NCBI GenBank assembly: GCA_025359905.1
Contig: JANYDF010000038.1
Span: 1-64,000 of the forward strand
DNA: 64,000 nucleotides
Direction: 5' to 3'
Source: Rhodospirillales bacterium
GTDB lineage: Bacteria > Pseudomonadota > Alphaproteobacteria > Acetobacterales > Acetobacteraceae
Numbering within the stretch: the stretch's first letter is position 1; each line of letters begins with the position of its first letter. Position numbers and translations under genes: made by a program. Below are positions 1-64,000 of the stretch, piece by piece. Under the pieces are notes generated by a model. That model had not been told where the DNA came from. It ran no database searches and was given only the letters and a program-made list of their open reading frames with translations.

Positions 1-306
1 GGCTTCGGCCCAGTCCAGAATGGCATAGCCCAGCATCTGCGACGCCGTCGGCGGATTGCCCGACGTCATCCGCGCCTTCAGCGTCGTCATCGCGCCCGAC
101 CCGCCGCCACCGGCCACCGGCGCATCCTTCCACTCAACCCCCTGACCCGCCAGCGTCTGCTTCAAAACCGACAAACCAGCAGCCTCGCCGCCAGACGTCC
201 ACCAGTGCAAAACCTCAACCGAGTCGCCCGCTTGCGCGGGCGCTGCCGGCTGGAACGCGAGCAGAGCGGCAGTCGCGACTGCCAGAGACAGAATTTTCTT
301 GAACAT
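1..306 (-). CDS. Sugar ABC transporter periplasmic binding protein, N-terminal part (runs off the window)
   Basis: Only the first 102 residues lie in the window. The reading frame starts at an ATG at 306 preceded by an AGAGGA ribosome site. It opens with a lysine-containing signal peptide ([18 protein letters not shown]) ending in APAQA. The mature N-terminus contains [14 protein letters not shown], typical of family 1 extracellular solute-binding proteins that serve carbohydrate ABC importers. The protein is exported to the periplasm and should deliver a sugar to a permease encoded beyond position 1. It reads in the same direction as the ABC operon at 508-5069 but belongs to a different binding-protein family, so it is probably the first gene of a second sugar transporter. 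Substrate unknown. Confidence 0.8.
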
Positions 307-507
307 CAAAGTTTTCCTCTCTGGCCGAGCAACATCGCGACGGCCATCGGCGATCTTGTAATAGGCTCGGTAGTCGGGTGGAAGTGATTCCAATGCCGAC
401 TTTGTACGTTGATCGTTCCACGAACCCGACCGTAACGACGTACGCGTGCAACCGCCTGAAAAGGCGATGAAACCAACGCTGCGCCGATGAATTTTTTTGA
501 GGGGCGG
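307..507. other. Intergenic region between two sugar transporter genes
   Basis: Two hundred bases with no convincing gene. It holds the ribosome site of the binding-protein gene ending at 306. A short inverted repeat, GTTC-CAC-GAAC (415-425), could be an operator half for that gene, and a 5-bp stem with a GAAA loop (CGCCT/AGGCG) lies near 452-466. Neither is strong enough to name a regulator, and no U-rich terminator follows the permease stop at 508. Confidence 0.3.
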
Positions 508-1461
508 CTAAATCATGGTGCGGACGTGGGCGGCGCGTCCGTACAGCGACACCAGCACGATAATCACTGCCCCCAAGGCCGCCTGGACCATCGAGGGCTG
601 CAAGCCCAGACCGATCAGCAGGGTGTTGATTTCCGTCAGCACCAGCGCCCCGGCGACGGTGCCGAGGTAGCCGCCCTGCCCGCCGGTCAACGCGGTGCCG
701 CCGATCACCACGGCGGCAATCGACTGGAAAAGATAGGGCTGGCCGACATCGGCATAGGCCGATCCGGTGAAGCCGAGCAGCAGCACCCCGGCAGCGGCGG
801 CGAACACCGCGCTCAGCGCGTAGGTGAGGGTCCACATCCGCACCGGGCCGATCAGCGCGTACCGGGCGGCGACCGGGTTGGCGCCCAGCGCATACATGCG
901 CCGGCCGAACGGTGTGCGCGCCAACATCAGCATCATCGCCAACAGCAGTACGAAGGTCGCTGGGACCAGCCATGGCACCGGCAGCATCCAGGCCTGCGCG
1001 CCGATGGAAACGAACTTGGTCAGTCCCTCGGGCGCCGACCCCGTGGGGAATCCGGCGGTCCACAATAGCACAGCGCCCTGTACCGCGGTGCCGACGCCAA
1101 GCGTCAGAATCAGCGGATGCACCTTCAGCGCCGCCGACAGAAAACCGTTGATGGCGCCGATGCCCGCCGCCAGCACTGCGACAACCAAGCAGACCAGCGG
1201 AAACGGCCAGCCGTCGCCGTACAACTGCGCCGCGACCACGTTGGCGAAGCCGATTACGAACGGTACCGACAAATCGATGCCGCCGACGATCACCACCAGG
1301 GTTTGCCCAACGGCTGCGACCGCCAGCAGGCTGGACAGCACCAGTTGTGCGCGGATGGCGAACGGTTCGGAATAGCCCTCGATCAGTACGCTGCCGAGCG
1401 CCTGTAACCCGGCGGCGACCAGGAAGGCGCCCGTCACCCGTAGCCAGCCGAACCGCCTCAT
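508..1461 (-). CDS. Sugar ABC transporter inner-membrane permease (RbsC family), second permease of the operon
   Basis: A 317-residue hydrophobic protein with about eight to ten membrane segments. The conserved cytoplasmic loop of RbsC-type permeases is visible as VIGGTALTGGQGGYLGTVAG, the segment that contacts the ATPase. The start is an ATG at 1461 whose sequence overlaps the TGA of the preceding permease gene by four bases (ATGA), which implies coupled translation. It is the last gene of the operon that begins at 5069. Together with the preceding permease it would form a heterodimeric channel for a sugar. The family is clear; the substrate cannot be read from sequence. Confidence 0.88.
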   Translation of the reverse strand: MRRFGWLRVTGAFLVAAGLQALGSVLIEGYSEPFAIRAQLVLSSLLAVAAVGQTLVVIVGGIDLSVPFVIGFANVVAAQLYGDGWPFPLVCLVVAVLAAGIGAINGFLSAALKVHPLILTLGVGTAVQGAVLLWTAGFPTGSAPEGLTKFVSIGAQAWMLPVPWLVPATFVLLLAMMLMLARTPFGRRMYALGANPVAARYALIGPVRMWTLTYALSAVFAAAAGVLLLGFTGSAYADVGQPYLFQSIAAVVIGGTALTGGQGGYLGTVAGALVLTEINTLLIGLGLQPSMVQAALGAVIIVLVSLYGRAAHVRTMI

Positions 1462-2393
1462 GCCGCCCCCCGTTTCGGCAGCACCGACGGCAAGGCGTTG
1501 ATGCAGATCGAGGCGACCAGGATGAGGCCGTAGCTGATTTGCAGCACGAAGGTGGAGACGTTGAAGTAGGTCAGCGCGCTTTGCAGCAGGAAGATGTCGA
1601 TGGCGCCCACCGCCGCCGCCAGGAACCCGCCGCGCCCGCCCGCCAAGCTGACGCCGCCGAGAGCGGCCGAGGAAATGGCGAGCAACGTAAAATTCGGCCC
1701 GATGGTCGGGTCGGCCGAGCCGATCAGCGCGGTCAGCACCAGCGCCGCGACCCCCACGAACAGCCCGGTGACGACGTAGGACAGGAACCGCACGGCGGTG
1801 ACATTGACGCCTGCCGAATACGCGGCCCGGTCGTCGCTGCCGGTGGCGAGCAGTTGCTCGTACAGCGGCAACCGCTTGAAGCCGAGCCACGCCACTGCGA
1901 GGACCACCAGCGGCAAGATCGACCACGCGCCGGACAACGCCTTCAACCAGTCCGGCGCACCACCCAGCGGGGCGGGCAATAGCGTCAGCGTGAGGCCGGA
2001 AAGCACGAGATAGGTGCCGAGCGTCGCGATGATCGGCTGCACGCGGACCAGCGTGGCGATGGCCCCGTTCACCGCGCCGATCCCCGCCCCCATTACCAGG
2101 GCAGACGGCACCAACACCCAGGCCGATGTGATACCACTGTCGATTACCAGCGTTTTGATCAGCACCGCGTTGATGAAACCCATCGCCGGGCCGACCGATA
2201 CGTCGATGCCGCCACGACCGCCCAGGATGGCGGGCATTGAGGCCAGCGCCGCACAGATCAGCGGCGCCGCGAGGCCGAGCAGCGTGCCCCAGGCGGATGG
2301 CGCGAAGCGCGCCGGGTTCAGCGCCACGTTGAGCGCCACCAACAACACCAGCAGCACCAAAGCAACGCGGGTTTCGCGGGTTATCAGCGGCAT
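1458..2393 (-). CDS. Sugar ABC transporter inner-membrane permease (RbsC family), first permease of the operon
   Basis: A 311-residue polytopic membrane protein. The EAA-like loop of the family is seen as ALGGVSLAGGRGGFLAAAVG, and the early motif GGRGGIDVSVGPAMG matches the GGIDLSVG-type segment of RbsC proteins. The partner permease at 508-1461 carries the same marks, so this transporter uses two different membrane subunits, unlike the single RbsC homodimer of the ribose system. It follows the second ATPase gene by three bases and overlaps the next gene by four. Confidence 0.88.
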   Translation of the reverse strand: MPLITRETRVALVLLVLLVALNVALNPARFAPSAWGTLLGLAAPLICAALASMPAILGGRGGIDVSVGPAMGFINAVLIKTLVIDSGITSAWVLVPSALVMGAGIGAVNGAIATLVRVQPIIATLGTYLVLSGLTLTLLPAPLGGAPDWLKALSGAWSILPLVVLAVAWLGFKRLPLYEQLLATGSDDRAAYSAGVNVTAVRFLSYVVTGLFVGVAALVLTALIGSADPTIGPNFTLLAISSAALGGVSLAGGRGGFLAAAVGAIDIFLLQSALTYFNVSTFVLQISYGLILVASICINALPSVLPKRGAA

Positions 2394-2396
2394 GGG

Positions 2397-3134
2397 CTAC
2401 GCCACCCGCCCGAACATCGCGGCAATGACCCGCTCGACGCTCATTTCCGCCCGATCGAGCCGCGCTTGTACGCCGCCGTCGCGGAACACCACGACGCGGT
2501 GGCAGAGCCGCAGTATTTCCTCGATCTCGGTGGACAGCACCACCAGCGCCATGCCCTCGGCGGCTAGCCCGGCAAACACCTCGTACAGCGCATGCCGGGT
2601 GCGGATGTCTACGCCGCGCGTCGGGTCGTTCAGCAGCAGCACGCGCGGTTTCAGCGCCAGCACGCGGGCCAGCAGCACTTTTTGTTGATTGCCGCCCGAG
2701 AGTGCCGTGATCGGCGCACGGTCGGACCGCGCCACCACCGAAAGCCGTTCGCGCCACACCGCAAAACGGCTGCGCCGCGCGCCACCGCCGATTACCCCCA
2801 GCTTGGCGTCGTGGCCGGGCGTCGCGGCGGCAAAATTATCCACCACCGAGAGCGTCGGGAAAATCCCCGTGGTGCGCCGGTCGCGCGGCAAATAGGCGAT
2901 GCCGTGGCGCACCGCCTGCGCTGCACTGCCGATCCGCGTTTCATCTCCGGCCAGCACTTCGCCCGCCAGTGGGCGGCGATGCCCGGCCAGGGTTTCCAGA
3001 TATTCCTCCTGCCCGTGCCCCTCCAGCCCGGCCAGCCCAGCGATCTCGCCGGGGCGGATCGCATCGTCGAACGCCGCCGCGCGGGCGGCGATCTTCAATC
3101 CATGCGCCTGCAACAACGGGGCGTCAGGCGGCAT
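2397..3134 (-). CDS. Sugar ABC transporter ATPase, C-terminal half encoded as a separate gene
   Basis: This 245-residue protein corresponds to the second nucleotide-binding domain of RbsA/MglA-type ATPases, which are normally about 500 residues with two domains in one chain. Its Walker A region is the degenerate form usual for that half (GLAGLEGHGQEEYLETLAG; no GKST). The signature is LSGGNQQKVLLARVL and the Walker B region is VLLLNDPTRGVDI, with Asn instead of Asp before Asp-Pro. The start at 3134 overlaps the end of the N-terminal half gene by 11 bases in another frame. Both halves are complete and the break lies in the interdomain linker, so a functional split is more likely than a damaged gene, though a sequencing frameshift is not excluded. 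Confidence 0.85.
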   Translation of the reverse strand: MPPDAPLLQAHGLKIAARAAAFDDAIRPGEIAGLAGLEGHGQEEYLETLAGHRRPLAGEVLAGDETRIGSAAQAVRHGIAYLPRDRRTTGIFPTLSVVDNFAAATPGHDAKLGVIGGGARRSRFAVWRERLSVVARSDRAPITALSGGNQQKVLLARVLALKPRVLLLNDPTRGVDIRTRHALYEVFAGLAAEGMALVVLSTEIEEILRLCHRVVVFRDGGVQARLDRAEMSVERVIAAMFGRVA

Positions 3135-3876
3135 CGGCCAAGCCGTCGAGCGTGGCGGGCGCCATCAGCGCCAGCAGGCCGGGCACATCCACCTCGCCGC
3201 GGGCAAACGTGCGGACCAAGCGGCCGCTGCGCAGCACGCTGACGAAGTCGGCGAGTTCGGTGACTTCGTCGATGCGGTGGGTGATGAACAGGATCAGCCC
3301 GCCGCTTTGGGCGAAGCCGCGCATGAAGGCGAACACCGCATCGCGGTCGCCGTAGTCCAGCGCCGCCGTCACTTCGTCCAGAATCAGCACGCGCGGCTGC
3401 TTGGCCAGCGCACGGGCCAGCACGACCAATTGGCGCTGCGCCAGCGGCAGCGCCCCGGCGGGCGCGGCCACATTGATCGGCGAACGGGTGATCCGCGCCA
3501 GCAATTGCGCTGCCAGCCCCGCCCGCCCACTGCGCGCCACGGCGCGCGTCAGCAAGCCGTCGATGCCCAGCAAAATGTTATCCGTCACCGAGCGGTCCGG
3601 CGCGATCAACACCTCCTGAAACACCGTGCCGATCCCGCGCGCCTGCATCGCCACCGGGCGGAAATCGGCAACCGGTTCGCCCGCCAGCCGCACGGTGCCG
3701 CTGGTGGGGACGACAATGCCGGACAAGATTTTCACCAAAGTGCTTTTGCCCGACCCGTTTTCGCCCAGCACGGCATGGATCGACCCCGGCCGAAACGCGA
3801 TGGCGGCGCCGTCCAGCGCCACGGTTTCCCCGTAGCGTTTGGACAGCGCCGCCACCTCAAGCAAGGCTAGGCTCAC
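3124..3876 (-). CDS. Sugar ABC transporter ATPase, N-terminal half encoded as a separate gene
   Basis: A 250-residue ATPase domain equal to the first half of RbsA-type proteins. Walker A is GENGSGKSTLVKILSG, the signature region is LPLAQRQLVVLARAL (an unusual form of the family's LSVGQQQ), Walker B is VLILDEVTAAL and the switch His lies in LFITHRIDE. It starts at a GTG (3876) that overlaps the TGA of the binding-protein gene as GTGA. It ends at 3124, inside the start region of the gene for the C-terminal half. This half should hydrolyse ATP; the partner carries the degenerate site. Confidence 0.87.
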   Translation of the reverse strand: MSLALLEVAALSKRYGETVALDGAAIAFRPGSIHAVLGENGSGKSTLVKILSGIVVPTSGTVRLAGEPVADFRPVAMQARGIGTVFQEVLIAPDRSVTDNILLGIDGLLTRAVARSGRAGLAAQLLARITRSPINVAAPAGALPLAQRQLVVLARALAKQPRVLILDEVTAALDYGDRDAVFAFMRGFAQSGGLILFITHRIDEVTELADFVSVLRSGRLVRTFARGEVDVPGLLALMAPATLDGLADAA

Positions 3877-5069
3877 TTACCCGCGCAAGCGTTCGGCACC
3901 TCAGCGTAATTATAGCCCGCCACCGGGCCCGGGTTCTGGAAGTAGTTCGCCAGCAGCGCGTCAGGCATCGGGTCCGTCGGCGGCACCGGGAAGGTCGAAA
4001 CCGCGTCCGGCGTCATGCAGGGCGCATACCATTTGTCGAGATCGACCCCTTTCACCACCGGGATCGGGATCATGATGGTATTCAGCTTGGGCTTCTGGCC
4101 CTCCAGCAGCGCCACCGAGACGCGGAACAGACTTTCTGAGTTCCACGCCGGCAGCACGCCGTGGCCCTCGAAGCGGTAGCGATCCGCGTGCGCTTTCCAG
4201 TAGCCGAGCGCATCGCCCGAGGTCGATCCCGAGATCAGCGGCGCGGGACGGCCTGCCTCGGTGAAGGCTTCGGCGATCACCCGGCTTTCGCTGCCGGTGG
4301 TCCACACCGCATCGACTTTCTGCGGGCTGGTTGCCAGCGCCTGGAGGATCACGGTCTTGGTGACGTTGGCGGTCCAGTTGCCGTTGACGGTGCGGACAAC
4401 CTTGACGCCCGGATAATCCTTCAGCGCCTTGTCGCCGCCCGCGCGTTCCTGCGCCACGATCGGCGCACCGGCGATGCCTTCGACCAGGATGATGTTGCCC
4501 TTGCCACCGAGCGACTCGCCCAGTTGCTTGGCCATGTCGTAGCCCCAGCGGCCGTAGTTGCTATCCACGTTGATGGCGTACGGGCTGGTGACCGAGGACG
4601 AGATGGTCACGAACGCGATCCCGGCGTCGTAGCTGGCCTTGATCGCATCGTTCAAGCCGGTCGCCGAACCGGCCACCGAGGTGATGATGCTGCACTTCTT
4701 GTCGATGAAGGCGCGGATTTGCGAAATCTGGCGGCTGGTGTCGCCGTTGGAATCGGACAGTTCGAAGTCGCTCACCCAGCCCTTGGCCTTGTAGATATCG
4801 ACCAGACGCTTGAGTTCATTGGTCAGCGATACGCGCCACGGGTTGCCCTGATAGCTTTCCGAGTGGCACCACTTCCATGGCTTCGCCGGGGCTTTGAAAT
4901 TGTCGTAGGCCGAGGGTTGCAGATTGTCGGTGGCGCCGTCGTACAGCGCCTTTAGTTCGTCCGGCAGCCCGGCGATCAGCCCGGCGTCCCCGGCCTGCGC
5001 GGGGGTGGCAACGTAGGCAGCGGCGAGTGCCACGAGTGCAGCGCCGGTCAGACGTACCATCGGTGTCAT
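3873..5069 (-). CDS. Sugar ABC transporter periplasmic binding protein (Peripla_BP_4 type)
   Basis: A 398-residue exported protein. The ATG at 5069 is chosen because a GGAGGAA ribosome site lies just upstream and a clean signal peptide follows (MTPMVRLTGAALVALAAAY, cleavage after AQA near residue 26). The body shows the two-lobed sugar-binding fold, with NELKRLVDIYKAKGWVSDF early, DAGIAFVTISSSV in the first lobe and WTTGSESRVIAEAFTEAGR in the second. It is the first gene of an operon running to 508 and overlaps the ATPase gene by four bases. The start lies about 90 bases from a strong palindrome, so expression is probably repressed by a sugar-sensing regulator. Confidence 0.85.
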   Translation of the reverse strand: MTPMVRLTGAALVALAAAYVATPAQAGDAGLIAGLPDELKALYDGATDNLQPSAYDNFKAPAKPWKWCHSESYQGNPWRVSLTNELKRLVDIYKAKGWVSDFELSDSNGDTSRQISQIRAFIDKKCSIITSVAGSATGLNDAIKASYDAGIAFVTISSSVTSPYAINVDSNYGRWGYDMAKQLGESLGGKGNIILVEGIAGAPIVAQERAGGDKALKDYPGVKVVRTVNGNWTANVTKTVILQALATSPQKVDAVWTTGSESRVIAEAFTEAGRPAPLISGSTSGDALGYWKAHADRYRFEGHGVLPAWNSESLFRVSVALLEGQKPKLNTIMIPIPVVKGVDLDKWYAPCMTPDAVSTFPVPPTDPMPDALLANYFQNPGPVAGYNYAEVPNACAGK

Positions 5070-5163
5070 CGGTTCCTCCCTATCTGGTCTGGGCCGTTTG
5101 CCGCCCATTGCCATCCACGGGCGCACCCGCCCTGAATTTCCTCCAACGACACGTATCATAGGC

Positions 5164-5195
5164 GAATGAAGCATTCAATCTTGAATGTATCATTC
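5164..5195. promoter_or_regulatory. Nested palindromic operator with adjoining minus-strand promoter, between the sugar operon and the lactonase gene
   Basis: The inner palindrome is CATTCAA-TC-TTGAATG (5172-5187). It is framed by an outer pair GAATGA (5164-5169) and TCATTC (5190-5195), so four copies of a GAATG/CATTC half-site sit in 32 bases. On the minus strand a TATGAT -10 box lies directly next to it (5155-5160), so a bound protein would cover the -35 region of the ABC operon. No regulator gene is in view. The spacing suggests two dimers of a LacI- or GntR-type repressor, but this is inference. Confidence 0.65.
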
Positions 5196-5204
5196 ACCAG
5201 GGAA

Positions 5205-5234
5205 TTGGACGTCCGCTGCGCAGGGCGCTAGCAT
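5205..5234 (+). promoter_or_regulatory. Candidate sigma-70 promoter of the lactonase gene
   Basis: TTGGAC (5205-5210) and TAGCAT (5229-5234) are separated by 18 bases, upstream of the start at 5267. The nested palindrome at 5164-5195 ends ten bases before the -35 box, so one regulator could control both divergent units. Confidence 0.4.
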
Positions 5235-5266
5235 CGGCGCAACAACTCCTGGGGGAACACCGCGCC

Positions 5267-6382
5267 ATGACCGCCCGCACGCTGGCCTTCGTCGGCTCCA
5301 TCACCCGTCCGGCGCCGTATTTCCTGGAATGCAAGGGAATCGGCATTACGGTGCTCGAATTCAACGAGCAAACCGGCGAGTTGACCAAGCTGAGCGAGAC
5401 CGATGGCATCGACAACCCGAGCTACCTGACCATCGATGCCGCCGGCCGCACGCTGTATGCGATCAGCGAAGTGTACGGCTGGCACGAAGGCGACGTGACC
5501 GCCTACCGGATCGACCGCGACACCGGGGCGCTCACCTATATCAACAAGCAGGCCACCGGCGGCAGCATCGCGGCGATGGCCAGCGCCGATCACACCGGGC
5601 GCTGGCTGCTGGTGGCGAATTACCGCATCGGCCCGGATGGCTTGCGCCCGCCAGCCGCCGCGGTATCGCTGCCGATTGACCACGACGGCGGCCTCGGCCC
5701 GGTCGCCAGCCGCGTGGTGCACACCGGCAGCGGCCCCAACCCGGACCGGCAGGAAGGCACCCATCCGCATTGCGCGGTGCCCAGCCCGGACAACCGCTTC
5801 GTGCTGGTCGCCGACCTCGGCATCGACCGCATCATGGTCTATGCGTTCGATGCCGCGACCGGGGCGCTCACCCCTGCCCCGGTGCCGTTCGTGCAGTCGG
5901 CCCCCGGCAATGGGCCGCGCCATCTGGTGTTCGACCCCACCGGCCGCTTCGTCTATGTCACCAACGAACTGGCGAGCTCGGTCAGCGCCTATGGCTGGAA
6001 CGCCGCGACGGGCGAGCTCACGCCATTGCAGACCATCAGTTCGCTGCCGCCGGAGGGCCACCCGGACAATACCTGCTCGGATATCGGCATCTCGGCGGAT
6101 GGGCGCTTTGTCTACGCCGCCAATCGTGGCCACCACAGCATCGCCTGCTTCGCGGCGGATACTGCCACCGGCCATCTGGCCGCTATCGGCCACGCCAGCA
6201 TCCAGGGCCAAACGCCGCGCCAGTTCACCATCGACCTGACCGGGCGCTTCCTGCTGATCGCCAATCAGGCGACCGACGAGGTGGTGGTGCTGGCGCGCGA
6301 TCCCGCGACCGGCTTGCTCAGCGACAGCGGCCAGCGTGCGGCCATCGGCACGCCGATGTGCGTGAAGCTGCTGCGGGTCTAG
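5267..6382 (+). CDS. Lactonase family seven-bladed beta-propeller protein (6-phosphogluconolactonase-like)
   Basis: A 371-residue soluble protein without signal peptide, matching the YbhE/Pgl family that hydrolyses sugar lactones. Blade-like repeats are easy to see: GELTKLSETDGIDNPSYLTI, GRTLYAISEVYGW, NRFVLVADLGIDRIMVYAFD, GRFVYVTNELASSVSAYGW, GRFVYAANRGHHSIACF and GRFLLIANQATDEVVVLARD, each pairing a hydrophobic strand with a following D/N-rich turn. The start at 5267 follows a GGGGGAA ribosome site. It is transcribed away from the sugar ABC operon and shares its control region, so it probably acts in catabolism of the imported sugar through an aldonolactone. Which lactone is cleaved cannot be read. 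Confidence 0.85.
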   Translation: MTARTLAFVGSITRPAPYFLECKGIGITVLEFNEQTGELTKLSETDGIDNPSYLTIDAAGRTLYAISEVYGWHEGDVTAYRIDRDTGALTYINKQATGGSIAAMASADHTGRWLLVANYRIGPDGLRPPAAAVSLPIDHDGGLGPVASRVVHTGSGPNPDRQEGTHPHCAVPSPDNRFVLVADLGIDRIMVYAFDAATGALTPAPVPFVQSAPGNGPRHLVFDPTGRFVYVTNELASSVSAYGWNAATGELTPLQTISSLPPEGHPDNTCSDIGISADGRFVYAANRGHHSIACFAADTATGHLAAIGHASIQGQTPRQFTIDLTGRFLLIANQATDEVVVLARDPATGLLSDSGQRAAIGTPMCVKLLRV

Positions 6383-6396
6383 CCGCGCGAAACGCC

Positions 6397-6426
6397 AAGG
6401 GCCGGGCATCGCTGCCCGGCCCTTTT
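6397..6426 (+). terminator. Rho-independent terminator between convergent genes
   Basis: A perfect 12-bp stem, AAGGGCCGGGCA pairing with TGCCCGGCCCTT around a TCGC loop, followed by two further T. It begins 14 bases after the lactonase stop and also lies beyond the stop of the oppositely oriented gene at 6444, so it may serve both. Confidence 0.8.
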
Positions 6427-6443
6427 CAAGCCGGTAGCAGGTC

Positions 6444-8255
6444 TTACTGGCCGCGCCCGGTCGCCATCACGGTCAGCGTCTTGAACATGATGCCCAGATC
6501 GCACATCAGCCAGGACATCGGGCTGGCCAAGTGCATGGCGTAGGCGTGGTCGAAGGTCACCTTGCGGCGCACATCGTCCAGGCTGGTGTCGTAGCCCTGG
6601 TTGACTTGTGCCAAGCCGGTGATGCCAGGGCGCAGGCCCACGGTGCGGTCGGCGAAGAACGGGATGGCCTGCTCCAGCTTGCCGTAGAAGCCGGGGCGCT
6701 CCGGGCGGGGGCCGACGATGGACATGTCGCCCATCAGCACGTTCAGCAACTGCGGGATTTCGTCCAGGCGGGTCTTGCGGAGGAACAGGCCAACGCCGGT
6801 GATGCGCGGGTCGTTCTTGGTCGCCCACACCGCACCGGTGCGGGCTTCGGCGTCGCTGCGCATCGAGCGGAACTTCAACATGCGGAACAACTCGGTGCGG
6901 TCGGACAGCGCCCGGCCGACGCGCAGTTGGCTGAACAGCACCGGCCCCCGGCTATCGAGCTTGATCGCCAGCGCCAGCAGCGGCCACAGCGGGGCGGTCA
7001 GCGTCAGGCCAACCAGCGCCACCAGAATATCCAGCCCGCGTTTGGCAAAGGCCACCGAGACCGGCAGATGCATGAACATGCTGGCCGGGGTGATCGAAGC
7101 GCGCTGCCAGGGCAGCCTGGCCTTGCCGCTGAGGTAGCGCCACAGCCCGATCACGCTGGCGGTATGGCCAGACACCAAATAATGCGCCAGCGCCAGCGGC
7201 TTGGGCGCCCGCTCGCCGAGCAGCGCGCCGAACAGCGCCGCCAGGCAGCCGGCAATTTGCAGCGCCGTCAGCGTGGTGAAGAATTCCGAGCCGTCCGCCA
7301 GGGCGATGCTGCCCAGCAGGCCGGTCAGCAGCAGAAACGGCATGATGACGCGCAGCGCCTTGCCGGACGCAAACGAGAATGCCACGCCGCCGTGGCGCGG
7401 GTGCAGCAGCGGCAGCAACCGCACCAGTTGCTGCACGTTGCCGGCCGCAATGCGCTTGCGGCGGCGGCGCTCGGACGCCGGATCGTCGTGATCGGCTTCG
7501 AGGGCCACGATCTGGTCGTCGTACGCCACCCGCCAGCCACGCGCGAAAATCTGCATCGGCAGGATGAAGTCGTCGTTGATGGTGTCGCCGGGCAACGCCG
7601 CCCAGGCGATGCGGCGGAAGGCGTAGAACGCGCCGTGCAGACCGAGCGGGGCGCCCAGGGCGGCCTCGCCACGCTTCACGCCGAGTTGCACCTTCCAGTA
7701 GGTGCTCTCACCGGCGCTGCTGGCCTGCTGCAAGCGGTAGGTGCCGCCGACCGCACCCAGCGAGGCATCGGCGAAATGCGCCGCAGCGCGCATCAGCGCG
7801 TCGGGCGGCAGCATGGCCGACACATCCGACAGCACGACCACGGCGGTGCGCACCCGGGCGATGGCTTCGTTCAGCAGCGCCACCTTGCCGCGATTTTCGT
7901 GATGGTCCTGCACGTCGGCCAGCAGATGCGCGCAGGCCGGTTCGGCCAGCGTGGCGCGGGCAATGGCCACCGTCGCGTCGGTGCAGCCGTCGCAGGCCAC
8001 AACCACATGCAGCTTGCCGGCCGGATAGTCGAGCGCCGCGATGTTGCGCAACTTGGCAGCGATCTGGGCTTCTTCCTGATAAGCCGGCATGACGATGGTC
8101 ATGCTGGGCAGCACGGCATCGGCTGGCAGCGGCGGCGTGCCGGTCGGCTTGCGCAGGAACTTCAGCAACAGCGGGTAGCCGGCATGATGGTAGCCAGCGA
8201 GGCCGAGCGATCCCAACGTGGCAAGCTCGGTCGCGGTCTGGAGCAGGTTCGTCAT
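6444..8255 (-). CDS. Fusion of a GT2 glycosyltransferase with a polyprenyl-phosphate sugar-phosphate transferase (priming enzyme)
   Basis: 603 residues with two enzymes in one chain. Residues about 50-290 are a family 2 glycosyltransferase: MTIVMPAYQEEAQI, VVVACDGCTDATV, VVVLSDVSAM, HGAFYAFRR and INDDFILPMQ are its usual blocks. Membrane segments follow near 310-370. From about residue 405 the chain is a WcaJ-type bacterial sugar transferase, with a membrane hairpin, MLKFRSMRSDAE, RKTRLDEIPQLLNVLMGDMS, IVGPRPERPG and RPGITGLAQV. This half would place the first sugar phosphate on undecaprenyl phosphate in the inner membrane. It is the last gene of the exopolysaccharide operon, 102 bases after a GT4 gene. 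The fusion could couple priming with addition of the second sugar. Confidence 0.85.
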   Translation of the reverse strand: MTNLLQTATELATLGSLGLAGYHHAGYPLLLKFLRKPTGTPPLPADAVLPSMTIVMPAYQEEAQIAAKLRNIAALDYPAGKLHVVVACDGCTDATVAIARATLAEPACAHLLADVQDHHENRGKVALLNEAIARVRTAVVVLSDVSAMLPPDALMRAAAHFADASLGAVGGTYRLQQASSAGESTYWKVQLGVKRGEAALGAPLGLHGAFYAFRRIAWAALPGDTINDDFILPMQIFARGWRVAYDDQIVALEADHDDPASERRRRKRIAAGNVQQLVRLLPLLHPRHGGVAFSFASGKALRVIMPFLLLTGLLGSIALADGSEFFTTLTALQIAGCLAALFGALLGERAPKPLALAHYLVSGHTASVIGLWRYLSGKARLPWQRASITPASMFMHLPVSVAFAKRGLDILVALVGLTLTAPLWPLLALAIKLDSRGPVLFSQLRVGRALSDRTELFRMLKFRSMRSDAEARTGAVWATKNDPRITGVGLFLRKTRLDEIPQLLNVLMGDMSIVGPRPERPGFYGKLEQAIPFFADRTVGLRPGITGLAQVNQGYDTSLDDVRRKVTFDHAYAMHLASPMSWLMCDLGIMFKTLTVMATGRGQ

Positions 8256-8357
8256 GGTCGGGCCTCCGGTGCGCTGGTGAGCGTCTGGGAGGACATCCGC
8301 AGGAACTGTGCCAGGGCGTAACTTGCCGACCGCAATGCAAATTGCGAGGCGACTGCC

Positions 8358-9434
8358 TCAGCCGAGCGCCAACTGAAGGTAAGCATCTGATGCGGATGCC
8401 AAACTTCCAGTTCGCAGCACGAAATCGCGCGGACTGGCCGGTGGCGGGTCAAGCGCTGCGTCAAGTGCTGCGGCGAAGCCTGCTATGTCTTCGCTGGGGA
8501 CAAGCCGCCCGGACAGCGGGCAAATTGCCGCCGGCACGCCGCCGACGGCGGCCGCGACCACCGGAACGCCGCTGGCCTGGGCTTCCAGCAGCGACAGCGG
8601 CAGCCCTTCGGCCCGCGACGACAGGCACAGCACGTCGAGCGCCCGATAGAACCGCGGCATATCGTCGTTATGCCCCAGGAAAATCACCCGCTCCGCCACG
8701 CCGGACGTGAATGCCAACTGGCGTAGCGCCGCATCTTGCGAGCCGGTGCCCGAGATGGCCAACACCGCCGGGCGAGTCATCGCCGCCAGCGCGCGAATGG
8801 CGATATCGACGCCCTTCACCGTCTCCAGCCGAGCCGCCACGCCGATGATGCGCGCATCCTGCGGCAGGCCAAGCGCGCGGCGGGCGGCATCGCGGTCGCC
8901 GGGTACGAAACGGTCCACATCGACGCCGTTCAAAATAGTGCGCGGCAGCGCGCAGCCGAGCGCTTCGGCCACCGCTTCGGCGACATGCGGCGCATCGGCC
9001 ACCAGCACTGGGCGGGCCAGGGCAATCGCCAGCTTGGCCACTTTGCGGCGGCGCGGGTCTTTCAGGTGCCACGCGTCGTGCTCGGTATGGATGCGGTGCC
9101 GCACCCCGGCCAAACGCGCGGCGAATCCGGCATACAGCAGCGGGCCAATGTGATGGGTATGCACGCACGCCGGGCGCAGCGTGCGGAATAGCCGCACCAA
9201 ATTCCACGGCAAGCTCGTGTCCAGCCCCGGCTTCTTGCCGGCAAACAGCAAGTCGCCGCGCTGGCTTGCCAGCCGGGGCCATGCCGCCACCGCTTCATCG
9301 AGGCTGCCTTCCAGGCTGAGCACCTTGGCCGGATAGCGCGCAGACTGGGCGCGCGCCAGTTCCAGCGCCATTACCTCCAACCCGCCGGGCCGCAGATGCT
9401 GCACCACATGCAGGATCGGTCCGTTCTGGATCAT
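8358..9434 (-). CDS. GT4-family glycosyltransferase of the exopolysaccharide operon
   Basis: 358 residues with the GT-B fold. The N-terminal lobe opens with ILHVVQHLRPGGLEVMALEL, the glycine-rich acceptor-side loop of GT4 enzymes. The C-terminal lobe shows RTILNGVDVDRFVPGDRDAA, IIGVAARLETVKGVDIAIRA and SSRAEGLPLSLLEAQASGVP, the last being the E-x7-E nucleotide-sugar site. It is a cytoplasmic enzyme that would extend the lipid-linked repeat unit. Its start overlaps the preceding Wzz-type gene by four bases (9431-9434). Donor and acceptor sugars are unknown. Confidence 0.9.
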   Translation of the reverse strand: MIQNGPILHVVQHLRPGGLEVMALELARAQSARYPAKVLSLEGSLDEAVAAWPRLASQRGDLLFAGKKPGLDTSLPWNLVRLFRTLRPACVHTHHIGPLLYAGFAARLAGVRHRIHTEHDAWHLKDPRRRKVAKLAIALARPVLVADAPHVAEAVAEALGCALPRTILNGVDVDRFVPGDRDAARRALGLPQDARIIGVAARLETVKGVDIAIRALAAMTRPAVLAISGTGSQDAALRQLAFTSGVAERVIFLGHNDDMPRFYRALDVLCLSSRAEGLPLSLLEAQASGVPVVAAAVGGVPAAICPLSGRLVPSEDIAGFAAALDAALDPPPASPRDFVLRTGSLASASDAYLQLALG

Positions 9435-10909
9435 GTGAAACGCCGTTCCAGCGGCGCAATTCGCGCCAGCACCGGCACGCCGGTGAGTTTCTGCATCGCC
9501 CGCCCGGTGCGCACCGTGCCGTCCATCATTTCCATCAGCACGGCGATACCGATTCCAAGAAAGATGCCGCCGAACAAGCCGCCGACGCCGAACAGCAGCG
9601 TGATCGGCTGCGTCGGCTTCACCGGATCGACCGGGCGGTCGATCACCGCGATGCGCTGCGGCGCCTGGAAGCGCGACAAGTCGCCGGTGACCTTGGCCAT
9701 ATCAAAACGGCGGCGCAATTGCGCCACGAGATCGGAGGTAACCTGCACCTCGCGTTCCTTGTCGTGCAGCAGCCGCTCGACTTCGCCGGAGCTTTCGACC
9801 CGGGCGCGCAACTCGGTGACCAAGGTTCGCAAGTTGGCGACCTCGCTGCGCAATTGCTCGACTTTGCTGCGCGCGGCTTCCAGCGATGACGCTTGCGATA
9901 CCAGCAGCGGCTGCGACCCGTCGGTGCGATTGCCGGCCACGGACGCCATGTTGATCATCCGGTTGGCATCGCCCGGCGCGGGCGCGGGTGCCGCGTGCAA
10001 CAACTCGTCGCGCTCTTCCACCAGCCGTTGCAACTTGCGCTCAGCGGCCTGCACGCTGGAATGCTGGTCGGTATAGCGCGACTTCAGCAGCGCCAGCTCG
10101 CTGCGCACGCCAACGATATCTTGCTCCAGCCGGCCGACCACCGGATCGGTTTGCGACATGCGGTCCACGGTGCTGGTCAGTTGCGCCTCAGCGCCGGATA
10201 GCTCCACCTCGCGCTGCGCCAGCGTGTCGCTGAGTTGGGTCAGGCGTTGCACGTTGGCGCCACGCAAGTCTGGCAGTTGCTGCGCGTAGGATGACTTGAA
10301 ATCCGACAGCGACTGCTCGGCCACCGCCAGCTTATCGGTGGCCTCCTTCAACTGGCCGCCGAGGAAGGTCACGGAGTCGTGCATCGACGAATTTTCCGGC
10401 GCTTCCACGCGTTCCATGAACCGCTCGCCGATCCGGGTTAGCGCCTTGGCCATCCCGGAGGCCTCGCGTGAGCGATAGCGCAGTTCGACCATTTCGGTGC
10501 CAATTAACTGCACCGTCACCGCCCCGGATAGGTCGCTCACCACCTGGTCCTGCCTGGCGACGCTGGCGTTCTTGTCGAGCAGCCCGAGATCCTCGGCCAC
10601 GCCGATCATCACGTAGCGGCTGGTCAGCAGCGCTTGCAGCGCCGCCATGCGGTCCTTCAGATTGGTTTTCACCGCAAGGTCTTCCAGGAACGGGTTCAAC
10701 TTGCCCGGTTCCTGAATCAGAATACTCATTTTGGCTTCGAAGCTGCGCGGCGCGTAGTGGCCGACCACACTGCCCAGGACCGGCAGCAGCAGAATGGGCA
10801 GAAAAATCGCGTAGCGCCGCCGCCATGCGGACGCCAGCACGCCATGGGCGATTTCCAGCAGCGGTTGCGGACCCGCCGGCGCTTGGACAGGGATCACAGC
10901 TTGCGTCAT
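9431..10909 (-). CDS. Wzz/GumC-type polysaccharide chain-length determinant, without kinase domain
   Basis: 492 residues. One membrane segment lies near residues 35-57 (YAIFLPILLLPVLGSVVGHY) and another near 440-465 (LLFGVGGLFGGIFLGIGIAV). Between them is a large periplasmic region with long heptad-rich helices at about 190-290 and 330-410, the layout of polysaccharide co-polymerases. A proline-rich block precedes the second membrane segment (DRPVDPVKPTQP), as in the family. No P-loop domain follows; a separate P-loop protein is encoded at 28312-28992. It would set polymer length together with the Wzy-like protein and exporter. Its start overlaps the lipoprotein gene as ATGA. Confidence 0.85.
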   Translation of the reverse strand: MTQAVIPVQAPAGPQPLLEIAHGVLASAWRRRYAIFLPILLLPVLGSVVGHYAPRSFEAKMSILIQEPGKLNPFLEDLAVKTNLKDRMAALQALLTSRYVMIGVAEDLGLLDKNASVARQDQVVSDLSGAVTVQLIGTEMVELRYRSREASGMAKALTRIGERFMERVEAPENSSMHDSVTFLGGQLKEATDKLAVAEQSLSDFKSSYAQQLPDLRGANVQRLTQLSDTLAQREVELSGAEAQLTSTVDRMSQTDPVVGRLEQDIVGVRSELALLKSRYTDQHSSVQAAERKLQRLVEERDELLHAAPAPAPGDANRMINMASVAGNRTDGSQPLLVSQASSLEAARSKVEQLRSEVANLRTLVTELRARVESSGEVERLLHDKEREVQVTSDLVAQLRRRFDMAKVTGDLSRFQAPQRIAVIDRPVDPVKPTQPITLLFGVGGLFGGIFLGIGIAVLMEMMDGTVRTGRAMQKLTGVPVLARIAPLERRFT

Positions 10910-11421
10910 GGTGTCGTCCGGCCTGGCTGGGCACCCTCAAGGCTGACCACGACTGTATCGGGCGGCGCGTCTTCCGAGAAGCGCAACTGCACATCCGTCA
11001 ACGGCGGCGTTAGCGCGCGGGCGACCGAAAGCGCCCGGCGCTGGCCGAGCAGCGCCGCCGTCCCTGCCAATTTTCCCGGACGGCTGATCACCATCACCGG
11101 TTTGCCCTGCGCTGAGGCTGCAAATGCGGACAACGATTGCTTTTGCGCCTCATCGGGTGCCACGGCGCTCGCCGCAAATTGCAGCACCAGCGGCAGCAAC
11201 GCCTGCTGGCCAGACGGCGCGGACGGCGATGGAGCGGGCGGCGTGCGTGCGCGCGCCAGCATCGCATCCACGCTCACCGCCCCGGAGCCGGTATGTGCGT
11301 CGCCAAGCCGCGCCTGCGCTTCCAGCAGCGCGCGGTCGGTGGGCGGAATATACTCAATCGGGTCGTGTTCGCAGGCCGCCAGCCCAAGGGCCGCGAACAC
11401 CACGATGCAGCCACGTGCCAT
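10906..11421 (-). CDS. Small lipoprotein of the exopolysaccharide operon
   Basis: 171 residues. The ATG at 11421 is chosen because GGAGGTG lies seven bases upstream and a lipoprotein signal follows (MARGCIVVFAALGLAAC, lipobox LAAC with Cys17). The mature part has a Pro/Ala/Ser-rich linker near residues 55-75. The C-terminal part (ALLGQRRALSVARALTPPL, then LRFSEDAPPDTVVVSLEG) weakly recalls the OmpA-like peptidoglycan-binding fold, in which a QRRA-type helix follows a strand. I do not recognise a named family. Position before the Wzz-type gene suggests an accessory of envelope assembly. Confidence 0.65.
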   Translation of the reverse strand: MARGCIVVFAALGLAACEHDPIEYIPPTDRALLEAQARLGDAHTGSGAVSVDAMLARARTPPAPSPSAPSGQQALLPLVLQFAASAVAPDEAQKQSLSAFAASAQGKPVMVISRPGKLAGTAALLGQRRALSVARALTPPLTDVQLRFSEDAPPDTVVVSLEGAQPGRTTP

Positions 11422-11467
11422 CAACAGGCACCTCCAATTTGGCCGGGCCGGGTCGCAAGCCCTGCGG

Positions 11468-13789
11468 CTACCCACTCACGTTTCGTGCCAACACTACGAT
11501 ACGCGCCCGCCAAGCGGCAGGGGCCGTTTGCGGCAAAGTGGCAGCAGCAGTCCAGCCATCCGGAATCTCGCCGCGCAACTGCTCCAACAGCGCGGCTGCG
11601 GCCTTATTCTTCGCGGCGGCGGCTTGCAGCCACGCCATCCAGCGCAAATCCTCCTGCCCTTCGGCCAATTCCAGCAGGTCGGCGTCCAGATCCGGCGGGG
11701 TGCAAACGCCGGGCGACGGCCAGATAAACTGCACATCGCCCTCGCGGCCATCGGTCGGGTCGAACGCATCGGCGGTCGGCATCCGGGCATGCCATTGCAG
11801 CAAGCCGTCCGCCCCGCTGCGCCACAGATAAAACCCAGCCGCCAGCCGCAATCGCGGCATGTTGTACAGCCACGGCTGATGCCCCGCCGCACGCAATGCC
11901 GCAATGCTGGCTGCGTCGGCCCCAAAGCGCGGGTTGACCGTGATCAGGTCGAAATTTTGCAAAATGCGCTGATCCGCCGGATCGTTCAGATGGGCGGCGA
12001 GCACGGACTTGCGATTTGCCAGCCGGATTGCCTTGGACAGTTCGGTGGCCTGCTCGGTGGTGCCAGCACCGGTCGGCTCATCGGCCACCGTCCAAGCGGG
12101 CACCGGCAAACCTGCGGCACGGGCGGCAACCTCGGCGCGCACCAGCCATGCGGCGGCGGAGGCATAGCCGAAATCGCCCACCAATCGCCTGGGCGCTGAA
12201 TAGGCAATGAACGGCGGCGCAAAGCGCGCTGCCACGGCCGCGAGGTCATCCAGAAACGGAGCCATGTCGCCCGCTGGATTTTCCAGCGCCGGCGCGACGG
12301 CCGTCAGCCCCAGGCCGCGCAACGTGTCCAGATCGCACTCGTTCTGCCGCCGCGCCGATGGCATGTCGCCCGTCAAATGCGGCGCGAAATCCAGAAACAC
12401 CCCGGCCCGCGCCACCGGATCAGGACGATGCACGCCAATGACATCGACCGTCAGTTTGCGTTCGACCATCGTGCTGCCGGTGACCAGCACCAGGTTCAGT
12501 TTGTGCGCGCCCGGTTTGACATCGCCCGGCACCGGCACCAGCACGGTCAGCGGGCGCGGCAAATCCGCGCGCAGCGGAATGCTGGCGCTATCGCCGCGCA
12601 AATGTTCCGCAGATAGCCGCAATCCGGCAATGTCCGGCGCGGGCCGCCGCCAGCGCCACATGCCCCACAGCAAGCGCGCGCCAGCCCCGCCGCCGTCCAA
12701 GGCCGCAAGCGCGGTTTCCGCCACCGGCGACTGCACATTCAGCCGAAACACCGCGAGTCCGCCGGGGGCGGCCACCGCGCTGGCCTCGCCGTCGATGGCC
12801 AATTTTGCGGCGTTCTGCGGATGCGGCTGGCCGATCACCGGCCAAACCTCGGCAAACCGCGCCGCGCGCACCGATTCGACCGCCTGTGCCGCCAGCAGCG
12901 GCGTGGATTGCGGCGACGCCGTCAGCACCGACAAATTGACCGCCGCTTGCGGCGTGCCCGCCAATTCGATCACAAAATGCCCGCTCGGCAGCACCACATC
13001 CGCCTCGACCCGCCCGCCGCGCCGCGCGCCGAGTGCCGCGAACGGCGGCAGCGCCGGATCGGCCTCGATGCCGCGCCCGGCCATGTAGCGCTGCGCCACC
13101 CACTCAGGCTCGCTGCGGCGTTCCAACACGACATCGGCGCCATTGATGCGAATGCGCCGCTCCAGAACCTGCGGCAGCGTCTCCCACTCGCCGGGGTCTT
13201 CGGTCCACAGCGTCAGATGCCATTTGCCGGGCGGCAAATTGCCCTCGAACTTGGTCAACCGGGTGCCCCAGGCCAGCACCGGGTCGAGCATCGGGCGATG
13301 CACTTGCCGCAGCGCCGGGCCGGATACCGCCGGATCGCTCAGCGCCACCGCCTGAAATCCGGCCAGCGGGGCCGCGTCGCCCGGACCGAAGAACCAGCCA
13401 TATGTGCCGGGCGGCAATCCAGCAGGTTGTTCCAGCGTCATCGGATCGATTGAAACACCGCCATCGGGCGCGAACGCGATGACGCGGCGCAGGCTGGCCG
13501 GATTGAGCGGCTGGCCGCGCGGGGTGCGCAGGGCGGCGATACGCAGCCGCAGCGTGAACTTGCCGGGCGGCACCAGCCGCTCCTCGTTGACCCGGCGCGC
13601 GTATTCGGGGTCGGGCATGTCGTCGATGCGCACCACCAGCGTGCGCGCGTGATCGCTGCTGTTGGTGCCGTGGATCACCAGTTCGCTGAGCGGCGGCAGC
13701 GGCAATTTGCCTACGAGATCGAAATTGGTATCCGCTATCGCATTGCCGCCGAACAGCGACAAAAACAACGCCAGCAGATGACGGATCAA
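11468..13789 (-). CDS. Large secreted protein of unknown function in the exopolysaccharide operon (DUF4091-like C-terminus)
   Basis: 773 residues with a signal peptide (MIRHLLALFLSLFGGNAIA). The first half is beta-rich with repeated short strands, like a carbohydrate-binding or sandwich region. From about residue 455 (VARAGVFLDFAPHLTGDMPS) the chain resembles an alpha/beta barrel, with AWTVADEPTGAG carrying an Asp-Glu pair and the later blocks FYLWRSGADGLLQWHARMP and EGQEDLRWMAWLQAAA. These last features recall DUF4091/GH123-type glycosidase-like proteins; that link is from memory and unproven. The gene overlaps the glycosyltransferase gene upstream by four bases. A periplasmic glycoside hydrolase that trims the polymer is one possibility. 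Confidence 0.6.
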   Translation of the reverse strand: MIRHLLALFLSLFGGNAIADTNFDLVGKLPLPPLSELVIHGTNSSDHARTLVVRIDDMPDPEYARRVNEERLVPPGKFTLRLRIAALRTPRGQPLNPASLRRVIAFAPDGGVSIDPMTLEQPAGLPPGTYGWFFGPGDAAPLAGFQAVALSDPAVSGPALRQVHRPMLDPVLAWGTRLTKFEGNLPPGKWHLTLWTEDPGEWETLPQVLERRIRINGADVVLERRSEPEWVAQRYMAGRGIEADPALPPFAALGARRGGRVEADVVLPSGHFVIELAGTPQAAVNLSVLTASPQSTPLLAAQAVESVRAARFAEVWPVIGQPHPQNAAKLAIDGEASAVAAPGGLAVFRLNVQSPVAETALAALDGGGAGARLLWGMWRWRRPAPDIAGLRLSAEHLRGDSASIPLRADLPRPLTVLVPVPGDVKPGAHKLNLVLVTGSTMVERKLTVDVIGVHRPDPVARAGVFLDFAPHLTGDMPSARRQNECDLDTLRGLGLTAVAPALENPAGDMAPFLDDLAAVAARFAPPFIAYSAPRRLVGDFGYASAAAWLVRAEVAARAAGLPVPAWTVADEPTGAGTTEQATELSKAIRLANRKSVLAAHLNDPADQRILQNFDLITVNPRFGADAASIAALRAAGHQPWLYNMPRLRLAAGFYLWRSGADGLLQWHARMPTADAFDPTDGREGDVQFIWPSPGVCTPPDLDADLLELAEGQEDLRWMAWLQAAAAKNKAAAALLEQLRGEIPDGWTAAATLPQTAPAAWRARIVVLARNVSG

Positions 13790-14946
13790 CGCGCCAGCCC
13801 GTCGATCAGCGCCGCGGCTTCGGCGGCGCGGGCGGCCCAGGACTCACCCGCCACGCTGGCGCGGCGCGCGCTGCCAGCGCCGGAACTGTCATTGCGCGCG
13901 GCTTCCAGCGCGGCGGCGAAGGCGTCGGCCGAGTTGCACACCGCGATATGCTGCCGGTACGGTTCCAGCGCCGGAAACGACGTCGCCACGATCGGCCGCC
14001 CAGCCGCCAGATATTCACGCAATTTCAATGGATTAGACGCGCGGATTTGCGCGTTGTCGTGAAACGGGATCAGCCCGGCGGTCCAATGCTGCGAGAAGCC
14101 CGGCAGTGCCGCATGCGGACGCGGCCCGAGCAATGTGACATTCGAACAGGCGCGCAACGCGCTGACATCGCTCTGTTCCGGCCCGACCAGCACGAATGTC
14201 CAGTGCGGCAGCTTGCCCGCCACTGCGGCGATCAGCACAGTGTCGATCCACGGCGCCAGCGCGCCATAAAACCCAGCCACCGGCCCGCTGTCCGGCAATT
14301 CGGCGGCGCGCCGCGCTGGTTGGGAGAACAGGTCGAAATCCACGCCGTGCGGCAGCAAATGAGTCTTGCCAGCGGGAAACCGCGCGGCCAGCAGCGGGCT
14401 CGAGGCGAAAATCAGATCGGCGCGCGCGGCGATCTCGGCTTCCATCTCGCGGGCTGCTTCGTGATCCACGCCAGCCAGCGCGCCGAAATCGTCGCCGCAA
14501 TAGTACACCACCGCCGATTCGCCCAGCGCGCCGAGCGCGTCGGCGGCGGAGGGCAGCGAGGTCCACAGCACTGGGCGGCGCAATCCGGCGGCCTGCGCCG
14601 CGCCGCCGACGCTGCGCGCCAGCAATTTGCGGTTCAACGCCCGCGCCAGCGCGCCGCGCGCCATCGGTAGCACCAGCGGTTGCACGGTGCGCAGCGGCAC
14701 CAGCCCGCCTTCGGCGCCCGGTGCGGCTTCACGCGGCGCAGGCTTGGCCCGGCCAGTCAAATGCAGCGCGCGGCCGACTTTACGCACCACGCGGCCAAAA
14801 TCCGCCGCGTCCAAACGCGGGCGGCGCAGGCCGATTGAGTTGACCCACACGAGCCGCCGTTCACCGGGCAGATGGCGGATCAAATGCTGGGTGCTGGACG
14901 GATGCGAGGCCCAATCTTCGCCAAAAACAATCAGATCGGCGCTCAC
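13786..14946 (-). CDS. Glycosyltransferase of the exopolysaccharide operon (GT-B fold, TuaH/GT1-like)
   Basis: 386 residues. I place the start at the GTG at 14946, which overlaps the stop of the acetyltransferase gene as GTGA; an open frame extends upstream but lies inside that gene. The N-terminal region reads LIVFGEDWASHPSSTQHLIR and RRLVWVNSIGLRRPRL, usual in enzymes of this subgroup. Later blocks are VVYYCGDDFGAL, LIFASSPLLAARFP, LLPHGVDFDLF and the donor-site region IRASNPLKLREYLAAGRPIV. It would act in the cytoplasm on the lipid-linked oligosaccharide. Its end overlaps the gene for the secreted protein by four bases. Confidence 0.8.
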   Translation of the reverse strand: MSADLIVFGEDWASHPSSTQHLIRHLPGERRLVWVNSIGLRRPRLDAADFGRVVRKVGRALHLTGRAKPAPREAAPGAEGGLVPLRTVQPLVLPMARGALARALNRKLLARSVGGAAQAAGLRRPVLWTSLPSAADALGALGESAVVYYCGDDFGALAGVDHEAAREMEAEIAARADLIFASSPLLAARFPAGKTHLLPHGVDFDLFSQPARRAAELPDSGPVAGFYGALAPWIDTVLIAAVAGKLPHWTFVLVGPEQSDVSALRACSNVTLLGPRPHAALPGFSQHWTAGLIPFHDNAQIRASNPLKLREYLAAGRPIVATSFPALEPYRQHIAVCNSADAFAAALEAARNDSSGAGSARRASVAGESWAARAAEAAALIDGLAR

Positions 14947-15656
14947 GCCGAGGGTTCCAGCGAACGGATCACCCGCGCCGGAGCGCCAGCGGCGAGCACC
15001 ATCGGCGGCAAATCCTTGGTCACCACCGACCCGGCGGCCACCACGGTGCCGTGCCCAATCCGCACCCCGGCCATCACCATCACGCCGGTGGCCAGCCACA
15101 CGTCGTTTTCGAGAATGATATCGCCGATCTGCTCCTCGGTGTCGGCCTTGCCCTCGGCGCGCGCCACCGGGTCGAGCGGATGACCAGGGAAACCGGCCAG
15201 CATACAGCGCCCGGCGAGGCGGACGTTGTTGCCGATTTCGATCTTGGTGCCGACCGAGATCGTGGTCTGCCAGCCGATATCGACGTTGTCGCCGACACTC
15301 AGCACCGGGTCCGCCGAACTGGAGCGCCCGATCAGCGTGCTGATGCCGGACAGCCGCACGTCGCGGCCCAACCGAATACGCAGCGGGCCGATCACCTGCG
15401 GCATGCCGCTATACAGCCGCAGGCCGGGGGCCGAATTCTCGACCCGGCTGAGGAACAGCGGCGTCCACCACAGGATGCGCCCGGCCTCGGCGAGCGCGTT
15501 GCGGATGCCGAGATGCAGGCCATACAGCGTGCGGTGCAGCGGGCGGATGACCGGCACGCGGGCGCCGCGCACCGCCTTGGCCAGATCGTAAATCGCCCGC
15601 GAGGCAGGCGTGTCCCGCCGTTTCGCCCACTGTTTCAATGCAACGACGCCAGCCAT
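14943..15656 (-). CDS. Hexapeptide-repeat O-acyltransferase of the exopolysaccharide operon
   Basis: 237 residues. The ATG at 15656 has a GAGGG ribosome site about nine bases upstream; an ATG at 15671 is an alternative. The left-handed beta-helix is plain from repeated hydrophobic-X-x-G-x units: GPLRIRLGRDVRLSGISTL, VLSVGDNVDIGWQTTISVG, TKIEIGNNVRLAGRCML, DIILENDVWLATGVMVMAG and VRIGHGTVVAAGSVVTKDLP, then the GAPARVIR ending common to xenobiotic/sugar acetyltransferases. It would add acetyl groups to the polysaccharide unit. It lies about 105 bases downstream of glmS and is tightly coupled to the glycosyltransferase gene that follows. Confidence 0.85.
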   Translation of the reverse strand: MAGVVALKQWAKRRDTPASRAIYDLAKAVRGARVPVIRPLHRTLYGLHLGIRNALAEAGRILWWTPLFLSRVENSAPGLRLYSGMPQVIGPLRIRLGRDVRLSGISTLIGRSSSADPVLSVGDNVDIGWQTTISVGTKIEIGNNVRLAGRCMLAGFPGHPLDPVARAEGKADTEEQIGDIILENDVWLATGVMVMAGVRIGHGTVVAAGSVVTKDLPPMVLAAGAPARVIRSLEPSA

Positions 15657-15700
15657 GTCCGCAGCCCTCATCCCGGAGTTCGAGGTCACCCGGCGCGGTT

Positions 15701-15724
15701 GCGGCACCTGTCCGCAGGTGCCGC
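15701..15724 (-). terminator. Perfect 10-bp hairpin between glmS and the acetyltransferase gene
   Basis: GCGGCACCTG pairs fully with CAGGTGCCGC around a TCCG loop, in the 105 bases after the glmS stop. No T-run follows on the minus strand, so it may be an attenuating or processing structure rather than a classical terminator. Confidence 0.4.
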
Positions 15725-15761
15725 GCCGGGGATCGTCAGCGTGCTTAGGGACGTTAACCTA

Positions 15762-17552
15762 TTACTCCACCGTGACCGACTTGGCGAGGTTGCGCGGCCG
15801 GTCGACGTTGCGGCCGAGCGCCAGGGCGGCGTGATAGGCCAGCAGTTGCTGTGCGACCGCTTGGGCGAACATGTGCGCCACACCCCGGCCGGGCAGCGCC
15901 AGCACGGTGTCGGCCACCTTGTTGAAAGCTGCAGCGCCGTCGGCATCGGTGAAGGCCACCACCTTGGCGCCGCGGGCGCGGACTTCCTCGGCGTTGGACA
16001 CCGTCTTGGCGACCAGCGAGTCGCTGCCGGCGAACACCAGCACCGGCGAGCCAGGGCGGATCAGCGCGATCGGGCCATGCTTCAATTCGCCAGCGGCATA
16101 TGCCTCGGCGCGGATGTAGGACAGTTCCTTCAGCTTCAGCGCGGCTTCCCCGGCAATCGCTGCACCGGCGCCACGGCCGATGAACAGCGCCTCGTTTTCG
16201 TCGGCAATCCAGCAAGCCAGTTCGGCCAGGGCCGGTTCCAGTTCCTCGGTCTCGGCGCACACCTGCGGGGCTGCAGCCAAACCGGCCGCCACCATGGCGC
16301 GCACCGCCGGGTCGCCGTCCTTGGCTTCCGAGAAGGCCATGCCGAGGCGCAGCAGCGCCACCAGTTGCGCGGTGAAGCTTTTCGTCGCGGCCACGCCAAG
16401 CTCGCGCCCGGCGGTCGTCGGCCACACCACGTCGGCGGCGCGGGCGATGGAGGATTGCGCCACGTTCACCACGGCTACCACCGGCACGCCGCGCGCCCGG
16501 AACAGCGGCAGGCAGGCCAGCGAGTCGGCGGTTTCACCGGACTGCGACACCAGCACGGCGACACTGCCCGCCTGGATCGGCGCTTCGCGGTAGCGGTATT
16601 CCGAGGCGATCTCGATATCGACCGGCAGGCCGGACAGCTTCTCGATCCAGCCGCGCGCGGTGGATGCCGCATACAGCGAGCTGCCGCAGGCCACGACGAT
16701 CAGGCGCTGCGCCGCCGCCAGCGCGTCCGGCAGGGCCTGGCCGCGCAGCAGGCTATCGGTGCTGCGCACCGCCACCGGCTGCTCGGCGATCTCGCGGCGG
16801 GTGTGGTGCTCGAAGCGATCCAGTTCGGCGCTCCGCTCGCGGTCCAGCACCAATTCCCAAGTGCGGGTGGCGTCGCGGCCATCGGCGCCGACGATGCGGA
16901 CCGCCTCGGCGCTCAGCACCGCGATGTCGCCGTCTTCCAGCGCGGTGTAGCGCAGGCACAGCCCGGCCAGCGCCACCGTATCGGAGGCGACGGCGGCCAC
17001 GCCGGAGCGGGCGCCGATCAGCACCGGGCTGCCCTGGCGGGCGACGATGATGGTGTCCGGCTTGTCGGCGAACAGCACCGCGATGGCATAGGCGCCGTGA
17101 AGTTGCTTGCAGGCCAGTTGCACCGCTTCAATGTGCGCGGCGCCTTGGGCGCGGGCTTCGGCAATCAGATGCGGCACCACTTCGCTGTCGGTCTGCGACA
17201 GGAAGGTGTTGCCGGCGGCTACCAGGGTTTCGCGCAGAGCGGCGTGATTTTCGATGATGCCGTTATGCACCACGGCGACGCCTTGATAGACGTGCGGGTG
17301 GGCGTTCTGCTGCTCCGCCTTGCCGTGGGTGGCCCAGCGGGTGTGGGCGATGCCGGCGCGGCCCGAGGTTTCATCCAGGCGCAAAGCAGCCGCCAAGTCG
17401 CTGGCGCAACCGACAACCTTGCGGACAACAAAGCCCGGCCCGGCGAGAGCAATGCCAGCCGAGTCATAGCCGCGATATTCAAGCTGGCTCAAACCGCTGA
17501 TCAGGTCCCGGGCCACCGGTTGCGAGCTGACGAGTCCAACAATGCCACACAT
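15762..17552 (-). CDS. glmS: Glutamine-fructose-6-phosphate aminotransferase (isomerizing)
   Basis: 596 residues, near the usual length of about 605. It makes glucosamine-6-phosphate from fructose-6-phosphate and glutamine, the entry to UDP-GlcNAc, peptidoglycan, LPS and many exopolysaccharides. The N-terminal nucleophile Cys2 is in MCGIVGLV. The glutaminase domain has HTRWATHGKAEQQNAHPH and VVHNGIIENH. Two SIS domains follow (ACGSSLYAASTARGWIE; VSQSGETADSLACL; RGAGAAIAGEAALKLKEL), and the catalytic C-terminus LAKSVTVE is intact. It is the first gene of the minus-strand block. No glmS ribozyme fold was recognised in the 286 bases upstream. Confidence 0.97.
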   Translation of the reverse strand: MCGIVGLVSSQPVARDLISGLSQLEYRGYDSAGIALAGPGFVVRKVVGCASDLAAALRLDETSGRAGIAHTRWATHGKAEQQNAHPHVYQGVAVVHNGIIENHAALRETLVAAGNTFLSQTDSEVVPHLIAEARAQGAAHIEAVQLACKQLHGAYAIAVLFADKPDTIIVARQGSPVLIGARSGVAAVASDTVALAGLCLRYTALEDGDIAVLSAEAVRIVGADGRDATRTWELVLDRERSAELDRFEHHTRREIAEQPVAVRSTDSLLRGQALPDALAAAQRLIVVACGSSLYAASTARGWIEKLSGLPVDIEIASEYRYREAPIQAGSVAVLVSQSGETADSLACLPLFRARGVPVVAVVNVAQSSIARAADVVWPTTAGRELGVAATKSFTAQLVALLRLGMAFSEAKDGDPAVRAMVAAGLAAAPQVCAETEELEPALAELACWIADENEALFIGRGAGAAIAGEAALKLKELSYIRAEAYAAGELKHGPIALIRPGSPVLVFAGSDSLVAKTVSNAEEVRARGAKVVAFTDADGAAAFNKVADTVLALPGRGVAHMFAQAVAQQLLAYHAALALGRNVDRPRNLAKSVTVE

Positions 17553-17838
17553 GAGCCTGGTTCCTTGCGCTGATCTGCACGTTGTTTGACGTGCGTGAAG
17601 TTCGACGAGCCGATTTCTCGGTATGCCGGATACTCAGCACGTGGCGTGCCAGCCTTCAGGGGCGCTTGTCGTGGCAATTTGCAACGCGGGCGGCGGCTTC
17701 CCGCAAAGCGCAAGTGGGTCCAGGCGGCTGCCGCGCCGCGCTTGGCTGTAGCGCCCCGGCTCAATCACCTCAGCCCCACGCCAACACCGATTGACGAGCC
17801 GCGCTGGTATGGCTACATCGCCCCCCTCCGGAGCCGGT
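17553..17838. other. Intergenic region upstream of glmS and of tRNA-His
   Basis: About 290 bases without a convincing gene; all frames are short and of low-complexity composition. It should hold the glmS promoter (minus strand) and the tRNA promoter (plus strand). I found no strong -35/-10 pair and no riboswitch fold. Confidence 0.3.
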
Positions 17839-17915
17839 GGCGGACGTAGCTCAGTTGGTAGAGCGCCAGGTTGTGGTCTTGGATGTCGTGGGTTCGAGAC
17901 CCATCGTTCGCCCCA
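17839..17915 (+). tRNA. tRNA-His (anticodon GTG)
   Basis: A full cloverleaf is readable. The acceptor stem GCGGACG pairs with CGTTCGC (one G-T), with the extra G at position -1 (17839) facing C73, the identity mark of tRNA-His. The D-arm is GCTCAGTTGGTAGAGC, the anticodon loop contains TTGTGGT (anticodon GTG), the T-loop is TTCGAGA, and CCA is encoded (17913-17915). Confidence 0.95.
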
Positions 17916-17931
17916 GCTCCGGATTTCCCCG

Positions 17932-18756
17932 TTAAATTGTGCCGCCAAGCGCCGTCCAGCCGGACAGCGCCATGTAGGCGCCCAGCGCCACGATCAGCGC
18001 GCCCGACACATACGGCAATGCGGCCGCCGCCCGTGGCATTGCGGGCAAATGTTTCGCGGCCTGCCGCGCGCCGATGGCCGCCACGGCGCCAACCGCGACC
18101 AGCATGGCGGCCAGCCCAACGCTGAACGCCAGCACCAGCGAAAACCCCAGCACGGGCTGCTTGAGCCGCATGCACACCAGCAGCGCGGTAAACGCGGCCG
18201 GACACGGCAGCAGCCCGCCGCTGAGGCCGAACAGCACCACTTGGCTATTGCTCACCGCGCCACCCGTCAGATGGCGCTGCAAATCGCGAGCGTGTGCCGC
18301 CGTGTGAGCGTCCACGTGCCGATGATCGTGATTATGGTGATCGTGGCCGTGATCGTGGCCGTGGCCGTGGCCGTGGCCGTGGTCGTGGTCGTGGTCGTGA
18401 TGATGCCGCGTGCGTGCCGCGCCGCGTTGCTGCCGCCAGATTACGCTGGCGCCGATGGCCGCAATGGCAATGCCCGACAGCACCTGCAAGTAGGGATCCA
18501 TGTCCTCGGTGATGAACTGGTTGCCCCATAGTAGCGCCACCGCCGCCAGCACCCAGACCAGCAGCGAGTGAGAGAACGCCGCACTCAATCCGAGCAACAC
18601 CGCCTGCGCCCCGCTGCCGCGCGTGGCGGCAATGAAGGCGGCGATCATGGTTTTGCTGTGGCCTGGCTCCAGCGCATGCAACCCGCCCAGCACCAGCGCA
18701 GCCCCGATCAGCCACGGCACCGAGGAGGTGGCGATCAACCCTGCGTAGTCGGTCAT
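17932..18756 (-). CDS. NicO/RcnA-family nickel-cobalt transporter with long His-rich loop
   Basis: 274 residues with about six membrane segments. The family motif HALEPGHSKT lies in the first segment region and GGLLPCPAAFTALLV in the later half, as in RcnA efflux proteins. Between segments three and four, around residues 115-150, is a cytoplasmic or periplasmic loop made almost entirely of His, Asp and Gly with 22 or so His, a likely metal-binding reservoir. It starts ten bases after the NiCoT gene and is therefore co-transcribed with it. RcnA exports Ni/Co; some NicO proteins import, so direction is not certain. Confidence 0.88.
   Translation of the reverse strand: MTDYAGLIATSSVPWLIGAALVLGGLHALEPGHSKTMIAAFIAATRGSGAQAVLLGLSAAFSHSLLVWVLAAVALLWGNQFITEDMDPYLQVLSGIAIAAIGASVIWRQQRGAARTRHHHDHDHDHGHGHGHGHDHGHDHHNHDHRHVDAHTAAHARDLQRHLTGGAVSNSQVVLFGLSGGLLPCPAAFTALLVCMRLKQPVLGFSLVLAFSVGLAAMLVAVGAVAAIGARQAAKHLPAMPRAAAALPYVSGALIVALGAYMALSGWTALGGTI
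18328..18407. repeat. Imperfect 6-bp tandem repeat coding the His-rich loop
   Basis: Units of GTGGCC, GTGATC and GTGGTC follow each other in phase. On the coding strand they read as His-Gly or His-Asp pairs. Loss or gain of whole units would change loop length without shifting frame, so the number of metal-binding pairs may vary between strains. Confidence 0.7.
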
Positions 18757-18766
18757 CTAAAAACTC

Positions 18767-19849
18767 CTACTCGCCGCGCAGCGGGTCGGCGCCAGAGACG
18801 ATCACAGGAATGTCGTCGAATCGCTTGATACGGTAGATCGCCGCCGAGACGATCCAAGCCAGCACAAAGATGCCGATAATCCCGTAACCGATCAGACCGA
18901 AATTGTCGTTGGCGCTGCCCACCGCGTCCCAAAACCGCCCGGCCATGCCGAACCTGCCGCCAATCAACCCCAGCGCTTCGATGCCGCCCACCAGCAGCGC
19001 GATGACCACGCTGACCGAGGTGATGGTGATGTTGTAGTACAACTTGCGCAGCGGGCGGACGAACGCCCAGCCGTAGGCGCCCAGCATCAGAATCCCGTCG
19101 AGCGTATCAACCAGCGCCATGCCAACGGTGAACAGCAGCGGGAACACCAAGATTGCCCAGATCGGCAAACCCTTGGCCGCCTCGGCGCCGGAGATGCCGA
19201 GCAAACCGACCTCGGTTGCGGTATCGAAGCCGAGACCAAACAGAAGGCCGAGCGGGTACATGTGCCAGCTTCGGGAAATCAGCCGAAATAGCGGCCGGCA
19301 GAGGCGGTTGAGCAGTCCGCGCTGATCCAGCAAGTCCTGCACGCTTTTGTCATCGTACACCCCGCCCCGCCGCACCACCCGGAATGCGCCGAGCATGTCG
19401 AGCAGGATGGCGAGGTTGATGACCGCGACGATAACCAAGAACAGCGTTGACACCAAGGTTCCGGTGATCCCGCCAAGCTGCTTCAAACCGCCGATGCGGT
19501 CCTTGAACGCCAATGCGGTACCGGCGATGCCAGCCGAGGCGAGAAAAACAATGGTGGAATGACCGAGCGAAAAATACAGCCCCACCCCGGCCGGGCGGCC
19601 GCCCTCATGCATCAATTTACGCGTCACGTTGTCGATGGCGGCGATATGGTCGGCATCCACGGCGTGACGCAGCCCGAACGAATAAGCTAGCAGGCATGTG
19701 CCGATGAGCAGCGGGTAGTCGCGGAACACCAGCAGGGCCGCCACCCAGGCCGCCACATTGCCGACCGCCAGCATCCCCAGCATCCCAATGATGCGGTGGC
19801 GGAGCGGCGCGTCGCTACGGCCAAGCAAGCGGGCGAGTTGGGCGATCAT
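18767..19849 (-). CDS. NiCoT-family nickel/cobalt permease (HoxN/NixA type)
   Basis: 360 residues with eight predicted membrane segments. All four family signatures are present: RHAVDADHIAAIDNVTR in the second segment, FSLGHSTIVFLAS, LFGLGFDTATEVGLL and GMALVDTLDGILM. These permeases import Ni2+ or Co2+ with high affinity for enzymes such as urease, hydrogenase or B12-dependent enzymes. The next gene, ten bases on, encodes a NicO protein. Upstream (19850-20008) I looked for a B12 or NiCo riboswitch and saw none. Metal preference cannot be read. Confidence 0.93.
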   Translation of the reverse strand: MIAQLARLLGRSDAPLRHRIIGMLGMLAVGNVAAWVAALLVFRDYPLLIGTCLLAYSFGLRHAVDADHIAAIDNVTRKLMHEGGRPAGVGLYFSLGHSTIVFLASAGIAGTALAFKDRIGGLKQLGGITGTLVSTLFLVIVAVINLAILLDMLGAFRVVRRGGVYDDKSVQDLLDQRGLLNRLCRPLFRLISRSWHMYPLGLLFGLGFDTATEVGLLGISGAEAAKGLPIWAILVFPLLFTVGMALVDTLDGILMLGAYGWAFVRPLRKLYYNITITSVSVVIALLVGGIEALGLIGGRFGMAGRFWDAVGSANDNFGLIGYGIIGIFVLAWIVSAAIYRIKRFDDIPVIVSGADPLRGE

Positions 19850-19987
19850 CCGGCGGTCGTCCTTTGTCCGCTGCGGTCAGTCAACCGGCGCCGCGCCGGC
19901 TACAGTATGGGCCACGCGCTCCGGGTCAAGCCGGACTCCAGCCGCCATGGCCCTGCACCAACCGGGCAGACATCGCCAGCGATGCCC

Positions 19988-20008
19988 GCCCGGCAGCAGC
20001 CGCCGGGC
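19988..20008 (-). terminator. Hairpin directly after the NIPSNAP gene
   Basis: GCCCGGC (19988-19994) pairs with GCCGGGC (20002-20008) around a seven-base loop, immediately beyond the stop codon at 20009-20011 on the minus strand. There is no T-run, so termination is only suggested. It would separate the NIPSNAP gene from the NiCoT gene. Confidence 0.35.
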
Positions 20009-20335
20009 CTATTTGACCGACGAGAACGCCGTCGGCAGCAAAATCTGGTTGCTGACGTTCAGCACGATGGCCCCGTCTTTCTCAGTCTCGGCGCGCGCCG
20101 CAATCCATTCCGGGTCAGCCTGGAAAGCGGCCCATTTCGCTTCGCGCTCAGCCAAGTTGTCCCATTCCACCAGATAGGTCAGGTCCTGGTTGCTCTCGCC
20201 GACCAGCGTGGTCCAAAACCCAGCCTGCCGGATGCCGTGCTTGGCCCAAATCCGCAGCGTGTGGTTTTGAAAGCGGGCCAGCAGGTTCGGCAATCGGCCG
20301 GGCACGCAGCGGTAGACGCGCAATTCGTGGATCAT
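20009..20335 (-). CDS. NIPSNAP family protein
   Basis: 108 residues. The ATG at 20335 follows a GGAG site six bases upstream; a much longer open frame upstream is antisense to the next gene and is not used. The protein reads as one ferredoxin-like NIPSNAP domain: MIHELRVYRCVPGRLPNLLA, then the Trp-rich middle (GFWTTLVGESNQDLTYLVEW, DNLAEREAKWAAFQADPEWI) and a C-terminal strand (ILLPTAFSSVK). Members are small dimeric proteins of mostly unknown role, often beside catabolic enzymes. It is divergent from a DadA-like oxidase gene 78 bases away. Confidence 0.85.
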   Translation of the reverse strand: MIHELRVYRCVPGRLPNLLARFQNHTLRIWAKHGIRQAGFWTTLVGESNQDLTYLVEWDNLAEREAKWAAFQADPEWIAARAETEKDGAIVLNVSNQILLPTAFSSVK

Positions 20336-20413
20336 TGAGTCTCCTCCGGCGCGGCTTTCCTTCCGCCGCGCTCGGCGTATCGTGGCCGAGACGCCAGCGT
20401 ACGGAAAGCACCC

Positions 20414-21673
20414 ATGACCAGCCCTCCAACACACACCGCCGTGCTTGGCGCCGGGATAATCGGCGCCTGTTCGGCACTGGAATTGCTGCGCGACGGCCAC
20501 CGCGTCACCATCGTCGAACCCGGCCCGCCGGGCGGCGAGCAGGCGGCGAGCTACGGCAACGGTGGCTGGCTGTGCCCATGTTCGGTGCTGCCGGTCAGCG
20601 AGCCGGGGCTGTGGCGCAAGGTGCCGGGCTACCTCGCCGACCCGCTTGGGCCGCTGGCGATCCGCTGGCGCTATTTTCCAAAATTGCTGCCGTGGCTCAC
20701 TAAGTTTCTGCGGGCTGGGTCCAGCATGGGCCGGGTGCGCAAATTGGCGCGCAGCCTGCGCCCCTTGGTCGAAGGCAGCCCGGAGCGGCATTTGAAGCTG
20801 GCCACCGAAGCAGGCGTGGCCCATCTGATCGTGCGCACCGGGCTGATCTACGTGTATCCGTCGCGCGGCGATTTCCTGAAGGAAGCGCCGTTCTGGGCGA
20901 TCCGCCACGAAAACGGCGTGCGCTGGCTGGAACTGGATGCGCAGGAATTGCGCCAGCGTGAACCGCAACTCGACCGGCACTATCAATTCGGCGCTTTCAT
21001 CGAAGATGGCGGGCATTGCACCGACCCTGGCGCGTATGTGGCGGCCCTGGTGCGCCATGCTGTGTCGCTGGGCGCCATGCTGGTGCAAGCCGATGCAGTG
21101 GGCTTCGACATCGCCAATGGCCGGTTGCGCGGCGTGCGCACCGCCACCGGCACGATTGCCTGCGACCGCGCGGTGATCGCCGCCGGGGCCCGCTCGAAAG
21201 CCTTGGCGCTGGCGGCGGGCGACGACGTGCCGCTGGAAACCGAGCGCGGCTACCACGCCATGATCGCGACCCCCGAAGCCGGGCCGCGCCATCCGCTGAT
21301 GCCGAGCGACGGTAAAATGGTGAACACGCCAATGGCCGGCGGCTTGCGCAGCGCCGGGCAAGTGGAACTCGGCGGTCTGGAGGCGTTGCCCAACTGGAAG
21401 CGCGCCGAGATTTTGCGCGAACAGGCACGGCGGGCGTATCCGGGGCTTTCGGTGACGGATGTGAAGGTCTGGATGGGCCACCGCCCGTCGATGCCGGACA
21501 GTTTGCCGAATATCGGCCCGGCGAGCGGCTGCGCAGATGTCTTGCATGCCTATGGGCATGGGCATATCGGCCTTGCCTCGGGGGCAACGACCGGGCGTCT
21601 GGTGGCGGATTTGATCACCGGCAAGCCACCGGTGATCGATCCTGGGCCGTATTCGGTGCGGCGGTGGCGGTAG
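20414..21673 (+). CDS. FAD-dependent D-amino-acid dehydrogenase-like oxidoreductase (DadA/DAO family)
   Basis: 419 residues, the usual length. The N-terminal FAD site is AVLGAGIIGACSALELLRDG with a Glu ending the second strand (VTIVEPG). The glycine-rich ASYGNGGWLCPCSVLPVSEP is the DadA-type signature after it. Later blocks are GGHCTDPGAYVAALVRHA, AVIAAGARSKALALAAGDD, the DadA segment LETERGYHAMI and the C-terminal FAD loop HAYGHGHIGLASGATTGRLV. It should oxidise a D-amino acid or similar amine to the keto acid and pass electrons to quinones at the inner membrane. No racemase gene is adjacent, so the physiological substrate is open. Confidence 0.88.
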   Translation: MTSPPTHTAVLGAGIIGACSALELLRDGHRVTIVEPGPPGGEQAASYGNGGWLCPCSVLPVSEPGLWRKVPGYLADPLGPLAIRWRYFPKLLPWLTKFLRAGSSMGRVRKLARSLRPLVEGSPERHLKLATEAGVAHLIVRTGLIYVYPSRGDFLKEAPFWAIRHENGVRWLELDAQELRQREPQLDRHYQFGAFIEDGGHCTDPGAYVAALVRHAVSLGAMLVQADAVGFDIANGRLRGVRTATGTIACDRAVIAAGARSKALALAAGDDVPLETERGYHAMIATPEAGPRHPLMPSDGKMVNTPMAGGLRSAGQVELGGLEALPNWKRAEILREQARRAYPGLSVTDVKVWMGHRPSMPDSLPNIGPASGCADVLHAYGHGHIGLASGATTGRLVADLITGKPPVIDPGPYSVRRWR

Positions 21674-21694
21674 ACCGCTTGCATACAGCCATAA

Positions 21695-21710
21695 TTCGAC
21701 CATTCTCGAA
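21695..21710 (+). promoter_or_regulatory. Candidate ArsR operator upstream of the decayed arsenic operon
   Basis: TTCGA (21695-21699) and TCGAA (21706-21710) form an inverted repeat with a six-base spacer just before the arsR remnant. ArsR-type repressors bind imperfect TTCGAA-like palindromes at this location. With the repressor gene broken, the site is probably no longer regulated from here. Confidence 0.5.
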
Positions 21711-21712
21711 AC

Positions 21713-21917
21713 ATTGAAAAATCAGAAGCCGTCTCGACACTCGCCGCCCTCGCTCACGACACGCGGTTGGCAGTGTACCGGGTGCTGATACAGGCGGGGC
21801 CGATGGGGGTCGCTGCTGGCCTATCTGACCGAAAATTGCTGCCAAGGCGGCAACGGCATGCTGCCGGTCGCCGAAGGCTGCGGCCACGAAGCCCACGCTT
21901 GTTCGTGCGCTGGCTGA
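21713..21917 (+). pseudogene. arsR: arsR arsenic repressor remnant with internal deletion
   Basis: The start of an ArsR protein is readable from 21713 (ATT where ATG is expected): IEKSEAVSTLAALAHDTRLA then VYRVLIQAGPMG. In intact family members a helix-turn-helix and the metal-binding helix follow. Here the text jumps, in a different frame, to the family's C-terminus: SLLAYLTENCCQGGNGMLPV ending HACSCAG and TGA at 21915. About 40 residues, including the DNA-recognition helices, are missing at the junction near 21810-21818. The product cannot be a repressor. Confidence 0.75.
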
Positions 21918-21942
21918 CCGGTGCACCCAAGGAAAGCCCCCC

Positions 21943-22511
21943 ATGTCCATTTTTGAACGCTACCTCACCCTATGGGTGGCGCTGTGCATCGTCGCGGGCG
22001 GTCGGTGGGGCTGTACATCGTTGTGCCAGTGCTGCTGGCGCAACGCCTCCGCCGGGTGCTGCTCGGCCAAGGCGAGGCGGCGTTTGCCCGGGCGCTGCAC
22101 GCCATCCAGCCGCTTTCGCTGACCGCGCTGCTGGCGACGCTGGTGCTGCTGTTCGCGTTTCAGGGCGAGGAAATCGTCCGCCAGCCGCTGGTGATCGTGC
22201 TGCTGGCGGTGCCGATCCTGATCCAAGTGTACTTCAACGCTGGGCTGGCTTACCTGCTGAACCGCGCCAGCGGCGAAGCGCATTGCGTGGCCGGGCCGTC
22301 GGCGCTGATCGGGGCCAGCAATTTCTTCGAACTGGCGGTGGCCGCCGCGATCAGCCTGTTCGGCTTCACCTCGGGCGCAGCGCTGGCCACTGTGGTGGGC
22401 GTGCTGATCGAGGTCCCGGTGATGCTGACCATCGTGGTTATCGTGAACGGCTCGAAGGGCTGGTACGAAGCGGGCACCGCAGTGCGCCGGGTTGCTTTGG
22501 GGAGAGCGTGA
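21943..22511 (+). pseudogene. acr3: acr3-type arsenite exporter remnant with internal deletion
   Basis: ATG at 21943 follows a GGAAAG site and opens with the family's N-terminus MSIFERYLTLWVALCIVAGG. At about 22000 the frame changes and the text continues as the C-terminal half of ACR3: SVGLYIVVPVLLAQRLRRVL, then VYFNAGLAYLLNRASGEAHC, VAGPSALIGASNFFELAVAA and FGFTSGAALATVVGVLIEVP. Roughly half of the ten-helix transporter is lost and the pieces are out of frame. Known ACR3 proteins are about 350 residues and need the N-terminal half with its essential Cys, so no export is expected. Confidence 0.78.
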
Positions 22512-22513
22512 AC

Positions 22514-22924
22514 ATGACTGACGCTGCCAACATCACGATCTATCACAATCCGGCCTGTGGTACCTCGCGCAATGTGCTGGGGTTGATCCGCAACAGCGGC
22601 GCGCAACCGCGCGTGGTTGAGTACCTGAAAACGCCGCCATCCCGCGAAACATTGCTTGGCATGATTGCCGCCATGGGTCTCACCCCGCGCGGGTTGCTGC
22701 GCAAGAAGGGCACGCCTTACGAGACACTCGGGTTGGACAATCGAGCGTTGAGCGACGACCAGATTGTCGACGCCATGCTCGCGCACCCAATCCTGATCGA
22801 GCGGCCAATCGTGGTGACGCCGCTCGGCACCAAGCTGTGCCGCCCATCTGAGGCGGTGCTGGACATCCTCCCCGAACCGCAACGCGGCGGGTTCTACAAG
22901 GAGGACGGTGCCAAAGTGGTGTGA
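22514..22924 (+). CDS. arsC: Arsenate reductase, glutaredoxin-dependent type
   Basis: 136 residues, intact. Catalytic Cys15 lies in ITIYHNPACGTSRNVLGLIR, the signature of the plasmid R773-type ArsC that reduces arsenate to arsenite with glutathione and glutaredoxin. The conserved arginines are visible in ERPIVVTPLGTKLCRPSEAV and in the helix LTPRGLLRKKGTPYETLG. A GGGAGAG ribosome site precedes the ATG at 22514, three bases after the acr3 remnant. With the exporter broken, reducing arsenate would leave more toxic arsenite inside the cell unless another exporter exists elsewhere. Confidence 0.93.
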   Translation: MTDAANITIYHNPACGTSRNVLGLIRNSGAQPRVVEYLKTPPSRETLLGMIAAMGLTPRGLLRKKGTPYETLGLDNRALSDDQIVDAMLAHPILIERPIVVTPLGTKLCRPSEAVLDILPEPQRGGFYKEDGAKVV

Positions 22925-22931
22925 GACCCAC

Positions 22932-23696
22932 CTAAAGCAGCCGCTGCAACGCCAGACATACCGGCACCATGTCCGGGATCAGCAACGTGGTGAAGCGGTC
23001 CAGCGCCGGGCGGATTTCCGCGATATTGGCCGGCGGCGGGCCTGGATTGGGCAGCAGGGCAGCGGCTTGGGCTGCATTCGCGGTCGCTGTGCGGGTGGCC
23101 CGCAGCGTGTCGGGCACCAGAAGCGGCGCGAGGGCGCACGGCAAGGCGGCAATCAGCTCTGGCCATGGCGCCAGCGCCAAATACAGGCTTGGCACCACTG
23201 AGTCGCCAGCGCCGTCGTGGCGGGCTGCAAGCGCCCGTACGCTGGCGGCAACCTCCGGCGCAAGCGAATCCAACCGGGGCAGAGGCCGCAGTTTTGGCGC
23301 CGAGCGCGGTATTGGGCTGGGCGTCAGCGCCGCTGGCGGGCGGGCGCCGTCCAGCCACAGCCGCAAGCCTGTCAGCGTCAGAAGATTGGTCAGATTGCCT
23401 CGGGCGTAGGCGTCGATCACGATGCGGGCGCCGACGGGGGCGCGGAAGTTGACCGGGGCCAGCGGCGGCAACGGCACCGCCGCCGCCAGCCGGGCGCGGG
23501 CCTCAGCAAGTTCGGCGCTCGCCATCACTGGGCGCAGCGCCGCCCACGCCCAGTCCAGCACACCGCCCGGCAACGCGGCAAAGTGCCGCCAAATCAAATT
23601 CACCACCGGCACGCCAGAGACAGCGCGTAAGTCGGCGTAGATGGCGGCCACCGCTGGCGGGGCCTCGGATTCGGGAATTTGCGGCAGGGCGTTCAT
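22932..23696 (-). CDS. DehI-type (group I) haloacid dehalogenase-like protein
   Basis: 254 residues, somewhat shorter than DehI of Pseudomonas (about 300 from memory). The opening IPESEAPPAVAAIYADLRAV and VPVVNLIWRHFAALPGGVLD matches the family. An internal pseudo-repeat supports it: the second half repeats the pattern as VVPSLYLALAPWPELIAALP. DehI enzymes hydrolyse both D- and L-2-haloalkanoic acids by direct water attack. I cannot place the catalytic Asp with certainty; the Asp residues in ARHDGAGDSVV are candidates. It overlaps by four bases the gene for a group II dehalogenase upstream, strong context for haloacid catabolism. Confidence 0.65.
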   Translation of the reverse strand: MNALPQIPESEAPPAVAAIYADLRAVSGVPVVNLIWRHFAALPGGVLDWAWAALRPVMASAELAEARARLAAAVPLPPLAPVNFRAPVGARIVIDAYARGNLTNLLTLTGLRLWLDGARPPAALTPSPIPRSAPKLRPLPRLDSLAPEVAASVRALAARHDGAGDSVVPSLYLALAPWPELIAALPCALAPLLVPDTLRATRTATANAAQAAALLPNPGPPPANIAEIRPALDRFTTLLIPDMVPVCLALQRLL

Positions 23697-24367
23697 CGGA
23701 TCAGCAATCCTGGCAATGCGGCGAGGCTATCGATTTCAGCGTCCGGCGCGCCGGGCAGCCGTTCGCGGCGCTGGGCGTAGCGGTTGCACCACACGACCCG
23801 CATGCCGAACGCCGAAGCGGCGTGCGCGTCCCATGCATTGGACGACTGGAAGCACACTTGGGCAGCTTGCACCCCCAGCGTGTCGAGCGCGTATTGGTAA
23901 GCGGCCGGATGGGTCTTGAAGCGGCGCACCGCATCGACCGACAGGACGGCGTCAAACAATCCAGCAATGCCTGCGCTGCGGACGGCCGCTTCCAGCATGA
24001 CCGGCGCGCCGTTCGACAGAATGGCGGTGACAAACCCAGCCTCACGCAAGGCCCGCAGCACGCCGGGCACCTCGGGGAACGCGCTGAGCGAGAGGTACAA
24101 TTCCATCAACTGCGGATGCAGGGCCGTGGGCAAGTTCAGCGTGTCGAGCGCAAAATCGAGCGCTTCGCCAGTGACTTGCCAAAAGTCGGCGTAGCAGTCT
24201 TGCAAGGTGCGCAGCCATGTGTATTGCAATTGCTTGTCGCGCCATAGCGCGCTGAGCGCCGTCCGGCTTTCGGCCGGCACACCGGGGCAACGCGCGGCAG
24301 CAGTGGCGAAATCGAACACCGTGCCATAGGCGTCGAACACGCAGGCTCGGATGCCGGTGAGGCTCAT
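23693..24367 (-). CDS. L-2-haloacid dehalogenase, HAD type II
   Basis: 224 residues, the family length. The nucleophile Asp12 is in VFDAYGTVFDFATAA. The substrate Arg lies in QYTWLRTLQDCYADFW, the second HAD motif is AILSNGAP, the Lys is in RRFKTHPAAYQYAL, and the type II signature is FQSSNAWDAHAASAFGMRVV then WCNR. These residues separate true dehalogenases from general HAD phosphatases. The enzyme hydrolyses L-2-haloacids to D-2-hydroxyacids through an aspartyl ester. It is the first gene of a two-gene operon with the DehI-like protein, and starts 80 bases from a divergent DsbA-family gene. Confidence 0.92.
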   Translation of the reverse strand: MSLTGIRACVFDAYGTVFDFATAAARCPGVPAESRTALSALWRDKQLQYTWLRTLQDCYADFWQVTGEALDFALDTLNLPTALHPQLMELYLSLSAFPEVPGVLRALREAGFVTAILSNGAPVMLEAAVRSAGIAGLFDAVLSVDAVRRFKTHPAAYQYALDTLGVQAAQVCFQSSNAWDAHAASAFGMRVVWCNRYAQRRERLPGAPDAEIDSLAALPGLLIR

Positions 24368-24447
24368 GCGGGCTTCCTTATTGGTGAGGTCATCCGCAAA
24401 ATGCCAGCGGTCATTCGCTTATATGGCACAGTGCCGGGAAACAAAAC

Positions 24448-25113
24448 GTGACAAACGCACATCTGGCAAACGCGCCTCTGGGTGGTCCGCACCTGATCTA
24501 TTTTGCCGACCCGATGTGCGCATGGTGCTGGGGCTTCTCCCCGGTCATCGGCGCGATTGCGCAACACTACGGCGCCGCTTTGCCAATCCGGCTGATCCTG
24601 GGCGGGCTGCGCCCCTACACCACGGAACCGATGGACGCCGGGACCGTCGAACAGCGCCGCAGCGGCTGGCAACGCGTGGCCGAGGCCAGCGGGCAGCCGT
24701 TCGACATCCGCTTCTGGGACCGGGTGGGCTTTGTGTACGACACCGAGCCGGCCAGCCGGGCGGCCGCGGTGCTGCGCAGGCGTAGCCCGGCGATGGCCCT
24801 GGACGCGCTGCGGCGTCTGCACGCGGCGTTCTACGCCGAGAATCGCGACGTGACTCAGCCAGAAGTTCTCGCCGATATCGCGGAGGAGATGGGCGTCGAA
24901 CGCACCGGATTCCTCGCTGAATTGGCAAGCGAGTCGGCGCGGGCCGAGACGCGGCAGGATTTCGCCATAAGCCAACGCACCGGAATTCGCGGCTTCCCGT
25001 CGTTGATTGCGGGCAGCGGGGCAGATAATCAATACGTGATGTTGACTAATGGGTTTCAGCCCGCCGCCCGCGTCTTGGAAATCGTGGCGGCTTGGCAGGC
25101 TAGTCTTGCGTGA
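24448..25113 (+). CDS. DsbA-family (FrnE-like) thiol oxidoreductase
   Basis: 221 residues with no signal peptide, so probably cytoplasmic. The active site is DPMCAWCWGFSPVIG, with Cys24 and Cys27 in a CxxC at the start of the first helix. A helical insert follows (residues 80-165) and the cis-Pro loop is GIRGFPSLIAG. The start is a GTG at 24448 with GGGAAA about seven bases upstream. The family includes FrnE and other cytoplasmic disulfide isomerases. It is divergent from the dehalogenase operon, but no functional link can be shown. Confidence 0.85.
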   Translation: MTNAHLANAPLGGPHLIYFADPMCAWCWGFSPVIGAIAQHYGAALPIRLILGGLRPYTTEPMDAGTVEQRRSGWQRVAEASGQPFDIRFWDRVGFVYDTEPASRAAAVLRRRSPAMALDALRRLHAAFYAENRDVTQPEVLADIAEEMGVERTGFLAELASESARAETRQDFAISQRTGIRGFPSLIAGSGADNQYVMLTNGFQPAARVLEIVAAWQASLA

Positions 25114-25235
25114 AGATGCTGCAACGGCCGCCGTGGGGGCTGGACAGCGATTCAGTCCGCACGGCGAAATGGAAAATGGCAGATGGGCTTCTAGAAAATT
25201 CCACACACTAAATTGCCTTTGCAGCGGTTGATGTA

Positions 25236-25275
25236 CGAAAATTTTCGAATCTACTTTCAAATTTTTGAAAATTTG
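25236..25275. repeat. Two adjacent AT-rich perfect palindromes
   Basis: CGAAAATTTTCG (25236-25247) and CAAATTTTTGAAAATTTG (25258-25275) lie ten bases apart. Such AT-only palindromes are rare in this GC-rich window. They could bind a regulator of the kinase gene or a nucleoid protein. On the plus strand the second can also fold into a weak hairpin after the DsbA-family gene. Confidence 0.6.
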
Positions 25276-25439
25276 GATGCCGAAAGTCTGACGCCGTCTA
25301 TCCCGGCAGCATCTGCGGCGCCAAGCGCGCCGCCGGCACACCACAAACCTTCGTTTATCTTGCCCGTTATACAAGGCGCGTGACCGGTAGCGGGCGGTGA
25401 GTTGGGACATTCAGCGGGTCCAATGCGCTGATCGATAAG

Positions 25440-25468
25440 TTGTTCACCCGGAAGCATCGCACTAAAAT
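25440..25468 (+). promoter_or_regulatory. Candidate sigma-70 promoter upstream of the hybrid kinase gene
   Basis: TTGTTC (25440-25445) and TAAAAT (25463-25468) are separated by exactly 17 bases. A transcript from here would have a leader of about 195 bases before the kinase start at 25670. Confidence 0.5.
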
Positions 25469-25499
25469 CGTTCTGTCTCAAGTCGCGAAAGGCGTTCAA

Positions 25500-25658
25500 A
25501 TGTCTCAGTTTGGCGTGGTTTGTCCTGCGGGGGTGGCAACATTGCGGCTGCGTGCCGGCCGCGCTTGCACCTCGTCGCGCCGCGCGCCAAGCTGTTTGCC
25601 GCTGCCCAACCTCATCGGCGCCGCCGTCGTGTTTCACCTCTATTTGTCAGTGCGCTAG
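25500..25658 (+). CDS. Possible 52-residue leader peptide
   Basis: An ATG at 25500 follows AAAGG at a good distance and opens a frame of 52 codons ([20 protein letters not shown] and so on) that stops 11 bases before the GTG of the kinase gene. The peptide has three Cys and several Arg and no recognised domain. Placement between a promoter and a regulatory gene makes a leader or small protein possible. Codon use is not distinctive, so it may be chance. Confidence 0.25.
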
Positions 25659-25669
25659 GACCGCCGCCC

Positions 25670-28255
25670 GTGCCACGCCGCATGCCGCCGGTGCTTTGGG
25701 CCATTCGTCCAGTGGCGTTGTTGGCGGTGCTGGCGTTCGGGGTGGCGGCGTGGTGGGGCACCGGCGTGTGGCGCGACCATGAAATTGCCGCCCTTGTCGA
25801 TTCCACGACGCAGCACGCGCAGGACCGGCTATCCGGATTTGCCAGCGATTTCGGCCGCTCGCTCGCGTTCATCCGCTCGGTTCCGCGATTGGTGGCGCAC
25901 CGCCAACTGTCCGCAATGACATTGCAAGGTCAGCTCCGGCCCGGCGCGCTGGACGCCGACCTGGATTTTACCGCGCAGACCATGAACGTGGACTTGGCCT
26001 TCGTGCTCGACGACACCGGGCTGTGCATCGCGTCCAGTAACTTCGCCAGAAAGGATACGCTGGTCGGCGAGCGCTTCGCCGATCGTGACTACTTCACCAC
26101 AGCCCGTTCCGGGCACGAAGCCGTGCAATACGCCGTTGGCCGGCGGACCAACATTCCGGGTATCTTCTACTCCGACCCAATCATCCGCGATGGGCATTTC
26201 CTCGGCGTCGCTGTGGTCAAGATGGACGTGCCGAAGATCGCCCGCACGGTCGCCGCCGACGGCGCATTCGTCGCCGACCGTTTCGGTGTAATTATAATGG
26301 CCCAGCAGCCGGACTGGCTGCTGCACGCGACCCCGGATGCCACGGTAGGCACATTGCCCGCGCAAGCGCGGATGCTGGCCTACAAGCAGGCCGATATTGA
26401 GCCGTTGCCGCTGTGGCCGGCACCGGGTGCGCTGTATCCATACCGGATTGGACCGCAACAATCGCCCGCCGTGGTCGTGCGCCTGCCGCTGCAAGCCGGC
26501 GGGCTGACGGCTTTCGTGGCCAATGAAATCAATGGGCTGGAGGCCTTGGAGCGCAGCCGCTGGCGGTTCTTTGCGGTGGTCTATGCCGCGTTGTCAGCGT
26601 TGTTATGGGGCAGTGGCACCACGATTATGCTGTTTCGCCATTCGCGTGCCTACCGGCGCAGCCTGCTTGCGGCCAAGGAGGAAGCTGAGGCCGGCAATCG
26701 CGCCAAGTCGGAATTCCTGGCAACCATGAGCCATGAGATCCGCACCCCTATGAATGGGGTGATTGGCATGACCGATCTGCTGCTCGACACCGAATTGACC
26801 GACGAACAACGGCAGAGTGCGAATATTGTCCGCACGTCGGCGGAGGCATTGCTGTCGATCATCAACGACATTCTCGACTTGTCGAAGATGGAAGCGGGTA
26901 AGCTGGATTTCGAGGAGCACGACTTCGATCTCGGGGCGATGGTCGAGGGCGCACTCGATATTCTGGCGCCGCGTCTGGCAGGCAAAGAGGTCGATCTGGC
27001 GTGTTTCGTGGCGCCGGAGTTGGCCGGTCAGTTCCGTGGCGATGATGGCCGGCTGCGGCAGGTGCTGCTCAATCTGGCCGGAAATGCGATTAAGTTCACC
27101 GATCATGGCAGCGTGGTGGTGCTGGCAACACCAACCGAGTGGCGCGACGTGCGAACGGTCGTTCGCTTCGAAGTGGCCGACACTGGCGTCGGCATTCCGG
27201 CGGCAGCCCAGGCCAGCCTGTTCGGCATGTTTACCCAGGCCGATTCGTCGATGACCCGGCGCTATGGCGGCACCGGGCTCGGTCTCGCGATCTCGCGGCG
27301 CATCGTTCAAGCGATGGGCGGCGATATCGGTTTCGAAAGCACCGAAGGCCAGGGCAGCACATTCTGGTTCACCGTGCCATTGACCCGCGCCGCAGTGGCG
27401 ATGCCCGGCAATGGCCACGGGCTGCTTGAAGGTGTGCGGGTGCTGATGGTGGACGACAACCCGGTTAACCTGGAGATTTTGAGCCGCCAGATCGAAGCCG
27501 CTGGCGGCACCGCTGGCCTGGCCACCAATGCTGCCGATGGCTTCGCGCGCGCCCAGGCGGCGGACCCGCCGTTTCAGGTAGCGGTGTTGGACCACCAAAT
27601 GCCCGGCGGCACGGGACTGGATCTGGCGCGCGCCTTCCACGCCGACCCGCAGCTTGCCACGCTGCCGGTGTTGCTGGCGACCTCGATTCCGAGTGCGCGG
27701 TTGCGCATGCAAGCGGCCGCCGAGGGCATCGACGCGGTACTGGCCAAGCCGGTTCGTCCCAGCGTGTTGCTGGCTCGGCTGCGCGACCTGTCATTGCATG
27801 CGCGCGGCGCCGCGCCGCCGGCAGTGGAAGCGCCCGCCGCTTCACCGCCGCCCGCGCCGCCGGCCGAACCAGCCGCCGGCCTGCGCATTTTGGTGGCCGA
27901 CGACGTCGTCACCAACCGCCAAGTCGCGGCCGCCATCCTCGGCCGCCTCGGTCATTCGGTCGATCTGGCCAGCGACGGCGAGGAAGCGGTCGAAATGGCC
28001 GCCCGCGCCGAATACGACATCGTGTTCATGGATGTGCAGATGCCGCGCATGGATGGCGTCGCGGCCACCGCCGCCATGCGCGCCTTGGGCGGCCGCGCCA
28101 GCCGCGTGCCGGTTGTGGCAATGACCGCCAACGCCATGGAAGGCGATCGCGAGGCGCTGCTGGCGGCTGGGATCGATGACTATCTGTCCAAACCATTCAA
28201 CCGGGCGCAGTTGAGCGATCTTCTGAGCCGGTGGCGGGAGAAGCTGAAGCAATAA
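25670..28255 (+). CDS. Membrane hybrid sensor histidine kinase with two receiver domains
   Basis: 861 residues from the GTG at 25670, chosen for an AGGA nine bases upstream; the ATG at 25682 is the alternative. A membrane segment ([19 protein letters not shown]) is followed by a periplasmic sensor of about 270 residues that looks like a double Cache domain ([19 protein letters not shown], then [16 protein letters not shown]). A second membrane segment lies near residue 310. The HisKA box carries His355 ([14 protein letters not shown]), and the ATPase has [16 protein letters not shown]. Two receivers follow: the first with Asp641 in LDHQMPGG, the second with Asp788 in [11 protein letters not shown]. 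It stands alone with no output regulator nearby. Confidence 0.9.
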
Positions 28256-28259
28256 CGGC

Positions 28260-28281
28260 GCATGAGGCTCCAGCCTCGTGC
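28260..28281. terminator. Hairpin between convergent genes
   Basis: GCATGAGGC pairs with GCCTCGTGC around a TCCA loop (one G-T pair). It lies between the stop of the kinase gene at 28255 and the stop of the minus-strand gene at 28312. No T-run follows, so the strength is uncertain. Confidence 0.4.
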
Positions 28282-28311
28282 AGCGCCGCATGGCCGCACC
28301 TTGCCGCTGCG

Positions 28312-28992
28312 CTAGATGCGCAGTCCCAGCATGGTCGAGCGGTGCAAGCGGTTGTGCAGCCGCGCCATGGTGCGCGGCAGAAAGCGGGATAGGCGGTAAG
28401 TTTCCCGCTCCAACTCGGCAAGTAACGCCGGGTTGTCGCGGTCGTTCATCACCGTGCCGATCAGCCGCGCCCCTGCGGCTGTCAGGCGGGTGCGCGCTTC
28501 GCGGATCGAGGACACCGGCGTGCGGCCGGCCAGCGTGACCAAAACGGTCGCCTGCGCGGCAGCGGCGACGGCGGCGGGCGGAATCGGCTCATGCACCTTG
28601 GACAGCAGCGGCGCGCAATCGAACACCACCAGCCCGTAATTTGCGGCCCAGCGCGTGGCTTGCGCCGCCAGCGCCGCTGGCTCGCGCCACGCATTGGCAT
28701 CCTCAGCCGACGGGTCGCCCAGCACGCTGATGCCGAGCGCCGGCATCTCGACGATCTCGCCGGGTTCCGGCCGCAACCCCAGCAGCGGCGCCACACCTGG
28801 GCGGATCTGATTGAGATCGACCAGCAACGATTGGTTTCCCGCCAGACCGGACCGGCGCGCCAAGGTGCTGGCAATCAGTGTCGCGCCTTCGCCGGGCAGA
28901 CTGGAAATCACCGCCACGCTGCGTGCGCCAGACCCATCGATGGCGCGCCATAGCGATTCGATTTCCGGGTCGTACGGCGACAGCGAGATCAT
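28312..28992 (-). CDS. P-loop protein related to bacterial tyrosine kinases of polysaccharide export (CpsD/Wzc C-domain type)
   Basis: 226 residues. The Walker A region is AVISSLPGEGATLIASTLAR, a variant with Ala-Thr where Lys-Ser or Lys-Thr is usual, so the P-loop lysine is missing. The second site is SLLVDLNQIRPGV and Walker B is YGLVVFDCAPLLSKV. The C-terminus (SRFLPRTMARLHNRLHRSTM) has no tyrosine cluster. The gene overlaps the exporter gene by four bases (28989-28992). It probably acts as the cytoplasmic partner of the Wzz-type protein at 9431-10909, but with this P-loop and no Tyr tail, kinase activity is doubtful. Confidence 0.8.
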   Translation of the reverse strand: MISLSPYDPEIESLWRAIDGSGARSVAVISSLPGEGATLIASTLARRSGLAGNQSLLVDLNQIRPGVAPLLGLRPEPGEIVEMPALGISVLGDPSAEDANAWREPAALAAQATRWAANYGLVVFDCAPLLSKVHEPIPPAAVAAAAQATVLVTLAGRTPVSSIREARTRLTAAGARLIGTVMNDRDNPALLAELERETYRLSRFLPRTMARLHNRLHRSTMLGLRI

Positions 28993-31112
28993 ATGTGCAG
29001 AGCCTTCAGCAGCGCAAAGATGGTCACGAAGGACACGAAGTCCTGTATGCCCTTCATAAATATCTGCCAGTCGCTCTGATCGGTGGTCGGCACGTACACC
29101 GTGTCACCGATGCGGACCACCGGCAGTTTGGCGAAGTCGCCGGTCTTGGCAAAGTCCACCAGATTGAACACCCGCGCCTGATTGCTACAGCAGGACAGGT
29201 TCACCACGACGATCTTTTCTTGCAGCGCCTCACGCGTCGGCCCGCCCGCTTCGGCGAGCAAGTCGAGAATGGTCATACCGTCGTGGAACCGGTAGCGCCC
29301 AGGCTTGCCGATGGCGCCGAGCACGCGGACGGTCTCGCCCGGCGCTTCTTCCAGCCAGTTGCGGTTGCGGTCCGGGACAAAGATCACGTCGCCCGGCCGC
29401 ACGCGCGGCAGCAGCGTCTCGTCGCCGCTTTCGAAATACGCCGCCAGATTGACCTTGCTGACCCGGTCGCGCGGCTCGCCGCGATGCGCCACGCGAATAT
29501 TCAGAATGTCGGCGTTGGTGCCGGGACCGTTAGCGGCGGTGATGATGTCGAGGAACGACAGCCCCTCGGCGAAGGCGTAGCGCCCCGGCGCACCGACCGC
29601 GCCCATCACGTAGATCGACGTCTCGGCAGGCTGGCGCAGCCACTGCGAGCGGGTGTCGCTCGGGCTCTGCGGCAAGTCTGGCACGGTGATGGTGTATCCG
29701 GCGTGCACCTGCGGCACCGAGCCAGCAGCGCCGCCGTTGTCGAGGAAATGCTGCAAGTCGAAACGCACCGGGCGGCCGCTCTTGTCGCCGGTCAGCACCT
29801 GCACATTCGCCAAATCGCCGCGATCGGTCGGCCCGCCTGCCTGGGCCAGCAGGTCGAGCAGCGACATCTCGTCGGACCATTCGTAGCGGCCCGGCGACTT
29901 CACCGCGCCCAGCACCCGCACCGCGCGGCCGGGCGGGGTGCGCAGCCACGACGCCTGCTCGTTGCCCTGGGTTTTCTCGGTCACGAACACCGCATCGCCC
30001 GGCGCCACGTTGGGCAGTGGAACCCTGCCGCCACCCTCGCTGTACGCCGCAAGGTCGAACGGTTCCACCGTGCCGCCGACGCGCAGCACGCGGATGTTGC
30101 GCGTGTCGGCGAACCGGGTCGGTCCGCCCGCATTGGCGATGATGTCGAGAAAGCCGGTACCGGGACGGATTTCGTAGGCGCCCGGCTTGGCCACTTCGCC
30201 CATCACGTAAACCACATGCGGCCCCGCAGCGACCGCCTCGGCTTCCTTGGGCACGAAGATGGTGGTGCCCGGCGCCAGCGGCTCGTTCAGCTCCTGATTG
30301 CCGGTATCCAGATAGGCTTTCAGGTTGAACAGGCGCGGCGTGTTGCCCGCGATGAGGCGAATTTGCTCGACGCCGGCGTAGCGCGTCACGCCGCCCGCGC
30401 GCAGCAGCGCGTCCACGGCGGTGAAGCCGGGCCGCCACGCGAAGGTGCCGGCCTGGTTGACTTCGCCGAACACGCGCACCGATTTGTGTTCCTCGGCGCC
30501 ATCGCCCGTCGAGGCCAGCGTGTGGGCGTCGAAATCGATTTGCACATTGCCGGTCAGCGGCGAGGCTGGGATGAAGATTTCATCCAGCGGGCGCAGCGCA
30601 GGCAGCAGGCGGCTGTCGCCGCTGTCGAGGTATTTCTTAAAGTCGAACGTCAGGATTTGGCCGCCGCGCCGCACCTGCATGTGGTCGAGCTGCGCGCCTT
30701 GCGACAAGCCGCCCGCCGCGACAATCGCAGTTTGCACGTTGGCGGTGGCGGGCAGATCGATCGGGCCGGGTTGCTTCACGTAGCCCAGCACGGTCAGCAG
30801 CAGCCGGTGCTCCTTCAAAATCAGATTGAAGCGCGATAAATCACGAAAACTCACCGACAGCGCAGCCCGCACCCGCTCCTTCGCTTCGGCCAGCGTCAGA
30901 CCGGAGATCACCACGCCGCCCGCCTCGGGCAGCTCGATCTTGCCGTCGCGGTCGAGCTTGAACGGGTTGACGAACCCCTCCTCGCCCGGCAGCACGATTT
31001 GCAAAACGTCACCGGCATTCAGCCGCAGCGGCTCGTTTTGGGCCATGGCCGGAACACAGGCGAGCACCAGCAACACGAGCGCGAGGACGGCGCAAAGCAG
31101 GCGATGGGTCAT
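28989..31112 (-). CDS. Polysaccharide export protein with six SLBB domains (Wza family, enlarged)
   Basis: 707 residues. The ATG at 31112 overlaps the stop of the lipoprotein gene as ATGA and is preferred to a GTG nine bases upstream. A signal peptide (LLCAVLALVLLVLACVPAMA) leads to the Wza-type domain (LNAGDVLQIVLPGEEGFVNP, then GLTLAEAKERV). Six SLBB repeats can be counted by their V-x-V-x-G-x-V-x-x-P-G opening: LTVLGYVKQPGPI, VRVFGEVNQAGTF, VYVMGEVAKPGAY, VRVLGAVKSPGRY, IYVMGAVGAPGRY and VRVLGAIGKPGRY. Wza has far fewer. The C-terminal helix (FMKGIQDFVSFVTIFALLKA) would form the outer-membrane alpha-barrel. Confidence 0.88.
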   Translation of the reverse strand: MTHRLLCAVLALVLLVLACVPAMAQNEPLRLNAGDVLQIVLPGEEGFVNPFKLDRDGKIELPEAGGVVISGLTLAEAKERVRAALSVSFRDLSRFNLILKEHRLLLTVLGYVKQPGPIDLPATANVQTAIVAAGGLSQGAQLDHMQVRRGGQILTFDFKKYLDSGDSRLLPALRPLDEIFIPASPLTGNVQIDFDAHTLASTGDGAEEHKSVRVFGEVNQAGTFAWRPGFTAVDALLRAGGVTRYAGVEQIRLIAGNTPRLFNLKAYLDTGNQELNEPLAPGTTIFVPKEAEAVAAGPHVVYVMGEVAKPGAYEIRPGTGFLDIIANAGGPTRFADTRNIRVLRVGGTVEPFDLAAYSEGGGRVPLPNVAPGDAVFVTEKTQGNEQASWLRTPPGRAVRVLGAVKSPGRYEWSDEMSLLDLLAQAGGPTDRGDLANVQVLTGDKSGRPVRFDLQHFLDNGGAAGSVPQVHAGYTITVPDLPQSPSDTRSQWLRQPAETSIYVMGAVGAPGRYAFAEGLSFLDIITAANGPGTNADILNIRVAHRGEPRDRVSKVNLAAYFESGDETLLPRVRPGDVIFVPDRNRNWLEEAPGETVRVLGAIGKPGRYRFHDGMTILDLLAEAGGPTREALQEKIVVVNLSCCSNQARVFNLVDFAKTGDFAKLPVVRIGDTVYVPTTDQSDWQIFMKGIQDFVSFVTIFALLKALHI

Positions 31113-31504
31113 GCGGTACACTGTCCCGAGTCAGGCGGTGCAGCATGCACCACCAAGCCGAGAACCGCGACCTCCTGATCGAACTGATGCAGGGTACGAT
31201 CGGCGTCTTCGGGCAACAATCCGGCCAGTTCGCGCTTGGCGCGGTTCAGTTCCTGCGCCAACTGCGCCAGGCGGCCGGTATGCTGTCCGGTTCCGTCGGT
31301 CGTGCGCGACAGCACGGCGAACCTTTGCTGGCTGCAATCCATGTGATGTTCGATTTGCACAAGGCGCGGCTTGGTCACCGTGGTCACCTGGGCCGGCATT
31401 TCGGGCGACTTGAATTCCGCCATGCCGCCCGAGCCTTCGACCGGCCAAGCGGTGTTGCACGCGGCGGTGCAGAGTGCGAACGCCAGGACGATCAGATTGC
31501 GCAT
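31109..31504 (-). CDS. Small lipoprotein preceding the polysaccharide exporter gene
   Basis: 131 residues from the ATG at 31504, which begins a clear lipoprotein signal (MRNLIVLAFALCTAAC, Cys16). The mature part is polar and helical from about residue 60 (RLAQLAQELNRAKRELAGLL) and could form a short coiled coil. I recognise no family. Its stop overlaps the exporter start by four bases, so the two are made together; an outer-membrane or periplasmic accessory to the exporter is the likely role. Confidence 0.65.
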   Translation of the reverse strand: MRNLIVLAFALCTAACNTAWPVEGSGGMAEFKSPEMPAQVTTVTKPRLVQIEHHMDCSQQRFAVLSRTTDGTGQHTGRLAQLAQELNRAKRELAGLLPEDADRTLHQFDQEVAVLGLVVHAAPPDSGQCTA

Positions 31505-31680
31505 GGTGACTACATCTCCGCTGCACGCGTTAGCATTAACCGGTGGCTCAGAGCCAGCACGCCCGATGCATCGCAAACGATGTGCCAAGCTGCATTTCGC
31601 GGTGGCCTCGCATTTTGCGGCGCGTTGACTCCATGCCACTTCCGCTCGCATGGCTGTGCCGCACATCCAGGAGAGCGTCG

Positions 31681-32679
31681 ATGCGCGAGATATGGCTGTT
31701 GCTGGATAGCCGGGGACTGGGCGGCATCGAGACGCATCTGGCCGAATTGGCCGCCGGATTGCGGGCGGCGGGCGCCGCGCCGCGCGTGCTGTTCCTGACC
31801 GATCATGGCGCACACCCGCTGCACGCCCGGCTGGCGCAGGATGGGATACCGTGGCAGGCGCTCAGCGGCGGATTGGGTGAACTGCGCCGCCGTTTGGCGC
31901 GCGAACGCCCCCGTGTGCTGCACACGCATGGCTATAAGGCCAATATTACGGGGCGCATCGCGGCATGGCGCGCCGGGGTTCCGGTGGTGGCGACCTATCA
32001 CGCCGGTGAGCGCCCGGCGGGCCGCCTGGCGCTGTACGATCTAGCTGATCGCTGGACCTCATTGCTGGGCCGCAGGATCGCCGTCAGCCGGCAAATCCTG
32101 GCCCGGCTGCCGTTCGGCGGCGTGCTTATTCCCAATTTCGTCGCCGTGCCGCCGCAGCCGCCCCAAGCTGGCCCCGCATGCGTGGCTTTCGTGGGGCGCA
32201 TGGTGACGGAGAAGGGCCCAGACACGTTCTGCGAACTGGCCGAACGGCTGCCGCACGCCACTTTCACCGCGTATGGCGACGGGCCGCTGCGGGCTGATCT
32301 GGAACGCAGGCATGGCGCGCGGGTTCGCTTTGCCGGTGCGGTGGCCGGAATGGATGCGGCGTGGCGCGACGTCGGACTATTGGCGATCACATCACGCGCC
32401 GAGGGCCTGCCGCTGGCCGCACTGGAAGCGATGGCGCACGGCGTCCCGGTGGCGGCGTTCGCCCTTGGCGGACTTCCCGAGCTGATCGATCCGGAAGGCA
32501 ACGGCTACATCGCCCCGGAAGGCGACTTGACAGCGCTGGCTGGCTGCGTTGCCCGCTGGCTGGCGCTCGAAGCTCCGGCACGCCAAGCGATGGCGGCAGC
32601 GGCATGGCAGACTGTGCGCATGCGTTATAGCCGCGAGGCGGGCGTCGCGGCGGTGCAGGCGGTTTATCCGCGCGGCTGA
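31681..32679 (+). CDS. GT4-family glycosyltransferase
   Basis: 332 residues from the ATG at 31681, seven bases after GGAGAG. N-terminal lobe: IWLLLDSRGLGGIETHLAEL and VLHTHGYKANITGRIAAWRA. C-terminal lobe: CVAFVGRMVTEKGPDTFCEL, FTAYGDGPLRADLERRHG and the E-x7-E donor site SRAEGLPLAALEAMAHGVPV. A cytoplasmic enzyme that would add one sugar to the lipid-linked repeat. It is divergent from the lipoprotein/exporter/P-loop unit and convergent with a GT2 gene, within the second polysaccharide locus. Confidence 0.9.
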   Translation: MREIWLLLDSRGLGGIETHLAELAAGLRAAGAAPRVLFLTDHGAHPLHARLAQDGIPWQALSGGLGELRRRLARERPRVLHTHGYKANITGRIAAWRAGVPVVATYHAGERPAGRLALYDLADRWTSLLGRRIAVSRQILARLPFGGVLIPNFVAVPPQPPQAGPACVAFVGRMVTEKGPDTFCELAERLPHATFTAYGDGPLRADLERRHGARVRFAGAVAGMDAAWRDVGLLAITSRAEGLPLAALEAMAHGVPVAAFALGGLPELIDPEGNGYIAPEGDLTALAGCVARWLALEAPARQAMAAAAWQTVRMRYSREAGVAAVQAVYPRG

Positions 32680-32692
32680 CCGCGCGGCGCTT

Positions 32693-33673
32693 TCAAGCCG
32701 CCCCGGCGGTGGCCACGGTGGATGCCGCAGGCAAACGCCGCCGACGGCGGCGCACGGCGCGGCCCAACGCCCCCACCAGTTCGCGCGTGGTGCGGCGCGA
32801 CGGGGCCCAGAACCAGGCGGCGATCCGGCACCCCAAGTCACCCAGCGGCTCGCCGGTCTTCTGGGCGATTTCGGCATCCGCTTCCATCAGCCGCGACATG
32901 AACACGCGCACGGCGGCACCGCTGACTTTGCGCACCGCGTCTTGGTGCCGCGCTCCGATCATCCGTGTCGCCAGCGCACGCGCGCGCATCTTACCTGTCT
33001 CGCTTCCGGCCCGGTGGAGCATGTAGTCGACAAATACATCCGGCACGCACATCACCGGCGCCCGCTGGGCCAAGCGCAGCCACATATCCCAATCTTCCGA
33101 GGACGGCAGGTCCTCAGAAAGGCCGCCGAGCGAGCGCATCAGCGCGGTCTGCACCACAACGGTCGAAGTGCCGACGACGTTCTCCGCGAACAGTTGCGCC
33201 ATCGCATCGCCGCCCAGGGCAAACGGCGCTGAATTCAGCTTGGCGCGGCGGCGGAAGCGACGCCAGTATTCGAAGCACGTGCCGCGATCCTCGCCGACTT
33301 CGGTCACATGCCGATAGTTGGTGAATGAAAAGCCGACTTCGGGCCATTGCGCGTGCAGGGCAAGCTGCACCGCGAGTTTGCCCGGGTACCAACGGTCATC
33401 CGCGTCCAGGAACGCCAGCAATGGGGCGCGCGCGATGGCGATAGCCTGGTTGCGCGCCTTCGACGGCCCAACGCCCAAGCCCCGCATTGCCACCAGACGT
33501 GCGTCTTGCGACGCCGCCTTTTCCAGCCATTCGGCCGTGCCATCGGTGGAAGCGTCGTCGAACACGATGATTTCGATATCTTGGCGCGGCCCGATCGACT
33601 CAATCGCACCAGGCAGCCACTTCAGGCAGTTATGGGTGGGGATAATCACGCTTACGACGGGAAATGCGCACAT
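32693..33673 (-). CDS. GT2-family glycosyltransferase
   Basis: 326 residues from the ATG at 33673, with AGGAGA six bases upstream. Conserved blocks are VSVIIPTHNCLKWLPGAIES, IIVFDDASTDGTAEWLEKAA, LAFLDADDRWYPGKLAVQLA (the metal-binding DxD) and SSEDWDMWLRLAQRAPVMCV (the ED catalytic base). A basic tail (GRAVRRRRRRLPA) could hold it at the membrane. It ends 13 bases from the convergent GT4 gene. Donor sugar unknown. Confidence 0.9.
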   Translation of the reverse strand: MCAFPVVSVIIPTHNCLKWLPGAIESIGPRQDIEIIVFDDASTDGTAEWLEKAASQDARLVAMRGLGVGPSKARNQAIAIARAPLLAFLDADDRWYPGKLAVQLALHAQWPEVGFSFTNYRHVTEVGEDRGTCFEYWRRFRRRAKLNSAPFALGGDAMAQLFAENVVGTSTVVVQTALMRSLGGLSEDLPSSEDWDMWLRLAQRAPVMCVPDVFVDYMLHRAGSETGKMRARALATRMIGARHQDAVRKVSGAAVRVFMSRLMEADAEIAQKTGEPLGDLGCRIAAWFWAPSRRTTRELVGALGRAVRRRRRRLPAASTVATAGAA

Positions 33674-34247
33674 TCATTATCTCCTAGGCCCAAGGCGGAC
33701 AGGTAAGTCCCCGATCGCGCCGATGACCCATGTGCATAAGCTGGGCCACGCGACGTTTGCACATTGCGACCGATGTTGCGGCGGCCGTCCGCCGCCAGTG
33801 GCACGCATCATGCTGCTGCTTGCCCCGGAACCGTCCGTCAGGGTCAACGCATGCGCCGTGCCTGCCTCGCCACGTCCCGCAAATCGACGCCGCCGATAAT
33901 TTGGCGGCGTGTCAGCCGGCGTGCGCGCCTGGGGCAGCCGTCAGCACACAAAGCTGGCCTCAATCAATGTACTAGGACGTGTGGGCGGGATACCCCTGCC
34001 CTGCTGCGCGCAGCACCGGGCCCGGCTCGACGCGATGCGGCCTGCCGTGCCCGCCGTCTGTCTGGGTTTACCGCCGCCGCCGGATCGGCCCTGCATGCCA
34101 CCACGCAAATTGCGAGTGCAGCGCGCGCAGCCTGCCCCAGCTATGCGCCCGTAGCGGACACACCGTTCACGCCATCAGCGGATCGCGCGACGTTGGCGGC
34201 GCAACACACTACAATGCCTGGCAGACATCACCGAGGAGTGCGCGCCG
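33674..34247. other. Long divergent intergenic region with a strong hairpin
   Basis: 574 bases between a GT2 gene and the Wzy-like gene, with no convincing gene on either strand. A perfect 8-bp stem, ACGCCGCC with GGCGGCGT around GATAATTT, lies at 33887-33910. TACAAT at 34210-34215 could be the -10 box of the Wzy gene, though no good -35 pairs with it. The length suggests elaborate regulation or a lost gene. Confidence 0.4.
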
Positions 34248-35636
34248 GTGGCTAATGCAGACAGCCGCTCGACCCAGATCATCATTGCCTTGGGCGCCTG
34301 CGGTCTCGTGGCCGCCGCGACTTATGTCATTCCGAATCCAGCCGTGCTGGTGGGCATCGGCATTGTGCCGCTCGCACTCGTGGGCGCGTTTCAGCGGCCG
34401 TTCCTGATCTGCCTCGCCTTCATCCTGCTGTCGTTCTTCCGGCTGCACGAAGCGTTTCCGGTCTTGAATCCGCTGCATCTGCCGCAGGCGCTGGCCATTG
34501 GCTCGCTGGTTGTGCTGTCGACCTATCTGTTCACCAAACGCATGGAAGTCGCCTGGACCAAACCGCTGAAATATTTTGCGATATTCTTCGGTTTGATCAC
34601 CTTCGGGATGTTCCTGGCCACTGGCCGCGACATCGCTATCGGCTACTGGACCGATACTTACGTCAAGATCGCCATCATGGTGTTCGCCATCGCCAGTCTG
34701 GCGCGTGAGCCACGCGACTTCGCCCGCGCCATGCGCGCCTTCGTGCTGGCGGGCGATCTGGTCGCCTACGTGGCGCTCTATAACAGCGCCAATCAGATTG
34801 GGCTGGTCGAAGGCACGCGGGTCACAATCGGGCGCGCCATGGGCTCGGTGCTGGGCGACCCGAACGACTTGTCGCTGGTGCTGGCCTTTCCGCTCAGTTT
34901 CGCCGCAGCACTGGTATTGACCGAGAAGACTGGCTGGTTTTCCCGCCTTTACGGTCTGATCAGCTTCGGCGCGATCGCCATGGCAATTCTGGCCACCCAA
35001 AGCCGTGGCGGGCTGCTCGGCATCGTCGCGGTGTGCGCCACATTCGGCGCACGCCGGGTGAAGAACAAGACGGTGCTATTCACTGGCGGATCGCTAGCCT
35101 TACTGGTCTTGTTCGCCGCCGCCGGCATCAGCGGCCGCTCGTCGGGCGGCGCTGCGGAAAGCGGCGTGATCGACGAGTCGTCGGAAGGCCGCCTGCACGC
35201 CTGGGAAGCCGCCATTCGTATGGCCATGGCACGCCCGCTCACCGGCGTGGGTCTCAACAATTACGTCGCCAACTACTTCTTCTACAGCACGTGGTGGGAG
35301 GGCTTCGCCAAGGCTGTGCATAGCACTTGGTTCTCGGTGCTGGCGGAAAGCGGCTTTCTTGGCTTCGGCGTGTTCATCACGATGATCGTCTCGACATTTC
35401 GCAGCATCTTCCGTTCCACCAAGGCATGTTCTCCCGAAATGACCGGGGCAAACTATAACCCCGATGCTTACGGCATGGCCCAAGCGGTGCTGGCGGGAAT
35501 GATTGGCTTCTGCGTCTCCGGGTCGTTTCTAACCCAGGGATTTACGTGGCCCGTCTATATTCTTGTCTCACTTTGCGCAGCGCTGCAACTGTATGTCACG
35601 CGCCGTGACAAATCTCAAATGAAAGCGACGGCATGA
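34248..35636 (+). CDS. O-antigen ligase/polymerase family membrane protein (Wzy-like)
   Basis: 462 residues with about eleven membrane segments, starting at a GTG (34248) behind GAGGAG. The signature loop before the last segments is [20 protein letters not shown] followed by [13 protein letters not shown], then a His in [20 protein letters not shown]. This matches the Wzy_C region of polymerases and ligases. It would join lipid-linked repeat units in the periplasm into the final chain. Its stop overlaps the start of a hybrid kinase gene (ATGA at 35633-35636), an unusual pairing. Confidence 0.87.
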
Positions 35637-38215
35637 CCCTCACCCCAGCCGCCGCCGCGCCAGCCGCCGCCACGCCAATCGCAGCGCCTCGGCGGCGGTT
35701 GCCGCGCTGGATCGACCGGGTGCCCATGCTGCATGCCAGCTTGGTGGTGGCGGTCGTGTTGCTGCTGTGGACGGGCATCGGCCTGAGCCTGTGGCGCGAG
35801 CATCGCTTTGCCGAACGCGAAGCCGTCAACGACGGACGCAATTTGGTCCGCGCGTTTAGCGAAAACATCGTGCGCACCGTCTCGGCCGTGGATCAGGCGC
35901 TGGTGTTCATGCGCGAGGCGTATACGCGCGACCCGAAGGGTTTCGATCTCAGCACCTGGGCCACCAACCGTGCGTTCCTAAACGAATTCTCGGTGCAGAT
36001 CACGCTGATCGACCAGAACGGCATCGTCGCGCAATCGAATCTCGGCCCGGTGACCAAGCGCATTGATCTGTCGGATCGCGAGCATTTCCAAGTCCATGTT
36101 CGCTCGGCGGACGACAAGCTGTTCATCAGCAAGCCGGTGCTGGGCCGGCTGTCGAACAAATGGTCAATCCAATTTACCCGCAAACTGCTCACCGCGAACG
36201 GCGCATTCGCCGGCGTTCTGGTGATGTCGCTCGACCCGTACTATCTGTCGCGCTTCTATCAATCGCTGGATCTGGGCAACGCTGCCATCGTGCTGACCAA
36301 CCTCGACGGCGTGGTGCTCGCCCGAGCGCCGGCGGTGGAGGGCACGATCAGCAGCATATTGCGCGCGGCAGCGCGCGACCGGCTGCTCGACGGCACCAAC
36401 TCCGGCGCTTACTTGGCGATCAGCCAAAACGATGGCGTTGAGCGCATCGTCAGTTCCGCGCGCATCAGCGGCTACCCGCTGGCCGTGGGCGTGGGCCTGT
36501 CGGCCGATACGGTGTTTGCCGCCTACCGGCGCAGCCAGATGCTTTATATCGCCGCTGGAATTCTCACCACACTGGGCATCGCGGCAGCGAGCCTGGTGCT
36601 GCTGCGGCAGCGCAATCGCTTGGTCGCCTCGCAGCAGGCGCTCAGCGCAACCTTGGAGAACATCTCTCAGGGCATTCTGATGATCGACGGCGCCGGGCGG
36701 GTGCCAGTCTACAATCAGCGCGCCTGCGATCTGCTCGGACTGCCGCCGGAACTGCGTAAGCGGACTCTGACGTTCCAGGAAATTCTCGATTGGCAGTGGG
36801 GCACGCATGAGTTCGGCGATATGCAGGCCGCTCAACCCAACCTGCGGCGCGCGCTGAAACATGGCGGGCTGCTGAGCGAAACCTTCAGCTATGAACGCAC
36901 CCGTCCCAACGGCGAGGTGCTGGACGTCCGCACCCTGCCGCTGCCGAATGGCGGCGCGGTGCGCACGTTCACCGACATCACCGAGCGCAAGCGAACCGAA
37001 GTGGTGCTGGCCGCCGCGCGCGACGCCACGGAAGCAGCATCGCGCGCGCGTTCGGAGTTCCTCGCGGTGATGAGCCATGAAATCCGCACGCCGATGAACG
37101 GCATCATCGGCGTCGCTGGCCTGTTGCTGGATATGCCAATCGATCCAATTGCCCGGCAATACGTCAATATCATGCACGAGTCCGGCAACCACTTGCTGCA
37201 ATTGATCAACGATGTGCTCGATTTCTCCAAACTCGACGCCGGTAAGCTGGAGCTGGAGGAAGTTGCGTTCGACCTGCCGGGCACGGTCAGCGGAGCGATG
37301 GAACTGATGGCTTCGCAAGCGCGTGAAAAGGGCCTGACATTGGCGCTCGACGTCGAGCGCACCGTGCCGCGCATGGTGACGGGCGATCCCGGCCGGCTGC
37401 GGCAAATTCTGCTGAACCTCATCGGCAATGGCATCAAGTTTACCGAAACTGGCGGCATCACCATCCGCCTGCGCAGCGAGGCGCGCGCTGCGGGCGGGAT
37501 CAAGCTGACCTGCGCCATCACCGACACCGGCATCGGCATTCCGCCAGGCAAGGCGCACCGGCTGTTCGAGCAGTTTTCGCAGGTGGATAGTTCGGTGTCG
37601 CGGCAGTTCGGCGGCACGGGGCTGGGCCTTGCGATCAGCCGCAAGCTGGCCGAACAGATGGGCGGCAGCATCGGCGTCGAAAGCAAGCTCGGCGCTGGCA
37701 GCACGTTCAGTTTCGACATCTGTCTCAAGCAGGCGGCGCAGCCCGAGCCATTGCCGGACACAACGGCCAGCGAAGCCGAAGCCACCCCGCGCAGCCGCAT
37801 CCTGGTCGCCGAGGACAACAACACCAACCGGCTGGTGGTGACGCGGATGCTGGAGCGGCGCGGACACCGGGTCGATTGCGTGCACAACGGGCGCGAAGCG
37901 GTCGAAGCGGTGCGCAGCATCCCGTACGACCTCGTACTGATGGACATGATGATGCCTGAGATGGACGGATTGTCCGCCACTCGAGCGATCCGCGCCCTGC
38001 CCTGCGCCGCCGCCCGCGTACCGCTGATCGGGCTGACCGCCAACGTGCTGACCACCGACAAGGAAGCCTGTCTGGCAGCCGGGATGAACGGCTTTCTGAC
38101 CAAACCGGTCACCGCCGACCGGCTGGCCGAGACCATCCGGCTGGTGCTGGCCCACAAGCAACCGCCGCCGCGCCCGGACACGCAGAAGCCGCGCGTGGCC
38201 GAGACGGTGGGTTAA
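35633..38215 (+). CDS. Membrane hybrid sensor histidine kinase with PAS domain and one receiver
   Basis: 860 residues. A membrane segment ([20 protein letters not shown]) precedes a periplasmic Cache-like sensor (residues about 55-300, with [20 protein letters not shown] and [20 protein letters not shown]). A second membrane segment lies near 305-325. A PAS domain of the PAS_7 kind follows ([20 protein letters not shown]). HisKA has His482 ([14 protein letters not shown]); the ATPase has [20 protein letters not shown]; the receiver has Asp771 ([11 protein letters not shown]). Its start overlaps the Wzy gene, so the sensor is made in step with the polymerase and may control polymer synthesis. 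Confidence 0.92.
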
Positions 38216-38290
38216 GTTTACGATGCAGGCTTGCTATGGCCAGGGCCGCGCGGGCTACCATCTGGAACAGGCCATCCTGGAGCCCGCCCT

Positions 38291-39238
38291 ATGTCTGCTT
38301 CCGCCGCCGCCGCTCTCGATCCGCGCAAGTTCATCGACGCCCGGATCACCGCGCGCGGCGAGCCGCGCGCGCAGGTGGCGCTGCGGGCGCTGGATACGCT
38401 GTGGTTCAACACCGGCACGTTGTGCAACCTGACCTGCCGGAACTGCTATATCGAATCATCTCCACGCAATGACCGGCTGGCCTATCTCAGCGCTGCCGAC
38501 GTCGTGGAATACCTCGACGAAATCGACCTCGACGACCTGCCGACGCGCGCCATCGGTTTCACCGGCGGCGAGCCGTTCATGAACCTCGCACTGCCGGAAA
38601 TGCTGGAGGTTACGCTATCGCGGGGATTCTCGGCGCTGGTGCTGACCAACGCCATGCGGCCGATGCGCAAAATGCACGCCGCCTTGCTCGGCCTGCACGC
38701 CCGCTACGGCCATCGCCTGCGGCTGCGCGTGTCGATGGATCACTACGCCGCCCCGGTGCATGAGGCCGAGCGCGGCAAGCGCAGCTTTCGTCCCACGCTC
38801 GATGGCCTGATCTGGCTGGCCCGCCACGGGTTCGCCATCGACGTCGCGAGCCGCATGCTGTCCGGCGAGCCAGAGGCCGTGCTGCGCGACGGTTTCGCGC
38901 GGCTGTTCGCCGAGCACGCCATTCCCATCAATGCGCACGATCCGGTGCGGCTGATGCTGTTCCCGGAAATGGACGCCAGCCGCGATGTGCCCGAAATCAG
39001 CGAAGCCTGCTGGGGCATCCTGCACAAATCGCCGGACAGCGTGATGTGCGCCAGTTCGCGCATGGTGGTGAAGCGCGCAGGCGCGGCACGGCCCGCCGTG
39101 CTGGCCTGCACGCTGCTGGCTTACGACGAACGGTTCGAACGAGGACGGACACTGGCGGACGCCGCCGGGCCGGTGGCGCTGAACCATCCGCACTGCGCGA
39201 AATTCTGCGTGCTCGGCGGTGCCGCCTGTAGCCGTTAG
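38291..39238 (+). CDS. Radical SAM protein of unknown function with C-terminal Cys cluster
   Basis: 315 residues from the ATG at 38291, nine bases after GGAG. The iron-sulfur motif C-x3-C-x2-C is Cys45, Cys49 and Cys52 in TGTLCNLTCRNCYIE. The GGE motif that holds the methionine of SAM is IGFTGGEPFMN. A C-terminal region rich in Cys (VLACTLLAYDERFERGRT and HCAKFCVLGGAACSR) could bind a second cluster, as in SPASM-type maturases, but its spacing is not a match I recognise. No peptide substrate gene or partner enzyme is adjacent. The stop is directly against that of the convergent reductase gene. Confidence 0.8.
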   Translation: MSASAAAALDPRKFIDARITARGEPRAQVALRALDTLWFNTGTLCNLTCRNCYIESSPRNDRLAYLSAADVVEYLDEIDLDDLPTRAIGFTGGEPFMNLALPEMLEVTLSRGFSALVLTNAMRPMRKMHAALLGLHARYGHRLRLRVSMDHYAAPVHEAERGKRSFRPTLDGLIWLARHGFAIDVASRMLSGEPEAVLRDGFARLFAEHAIPINAHDPVRLMLFPEMDASRDVPEISEACWGILHKSPDSVMCASSRMVVKRAGAARPAVLACTLLAYDERFERGRTLADAAGPVALNHPHCAKFCVLGGAACSR

Positions 39239-40690
39239 CTATCCCAGCCGCCAGCGATGGTAGCGCGCCAGCAGCCGCGACACGCCGTGCGGGACGTGCG
39301 CGTTGCGCCACACGCCACCGGCCTGTGCGAGTGCCTCGGTGTAGGTCGGGTAGGCGTGGATCAAACCCTGCAAGCCTTTCAGCCCAACCTTGCGCTGCAT
39401 CGCGAGCACAATTTCGGCCAGCATTTCTCCGGCGCGCGGCGCTGCCACGGTCGCACCCAGAATACGATCTGTCCCCGGCACGGTCAGCACCCGCACAAAA
39501 CCAGCGCCCGCGTTGTCGCAAATGCCACGATCTAAATCGGCGAGGTCGTAGCTGGTAAGGTCATACGGCACGCCCTCGGCCTGCGCCTGCCGCTCGTTCA
39601 AGCCGATGCGGGCAATCTCCGGGTCGATAAACGTGGTGGCGGGCATGTTGCGCTGTTCGGGCCGCAGCCGGTGGAACTGGCCGAACAACCCATTGAACGC
39701 CGCGTGCCAGCCCTGGTGCCCGGCGGCATGGGTGAATTGGAACGGCCCAGCCACGTCGCCGCAAGCATAGACACTGCGGTGGCGGGTTTGCAGATAGGCA
39801 TTCACCGCGATGGTGCCGTGTGCGGTCAGTTGAATGCCCAGCGTGTCGAGCCCGAAACCCGCCGTTCGCGGCGTGCGCCCCGTGGCGACCAACAGCGCGC
39901 CGAACGCCACCGGCGTCTCGCCCACCGCCAGCGCGCCCACCGTCAGCGCGCCCGCGTCCACCCGGGTCACCGCCTGACCGGTCAGCACCCGCACCCCGTC
40001 GCGCTCAAACGCCGCGCGAACCAGATCGCCCACCACCGCGTCTTCGCGGCCCAGCAATTGCGGCCCCTGCTCGATCAGCGTTACCGCGGAACCCAGCCGG
40101 GCGAACGCCTGCGCTAACTCGCAGCCGATTGGCCCGCCGCCCAGAATCGCCAGCCGCTCCGGCGCCCGCTCCAGCCGCCACAGCGTTTCCGACGTCAGGA
40201 ACGCCGACTCCGCCAGCCCCGGAATTGCCGGGATCGTGGGCGATGCCCCGGTGGCGATCACGATGGCCCGCGCGGTCAGCGTTTCGCCGCCGATCTCAAC
40301 CGCCCACGGCGAAATCAGCCGGGCGTGGCCACGCCGCACATCGACGCCGAGGGCTGCAAACCGCTCCGCCGAATCATGCGGCGCCACCGCCGCCACCGCC
40401 GCGCGGACATGCCGGAACGCCGCTGCTGAATCGACCGCACCGAGCGCGCCCAGCAATCCCATCTCCGCCGCCGCATGGGCGCTTGCCGCCAATTTCGCCG
40501 CATGGATCAGCGCCTTAGACGGAATGCAGCCGGTGTTCAGGCAATCCCCGCCCATCTCTGCCGCCTCGGCCAGCGTCACCTTGGCCCCGAGCTTGGCCGC
40601 CACCAGCGCCGCGACGAGCCCCGCCGACCCCGCGCCGATCACGATCAGGTTGCGGTCAAAGCGGCGCGGACGGGACGGAAATGCACTCAT
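39239..40690 (-). CDS. Flavin disulfide reductase (mercuric reductase / dihydrolipoamide dehydrogenase-like)
   Basis: 483 residues from the ATG at 40690; an earlier ATG at 40705 is possible and no strong ribosome site decides it. FAD site: LIVIGAGSAGLVAALVAAKL. Redox pair: GGDCLNTGCIPSKALIHAAK. NAD(P) site: RLAILGGGPIGCELAQAFAR. FAD loop: RSVYACGDVAGPFQFTHAAG. The C-terminus has GLIHAYPTYTEALAQAGGVW, with Tyr where lipoamide dehydrogenase has the HP pair, and no vicinal Cys pair at the end. It is therefore a MerA-like family member that need not reduce mercury. No 2-oxoacid dehydrogenase or mer genes are near. Confidence 0.87.
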   Translation of the reverse strand: MSAFPSRPRRFDRNLIVIGAGSAGLVAALVAAKLGAKVTLAEAAEMGGDCLNTGCIPSKALIHAAKLAASAHAAAEMGLLGALGAVDSAAAFRHVRAAVAAVAPHDSAERFAALGVDVRRGHARLISPWAVEIGGETLTARAIVIATGASPTIPAIPGLAESAFLTSETLWRLERAPERLAILGGGPIGCELAQAFARLGSAVTLIEQGPQLLGREDAVVGDLVRAAFERDGVRVLTGQAVTRVDAGALTVGALAVGETPVAFGALLVATGRTPRTAGFGLDTLGIQLTAHGTIAVNAYLQTRHRSVYACGDVAGPFQFTHAAGHQGWHAAFNGLFGQFHRLRPEQRNMPATTFIDPEIARIGLNERQAQAEGVPYDLTSYDLADLDRGICDNAGAGFVRVLTVPGTDRILGATVAAPRAGEMLAEIVLAMQRKVGLKGLQGLIHAYPTYTEALAQAGGVWRNAHVPHGVSRLLARYHRWRLG

Positions 40691-40781
40691 GCACCAATTT
40701 GTCATCGCTATAGGCTCGCTTGCCAAGCCAAAGCGGCCGCACAATAATCGGATGTTTGATCGGCTGCGCGGGTGGAAATAA

Positions 40782-41312
40782 GTGCCCAACACGGAACAGG
40801 ATGCCTGGATCGGGCGGGTGTTGAACATCTCGCGTCAGTTGGCCGGCGGCCCGCCGCCGGGCGCGTTGCAATCCGCAGCCAGCGTGAAACTAAAACTGGC
40901 GACGGCCCGCACGCCTGCGCCCATGCGGTTCGCCTCGGTCGAGGGCCGGGCCATCTGGCGTGACGCGCGCGAGGCAGTGGATGCGCAGTTCGCCGGATTG
41001 CAAAAGCAACTGCAAACCGCCGGAGACGATGCACTGCTGCAAATTGCCCAGCAAGGCTTGCCAGCGCTGACCAAGCGGCTTGGCACCGAGATGCTGATCG
41101 CGCTGACCGAGGTCGATACCGTGCCGCCGGAGCGCGCGGCAGAAGCACGCGCCAAGGCGCTGAAAGCGATCGGCGACTACCGGCAGTTTCTGCAGACCGA
41201 TGGCTTGGTACGGCTGCTCGACGCCAATCCGTTCGGTGCCGAGGTCAGCATTGCCGCCACGCTGGGCGGGGCGCTGGATCGGTTGCAGCAGGCGATGGCG
41301 GGGTCCAAATGA
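40782..41312 (+). CDS. Uncharacterised 176-residue helical protein, first gene of the hydrolase cassette
   Basis: Starts at a GTG (40782) with GGA six bases upstream and overlaps the hydrolase gene by four bases (41309-41312). It has no signal peptide and appears fully helical. The C-terminal third (YRQFLQTDGLVRLLDANPFG, then AEVSIAATLGGALDRLQQAM) is the best-defined segment. I do not recognise a family. Because it is translationally coupled to the hydrolase it may be a chaperone, adaptor or immunity-like partner; this is inference from position only. Confidence 0.6.
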   Translation: MPNTEQDAWIGRVLNISRQLAGGPPPGALQSAASVKLKLATARTPAPMRFASVEGRAIWRDAREAVDAQFAGLQKQLQTAGDDALLQIAQQGLPALTKRLGTEMLIALTEVDTVPPERAAEARAKALKAIGDYRQFLQTDGLVRLLDANPFGAEVSIAATLGGALDRLQQAMAGSK

Positions 41313-42970
41313 GCGGCAATGTGCAACCAACCACGCCGCCGCCGTACAATACGTGGCTGACCGACACGCTTGCCGAACTCGGCGCCCGCCAGCGGCAGGT
41401 GCAAGTCGCCACCCCCACAATCCAAATGGCGCAAGGCCAGCGCCCGCTGCTGGCGCCTGCCCCCACCGGCAAGGGCACCAGTTGGATGCCTGGATCGGGC
41501 ATTATCCGCAGCCTGGTATTCGGCTCGCAAGGTGAACGCGCCACGATTTCGAAAGAGTCGAAGGACAAGATCGACGATCTCACCAGCAACGGCATGGCAG
41601 CACCGGTCGATGTCGTGGCAAACGGCCGCACGTTGAAGGGCAACTTCTTCACCGCCGAAGGGCACAATCTGAAAGATAACGGCGGTCAGCCCGATACCAG
41701 CCGCCCGTTGGTGCTGTTGCTGACCGGCTCGGGAGGTTCCGCCGAAGACCAGGGCCTCGACACCAGCGAGTTCTACGCCAAAAGCGGCGCCAGCGTGCTG
41801 TCGGTGAATTACGGCGGCTACGGCGAAAGCGATCCGACCACGCCGACCGAGGAGAGCGTGCTGCAAGACGCCCACGCGATGCTGCAACATGCCATCGACA
41901 TGGGCTACGATCCGGCCAATATCGTCATCCACGGCTATTCGCTGGGCGGCGCGGTGGCGGGCAAGCTCAAGGAGAGCGTTGAGACCGGCGGCGTCAAACT
42001 GCGCGGACTGGTGCTCGACCGCCCGATGCTGAGCGCAGCGCACGGCGCGGAAAGCCATGTCTCCAAGGGCATCAAGACGCTGGCCGGGCAGATCACTCGC
42101 AAGACGCTCGGCAAGCTGAGCGCCCGCAGCGCAATCACCGGTTCGGCCAACACCGACACGCGCATCGTGGTGACCAGCGACGAAGGCTATTTCGCCGACA
42201 AGGCCGACGAATTCCGTCAGCAATTGCAAACGAGCGGCCAAAGCGTCACCGGCAACCGCAGCAACAAGGGCCACTTCGATCACAAGGACTCGTTGCAGGC
42301 CAACCAAAATGAGCTAAAGGAGTTGATCGGCAAGGACCGCACCGGCAGCGCGCAAAATATCTCATCCGGCAAAGGGGCGAATGCCAGCCGGGTACTGAGT
42401 GAGTTACTCGACGAAGCCAACACGACACTCAACTATATCCGTGACGGTTTGCAGGAATTCGGCAACAAGGTCGGCCGTCTGGAACAAGGCACGCCCTCGG
42501 CCAGCTCGATCAAAGTCCAGATGAACACCATCGACCAGGAATTGACCAAGTGTCTGGATTTCGTGCGCTACAGTCCCGACACCAATATGAAAAAGAAGGC
42601 GGAAAACTACAGCAAGACACTCATCGGGCTTGAAGAGCGGTTGCAGGTGCTGCTGGACAATGCGGGCGACACCAGCAACACACCGCCCGGCCTCGCCGAT
42701 CAGATCGCCGGGCGCGCCGCCAAGGCGTTAGACGTGCTGCAAAAGGCTGGCGGCCCTTCAGCCAACAACAAGGCCCAGGAAGACGAAGTGCTGGCCGCCG
42801 ACGACGCTGTGCGCAAACTGCGCGGCGCCACGCTCGACCAAACGCTGCTGTTGGACCTCACCACGACCCAATCGGCCATCCTGCAACGCCGCAAGGACAG
42901 CGTGAAACGGGGCAAGAGCCGCCGGGGCGCCGTCATCGGCCTCAAAAAGCCCACCAACACCAACGACTGA
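41309..42970 (+). CDS. Uncharacterised alpha/beta hydrolase with N- and C-terminal extensions
   Basis: 553 residues. The central part (about 95-335) is an alpha/beta hydrolase of the BEM46/ABHD13-like kind: RPLVLLLTGSGGSAED (oxyanion strand), SVLSVNYGGYGESDPTTP, and the nucleophile elbow IVIHGYSLGGAVAG with Ser211. Asp291 (VVTSDEGYF) and His322 (NKGHFDHKD) complete a plausible triad. Residues 1-95 are Gly/Thr/Gln-rich and disordered at first. Residues 340-553 are helical, with LNYIRDGLQEFGNKVGRLEQ and a very basic end (KRGKSRRGAVIGLKK). No signal peptide is seen. The extensions resemble the build of secreted effectors, but no secretion genes are in the window. Confidence 0.7.
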   Translation: MSGNVQPTTPPPYNTWLTDTLAELGARQRQVQVATPTIQMAQGQRPLLAPAPTGKGTSWMPGSGIIRSLVFGSQGERATISKESKDKIDDLTSNGMAAPVDVVANGRTLKGNFFTAEGHNLKDNGGQPDTSRPLVLLLTGSGGSAEDQGLDTSEFYAKSGASVLSVNYGGYGESDPTTPTEESVLQDAHAMLQHAIDMGYDPANIVIHGYSLGGAVAGKLKESVETGGVKLRGLVLDRPMLSAAHGAESHVSKGIKTLAGQITRKTLGKLSARSAITGSANTDTRIVVTSDEGYFADKADEFRQQLQTSGQSVTGNRSNKGHFDHKDSLQANQNELKELIGKDRTGSAQNISSGKGANASRVLSELLDEANTTLNYIRDGLQEFGNKVGRLEQGTPSASSIKVQMNTIDQELTKCLDFVRYSPDTNMKKKAENYSKTLIGLEERLQVLLDNAGDTSNTPPGLADQIAGRAAKALDVLQKAGGPSANNKAQEDEVLAADDAVRKLRGATLDQTLLLDLTTTQSAILQRRKDSVKRGKSRRGAVIGLKKPTNTND

Positions 42971-42985
42971 GCGGAGCAGCGGCAC

Positions 42986-44077
42986 ATGACCCCAGCGGAC
43001 AGCGCGGCGGCTTCGGGCGAGGAATTGGCGCCGTTGGTGGCCTGGATCGGCGAGGCGCTGTCGCCCGGCGCGCTGGCGGATAGCGAACCGGAGGAGGCGG
43101 CGGAAGCAGCGGATGACCTCGCTGCTGCCCTGGCGGACCTGCCACCGGCCACACGCGGCGCGCTGTGGCAAGCCGGCTGGCCCGCCGATGGCGTCGCCGT
43201 GCTGCTTGGGCGGATGCCCAGTGCCGCCCGGGCGCTGGCCGCCGCCGAACTCGCCGCCGTGCCGCAACGCGGCCTCGCCGTGCTGGCGGCGGCGTTGGCA
43301 CATTCAGCGGCCGGCGCCAACGAGGCGGCGGACCTGCTGGCGCCGGACAGCGCCGCCGCTGTGCTGGCGCTGGCCTGCCAAACCGCTGGGCCGGGCTGGG
43401 CCTACGTGCAGTCGATTGTGCAAGCCGCCGCGTCAGCCCCGCCCGCCGAGGCGCTGCCCGCACTCGCTGCCGCCCTGGCCAGCACCGTGGTGCCCGCCCA
43501 GGTCAGCAGCACCGCCGCCGCCATCAGCGACGCCGCCGCCCGGTTCGGCGAGGAGCAGGCCGCGCTGCTGGTGCGCGCCCACATGCTGCAACGGCTGTTC
43601 GCCCCCGCCCTGCCGCCGGGGCCGATTGCGGCCGCCATCGCCGGTATCGCCGGCGGCGCGAAGGTGCCCGCCGCATGGCAGGACGCGGCGGCCCTGCTGG
43701 ACGCGGCATTGGCCCAGATCGTGCTGGCTGGTGACGCCGCCCGCGAATTGGCGGCGTTGGGCGAAGACCCCGACGACCTGCTCACCCAGCGCGGCGCGGT
43801 GCTGGCCAGCGACGCGGGCCTGCTGCAAACCTTTGCCAAACCCTCGCCGCCCGACGGGCTCGGCACCCTGCCCGCGCTGCCGATGACGGCACTTGGCCAA
43901 GCCATTCTGCGCGCCCGCGCCGAACGCCCCGGCGGCTACGACTGGGGCAGCGTGCTGGCGCTGGAGCAGGACGACCCCGACAGCTTTGCGCTACTGCTGG
44001 CCGACGAACGCGCCATCGTGCTCGATCTGGTGCTGACCGGCGCTGGGATCGACCCCGAGCCGCGCCCGGCGGCTTGA
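42986..44077 (+). CDS. Uncharacterised 363-residue Ala-rich helical protein of the hydrolase cassette
   Basis: Sixteen bases after the hydrolase gene. Almost one third of the residues are Ala and the chain reads as a series of short helices, like a HEAT/ARM-type or other alpha-solenoid scaffold. There is no signal peptide and no catalytic motif that I can see. It ends with a more acidic region (LALEQDDPDSFALLLADERA). The reading frame is supported by its consistent position after the hydrolase and before two further coupled genes; the Ala-rich composition alone would not prove coding. Confidence 0.6.
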   Translation: MTPADSAAASGEELAPLVAWIGEALSPGALADSEPEEAAEAADDLAAALADLPPATRGALWQAGWPADGVAVLLGRMPSAARALAAAELAAVPQRGLAVLAAALAHSAAGANEAADLLAPDSAAAVLALACQTAGPGWAYVQSIVQAAASAPPAEALPALAAALASTVVPAQVSSTAAAISDAAARFGEEQAALLVRAHMLQRLFAPALPPGPIAAAIAGIAGGAKVPAAWQDAAALLDAALAQIVLAGDAARELAALGEDPDDLLTQRGAVLASDAGLLQTFAKPSPPDGLGTLPALPMTALGQAILRARAERPGGYDWGSVLALEQDDPDSFALLLADERAIVLDLVLTGAGIDPEPRPAA

Positions 44078-44110
44078 CGCGCCCCGCCAGGGCGCGATTT
44101 GGTGCCACCC

Positions 44111-44287
44111 ATGGACACGCCCGATCCGGCCCCGAAGCCGCCCAACCTGACCGCCCGCGCGCTGGCCGATAAACAGGCCCGCGCCGCCCGTGAGGCGGAG
44201 GCGCTGCGGGCCAACCTGCGCAAGCGCAAGGAACAGGCCCGCGCCCGCGCTGAGCCACAACCTGACGATGACGGTGCGCAATCATGA
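44111..44287 (+). CDS. Small charged protein, 58 residues
   Basis: ATG at 44111; its stop overlaps the start of the glutathione transferase gene as ATGA (44284-44287). The sequence is one long charged helix (LADKQARAAREAEALRANLR, then KRKEQARARAEPQP) after a Pro-rich start. No family is recognised. Short helices of this type are common next to alphaproteobacterial genes and many remain unnamed. The start codon has only a weak ribosome site. Confidence 0.55.
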   Translation: MDTPDPAPKPPNLTARALADKQARAAREAEALRANLRKRKEQARARAEPQPDDDGAQS

Positions 44288-44910
44288 TCCTGATCGGGCA
44301 GTACGATTCGCCGTTCGTCCGCCGCACCGCCGTAGCGTTGCACTTGTACGGGATGGCCTACGAGCACCGCCCGTGGTCGGTGTTCGGCGATCAAGACAAG
44401 GTGGCGGCGGTCAATCCACTGACCCGCGTGCCGGTATTGTTGCTGGACAGTGGCGAAGCCCTGATCGAGAGCGCCGCGATCCTCGACTACCTGGATGAGT
44501 TGGCGGGCCCTGCCCAGGCGATGATGCCGCGCGACGGTGTGGTGCGGCGGCACGCACTGCATATTTGCGCGCTGGCCTGCGGTCTGGCCGAAAAAGCGGT
44601 CGCACTGGTCTACGAGCGGGTGTTGCACCAGCAAACCTCGGAAATGTGGGTCGGCCGCCTGCAAGCCCAGATCGGCGGCGCGCTCGATGCGCTGGAAACC
44701 CGCCGGGCCGCCATCGCCACGCCCTACTGGTTCGGCGGCCAGATCGGCCACGCCGACATCGCGGTAACCTGCGCGTGGCGCTTTGCCTCCGAAGCTCACC
44801 CGGCGCTGTTCGCCGCCGCCAAATGGCCCGCGTTGGCCGCGCACGCCGCGACTTGCGAGACGCTGCCCGCGTTTGCCGCCGTGGTGCAGCGCTTTATCCC
44901 GCCAAACTAA
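44284..44910 (+). CDS. Glutathione S-transferase family protein
   Basis: 208 residues. The thioredoxin-like N-terminal domain begins MILIGQYDSPFVRRTAVALH, with Ser in the usual active-site position, and has the cis-Pro and glutathione-binding stretch TRVPVLLLDSGEALIESAAI followed by LDYLDEL. The helical C-terminal domain includes WFGGQIGHADIAVTCAWRFA, the conserved N-capping Asp region. It is a cytosolic enzyme likely to conjugate or isomerise a small electrophile. Its stop overlaps that of the convergent OpgC-like gene. Confidence 0.87.
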   Translation: MILIGQYDSPFVRRTAVALHLYGMAYEHRPWSVFGDQDKVAAVNPLTRVPVLLLDSGEALIESAAILDYLDELAGPAQAMMPRDGVVRRHALHICALACGLAEKAVALVYERVLHQQTSEMWVGRLQAQIGGALDALETRRAAIATPYWFGGQIGHADIAVTCAWRFASEAHPALFAAAKWPALAAHAATCETLPAFAAVVQRFIPPN

Positions 44911-46103
44911 GCCGCCGCCAGCCGTAGCGCCGCCTGCCGCCGGTCGCGCCAGCGCGCGAACAGCGCCAGCGCGGCGCAACCGCCGAAAATCACCAGCATG
45001 TCGAGCAGCGCGAACGGCGGCACCAGCCGAAACACTGCCGTGGCCGCCCAGGACAGGAACAGGCCGACACAAAACACCTGCAAACTGTGCCGCCCGACCG
45101 GCGCCAGCCAGTGCACCGCGCCCAAATGCATCCACCCGGCCTCGCGCCGCACCAGCGCCGCCACCAGCCACGCCAACGCCGCCGCGTGCAGCAGCCGCGC
45201 CGGGGCGAGGTCTTTCTTGTCGGTCAGCCACTCCAGGCGCGGCACGTCGAGCGCAGGCACAAAACCGTGCCAGCCGAGTTGCACCGCCAGACCCGCCAGC
45301 AGCACCAGCGCCGCCGCGATGGTGCCCCAGCGCCGCCACACCGCGTCGAACGGCAAAGCCTGCCCGCTCAGCAGCACGCGGCGGCCGAGCCACGCGCCGC
45401 CGAGGAACAGCAATTGCCAGGTAAACGGATTGAAGCCGATGCCGTCCTCCAGGCCCAGTCCGGGAACGCCGTCGATCACGAGCCAGGACGCCAGATACAG
45501 CCCCACCGGCAACAGCAGCGCCCGGCTGCCCCAGCGCGCCTCGGCGGCGGCGAAGCCGGGCAGCAGCAGCATGCACCAGGCGAACAGCGGCAAAATACCC
45601 ATGAAATTCGGCTGCTCCAACGCCAGCAGCGCCAGCGGCAGATGCAGCACCGGGTCGGCCAGCAGCTTGCCCCAGCCCATCCGCGCCGCCTCGCCCGGCA
45701 GCAGCGTGGCACCGGCCAGCACCACCATCAGCCCGTACAGCACGAACACGATCAGATGCGCCCGGTACAGCCGCCAGATGCGCTGCAACAGATCGCCGGT
45801 GCCGGCCTGCCAGCCGTCGCGCGCCGCCTTGCGGGCGAACACGCTGCCCAGGGTGAATCCGGACAGAAACACGAACTGCTCCGACGAGTCCGATAGCCCC
45901 CACGGCGCATAGATCAGCCACACGCCGATCCAGGTGCCGGTGGCATGGCTGGCGAAGATGGTCAGTTGCAACCAGCCGCGCAACAAATCCAGCCTTGTGT
46001 CGCGCGGTGGGCGGGCTGGCACGAAGGTTGGACGCCCGCGCGCCGCTGGAGTAGAGCCTCGCGCCACGTTCCCTGCCGTCTGGAGTATTGCCGTGTCCGT
46101 CAT
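44907..46103 (-). CDS. OpgC-like membrane acyltransferase
   Basis: 398 residues with about ten membrane segments. The opening [20 protein letters not shown], then [20 protein letters not shown] and later [17 protein letters not shown], are the hallmarks of OpgC proteins, which add succinyl groups to periplasmic glucans in the inner membrane. I take the ATG at 46103 (AGG six bases upstream). This places the start 11 bases inside the divergent dcd gene, whose GTG is at 46093. In context it could equally decorate exopolysaccharide; no opgG or opgH gene is in the window. Confidence 0.8.
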
Positions 46104-46650
46104 GTCCGACCTTTGGATCCGTCGCATGGCACTCGAAAAGGGCATGATCGACCCGTTCGTGGAGACCCAGAAGCGCGACGGGGTGATCAGCTACGGGCTA
46201 TCGAGCTACGGCTACGACGCCCGCGTCTCCGACGCGTTCAAGGTCTTCACCAACGTGGACTCGGCAATCGTCGATCCGAAACACTTTTCGCGCGATTCTT
46301 TTGTTGACCGGCAAGGTCCCGTTTGCGTGATCCCGCCGAACAGCTTCGCGCTGGCGCACACCATCGAATATTTCCGCATCCCGCGCGACGTGCTGGTGAT
46401 CTGCCTGGGCAAATCCACTTACGCCCGCTGCGGCATCATCGTGAACGTCACCCCGCTGGAGCCGGAGTGGGAGGGGCAGGTCACCATCGAGATCAGCAAC
46501 ACCACGCCGCTGCCCGCCAAGATTTACGCCTTCGAGGGCATCTGCCAGTTCCTGTTCCTGCAAGGCAACGAGCCATGCGAGACCAGCTATGCCGATAAGG
46601 CCGGAAAATACATGGGCCAGCGCGGGGTAGCCCTTCCCCGGCTCGGCTGA
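46093..46650 (+). CDS. dcd: dCTP deaminase
   Basis: 185 residues, the usual length. It deaminates dCTP to dUTP, the main bacterial route to dTMP. The GTG at 46093 is preferred because GGAG lies seven bases upstream; ATG at 46102 would be 16 bases away. The N-terminus [20 protein letters not shown], the middle [18 protein letters not shown], the active-site region [20 protein letters not shown] (with the catalytic Glu in [15 protein letters not shown]) and the tail [18 protein letters not shown] are all standard. It is 86 bases upstream of murA. Confidence 0.96.
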
Positions 46651-46736
46651 GTTTCGCTAGGCAGGCTGCTGACCCGAGCCGCTTGCGCGACAGCGGGAGT
46701 CGACGGCCTCCCGGTGATCGGAGTAGGACAGTACTC

Positions 46737-47999
46737 ATGGACAAAATCCGCATCCGCGGCGGCCGGCCGCTTTCCGGCGACATCGTGATCGGCGGGGCCA
46801 AGAACGCCGGGCTGCCGCTTATGGCCGCCGGGCTGCTCACCGCCGAGCGCCTCGTTCTCACCAACGTGCCGCTGCTGGCCGACATTCAAACCATGGCGGC
46901 CCTGCTGGCGCAGCACGGCGTTGCGGTGGACAACGCCACCAACGACGGCCGTTCGCTGTCGATCGGCGGCCCGATCACTAATACCGAGGCCCCGTACGAC
47001 ATCGTGCGTAAAATGCGCGCCTCGGTGCTGGTGCTCGGCCCGCTGGTCGCCCGCGTCGGCGAGGCGCGGGTCAGCCTGCCCGGCGGCTGCGCCATCGGCA
47101 CAAGGCCCATCGACCTGCACCTGAAGGGGCTGGAGCAAATGGGCGCCGTCATCGAACTCGATGGCGGCTACGTGAACGCCCGCGCGCCCAAAGGTCTGCA
47201 CGGCGCTGCCATCGTCATGCCGATGCCAAGCGTCGGCGCCACCGAAAACCTTGTGATGGCCGCGACGCTGGCCGACGGCCAGACCACCATCGCCAACGCC
47301 GCGCGCGAGCCGGAAATCACCGATCTGTGCGACTGCCTCATTGCCATGGGCGCCAAGATCACCGGCATCGGCACTGACCGCATCACCGTCGAAGGTGTCT
47401 CGCATCTGCACGGCGCGACGCACCGCATCATCCCCGACCGCATCGAAACCGGCACCTACGCCTGTGCCGCCGCGATCACCGGCGGCAGCGTGCGGCTGCT
47501 CGGCGGGCGCATCGACCACCTCGGCGCGCTGGTGCGGGTGCTGCTGGAAGCCGGCGTCGAAGTCACCCAGCACGGCGGCGATATCGTGGTGAAGCGCCTG
47601 AACGGCCTGCACGGCGTCGATGCGATGACCGAGCCGTATCCCGGCTTTCCCACCGACATGCAGGCGCAATACATGGCGCTGATGTCGGTGGCGGACGGTG
47701 CTGCGATGGTGACGGAAACCATCTTCGAGAACCGCTTCATGCATGTGCCCGAGATGAATCGCCTCGGGGCCCGCATCAACGTGCACGGCGCGTCGGCCAT
47801 TGTGCGCGGCGTGCCGTATCTGTCCGGCGCGCAAGTGATGGCGACCGACCTGCGCGCCTCGGTTTCGCTGGTGCTCGCGGGCCTCGCGGCGCGCGGCGAT
47901 ACGGTGGTCAACCGCGTCTATCATCTGGATCGCGGCTACGAGGCGGTGGAGCAGAAACTCGCGGCCTGCGGTGCTGACATCGAACGTTTGCCCGGCTGA
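46737..47999 (+). CDS. murA: UDP-N-acetylglucosamine 1-carboxyvinyltransferase
   Basis: 420 residues from the ATG at 46737 with AGGA nine bases upstream. It joins enolpyruvate from phosphoenolpyruvate to UDP-GlcNAc, the first committed step of peptidoglycan synthesis. Lys22 lies in [11 protein letters not shown]. The catalytic Cys118 is in [20 protein letters not shown], the fosfomycin-sensitive form. The other fold half shows [20 protein letters not shown] and [20 protein letters not shown]. It leads the core block murA-hisG-hisD-infA. Confidence 0.97.
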
Positions 48000-48019
48000 G
48001 GCTTCCCGCCGCCGCCCGC

Positions 48020-48049
48020 CCCGTGTAGATCGCGGCCCGTGTAGATCGC
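48020..48049. repeat. 14-bp direct repeat between murA and hisG
   Basis: CCCGTGTAGATCGC occurs at 48020-48033 and again at 48036-48049 with two bases between. Possible duplicated protein-binding site in the hisG leader, or simple duplication. Confidence 0.6.
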
Positions 48050-48083
48050 CCACGTTGCAACGACGGGCGACGCTGGAGGCTCC

Positions 48084-48779
48084 ATGACCGCCGCCTATCC
48101 GCAAGCCACCCTGGCGCCTGACGCCGCTGGGCCGATCATCATGGCGCTGCCTAAGGGCCGCATCCTGTCGGAATGCGGCCCGCTGCTGGCCCGCGCCGGC
48201 GTGGTGCCCGCACCCGACCTGTTCGACGAGGACAGCCGCCGCCTGCGCTTTCCCACCGGCGACCCGGCGCTGGACGTGGTGCGGGTGCGCCCATTCGATG
48301 TGGCGACCTTCGTGGCGTTCGGCGCGGCGCAGATCGGCATCTGCGGCGCTGACGTGCTGATGGAATTCGACTACCCGGAAATCTATGCCCCGCTCGACCT
48401 CGGCATCGGCGGTTGCCGCATTTCGGTGGCCGAACCGCGCGCCACGGCTGGCACCGACGACCCGCGCACCTGGTCGCGGGTGCGGGTGGCCAGCAAATAT
48501 CCCAACGTATCCCGCCGCCACTACGCGGCACGCGGCATCCAGGCCGAAGTGGTGCATCTGAACGGCGCCATGGAAATCGCCCCCGGCCTCGGCATCTCGC
48601 GCGTCATCGTCGATCTGGTCGCCACTGGCAGCACGCTGAAGGCCAACGGGCTGGTGGAAACCGAAGTGATCGCCCACGTCACCAGCCGCCTGATCGTCAA
48701 CCGCACCGCGCTAAAGACGCAGCCGGAAGCGATTGGCGCCTGGATCGCCAAGTTCAGGGATGCGCTGGCGGCGGGTTGA
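48084..48779 (+). CDS. hisG: ATP phosphoribosyltransferase, short form
   Basis: 231 residues, so the short HisG that needs HisZ as regulatory subunit; hisZ is not in the window. It starts histidine synthesis from ATP and PRPP. Markers are ALPKGRILSECGPLLARAGV, FGAAQIGICGADVLMEFDYP and the PRPP loop VIVDLVATGSTLKANGLVE. GGAGG lies six bases before the ATG at 48084. It is followed, after a small inserted gene, by hisD. Confidence 0.95.
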   Translation: MTAAYPQATLAPDAAGPIIMALPKGRILSECGPLLARAGVVPAPDLFDEDSRRLRFPTGDPALDVVRVRPFDVATFVAFGAAQIGICGADVLMEFDYPEIYAPLDLGIGGCRISVAEPRATAGTDDPRTWSRVRVASKYPNVSRRHYAARGIQAEVVHLNGAMEIAPGLGISRVIVDLVATGSTLKANGLVETEVIAHVTSRLIVNRTALKTQPEAIGAWIAKFRDALAAG

Positions 48780-48822
48780 ACATTTCACCCTCAAGGGGTA
48801 ATTAGCGACGCGGAGAAGTAGA

Positions 48823-49095
48823 ATGAGCGGCATTCAGTGCCCGGATTGCGGCAAGGCTACCGTCCGTTTTGAACAGGGATCCAGGACCGTCAGCTATGAC
48901 GGCGCGAGCATCGAAGCGACCGGCCTTTCCGGCTGGAAGTGCTCAGAGCGCGGCGAGGTTCCGCCGATGCCCGCCGTGATCAACCTCGTCCGGCTGCTCG
49001 ACCGTCACCCGGACCTGCTTGGTGAACTCTCGGCCGCCGAGCCGGTTCGCCCGGCTCGACGCAAAGCCGGTGGCCGTACGGTCACTCCCGCCTAG
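48823..49095 (+). CDS. MqsA/YgiT-like zinc-finger protein with a damaged zinc site
   Basis: 90 residues with GGAGAAG before the ATG. The layout CPDCGKATVRFEQGSRTVSY followed by DGASIEATGLSGWKCSERGE is that of the zinc-finger half of MqsA-type antitoxins. The first Cys pair (Cys6, Cys9) is intact. The second should be CxxC-G-E, but here it is Cys40 and Arg43 (CGC at 48949-48951 where TGC is expected), a single-base change. No helix-turn-helix domain and no toxin gene follow. It sits between hisG and hisD and is probably a relic or a repurposed small protein. Confidence 0.7.
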   Translation: MSGIQCPDCGKATVRFEQGSRTVSYDGASIEATGLSGWKCSERGEVPPMPAVINLVRLLDRHPDLLGELSAAEPVRPARRKAGGRTVTPA

Positions 49096-49104
49096 GATCA
49101 GCCC

Positions 49105-50418
49105 ATGAAACACCTCTCCACCACCGCCCCCGGCTTCGAAGCCGCTTTCGCCGCGTTGCTTGGCGAAGCGCGGGAAACCGCCGAAAGCGTCGGCGGTGCG
49201 GTCAGCGCGATCATTGCCGACGTGCGGGCGCGCGGCGATGCGGCACTATGCGGCTACACCGCCCGCTTCGACCGCCTGACCCTGACGCCGGACCGCTTGC
49301 GCATTGCGACCGCCGAAGTCGATGCCGCTATCGCCGACGTGCCCCCGGCGCAGTTGGCCGCCCTCGAAGTCGCCGCCACCCGCATCGAGGCGTTTCACCG
49401 GGCGCAGTTGCCCGCTGATTTGAAGCTGACCGACGCGGAAGGCATGACGCTGGGGATGCGCTGGACCGCGCTGGACGCGGTCGGCCTATATGTGCCCGGC
49501 GGCAAGGCGGCCTATCCGTCCTCGGTGCTGATGAACGCCATTCCGGCCCGCGCCGCCGGGGTGTCGCGCATCGCCATGTGCGTGCCGACGCCGGACGGCG
49601 TGCTGAACCCGCTGGTGCTGGCCGCCGCGCGGCGTGCCGGAGTTTCGGAAATCTACCGCGTTGGCGGCGCGCAAGCCGTCGCGGCGCTCGCCTGGGGCAC
49701 CGCCAGCATTGCTCCGGTGGACCGCATCGTCGGCCCCGGCAATGCCTATGTCGCCGAGGCCAAGCGCCAAGTATTCGGCCGCGTCGGCATCGACTCGATT
49801 GCCGGGCCGTCCGAGGTCGTCATCCTGGCCGATGCCAACAACGACCCGCGCCTTGTGGCCGTTGATCTGCTGGCGCAGGCCGAGCACGACGAGGCGGCAC
49901 AGTCCATTTTGATCACCGACTCGGCGGCGTTCGGCGCAGCGGTGGCGGCGGCGGTGGCGGCGGAACTGCCCACCCTGCCCCGCGCGGCTATCGCAGGTGC
50001 CTCGTGGCGCGATCATGGCGCGGTGATCGTGGTGCGCGATTGGGCCGAGGCGGTGGCGCTGGTAGACCGTATCGCGCCCGAGCATCTGCAAATCATGACC
50101 GCCGATCCGCACGCGCTGTTCGCGCAGGTGCGTCACGCCGGCGCAGCATTTCTTGGCACCCATGCCCCGGAAGCCGTTGGCGACTATGTAGCGGGGCCCA
50201 ATCACGTGCTGCCCACTGGCCGCTCGGCGCGGTTTGCCTCCGGTTTGTCGGTGTACGATTTCCTCAAGCGCACCACCTGGATATCCGGCGATGCGGCAGC
50301 CTTGCGGCAGATTGGCCCAGCGGCGGTGACGCTGGCCGAGGCGGAGGGATTACAAGCGCACGCCCGCAGCGTGGCCTTGCGCCTCAGCCCCGCGCCCACG
50401 CATGGCGGTTCGGCTTGA
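49105..50418 (+). CDS. hisD: Histidinol dehydrogenase
   Basis: 437 residues, full length. It carries out the last two oxidations of histidine synthesis, histidinol to histidine, with NAD and zinc. Conserved blocks are [98 protein letters not shown] (catalytic Glu-His region) and [20 protein letters not shown]. The start at 49105 has an AGGA site overlapping the stop region of the small zinc-finger gene. Confidence 0.97.
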
Positions 50419-50473
50419 CCTGAACCGTCGTAATCCTCATGTTCCGCGCCGCACGCAATTGACAAGAGGCTTA

Positions 50474-50692
50474 ATGTCTAAAGAAGACATGATCGAGTTC
50501 AGCGGCACGGTCTCGGAATTGCTCCCGAACGCCATGTTCCGAGTTAAGCTGGACAACGAACACGTGATCCTGGCCCACACCAGCGGCAAGATGCGCAAAA
50601 ACCGCATTCGCGTGCTGGCTGGCGACCGGGTGAATGTTGAAATGACCCCATACGACCTGTCCAAAGGCCGCATCACCTTCCGCTTCAAGTAA
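50474..50692 (+). CDS. infA: Translation initiation factor IF-1
   Basis: 72 residues, an OB-fold protein that binds the ribosomal A site during initiation. [40 protein letters not shown] and [16 protein letters not shown] are essentially invariant. The start is the ATG at 50474 with AGAGG upstream. It lies between hisD and maf, a common alphaproteobacterial order. Confidence 0.97.
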
Positions 50693-50702
50693 GCGCCGCA
50701 AG

Positions 50703-51278
50703 GTGACCCGGCTGCGTTTGGTTCTGGCCTCGGCAAGCCCGCGCAGGCTGGCGTTGCTGGAGCAGATCGGGGTTGTGCCCGACGAAATTGCCGCGACCGA
50801 TATCGATGAATCGCCCCAGCGCGCGGAATTGCCCCGCCTGCTGGCCCAACGCCTTGCGCGCAGTAAGGCTGCCGCCGCTGCCCGGCCCGAGGGCCTGGTG
50901 CTCGCCGCCGATACCGTCGTCGCCTGCGGCCGCCGCGTGTTGCCGAAAGCCGAGACCCCCGAACAAGCCCGCGACTGCCTCGACCTGCTGTCCGGCCGGC
51001 GGCATCACGTGCTGACCTGCGTCGTGCTGGCGCGTGCCGGTGGCCGCACCGTCGAACGCGTGGTGGACAGCGTTGTGGCGTTCAACCGGCTCACCGACGA
51101 TGACAAGGCCCGCTACCTCGATAGCGGTGAGTGGCAAGGCAAGGCGGGCGGCTACGCCATCCAGGGCCGCGCGGCACAGCACATCCGCTTCCTGTCCGGC
51201 AGCTATTCCAACGTGGTTGGACTGCCGCTGTTCGAAACCGCGCAACTGCTGCGCGGCCTCGGCTACCCCCTCCCGTGA
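50703..51278 (+). CDS. maf: Maf-family nucleoside triphosphate pyrophosphatase
   Basis: 191 residues starting at a GTG (50703). Family marks are LVLASASPRRLALLEQIGV, LVLAADTVVACGRRVLPKAE and KAGGYAIQGRAAQHIRFLSG followed by SYSNVVGLPLFET. Maf proteins hydrolyse non-canonical or modified NTPs such as dTTP/UTP derivatives and limit their incorporation. Its stop overlaps the GTG of the RNase gene (GTGA at 51275-51278). Confidence 0.93.
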   Translation: MTRLRLVLASASPRRLALLEQIGVVPDEIAATDIDESPQRAELPRLLAQRLARSKAAAAARPEGLVLAADTVVACGRRVLPKAETPEQARDCLDLLSGRRHHVLTCVVLARAGGRTVERVVDSVVAFNRLTDDDKARYLDSGEWQGKAGGYAIQGRAAQHIRFLSGSYSNVVGLPLFETAQLLRGLGYPLP

Positions 51279-52384
51279 CCATCCACGCCGCCGCCAGCCC
51301 GGGCGAGGTTCGGGTGGCGGTGACGGATGCGGCTGGTTTGCTGGATTTCGCGATCTGGCGGCCGGGCGACCCCGACGGAGTCGGCGACCTGCACCGTGGC
51401 CGCATCACCGCGCGAATGCCCGCCATGGCGGGCAGTTTCGTCGCCATTGGCGGCGTAGATGGCTTCCTGCCGGACAGCGAAGCCCCAGCCGCCCCAAGCG
51501 ACGGCCAAATCCTCGGCGTGCGCGTCAGCCGCGCGGCGCAAGGCGGCAAAGGCCCGCGCCTGACTGCCAAGTTGGACCCCGCCGACACCGCGCTTGTCGG
51601 CCACGGCCCGCCCACACTGCTGCGGCGTGGCCCCAACGCGGTCGAACATCTGGCGGCGCGGCATCCCGCCGCCGCCATCGTGGTCGATTCGCCCGCCCTG
51701 CTGGTCACGTTGCGTCCCAGCCTCGGCCAGCGCTTGTCGCTGGTGGCGCGCGCGTTCGACGACGATATCGAGGCCGCCGTCGAAGGTCTGGGCGAAATGG
51801 GCGGCGCGCTGCCGGGCGGCGCGCGGTTCAGCGTGCATCCCACGCCGGCCCTGACGGCCATCGACATCGACCTCGCGGCCGCCAGCGCCGGGCGCGGCAG
51901 CAAAGGGACCAGCCAGGAAGCCGCCAACCGCGCGCTGATTTCAGCCATCGCCCGGCAAATTCGGCTGCGCGATCTGGCTGGGGCGATCCTGATCGACTTC
52001 GCAGGACTGTCCACCAAGCGTCGCGCCGCCCTGGGCCCAGCGCTGGCGGCCGCACTTGCCGAGGACCCGCTGCACCCGCGTTTCCTTGGCTTCTCCGCGC
52101 TCGGTCTCGCTGAAATCCTTCGCCCGCGGATTCACCCGCCGTTGCACGAACGGCTTTCGGGGCCGCACGCCGCCGGATTGGCCGCGTTGCGCCGCCTCGC
52201 CACCGAGATCGCCACGCCGCCGCACCGGCTAAAAACACTCGTGACGGCACCGGCGATCGCCGAAGCCCTTGCGCGCGACACGATGGCGCTCGACGATCTT
52301 GCCAATCGTGCCGGCCGCCCCCTGAATGTGCGCCCAGACCCGGCGCTCGCACCGCTCGGCTGGTGGCTGGAGGAGAGCGCGTGA
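51275..52384 (+). CDS. Ribonuclease E/G family protein, minimal form
   Basis: 369 residues from a GTG overlapping the maf stop; an open frame continues upstream inside maf but is not used. The family core is seen in the S1-like segment [20 protein letters not shown], in [20 protein letters not shown] and in [20 protein letters not shown]. The two metal-binding Asp residues of RNase E (in the first AID and in LIDF) are present. The Asn two residues after the first Asp is replaced by Asp. The zinc-link Cys pair and the degradosome tail are absent. It is probably the second, RNase G-like enzyme, acting on rRNA or mRNA ends. Confidence 0.82.
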
Positions 52385-52545
52385 CCAAGCCCTGCCCGAT
52401 CTGCGGCAAGCCGCCGCAGGACAAATTCAAGCCGTTCTGCTCGGCCCGCTGTGCCGATGTCGATCTTGGCCGCTGGCTGACCGAGGGCTACGCCGTGCCC
52501 GGCCGCCCGGACGACGACGCACCGCTGCCTGAGTCCGGCGAATGA
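52381..52545 (+). CDS. yacG: DNA gyrase inhibitor YacG, zinc-binding
   Basis: 54 residues from a GTG overlapping the RNase stop (GTGA). The four zinc Cys are in [20 protein letters not shown] followed by [10 protein letters not shown], the exact YacG pattern. YacG binds GyrB and blocks DNA binding by gyrase in vitro. Its end overlaps the amine oxidase gene by four bases. Confidence 0.93.
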
Positions 52546-53816
52546 TTTTCGACACCGAGGTGATCGTGGTGGGCGCTGGCGTGGCGGGCCTCGCGGCGGC
52601 TGCCGCCCTGCACCGCGACGGCAAAGCTTGCGAAGTGCTGGAGGCCAACAATCGCATCGGCGGGCGCGCCTGGACCGATCATCCGGCCAGCCTCGGTGGC
52701 GCCGCATTCGACCACGGCGCATCCTGGCTGCATGCCGCCGAGCGCAACAAACTGGCCGAACTCGCCCGCGCGCACGGCGACACGCTGATCGAGACCGACA
52801 GCGACTGGACCCGCCATATCCGCGTCGGCAATCGCCCAGCCACCGCCGCCGAACTCGCGCAATACGACGAAGCCTGGGAACGGACATACGCCAGCGCCGC
52901 ATTGCGGGCGTCCGCCGAGCCGGACATCGCGTTTGCCGAGGCATTGACCAAGCTGCGCGGCAATCCCTGGACCGCCACTGTGGAAACCTGGGAAGCCTGC
53001 CTGATCGCTGCCGCCGATCCGGCCGATTTCAGCCTGCTGGATTGGCGGCAGAACGAACTCACTGGCACCAATTTGAATGTGTCTGGAGGCCTCGGCGCGC
53101 TGATCGCCCGCCGGCTCGCCGGGCCGGTGCATTTGGCCACGCCGGTTTCGCACATCGACTGGGACCGCCCTGGCGGGGGCGTCAGCGTCACCACCCCGCG
53201 TGGCCCGCTGACGGCGCGCGCCTGCATCGTCACCGTATCGACCGGCGTGCTGGCCGCTGGGCGTCTGACGTTCGCACCGGCGTTGCCGCCGCAGCAGCAA
53301 GCCGCCATCGCGGCGCTGCCCATGGGACTGCTGACGAAAGTGGCGTTGCGGATCGGCACGGCGGACCGATTTGGCTTGGAGCGCGGCACATCGCTGCACC
53401 GGCAAGTCACGCCGGGCCAACCGGCGATGTTCTTCCTGGCGTTGCCCGGCGGTGCGGATCACCTGATTGGTTTCGTGGGCGGCCCGGCCGCCTGGGACCT
53501 GTCACGCGCCGGACCCGCCGCCACCGAAGCCTTTGCGCGCGCCGAATTCGCTGGCCTGCTCGGCGCCGCTGCTGCTGCCACGCTCGGCGGTGCTGTGGTG
53601 ACAACCTGGGGCGAAGATCCCGCCTTCCTCGGCGCTTATGCCTACGCCAAACCCAGCCACGCCGCCGCCCGCGCGGCGATGGACGCCCCGCTGGGCCCGC
53701 TGCTGTTTGCCGGCGAAGCCTGGTGCACCGATGGTCTGGCTGGCACCGTCGGCGGCGCGTTCAACAGCGGCGAGCGGGCCGCCGCGGCGGCGATCCGCAT
53801 TGCCAGCGCCGCATGA
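52542..53816 (+). CDS. Flavin-containing amine oxidase
   Basis: 424 residues. FAD site: [20 protein letters not shown] then [15 protein letters not shown], the doublet typical of monoamine oxidases. [20 protein letters not shown] continues the family pattern. The C-terminal flavin region is [20 protein letters not shown] followed by [10 protein letters not shown]. It should oxidise a primary or polyamine to an aldehyde, or act as a related dehydrogenase. Although coupled by ATGA to yacG, it has no evident link to that block and is likely a later addition to its 3' end. Confidence 0.88.
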
Positions 53817-53822
53817 CAGGTC

Positions 53823-53860
53823 ATTCCATCTAACCAGCCCTATTCCATCTAACCAGCCCT
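53823..53860. repeat. Perfect tandem repeat of 19 bases, two copies
   Basis: ATTCCATCTAACCAGCCCT occurs at 53823-53841 and again at 53842-53860 without gap, in the short space between convergent genes. No stem is formed. It looks like a recent slippage duplication. Confidence 0.8.
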
Positions 53861-53879
53861 GCGGCGCAGCGGTGGCCTG

Positions 53880-55055
53880 TCAGGCAGCGCGCACCGCCTC
53901 CAGCACCGAGACGTAATTGGCCACGGCTGCGCCGCCCATGTTGAACACGCCGCCGAGTTCGGCGCGCGGCAACTGCATCGCCCCCGCCGTTCCGGTCAGT
54001 TGCATCGCAGCGATGGCGTGCATCGACACGCCGGTGGCGCCAATCGGGTGGCCCTTCGCCTTCAGCCCGCCCGAGCGGTTGACCGGCAGCCGGCCGTCCG
54101 CCGCCGTCCAGCCTTCCAGCACGGCACGGGCGCCCTGGCCTGGCGCGGTCAGGCCCATCGCCTCGTATTCGATCAGTTCGGCGATGGTGAAGCAGTCATG
54201 GGTTTCCACGAACGACAGATCGGACAGCGCCAGCCCGGCGTTCGACAACGCCTGCCGCCACGCCTGCGCAGCGCCCTCAAACAGGATCGGGTCGCGGCGC
54301 GACAGCGGCAGGTAGTCGTTCACTTGCACCGCAGCACGGAACCGCACCGCCTTGGCCAAGCCGCGCGCGGTGTCCTCGCCGGTCAGCACCAGCGCCGCCG
54401 CGCCATCGCTGACCAATGAGCAGTCGGTGCGCTTCAGCGGCGGGGCGACGAACGGGTTCTTCTCCGACTCGGCGCGGCAGAACGCGAAACCCAGATCCTT
54501 GCGCATCTGCGCGTACGGGTTATCGACCCCGTTCTTGTGGTTCTTCGCCGCAATCGCCGCCAGCGCGTCGGACTGGTCGCCGTGGCGCTGGAAATACAGA
54601 TCGGCGATCCGCCCGAACACCCCGGCGAACCCGGCCGGAATGTCACCCTCCTCGCGCCGGTAGCTGGCGCTGAGCAGCGAGGTGGCGACTTGCGCCGGCG
54701 GCGCCGCCGTCATTTTTTCCACCCCCAGCACCAGCGCGAACCGGCCCCGCCCGGCGGCCAGCCAGTCCCGCGCGCCATGCACCGCAGCCGAGCCGCTGGC
54801 GCAGGCGTTCTCGAACCGCGTGGCGGGCGTGAAGCGCAGTTCCGGCACGCTCTGCAACACCAGCGAGGACGGAAAATCCTGCGCCTGAAACCCATTGTTG
54901 AAGTGTCCGACAAAGATCGCGCCGATTTCGGCCGGTTCGATCCCGGCATCCTCGATGGCGGCGCGGGCGACGCGGCCGATCAGGCTCTCGGCGTCCGGGT
55001 CCTCCAGCTTGCCGAAATTGGTGTGGGCCCAGCCGACGATGCAGGCTTCGCTCAT
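53880..55055 (-). CDS. Thiolase-family acetyl-CoA acetyltransferase (SCP-x-like)
   Basis: 391 residues from the ATG at 55055, with AAGGAG upstream; a longer frame is not used. The family layout is ACIVGWAHTNFGKLEDPDAE at the start, the active-site Cys in RFENACASGSAAVHGARDWL, ETHDCFTIAELIEYEAMGL in the middle, and the C-terminal His and Gly residues in LKAKGHPIGATGVSMHAIAA then GGVFNMGGAAVANYV. It is of the non-decarboxylating thiolase type often annotated as acetyl-CoA acetyltransferase, in lipid or sterol side-chain breakdown. No partner acyl-CoA genes are near. Confidence 0.88.
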   Translation of the reverse strand: MSEACIVGWAHTNFGKLEDPDAESLIGRVARAAIEDAGIEPAEIGAIFVGHFNNGFQAQDFPSSLVLQSVPELRFTPATRFENACASGSAAVHGARDWLAAGRGRFALVLGVEKMTAAPPAQVATSLLSASYRREEGDIPAGFAGVFGRIADLYFQRHGDQSDALAAIAAKNHKNGVDNPYAQMRKDLGFAFCRAESEKNPFVAPPLKRTDCSLVSDGAAALVLTGEDTARGLAKAVRFRAAVQVNDYLPLSRRDPILFEGAAQAWRQALSNAGLALSDLSFVETHDCFTIAELIEYEAMGLTAPGQGARAVLEGWTAADGRLPVNRSGGLKAKGHPIGATGVSMHAIAAMQLTGTAGAMQLPRAELGGVFNMGGAAVANYVSVLEAVRAA

Positions 55056-55141
55056 AGCGCGCTCCTTCCCCCGATGCTTCGCATGTAGAGAACCAAGACC
55101 CGGGATGCTACCCACAGCGCGGGTTCAGGAAGCGTCCCAGG

Positions 55142-56368
55142 ATGAAACACCAAGCGGCCGGGCTGCTCAGCTCGCCGGATTTCTTACGGCTATGGACCGT
55201 CGGCGTCTTCGGCAACGGTGTGCGCTGGCTGGAAGTGCTGACGGCGGGACTGTACACGTTCCACGTCACCGGCTCCGGATTGATGGTCGCAGTGGTCACA
55301 GCGGGGCGCAGCCTGCCGATGATCTTCCTTGGTGGCTTTGCAGGCGTGCTGAGCGACGCGCTGGACCGCAAGCGTATCCTAATCCTCGGCCTGCTGGTGA
55401 TGTCGGCCGCCTCCGCCTCGGTGGCTGTGCTGTCGTATTTGGGCCTGCTGTCGCCGTGGCTGATGTTGCTGGCCGGTATCGCCACCGGAGCGGTGTATGG
55501 CACCGAGATGCCAGCCCGCCGGCGTATGGTCGCCGAAAGCGTGGCCCCGGCGCTTGCCCCGCGCGCGGTGGCGCTCGATAGCCTGACCGGCGCACTGACC
55601 CGGGTGGCCGGGCCGCTGCTGGGCGGCGTAGCCTACGAGATGCTCGGCGTCACCGCCTCGTTCGCCATCACTGCCGCGTGCAGCCTGCTGGCAGCCGCGG
55701 TTGCGGCCCGCGTGCGCTGGTCGCAGGATACCCGCGCGCTCTCGTTGGCGGGCGCCGCGCGCGAGTTGGCGGAGGGCGTCGGCGTGGTGCGCCGCACCCC
55801 GGCGCTGCTGGCGGTGATGCTCACCACGGTCGCGGTGAATCTTTTCGCATTCTCCTACACCTCGCTGATCGCTCCGGCAGGCGAACACGTCTTTCACGTC
55901 TCGCCGAGTCTGGTCGGCGTGCTGGCTGCTTCCGAGCCGGCGGGCGCCTCGTTCGGCGGGCTGCTGATGGCGAGCTTCGGGATGCCGCGCGGCGATCCGG
56001 TGTGGCACATGTTCGCGGGTTTCGCGGCCTTGCTAGCGATGCTGGCGCTCATGCCGCTGGCCCCCGGCTATTGGGCGGCGTGCGGCCTGATGGTCCTGGC
56101 GGGGCTTGGCATGTCGCTGTTCGCCAACTTGCAAACCATCATCGGGTTGGGCCAGTCGCCGGCCGCCGTGCGCTCGCGGGTCATGGGTCTCATCTCCACC
56201 TGCATCGGCACCTGGCCGCTCGGTATGTTGCTGGCGGGCAGCTTGGCCGACCGGGTCGGGCCGCTCATGGCGCTGCCGGCGCTGGCCATCGGCGGCTTTA
56301 TCGCGCTGGCCATGATAGCTGGGCTCTATGCCCGGCAGCGATTGACAGGCGCGCCCCACCACCGATAA
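55142..56368 (+). CDS. MFS transporter
   Basis: 408 residues with twelve membrane segments. Loop 2-3 carries GGFAGVLSDALDRKRILILG, the G-x3-D-x2-[DR]-[KR]-[KR] signature of the superfamily, and EMPARRRMVAESVAPALAPR follows segment four. It resembles the enterobactin exporter/MFS_3 group (LDSLTGALTRVAGPLLGGVA). Such proteins are proton-driven exporters. It is divergent from the thiolase gene. Substrate unknown. Confidence 0.85.
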   Translation: MKHQAAGLLSSPDFLRLWTVGVFGNGVRWLEVLTAGLYTFHVTGSGLMVAVVTAGRSLPMIFLGGFAGVLSDALDRKRILILGLLVMSAASASVAVLSYLGLLSPWLMLLAGIATGAVYGTEMPARRRMVAESVAPALAPRAVALDSLTGALTRVAGPLLGGVAYEMLGVTASFAITAACSLLAAAVAARVRWSQDTRALSLAGAARELAEGVGVVRRTPALLAVMLTTVAVNLFAFSYTSLIAPAGEHVFHVSPSLVGVLAASEPAGASFGGLLMASFGMPRGDPVWHMFAGFAALLAMLALMPLAPGYWAACGLMVLAGLGMSLFANLQTIIGLGQSPAAVRSRVMGLISTCIGTWPLGMLLAGSLADRVGPLMALPALAIGGFIALAMIAGLYARQRLTGAPHHR

Positions 56369-56414
56369 ATTTCGATACAAATACGATAACTGCAACCGCA
56401 TCCGGGAGGTTTTC

Positions 56415-57047
56415 ATGGCGTCCGTCGAAATCGTCGGAATTCCGCAATCCACCTACACCCGCGTGGTCCGCATCGCCTGCGAGGAAAAAGGCGTGCCCTA
56501 CACGCTCGCCCCGGTCAGGCCGCATTCGCCGGAGATCAATGCGCTGCATCCGTTCGGCAAATTGCCCGGCTTGCGGCATGACGGGTTCGAGTTGTGCGAA
56601 TCCAGCGCCATCGCCCGCTATCTGGATGCTGCGTTCGACGGCCCCAAGCTGTTCCCTGCCGAAGCCAAGGCCGCCGCACGAGCGGAAAAATGGGTGTCGC
56701 TGGTCAACTCGCACATGGACCGCACGCTGGTCCGGCAATACCTGTTCGCCTATCTGTTCCCGCAAACCCCCGACAAGTCGCCGGACCGCGCCGCCATCGA
56801 CGGCGTGCTGGACGCGGTGCGCGCGCAGATCGCGCTGCTCGACGCGACCCTGGCCGGATCGGCATATCTTGCTGGCGACGGTTTCACCTTCGCCGACGCC
56901 AACCTGTATCCCATCTTGGCCTATCTGAGCCGCACCCCGGAGGGCGGCGAAGCGTTGCAAGCAGCGCCACATCTGGCGGCGTATTTCGACCGCCTGTCGC
57001 TACGCCCCAGCGTGCAGGCCACGGTGCCGCCGCCGCTGCCCGGCTGA
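56415..57047 (+). CDS. Glutathione S-transferase family protein
   Basis: 210 residues, ATG at 56415 behind GGGAGG. The N-terminal thioredoxin-like domain has SVEIVGIPQSTYTRVVRIAC, HPFGKLPGLRHDGFELCESS and AIARYLDAAF, the standard glutathione-binding blocks. The C-terminal helical domain has LAGDGFTFADANLYPILAYL with the conserved Asp. A cytosolic conjugating enzyme; 47 bases after the MFS gene and probably co-transcribed with it. Confidence 0.9.
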   Translation: MASVEIVGIPQSTYTRVVRIACEEKGVPYTLAPVRPHSPEINALHPFGKLPGLRHDGFELCESSAIARYLDAAFDGPKLFPAEAKAAARAEKWVSLVNSHMDRTLVRQYLFAYLFPQTPDKSPDRAAIDGVLDAVRAQIALLDATLAGSAYLAGDGFTFADANLYPILAYLSRTPEGGEALQAAPHLAAYFDRLSLRPSVQATVPPPLPG

Positions 57048-57051
57048 CGCA

Positions 57052-58896
57052 TCAGCCCGGCGGCGGTGCCGCTGCCAGCACGGCGCGGCGCACGATGGCC
57101 AGCAATTCCGCCTCGGCAAACGGTTTGCGAAGCTGGTACGGCTCGCCCGCCAGCAACGTCGAATCGTTATAGCCGGTGATGACCACCACCGGCATACCGG
57201 GGCGGACCAGCCGGGCGCGGCGCGTGACTTCATTACCACGGCAGTCCGGCAGCCCAAAATCGCTGACCATGGCGATCACGCTGGGGTCTGCGGTCACGCA
57301 TGCCACCGCATCCGTGCCGATGCCAAAACTGGTGATGCGATAGCCGGCATTGCGCAACATGCTGGACACCACGGTCACCACCATCGGTCCGTCGTCGACC
57401 ACGACAATATGGCCTTGCGCCGGCTGGCCGGCCGCCGTGCCGGCTTGGCGTTGCGTGCCCGTTCCACGGGCCCGCCGCGCGGCCTCGACCGCCTTCTGCG
57501 ACGCCTGGGGCAGATACAGCCGGATCACCGTGCCGACGCCTTCGACGCTGTCGATCTTGGTCGCCCCGCCAGATTGCTTCACCAACCCATAGACTTGGCT
57601 CAATCCAAGGCCTGATCCGCGTCCCGACGGCTTGGTGGTAAAAAACGGGTCAAATGCCCGCTCGGCCACCTCAGGCGCCATTCCAACGCCAGTGTCGCGC
57701 ACCACGACCACGACGCATGGAAAATCCAGCGGTCCGTCGTCGAGCGGCGGCGGTTCCGGCACATTGTCGGTCGCCAGCGTCAGTGTGCCGCCATGCGGCA
57801 TCGCATCGTGCGCATTGATCGCCAGATTGATGATCGCCCGCTCGATCTCGTTGCGATCGACAAAGACCGGCGCCAAACCGTCGCGCAACCGCAGTTCAAC
57901 CCGGATCGAGCGGCCCAGCGTGGCTTCCAGCAAGTTGCTGATATTGCGCAGCACGCCGTTCAGATCGACGATCGCCGGGTCCAGCACCTCCTTGCGCGCA
58001 AACGCCAGCAAATGCCGGGTCAATCGCGCACCGCGCTCAGTGGCCAGGAAAATGGCCTCTAGCAGCGGTTCGTCCTGCGGCCTTGCCGGGGTTTGTTCCT
58101 TCAACAATTCCGCCGAACCGCTAATTGCCATCAGCACGTTGTTGATGTCGTGCGCCACCCCCGCCGTCAGATTGCCGACGGCCTCCATTTTTTGGGCATG
58201 ACGCAGCGCCGCCTCGGTGGCTTGCCGCTCGTCCATTTCGGCCCGCAGCCGCTCATTGGCCGCCGCCAGCGCTTCGGTGCGCTTGGCCAAATCGATCCTG
58301 GTGCGCACGCTGTCGTCGAAGAACCGGCCGAACCGCGTGGCGGTAATCAGCAGCGACACCGCGAAAATCGTGCTCATCGCGGCCATCGCAGCATCGAAGC
58401 GGGTGCCCTGGAATGCAAACCACTTGGCCAGCGGCAGCACGGACGGCAGCACGAACGCCATCACTGTGGGCAAGTGCGGCGCATTGAATGTGGCCGACCC
58501 CGCGCACATGCCGCCGACGATGAACGCGACGAAAACCGGATAGGGCTGCTCGGACGGCATGAGCGCGGCGCTCAACAATCCCCAGAGCGCCCCCGAGAGC
58601 GCGGCTCCGCCGACACTTATGGTCTCCCAGCTTTGTATCGTCCGCTCGGCGCCGTGGCGGGTAAAGCGATACCACGCGGCCAAGCGCATCATGCTGAGCA
58701 GAGCGACGCTGCCGATCCATAGCAAAAGCTTGCCGAGCGGGGCCACCGGCGCCAACACCGCCCCGGTCAAGATCGCGTTCGCCATGGCGGCGCCAATGGT
58801 CACCGGCAACTGACGATAGACCGTCTCGATTCGCGCCGCACGTTCGGCACTGCCATCGGTCGTCTCAGCGCGGCTATCCAGTTGGGATGCGTTCAT
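57052..58896 (-). CDS. Membrane hybrid sensor histidine kinase with C-terminal receiver
   Basis: 614 residues from the ATG at 58896; a GTG nine bases upstream is possible. The first 200 residues hold six hydrophobic segments in pairs (AMANAILTGAVLAPVAPLGK to FAVSLLITATRFGRFF), an integral-membrane sensor with no large periplasmic domain. A short coiled coil (LAAANERLRAEMDERQATEA) leads to the HisKA box with His249 (AGVAHDINNVLMAISG). The ATPase is intact (INLAINAHDAMPHGG; RGSGLGLSQVYGLVKQSGG). The receiver has Asp546 in VSDFGLPDCRGNE and Lys in YQLRKPF. No response regulator is adjacent. Confidence 0.9.
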   Translation of the reverse strand: MNASQLDSRAETTDGSAERAARIETVYRQLPVTIGAAMANAILTGAVLAPVAPLGKLLLWIGSVALLSMMRLAAWYRFTRHGAERTIQSWETISVGGAALSGALWGLLSAALMPSEQPYPVFVAFIVGGMCAGSATFNAPHLPTVMAFVLPSVLPLAKWFAFQGTRFDAAMAAMSTIFAVSLLITATRFGRFFDDSVRTRIDLAKRTEALAAANERLRAEMDERQATEAALRHAQKMEAVGNLTAGVAHDINNVLMAISGSAELLKEQTPARPQDEPLLEAIFLATERGARLTRHLLAFARKEVLDPAIVDLNGVLRNISNLLEATLGRSIRVELRLRDGLAPVFVDRNEIERAIINLAINAHDAMPHGGTLTLATDNVPEPPPLDDGPLDFPCVVVVVRDTGVGMAPEVAERAFDPFFTTKPSGRGSGLGLSQVYGLVKQSGGATKIDSVEGVGTVIRLYLPQASQKAVEAARRARGTGTQRQAGTAAGQPAQGHIVVVDDGPMVVTVVSSMLRNAGYRITSFGIGTDAVACVTADPSVIAMVSDFGLPDCRGNEVTRRARLVRPGMPVVVITGYNDSTLLAGEPYQLRKPFAEAELLAIVRRAVLAAAPPPG

Positions 58897-58933
58897 TGAA
58901 CACACGTATAGTCTTTCGTTCCGGCCACGTCAG

Positions 58934-60208
58934 CTAGCCGTGACGAGCCGGAATAAATCGCCCAACAAATATGGCAGCCAGTAAAGTGAGCGCCGCACAA
59001 CCAGCCATGACCAGCGCGGGCGCCTCAACCAGACCCGTTGCGGCAAGCACGGCCGCCGTCAGCAGCGGCAGCGTGCCGCTGAACACGGTGAAACTGATAT
59101 TATATGGCAATGCGATGCCGCTATAGCGCAGTTTGGCGGGATACAAGTCCGCCAGCATGACGGCAAAAACGCCGCTGAACAGCGCCCCAGCCAACCCGCT
59201 GAGCGGCAACAGCAACAGCAGCGGCACCGAATGGGCGCTCGCGGCCGTGAACCATGGCCAGCTCCCAACAACAAAAATCGCGGCCCCTGCGCCCAGCAAC
59301 AGCCGGCGCGGCATCCGGTCGCCGAGCCATGCCACCAAAGGCAGCGCCAGCGTGTAGACTGCCACGCCCGCTGTCTGTGCGCCCGCCACCGCCGGCGCAT
59401 CGTAGTGCAGCACGCGGCCAAGATAGCCGGGCAGGAAGGCGAACAGCAGCCCATTGAACCCGGCGGTGGCCGCCGAAATGCCAACACCGGCAATCACTTG
59501 GCCGGGAAAGGCCCGCAGCACCTCGCCGAGTGGCACCTTCAAGACGGTGTGGCGCATGGCCTGAAACGCCGGGGTTTCCGCCAGCCTGCGCCGCAACGGA
59601 TAGCCCAGCAGGCCCAGCAAGCCGCCGGCGATGAAGCCAATGCGCCAGCCCCAGACCGCCACGCCCTCCGGCGTCAGCGTGCGATTGACAATAAGACTGA
59701 CCAGCGTTGCCAGCAGCACACCCAAATTGACACAGCCGAACACCACGCCACACGCGGTTCCGGCCCGCTCCGGCGCCGTCTCGGCCACGTAGGTGATCGC
59801 ACCGGGCAGCTCGCCGCCGATGCAAAATCCTTGGATCAGCCGCAACACCAGCAGCAGAATGGGCGCGGCTGGGCCGATCTGCGCGTAACTTGGCAGCAAC
59901 CCCAGCGCCAGCGTGGACAGCGACATCGCCAGCACCGAGCCGACGAACACCCGCTTGCGCCCGCCACGGTCGCCCATATGCGCCATGATCAGCCCGCCGA
60001 GCGGACGGGCCAGATAGCCGATGGCAAACCCCGCATAACCGCCAATCGACGACGCCAGCGGGTCGCCCGCCGGAAAGAACGCCGCGCCGATCGCGGCGGC
60101 GAAGACGCCGAACACCACGAAATCGTAAAACTCCAGCGCGCCGCCGAAACTGGCCAGCAGCAGCATCCGCCATTGGGCGCTGGTGAATGAAGGTTGCACC
60201 GTCTGCAT
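58934..60208 (-). CDS. MFS metabolite:proton symporter (MHS/ShiA-like)
   Basis: 424 residues from the ATG at 60208, which shares its A with the stop of the oxidoreductase gene (TGATG). Twelve membrane segments. The group marks are LEFYDFVVFGVFAAAIGAAF near the start, YLARPLGGLIMAHMGDRGGR and KRVFVGSVLAMSLSTLALG, and LRLIQGFCIGGELPGAITYV. MHS members import dicarboxylates, shikimate, proline-betaine and similar compounds with protons. Coupling to a GMC oxidoreductase suggests that the transported compound, or its product, is that enzyme's substrate. Confidence 0.88.
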   Translation of the reverse strand: MQTVQPSFTSAQWRMLLLASFGGALEFYDFVVFGVFAAAIGAAFFPAGDPLASSIGGYAGFAIGYLARPLGGLIMAHMGDRGGRKRVFVGSVLAMSLSTLALGLLPSYAQIGPAAPILLLVLRLIQGFCIGGELPGAITYVAETAPERAGTACGVVFGCVNLGVLLATLVSLIVNRTLTPEGVAVWGWRIGFIAGGLLGLLGYPLRRRLAETPAFQAMRHTVLKVPLGEVLRAFPGQVIAGVGISAATAGFNGLLFAFLPGYLGRVLHYDAPAVAGAQTAGVAVYTLALPLVAWLGDRMPRRLLLGAGAAIFVVGSWPWFTAASAHSVPLLLLLPLSGLAGALFSGVFAVMLADLYPAKLRYSGIALPYNISFTVFSGTLPLLTAAVLAATGLVEAPALVMAGCAALTLLAAIFVGRFIPARHG

Positions 60209-61824
60209 CACGCTGCCCTCGCCAATGCCTGCCCGCGAACCAAGTCCGCCGCCTTTTCGCCGATCATGATGCACGCTGCATTGGTGTTGCCCGATACGAC
60301 CGTCGGCATAATCGAGGCATCCGCCACCCGCAGCCCATCCAGACCATGCACGCGCAAGCTGTCATCCACCACCGCCAGCCGGTCGCGGCCCATCTTGCAG
60401 GTGCCGCTCGGATGGAAAATCGACCCGCCGTAGCGGCGCGCATGTTCCAGCAACGCCGCATCGCCCTGCACGTCCTTGCCCGGCAAGTGCTCGGCTTCGA
60501 TCCAGTGTTGCATGGCGGGTTGAGCTGCAATCCGGCGGCCGAGTTTCAGGCCCTCGACGATGGTGCGGCGGTCGCGTTCGGTTGACAGGTAGTTCGCGTG
60601 GATCGCCGGGTAGACGGCGGCCTGCGGACTGCGCAGCCGGATTTCGCCACGGCTTTCCGGACGCAATTGACAGCAGTTCTGCAAGAAGCCGGAGAACTTA
60701 TCCAGCCCCTCGCCCGGCCGCGCGGCGCTGAACGGGATCAGCAGGAACTGGATATCCGGCGTCTCCAAGTCTGGCCGCGTGCGGGCAAAGATGCCCACCT
60801 GCCCGGCGCTGATCGTCAGCGGCCCGCGCCGTGCCGTGGCGTATTGCAGCCCCGCGAGCGCCATGCGCCACGGGCTCATCATCACGTCGTTCAGCGTGAC
60901 CGGGAACTTGCAGCGATAGGTGATGCGCGCCTGAAAATGGTCCTGCAAATTCTGCCCGACGCCCGGCAGATCGTGCGCCACCGCCACGCCGCTGTCCTGC
61001 AAGTGCGCCGCCGGGCCGATGCCGGAGACCATGAGCAGATGCGGCGAATTGATCGCGCCGCCGCACAAAATCACCTCGCGCTTGGCATTGGCGCGCCGGG
61101 CCACACCGCCTTGCGTGAATTCCACTCCGGTCGCCCGCCGCCCCTCCAGCGTAACCCGGCTGGCCAACGCCTCGGTCAGCACGGTCAGATTGGGCCGCTT
61201 CATCGCCGGGCGCAGGAACGCGGTGGCGGCGGATGACCGGCGGCCGTGCTTGGCGGTGACGTGGTAGTAGCCCACCCCTTCCTGACTGGCGCCGTTGAAA
61301 TCCTCGGTGCGCGGAATGCCGAGTTCCATGGCGGCGCGAATATACGACTCGGCCAGTTCGGTGCGGTCCGGCAGGTCGCTGACCCCAAGCGGCCCGTCGC
61401 GGCCATGCAATCGCTCGTCGGCCGGCCCGGCGCGTCCCTCTGAGCGGCGGAAATACGGCAGCACATCGTCCCACGCCCAGCCCGCGTTGCCCAATTGCCG
61501 CCAATGGTCATAGTCCTGCACCTGACCGCGCACATAAAGCAGGCCGTTGATCGACGACGACCCGCCCAAGACCTTGCCGCGCGGCCAGAACACGCGGCGC
61601 CCGTGCAATTGTGGGTCTGGCTCGGTCTCGTACATCCAGTTCACCGACTTGTCGGTGATGGTCTTGCCGTAGCCGAGCGGAATGTGGATCCACAACTTGT
61701 TATCATTGCCGCCCGCCTCCAGCAGCAGCACCCGCACTGCGGGGTCTTCGCTGAGCCGCGCCGCTACCACGCACCCCGCCGAGCCAGCACCGACCACAAT
61801 ATAATCGGCCTCAATCGTTGTCAT
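60208..61824 (-). CDS. GMC-family flavin oxidoreductase (choline dehydrogenase-like)
   Basis: 538 residues, the usual size. FAD site: DYIVVGAGSAGCVVAARLSE. The first GMC signature is RGKVLGGSSSINGLLYVRGQ and the second region is AINSPHLLMVSGIGPAAHL. The C-terminal catalytic part shows SIFHPSGTCKMGRDRLAVVD, with the His of the active pair, and VSGNTNAACIMIGEKAADLV, with Asn in place of the second His, as in choline dehydrogenase and relatives. It oxidises an alcohol to an aldehyde. It is co-transcribed with an MHS permease and divergent, by 60 bases, from the kinase plus enolase-like pair. Confidence 0.92.
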   Translation of the reverse strand: MTTIEADYIVVGAGSAGCVVAARLSEDPAVRVLLLEAGGNDNKLWIHIPLGYGKTITDKSVNWMYETEPDPQLHGRRVFWPRGKVLGGSSSINGLLYVRGQVQDYDHWRQLGNAGWAWDDVLPYFRRSEGRAGPADERLHGRDGPLGVSDLPDRTELAESYIRAAMELGIPRTEDFNGASQEGVGYYHVTAKHGRRSSAATAFLRPAMKRPNLTVLTEALASRVTLEGRRATGVEFTQGGVARRANAKREVILCGGAINSPHLLMVSGIGPAAHLQDSGVAVAHDLPGVGQNLQDHFQARITYRCKFPVTLNDVMMSPWRMALAGLQYATARRGPLTISAGQVGIFARTRPDLETPDIQFLLIPFSAARPGEGLDKFSGFLQNCCQLRPESRGEIRLRSPQAAVYPAIHANYLSTERDRRTIVEGLKLGRRIAAQPAMQHWIEAEHLPGKDVQGDAALLEHARRYGGSIFHPSGTCKMGRDRLAVVDDSLRVHGLDGLRVADASIMPTVVSGNTNAACIMIGEKAADLVRGQALARAA

Positions 61825-61884
61825 GTTGCGCCATTCCCCAACTCACCGGTTGCCCGCCGCGTGCGCCGCGCACAGGATGCCGGG

Positions 61885-62895
61885 ATGGACGGGGGAACGC
61901 TACCAGAGGACTTGGTCGCCGCATTGCGGCGCATGGGGCTGCTCGGCGAAAACGCCGTGCCGCAGGCGCGCGCGCTTGCCGGCGGCGTGTCGTCCGACAT
62001 TTGGCTGGTGGCGTTGAAGGACGGTCCGGCCTGCGTCAAACGGGCGCTGCCCAAGCTGAAGGTCGCCGCCGACTGGCAGGCGCCGGTGATACGCAATGTC
62101 TACGAAGCCCGCTGGATGCAGCGCGCCAACCACGCCGTGCCGGGTGCCGCCCCGGCGCTGCTGGGGCAGGACGAAATCAGCGGCACGCTGGCGATGGAAT
62201 ATTTGCCGCCGCGCACGCATAAATTGTGGAAGACCGAGCTGCACGGCGGCCACGCCAGCGCCGCCTTCGCCGCCCGCGTCGGGCGCAACCTCGCGCTCAT
62301 TCATGGTGCAACCGCCAACGATGCGTCGGTTGCACCCGAATTCCCCACCGACGAAATCTTCCACGCCATCCGGCTGGAGCCGTACCTGCTCGCCACGGCC
62401 GCGCGCCACCCGGACCGCGCCGAGGCTCTACACGAATTGGCGGGCGTCACGCAGGCCAACAAGCGGACACTGGTGCACGGCGATGTCAGCCCGAAGAATA
62501 TCTTGGTGGGTCCGTCGGGCCCGGTGTTCCTCGATGCCGAATGCGCGTGGTGGGGCGATCCGGCGTTCGATCTGGCGTTCTGCCTTAATCACTTGCTGCT
62601 GAAATGCCTGTGGACGCCTGACTCCGCCCCGCGCTTCCTGGCTGGCTATGCCGATTTGGCCGCCGCTTATCTGAGCTGCGTCACCTGGGAGCGGCCAGCC
62701 GAGGTGGAACGCCGCGCCGCGCGGTTGTTGCCTGGGTTGTTTCTGGCCCGGGTGGATGGCAAGTCGCCAGTGGAATACATCGCCGACGAGGCAAGCCGCG
62801 ACAAGGTGCGCCGGTGCGCCCGCGCGTTGCTGGCGCAGCCTGCGACCATGCTGGTTGAGGTTGCGGCGGCGTGGCGAAGGGAACTCGACGGATGA
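61885..62895 (+). CDS. Small-molecule kinase of the aminoglycoside phosphotransferase (APH/choline kinase) fold
   Basis: 336 residues. The start at 61885 has AGGA nearby and avoids overlap with the divergent gene. The nucleotide loop is LAGGVSSDIWLVALKDGPAC with the Lys in CVKRALPKLKV. The catalytic loop is KRTLVHGDVSPKNILVGPSG (HGD-x4-N) and the metal-binding segment is PVFLDAECAWWGDPAFDLAF. The fold phosphorylates small alcohols such as choline, methylthioribose, homoserine or sugars, and resistance to antibiotics is only one role. It overlaps the enolase-like gene by four bases, so the kinase product may be that protein's substrate. Confidence 0.88.
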   Translation: MDGGTLPEDLVAALRRMGLLGENAVPQARALAGGVSSDIWLVALKDGPACVKRALPKLKVAADWQAPVIRNVYEARWMQRANHAVPGAAPALLGQDEISGTLAMEYLPPRTHKLWKTELHGGHASAAFAARVGRNLALIHGATANDASVAPEFPTDEIFHAIRLEPYLLATAARHPDRAEALHELAGVTQANKRTLVHGDVSPKNILVGPSGPVFLDAECAWWGDPAFDLAFCLNHLLLKCLWTPDSAPRFLAGYADLAAAYLSCVTWERPAEVERRAARLLPGLFLARVDGKSPVEYIADEASRDKVRRCARALLAQPATMLVEVAAAWRRELDG

Positions 62896-64000
62896 GCGAC
62901 ACGGAAATCGTCTACTTGCGCGGCCGCCGGGTGTGGGACAGCCGTGGCCGGCCGACGGTTGAAGCCGAAGTGCTGCTGGCGTGCGGTGCTGCGGGCCGCG
63001 CCATCGCCCCGGCCGGCGCCTCCACCGGGTCGGCGGAGGCGCTGGATATGCGCGACGGCGGCGAGACGTTTGGCGGCTGGGACGTGGCGCGCGCGGTGGC
63101 CAACGTGAACGGCGAAATTTCAGTCGCCCTCACCGGCATGGACGGTGCTGACCAAGCAGCATTGGACCATGCATTGATCGAACTCGACGGCACCGAGGCA
63201 AAGACCCGGCTGGGAGCGAATGCAACTCTCGCCGTCTCGATGGCCGCGGCGCACGCCGCTGCCGGAGCGGCTGGGGTGCCGCTTTACCGGCATCTGGGCG
63301 GCGAGACGGCTGACACATTGCCGCTGCCGCAAATCCAGATCTTCGGCGGCGGCGCGCATGCCGGACGACGGGTCGATATTCAGGATTTTCTGATCGTCTG
63401 CCCCGCTGCCGCAAACTTTGCCGAGGCGCTGGACTGGACGGCGGAGGTGTATCGCGCGGCGGGCAGCCTGATGAAGCAGGCGGGCAAACTGCACGGCGTG
63501 GCCGACGAGGGCGGCTGGTGGCCGGATTTTTCGAGCAACGAGCAAGCGCTGGAAACCCTGGTGCAGGCCATCGACAGCGCAGGTTTCGAACCCGGCGCGG
63601 AAATCGCCATCGCGCTCGACGTGGCGGCCTCGGAATTCGGCAAGGCCGGTAAGTACCGGCTCGGGCTGGAAAGCCGCGAACTCGACAGCGACGGCATGAT
63701 CGGCATGCTGAAGGGCTGGACCGAGCGCTATCCAATCGTGTCGATCGAAGACCCGCTGGCGGAGGACGACTGGGACGGATTTGTGGCCTTTACCAAGGAG
63801 CTGGGCGGCAAAATTCAAATCGTCGGTGACGATCTGCTGGTCACTCACGCAGGCAAGATTCGCGATGCGGCGCGGCTTGGGGCGGCGAATTGCGTGCTGC
63901 TGAAGCCGAACCAGCGCGGCACCCTGACCGAGACGGCGCAGGCCTGGGCAGCGGCCAAGGCGTGCGGCTATCGCGGCATCGTCTCGGCGCGCTCGGGCGA
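62892..64000 (+). CDS. Divergent enolase paralogue, C-terminal end missing from the window
   Basis: The first 369 residues are present. The fold is clearly enolase: VWDSRGRPTVEAEVLLA, the mobile loop AGASTGSAEALDMRDGGETF, GVADEGGWWPDFSSNEQALE, the metal ligands in IALDVAASEFG, IVSIEDPLAEDDWDGF and VGDDLLVT, and the base Lys in LLKPNQRGT. Several substrate residues differ from true enolase: QEF is QDF (Asp at 63384-63386), HAGN is HAGR, and the phosphate-binding His in SHRSGE is Ala (SARSGE, 63987-63989). It is coupled to a kinase gene. I infer a different phosphorylated or enolisable substrate rather than 2-phosphoglycerate. Confidence 0.85.
   Translation, partial: MSDTEIVYLRGRRVWDSRGRPTVEAEVLLACGAAGRAIAPAGASTGSAEALDMRDGGETFGGWDVARAVANVNGEISVALTGMDGADQAALDHALIELDGTEAKTRLGANATLAVSMAAAHAAAGAAGVPLYRHLGGETADTLPLPQIQIFGGGAHAGRRVDIQDFLIVCPAAANFAEALDWTAEVYRAAGSLMKQAGKLHGVADEGGWWPDFSSNEQALETLVQAIDSAGFEPGAEIAIALDVAASEFGKAGKYRLGLESRELDSDGMIGMLKGWTERYPIVSIEDPLAEDDWDGFVAFTKELGGKIQIVGDDLLVTHAGKIRDAARLGAANCVLLKPNQRGTLTETAQAWAAAKACGYRGIVSARSG

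Follow-up and report, generated by a model that had tools for sequence, protein, structure and literature searches.

What becomes of an arsenic resistance operon when the genes for its repressor and its pump have each lost their middle and the gene for its reductase is whole? The question is raised by positions 21695-22924 of a 64,000-nucleotide stretch of DNA (the window) that is part of contig JANYDF010000038.1 (C59) of a Rhodospirillales bacterium (Acetobacteraceae); the source genome (G000) is a 4.63 Mb assembly in 162 contigs that is 97.56% complete. By sequence comparison, this segment is what remains of an arsR-acr3-arsC operon in which arsR and acr3 are broken and arsC is whole, and the boundaries given in the original prediction are right, with the operator starting at 21695 and arsC stopping at 22924. 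We interpret the locus as a chromosomal operon that is very probably in early pseudogenization, that is, in recent and ordinary gene decay. Its features and its two neighbors are as follows:

20414 to 21673: FAD-dependent oxidoreductase (PF01266), one neighbor of the ars operon
21690 to 21695, plus strand: CATAAT, putative -10-like hexamer of the presumed ars promoter, read by eye
21695 to 21710, plus strand: presumed ArsR operator, TTCGACCATTCTCGAA, a perfect palindrome with 5-bp arms
21713 to 21820, plus strand: arsR 5' fragment, an open frame that matches residues 2-41 of the ArsR of G001, with ATT at the start position
21810 to 21917, plus strand: arsR 3' fragment (SLLAYLTENCCQGG...CSCAG, stop), 73% identical to residues 80-116 of the G001 ArsR
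21811 to 21820, plus strand: arsR deletion junction, CGCTGCTGGC, whose letters fit either flank; net loss 146 bp, extent of the repeat presumed
21943 to 21999, plus strand: acr3 5' fragment, codons 1-19 with the ATG present, placed by alignment with 11 uninterrupted Acr3 proteins
22000 to 22001, plus strand: GG, the two bases between the acr3 fragments, at the point of deletion; net loss 484 bp
22002 to 22511, plus strand: acr3 3' fragment from residue 182 to the C-terminus, with TM6 (most of it) to TM10, matching TIGR00832 positions 177-326
22514 to 22924, plus strand: arsC, intact glutaredoxin-type arsenate reductase (TIGR00014 above cut-off; PF03960)
22932 to 24367, opposing direction: DehI-like/HAD gene pair, the other neighbor of the ars operon

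The two ends of arsR are open in clashing frames. When the 116-residue ArsR of G001, a congener, is compared with the source genome, its residues 80-116 match at 21804-21914 (73% identity) and its residues 2-41 at 21716-21832 (59%); apart from these two, the genome has a single match, distant (36%) and on contig C114. Taken by itself, the 5' reading matches no NCBIfam family, so its identity hangs on the match to the G001 ArsR. A hand count of codons against that protein puts the net loss at 146 bp, which is no multiple of three, and the codon at the homologous start (21713) is ATT, where the intact genes of G001 (L098) and G020 (L102) have ATG and similar codons. Neither a start codon nor an uninterrupted winged-helix region, as an ArsR has, is therefore present. 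The letters CGCTGCTGGC at the junction fit the left flank, where they would encode the conserved x-A-A-G, as well as the right flank, where they would encode the conserved L-L-A; judged from the flanks, the junction may thus sit on a repeat as long as 9-10 bp. The left-flank reading needs GCT twice, and this codon accounts for 6.8% of the alanine codons in the predicted genes of the window; given this rarity, the left-side match could be due to chance, in which case the real overlap would be shorter. The arsR 5' frame also runs free of stops for 409 codons into arsC (21698-22924), and we considered a fusion reading; however, the run is unremarkable, as 40 runs are at least that long when stop-to-stop runs, real genes included, are counted in all six frames of the GC-rich window.

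The damage to acr3 is of the same kind. When it is aligned with the uninterrupted Acr3 proteins of relatives (11 in all), its 5' and 3' parts fall in different frames, and a hand count against the 342-residue Acr3 of G020 gives a net loss of 484 bp (codons 20-181), again no multiple of three. TIGR00832 matches the 3' part with 162.7 bits (cut-off 282.8) over positions 177-326 of 327, that is, not over its full length. With a simple hydropathy measure, the G020 Acr3 has 10 segments and the remnant in the window has four above threshold, not the ten helices of the family; the deletion takes segments 2-5 together with four residues from the start of the sixth; segment 1 is left out of frame with the remainder. 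In the G020 protein, the conserved cysteine is residue 126, in the fourth segment, and the late glutamate is residue 318; the equivalent of the cysteine lies within the deleted stretch, and the glutamate is retained in the LIEVP motif of the 3' part. PMC9671657 calls the TM4 cysteine essential in Acr3 and the late-helix glutamate a key residue.

As read from the sequence, neither a readable repressor nor a ten-helix exporter thus remains after two separate frame-breaking deletions and the loss of the arsR start. The alignment to intact relatives that had been proposed as a check bears out a decayed operon with an internal deletion in each of the two genes, the ends matching intact relatives in clashing frames and the net losses being 146 bp (arsR against G001) and 484 bp (acr3 against G020). 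Direct repeats, which had been suggested for both junctions, are found at most in arsR (up to the presumed 9-10 bp); the acr3 junction has only 0-1 bp of common letters, so a repeat-driven origin, considered for both deletions, is rejected for the one in acr3. The original prediction also considered it odd that both deletions spare the termini; we find this unpersuasive, because any deletion inside a gene leaves its ends.

The third gene is intact, as had been claimed: the encoded ArsC is full length and scores 138.9 bits against TIGR00014 (cut-off 106.05). The catalytic Cys of a glutaredoxin-type ArsC (in NPACGTSRN) and its three arginines are present as read by eye; we assume the roles of these residues from R773 ArsC. 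A search of the source genome with the ArsC protein returns only the protein itself.

Upstream of arsR, TTCGA-N6-TCGAA occurs at one site in the whole window, where 0.02 are expected and two of 100 shuffled sequences had one. In both G001 and G020 a palindrome also lies at -18 to -3 of the arsR start, with arm letters that differ from those in the window; the arms match in 4/5 positions in G001 and in 5/5 in G020 (TTCCA/TGGAA). We then surveyed 10 arsR genes from eight relatives (12 ArsR-like entries less a start-less one and the second gene of L110): TTC-N10-GAA with 4/5 or 5/5 arms precedes four of the 10, in the same position in two of those four, and is absent upstream of the other six. 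A surviving operator, as first proposed, is thus plausible for TTCGACCATTCTCGAA, given its uniqueness in the window and the shared position of the palindrome in the two relatives.

How old is the damage? For the 3' part of acr3 we used 91 homologues from 93 loci, a biased set in that part of it comprises the best 80 by similarity. The 510-bp remnant shows a single deviation (V to I) across the 82 positions with at least 95% conservation; among the homologues, 54 have none, 27 have one and 10 have two to four. The remnant therefore ranks 37th-39th of 92 by deviations; it also ranks 37th of 92 by median pN/pS, a measure for which the synonymous sites of the pairs are already very diverged. If the remnant has drifted freely since it was broken, neutral drift amounts to at most approximately 2.7% per site (Poisson bound); as a yardstick, the DNA identity to G001 at neighboring genes is 73-79%. 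These few changes imply that the loss is recent, as had been suggested. For arsC, no deviation is seen across the 32 positions with conservation of at least 95%, and two are seen across the 47 with 90%, giving ranks of 20th (tied) and 14th, respectively, of 53. Because an acr3 remnant that no longer functions has stayed just as clean, the preservation of arsC tells nothing about selection; a short time suffices to explain it.

We then asked whether the genome contains another exit route for arsenic; the search covered acr3, arsB, arsP, aquaglyceroporins and the ArsI-like gene. In the source genome, ACR3 and SBF are each matched once, in both cases by the acr3 remnant, so the second arsB or acr3 that was to be looked for has no match in the assembly. 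ArsB, ArsP and the ArsI-like protein of G001 (a name that we presume for its glyoxalase-family gene product) likewise have no match in the assembly, and an MIP channel, the mark of an aquaglyceroporin-type ars operon, also gives none; for comparison, G001 has three MIP-matching stretches, two of them on contig C187. An exporter could lie hidden in the missing 2.4% of the genome. Across 60 genomes, including the source, the Acr3 family is matched to some extent in 25 and above the cut-off in 17; the source falls below it and G001 has no match. Among the 20 listed of 2977 matching plasmid records, none covers 80% of the query in one place; thus, by sequence match, there is no copy of the broken ars form on plasmids among the matches listed.

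When 12 other proteins of the window were scanned (i.e., excluding ArsC and the acr3 remnant), 11 had a near-complete domain match, including an enolase cut only by the edge of the window. The exception is the DehI-like protein, in which the match covers 43 of 148 positions and is below its cut-off; this protein is possibly broken, but a partial match may mean merely that it is divergent. Elsewhere in the window, two adjoining genes of the NicO family (nickel/cobalt transport) are located at 17932-19849, each with a PF03824 match of near full length.

The closest known arrangement is the arsR-acr3-arsC operon of G020 (L102), which has the same gene order, a palindrome just upstream of arsR and a glutaredoxin-type arsC directly after acr3; however, its three genes are uninterrupted, whereas arsR and acr3 are broken in the window. 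In G001, whose GlmS is 86% identical, the right flank is syntenic, with arsC (75%) and, further on, DehI/HAD (73%) and DsbA (75%); the counterpart of the oxidoreductase is on a different contig, adjoining a PIN-domain gene. The order in G001 is a glyoxalase-family gene, arsC and an MIP channel gene (L123, G001:C187, 1-1411), and the glyoxalase-family gene is 97% identical to its counterpart in the other ars cluster of G001. As in aquaglyceroporin-type operons (an example is the ars operon of S. meliloti with AqpS, as described in PMC6205960 and PMC4435449), arsC in the window is found without a working Acr3; unlike them, the window's genome is without any MIP match, whereas in G001 the MIP gene adjoins arsC. 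The exporter type thus appears to have been swapped within the genus, with acr3-arsC in the window and an MIP channel by arsC in G001. With respect to lateral gain of the whole operon, the divergence of arsC from G001 (75%) is like that of its neighbors (73-79%), yet G001 has no ACR3 match.

Two further, apparently broken ars genes were observed in relatives. In G021, a member of the same family, the 3' part of acr3 occurs alone at 1563-2054 on the minus strand (L114, G021:C155:60000-62677), adjoining a PglZ-domain gene. A deletion event common to this gene and the one in the window is rejected, as the G021 remnant starts at profile position 166 rather than 177 and abuts the PglZ-domain gene; judged from these sequences, its truncation looks independent and accidental. 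In the second ars cluster of G001 (L098, G001:C449:4000-8139), a low-molecular-weight phosphatase-type arsC at 3261-3780 appears to be split over two frames; PF01451 matches its first part and no family its second, and a sequencing error is possible.

Three other explanations deserve consideration. The true operon might be intact, two pieces having been dropped by the assembler or in gap-filling; the assembly is a draft in 162 contigs, and the arsR junction is possibly on a 9-10 bp repeat. However, the usual k-mers are far longer than the repeats here (10 bp or less and 0-1 bp), and assemblers seldom collapse repeats of this size, which makes an assembly fault unlikely; moreover, the junctions are approximately 180 bp apart, the window contains no letter N, the lost arsR and acr3 pieces are found nowhere else in the 97.6%-complete assembly, and the arsR start codon is lost as well. 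We consider an artefact very unlikely. Slightly less so, but still improbable, is that selection has kept arsC for some function besides arsenate resistance, or together with an undetected arsenite exit, once the pump became dispensable. Its lack of deviations at the most conserved positions would agree with this, and the arsC of G001, with its MIP channel gene and no ACR3 match, establishes that arsC without acr3 exists in the genus; but the dead part of acr3 is equally unchanged, so conservation cannot show selection here, and the window's own genome lacks an MIP match. The original proposal that arsC is kept for another use is therefore not supported.

The remaining possibility is that a half-size Acr3 (about TM6-10) is made from the 179-codon ORF at 21972-22511 and is active, e.g., as a dimer. 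The ORF is open and unrelaxed and stops 2 bp ahead of arsC, and G021 likewise retains only the 3' part of acr3; against this, the product would lack the essential TM4 cysteine and the first TM6 residues, has just the four hydrophobic segments and would start at an out-of-frame ATG within the former acr3 5' end, and the G021 gene is cut at another point. We regard it as highly improbable, and equally so its extension to a functional truncation, in which a derepressed operon would still make the acr3 3' half (approximately one of two five-helix halves) and, with constitutive ArsC, constitute a stripped-down working system.

Ordinary recent decay is the reading that we prefer. The deletions would have arisen by illegitimate recombination or replication slippage, that in arsR possibly at the 9-10 bp repeat and that in acr3 with essentially no homology, and the lineage was probably no longer exposed to arsenic. 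With the repressor gone, the promoter would be permanently on and ArsC may be constitutive; the cell is predicted to be sensitive to both arsenate and arsenite, and arsC would simply not yet have been hit. One counterpoint is that two large deletions and a start loss, with scarcely any point changes, fall within 300 bp and a short time; this cluster of damage could be one complex event or, less likely, an assembly fault. Ordinary internal-deletion pseudogenes share the frame-shifting deletions, the missing start codon and the loss of an accessory trait; nothing substantial differs from them, and only the pairing in adjoining genes with little other damage is noteworthy. The case is one of ordinary recent pseudogenization, and the more exotic suggestions are unsupported.

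The locus is thus a snapshot of an accessory resistance operon that is dying, with the repressor and the pump broken and the enzyme still whole. Arsenic resistance does not follow from the presence of an intact arsC in a genome; and an intact neighbor of dead genes is no evidence of a new function before the elapsed time has been estimated.
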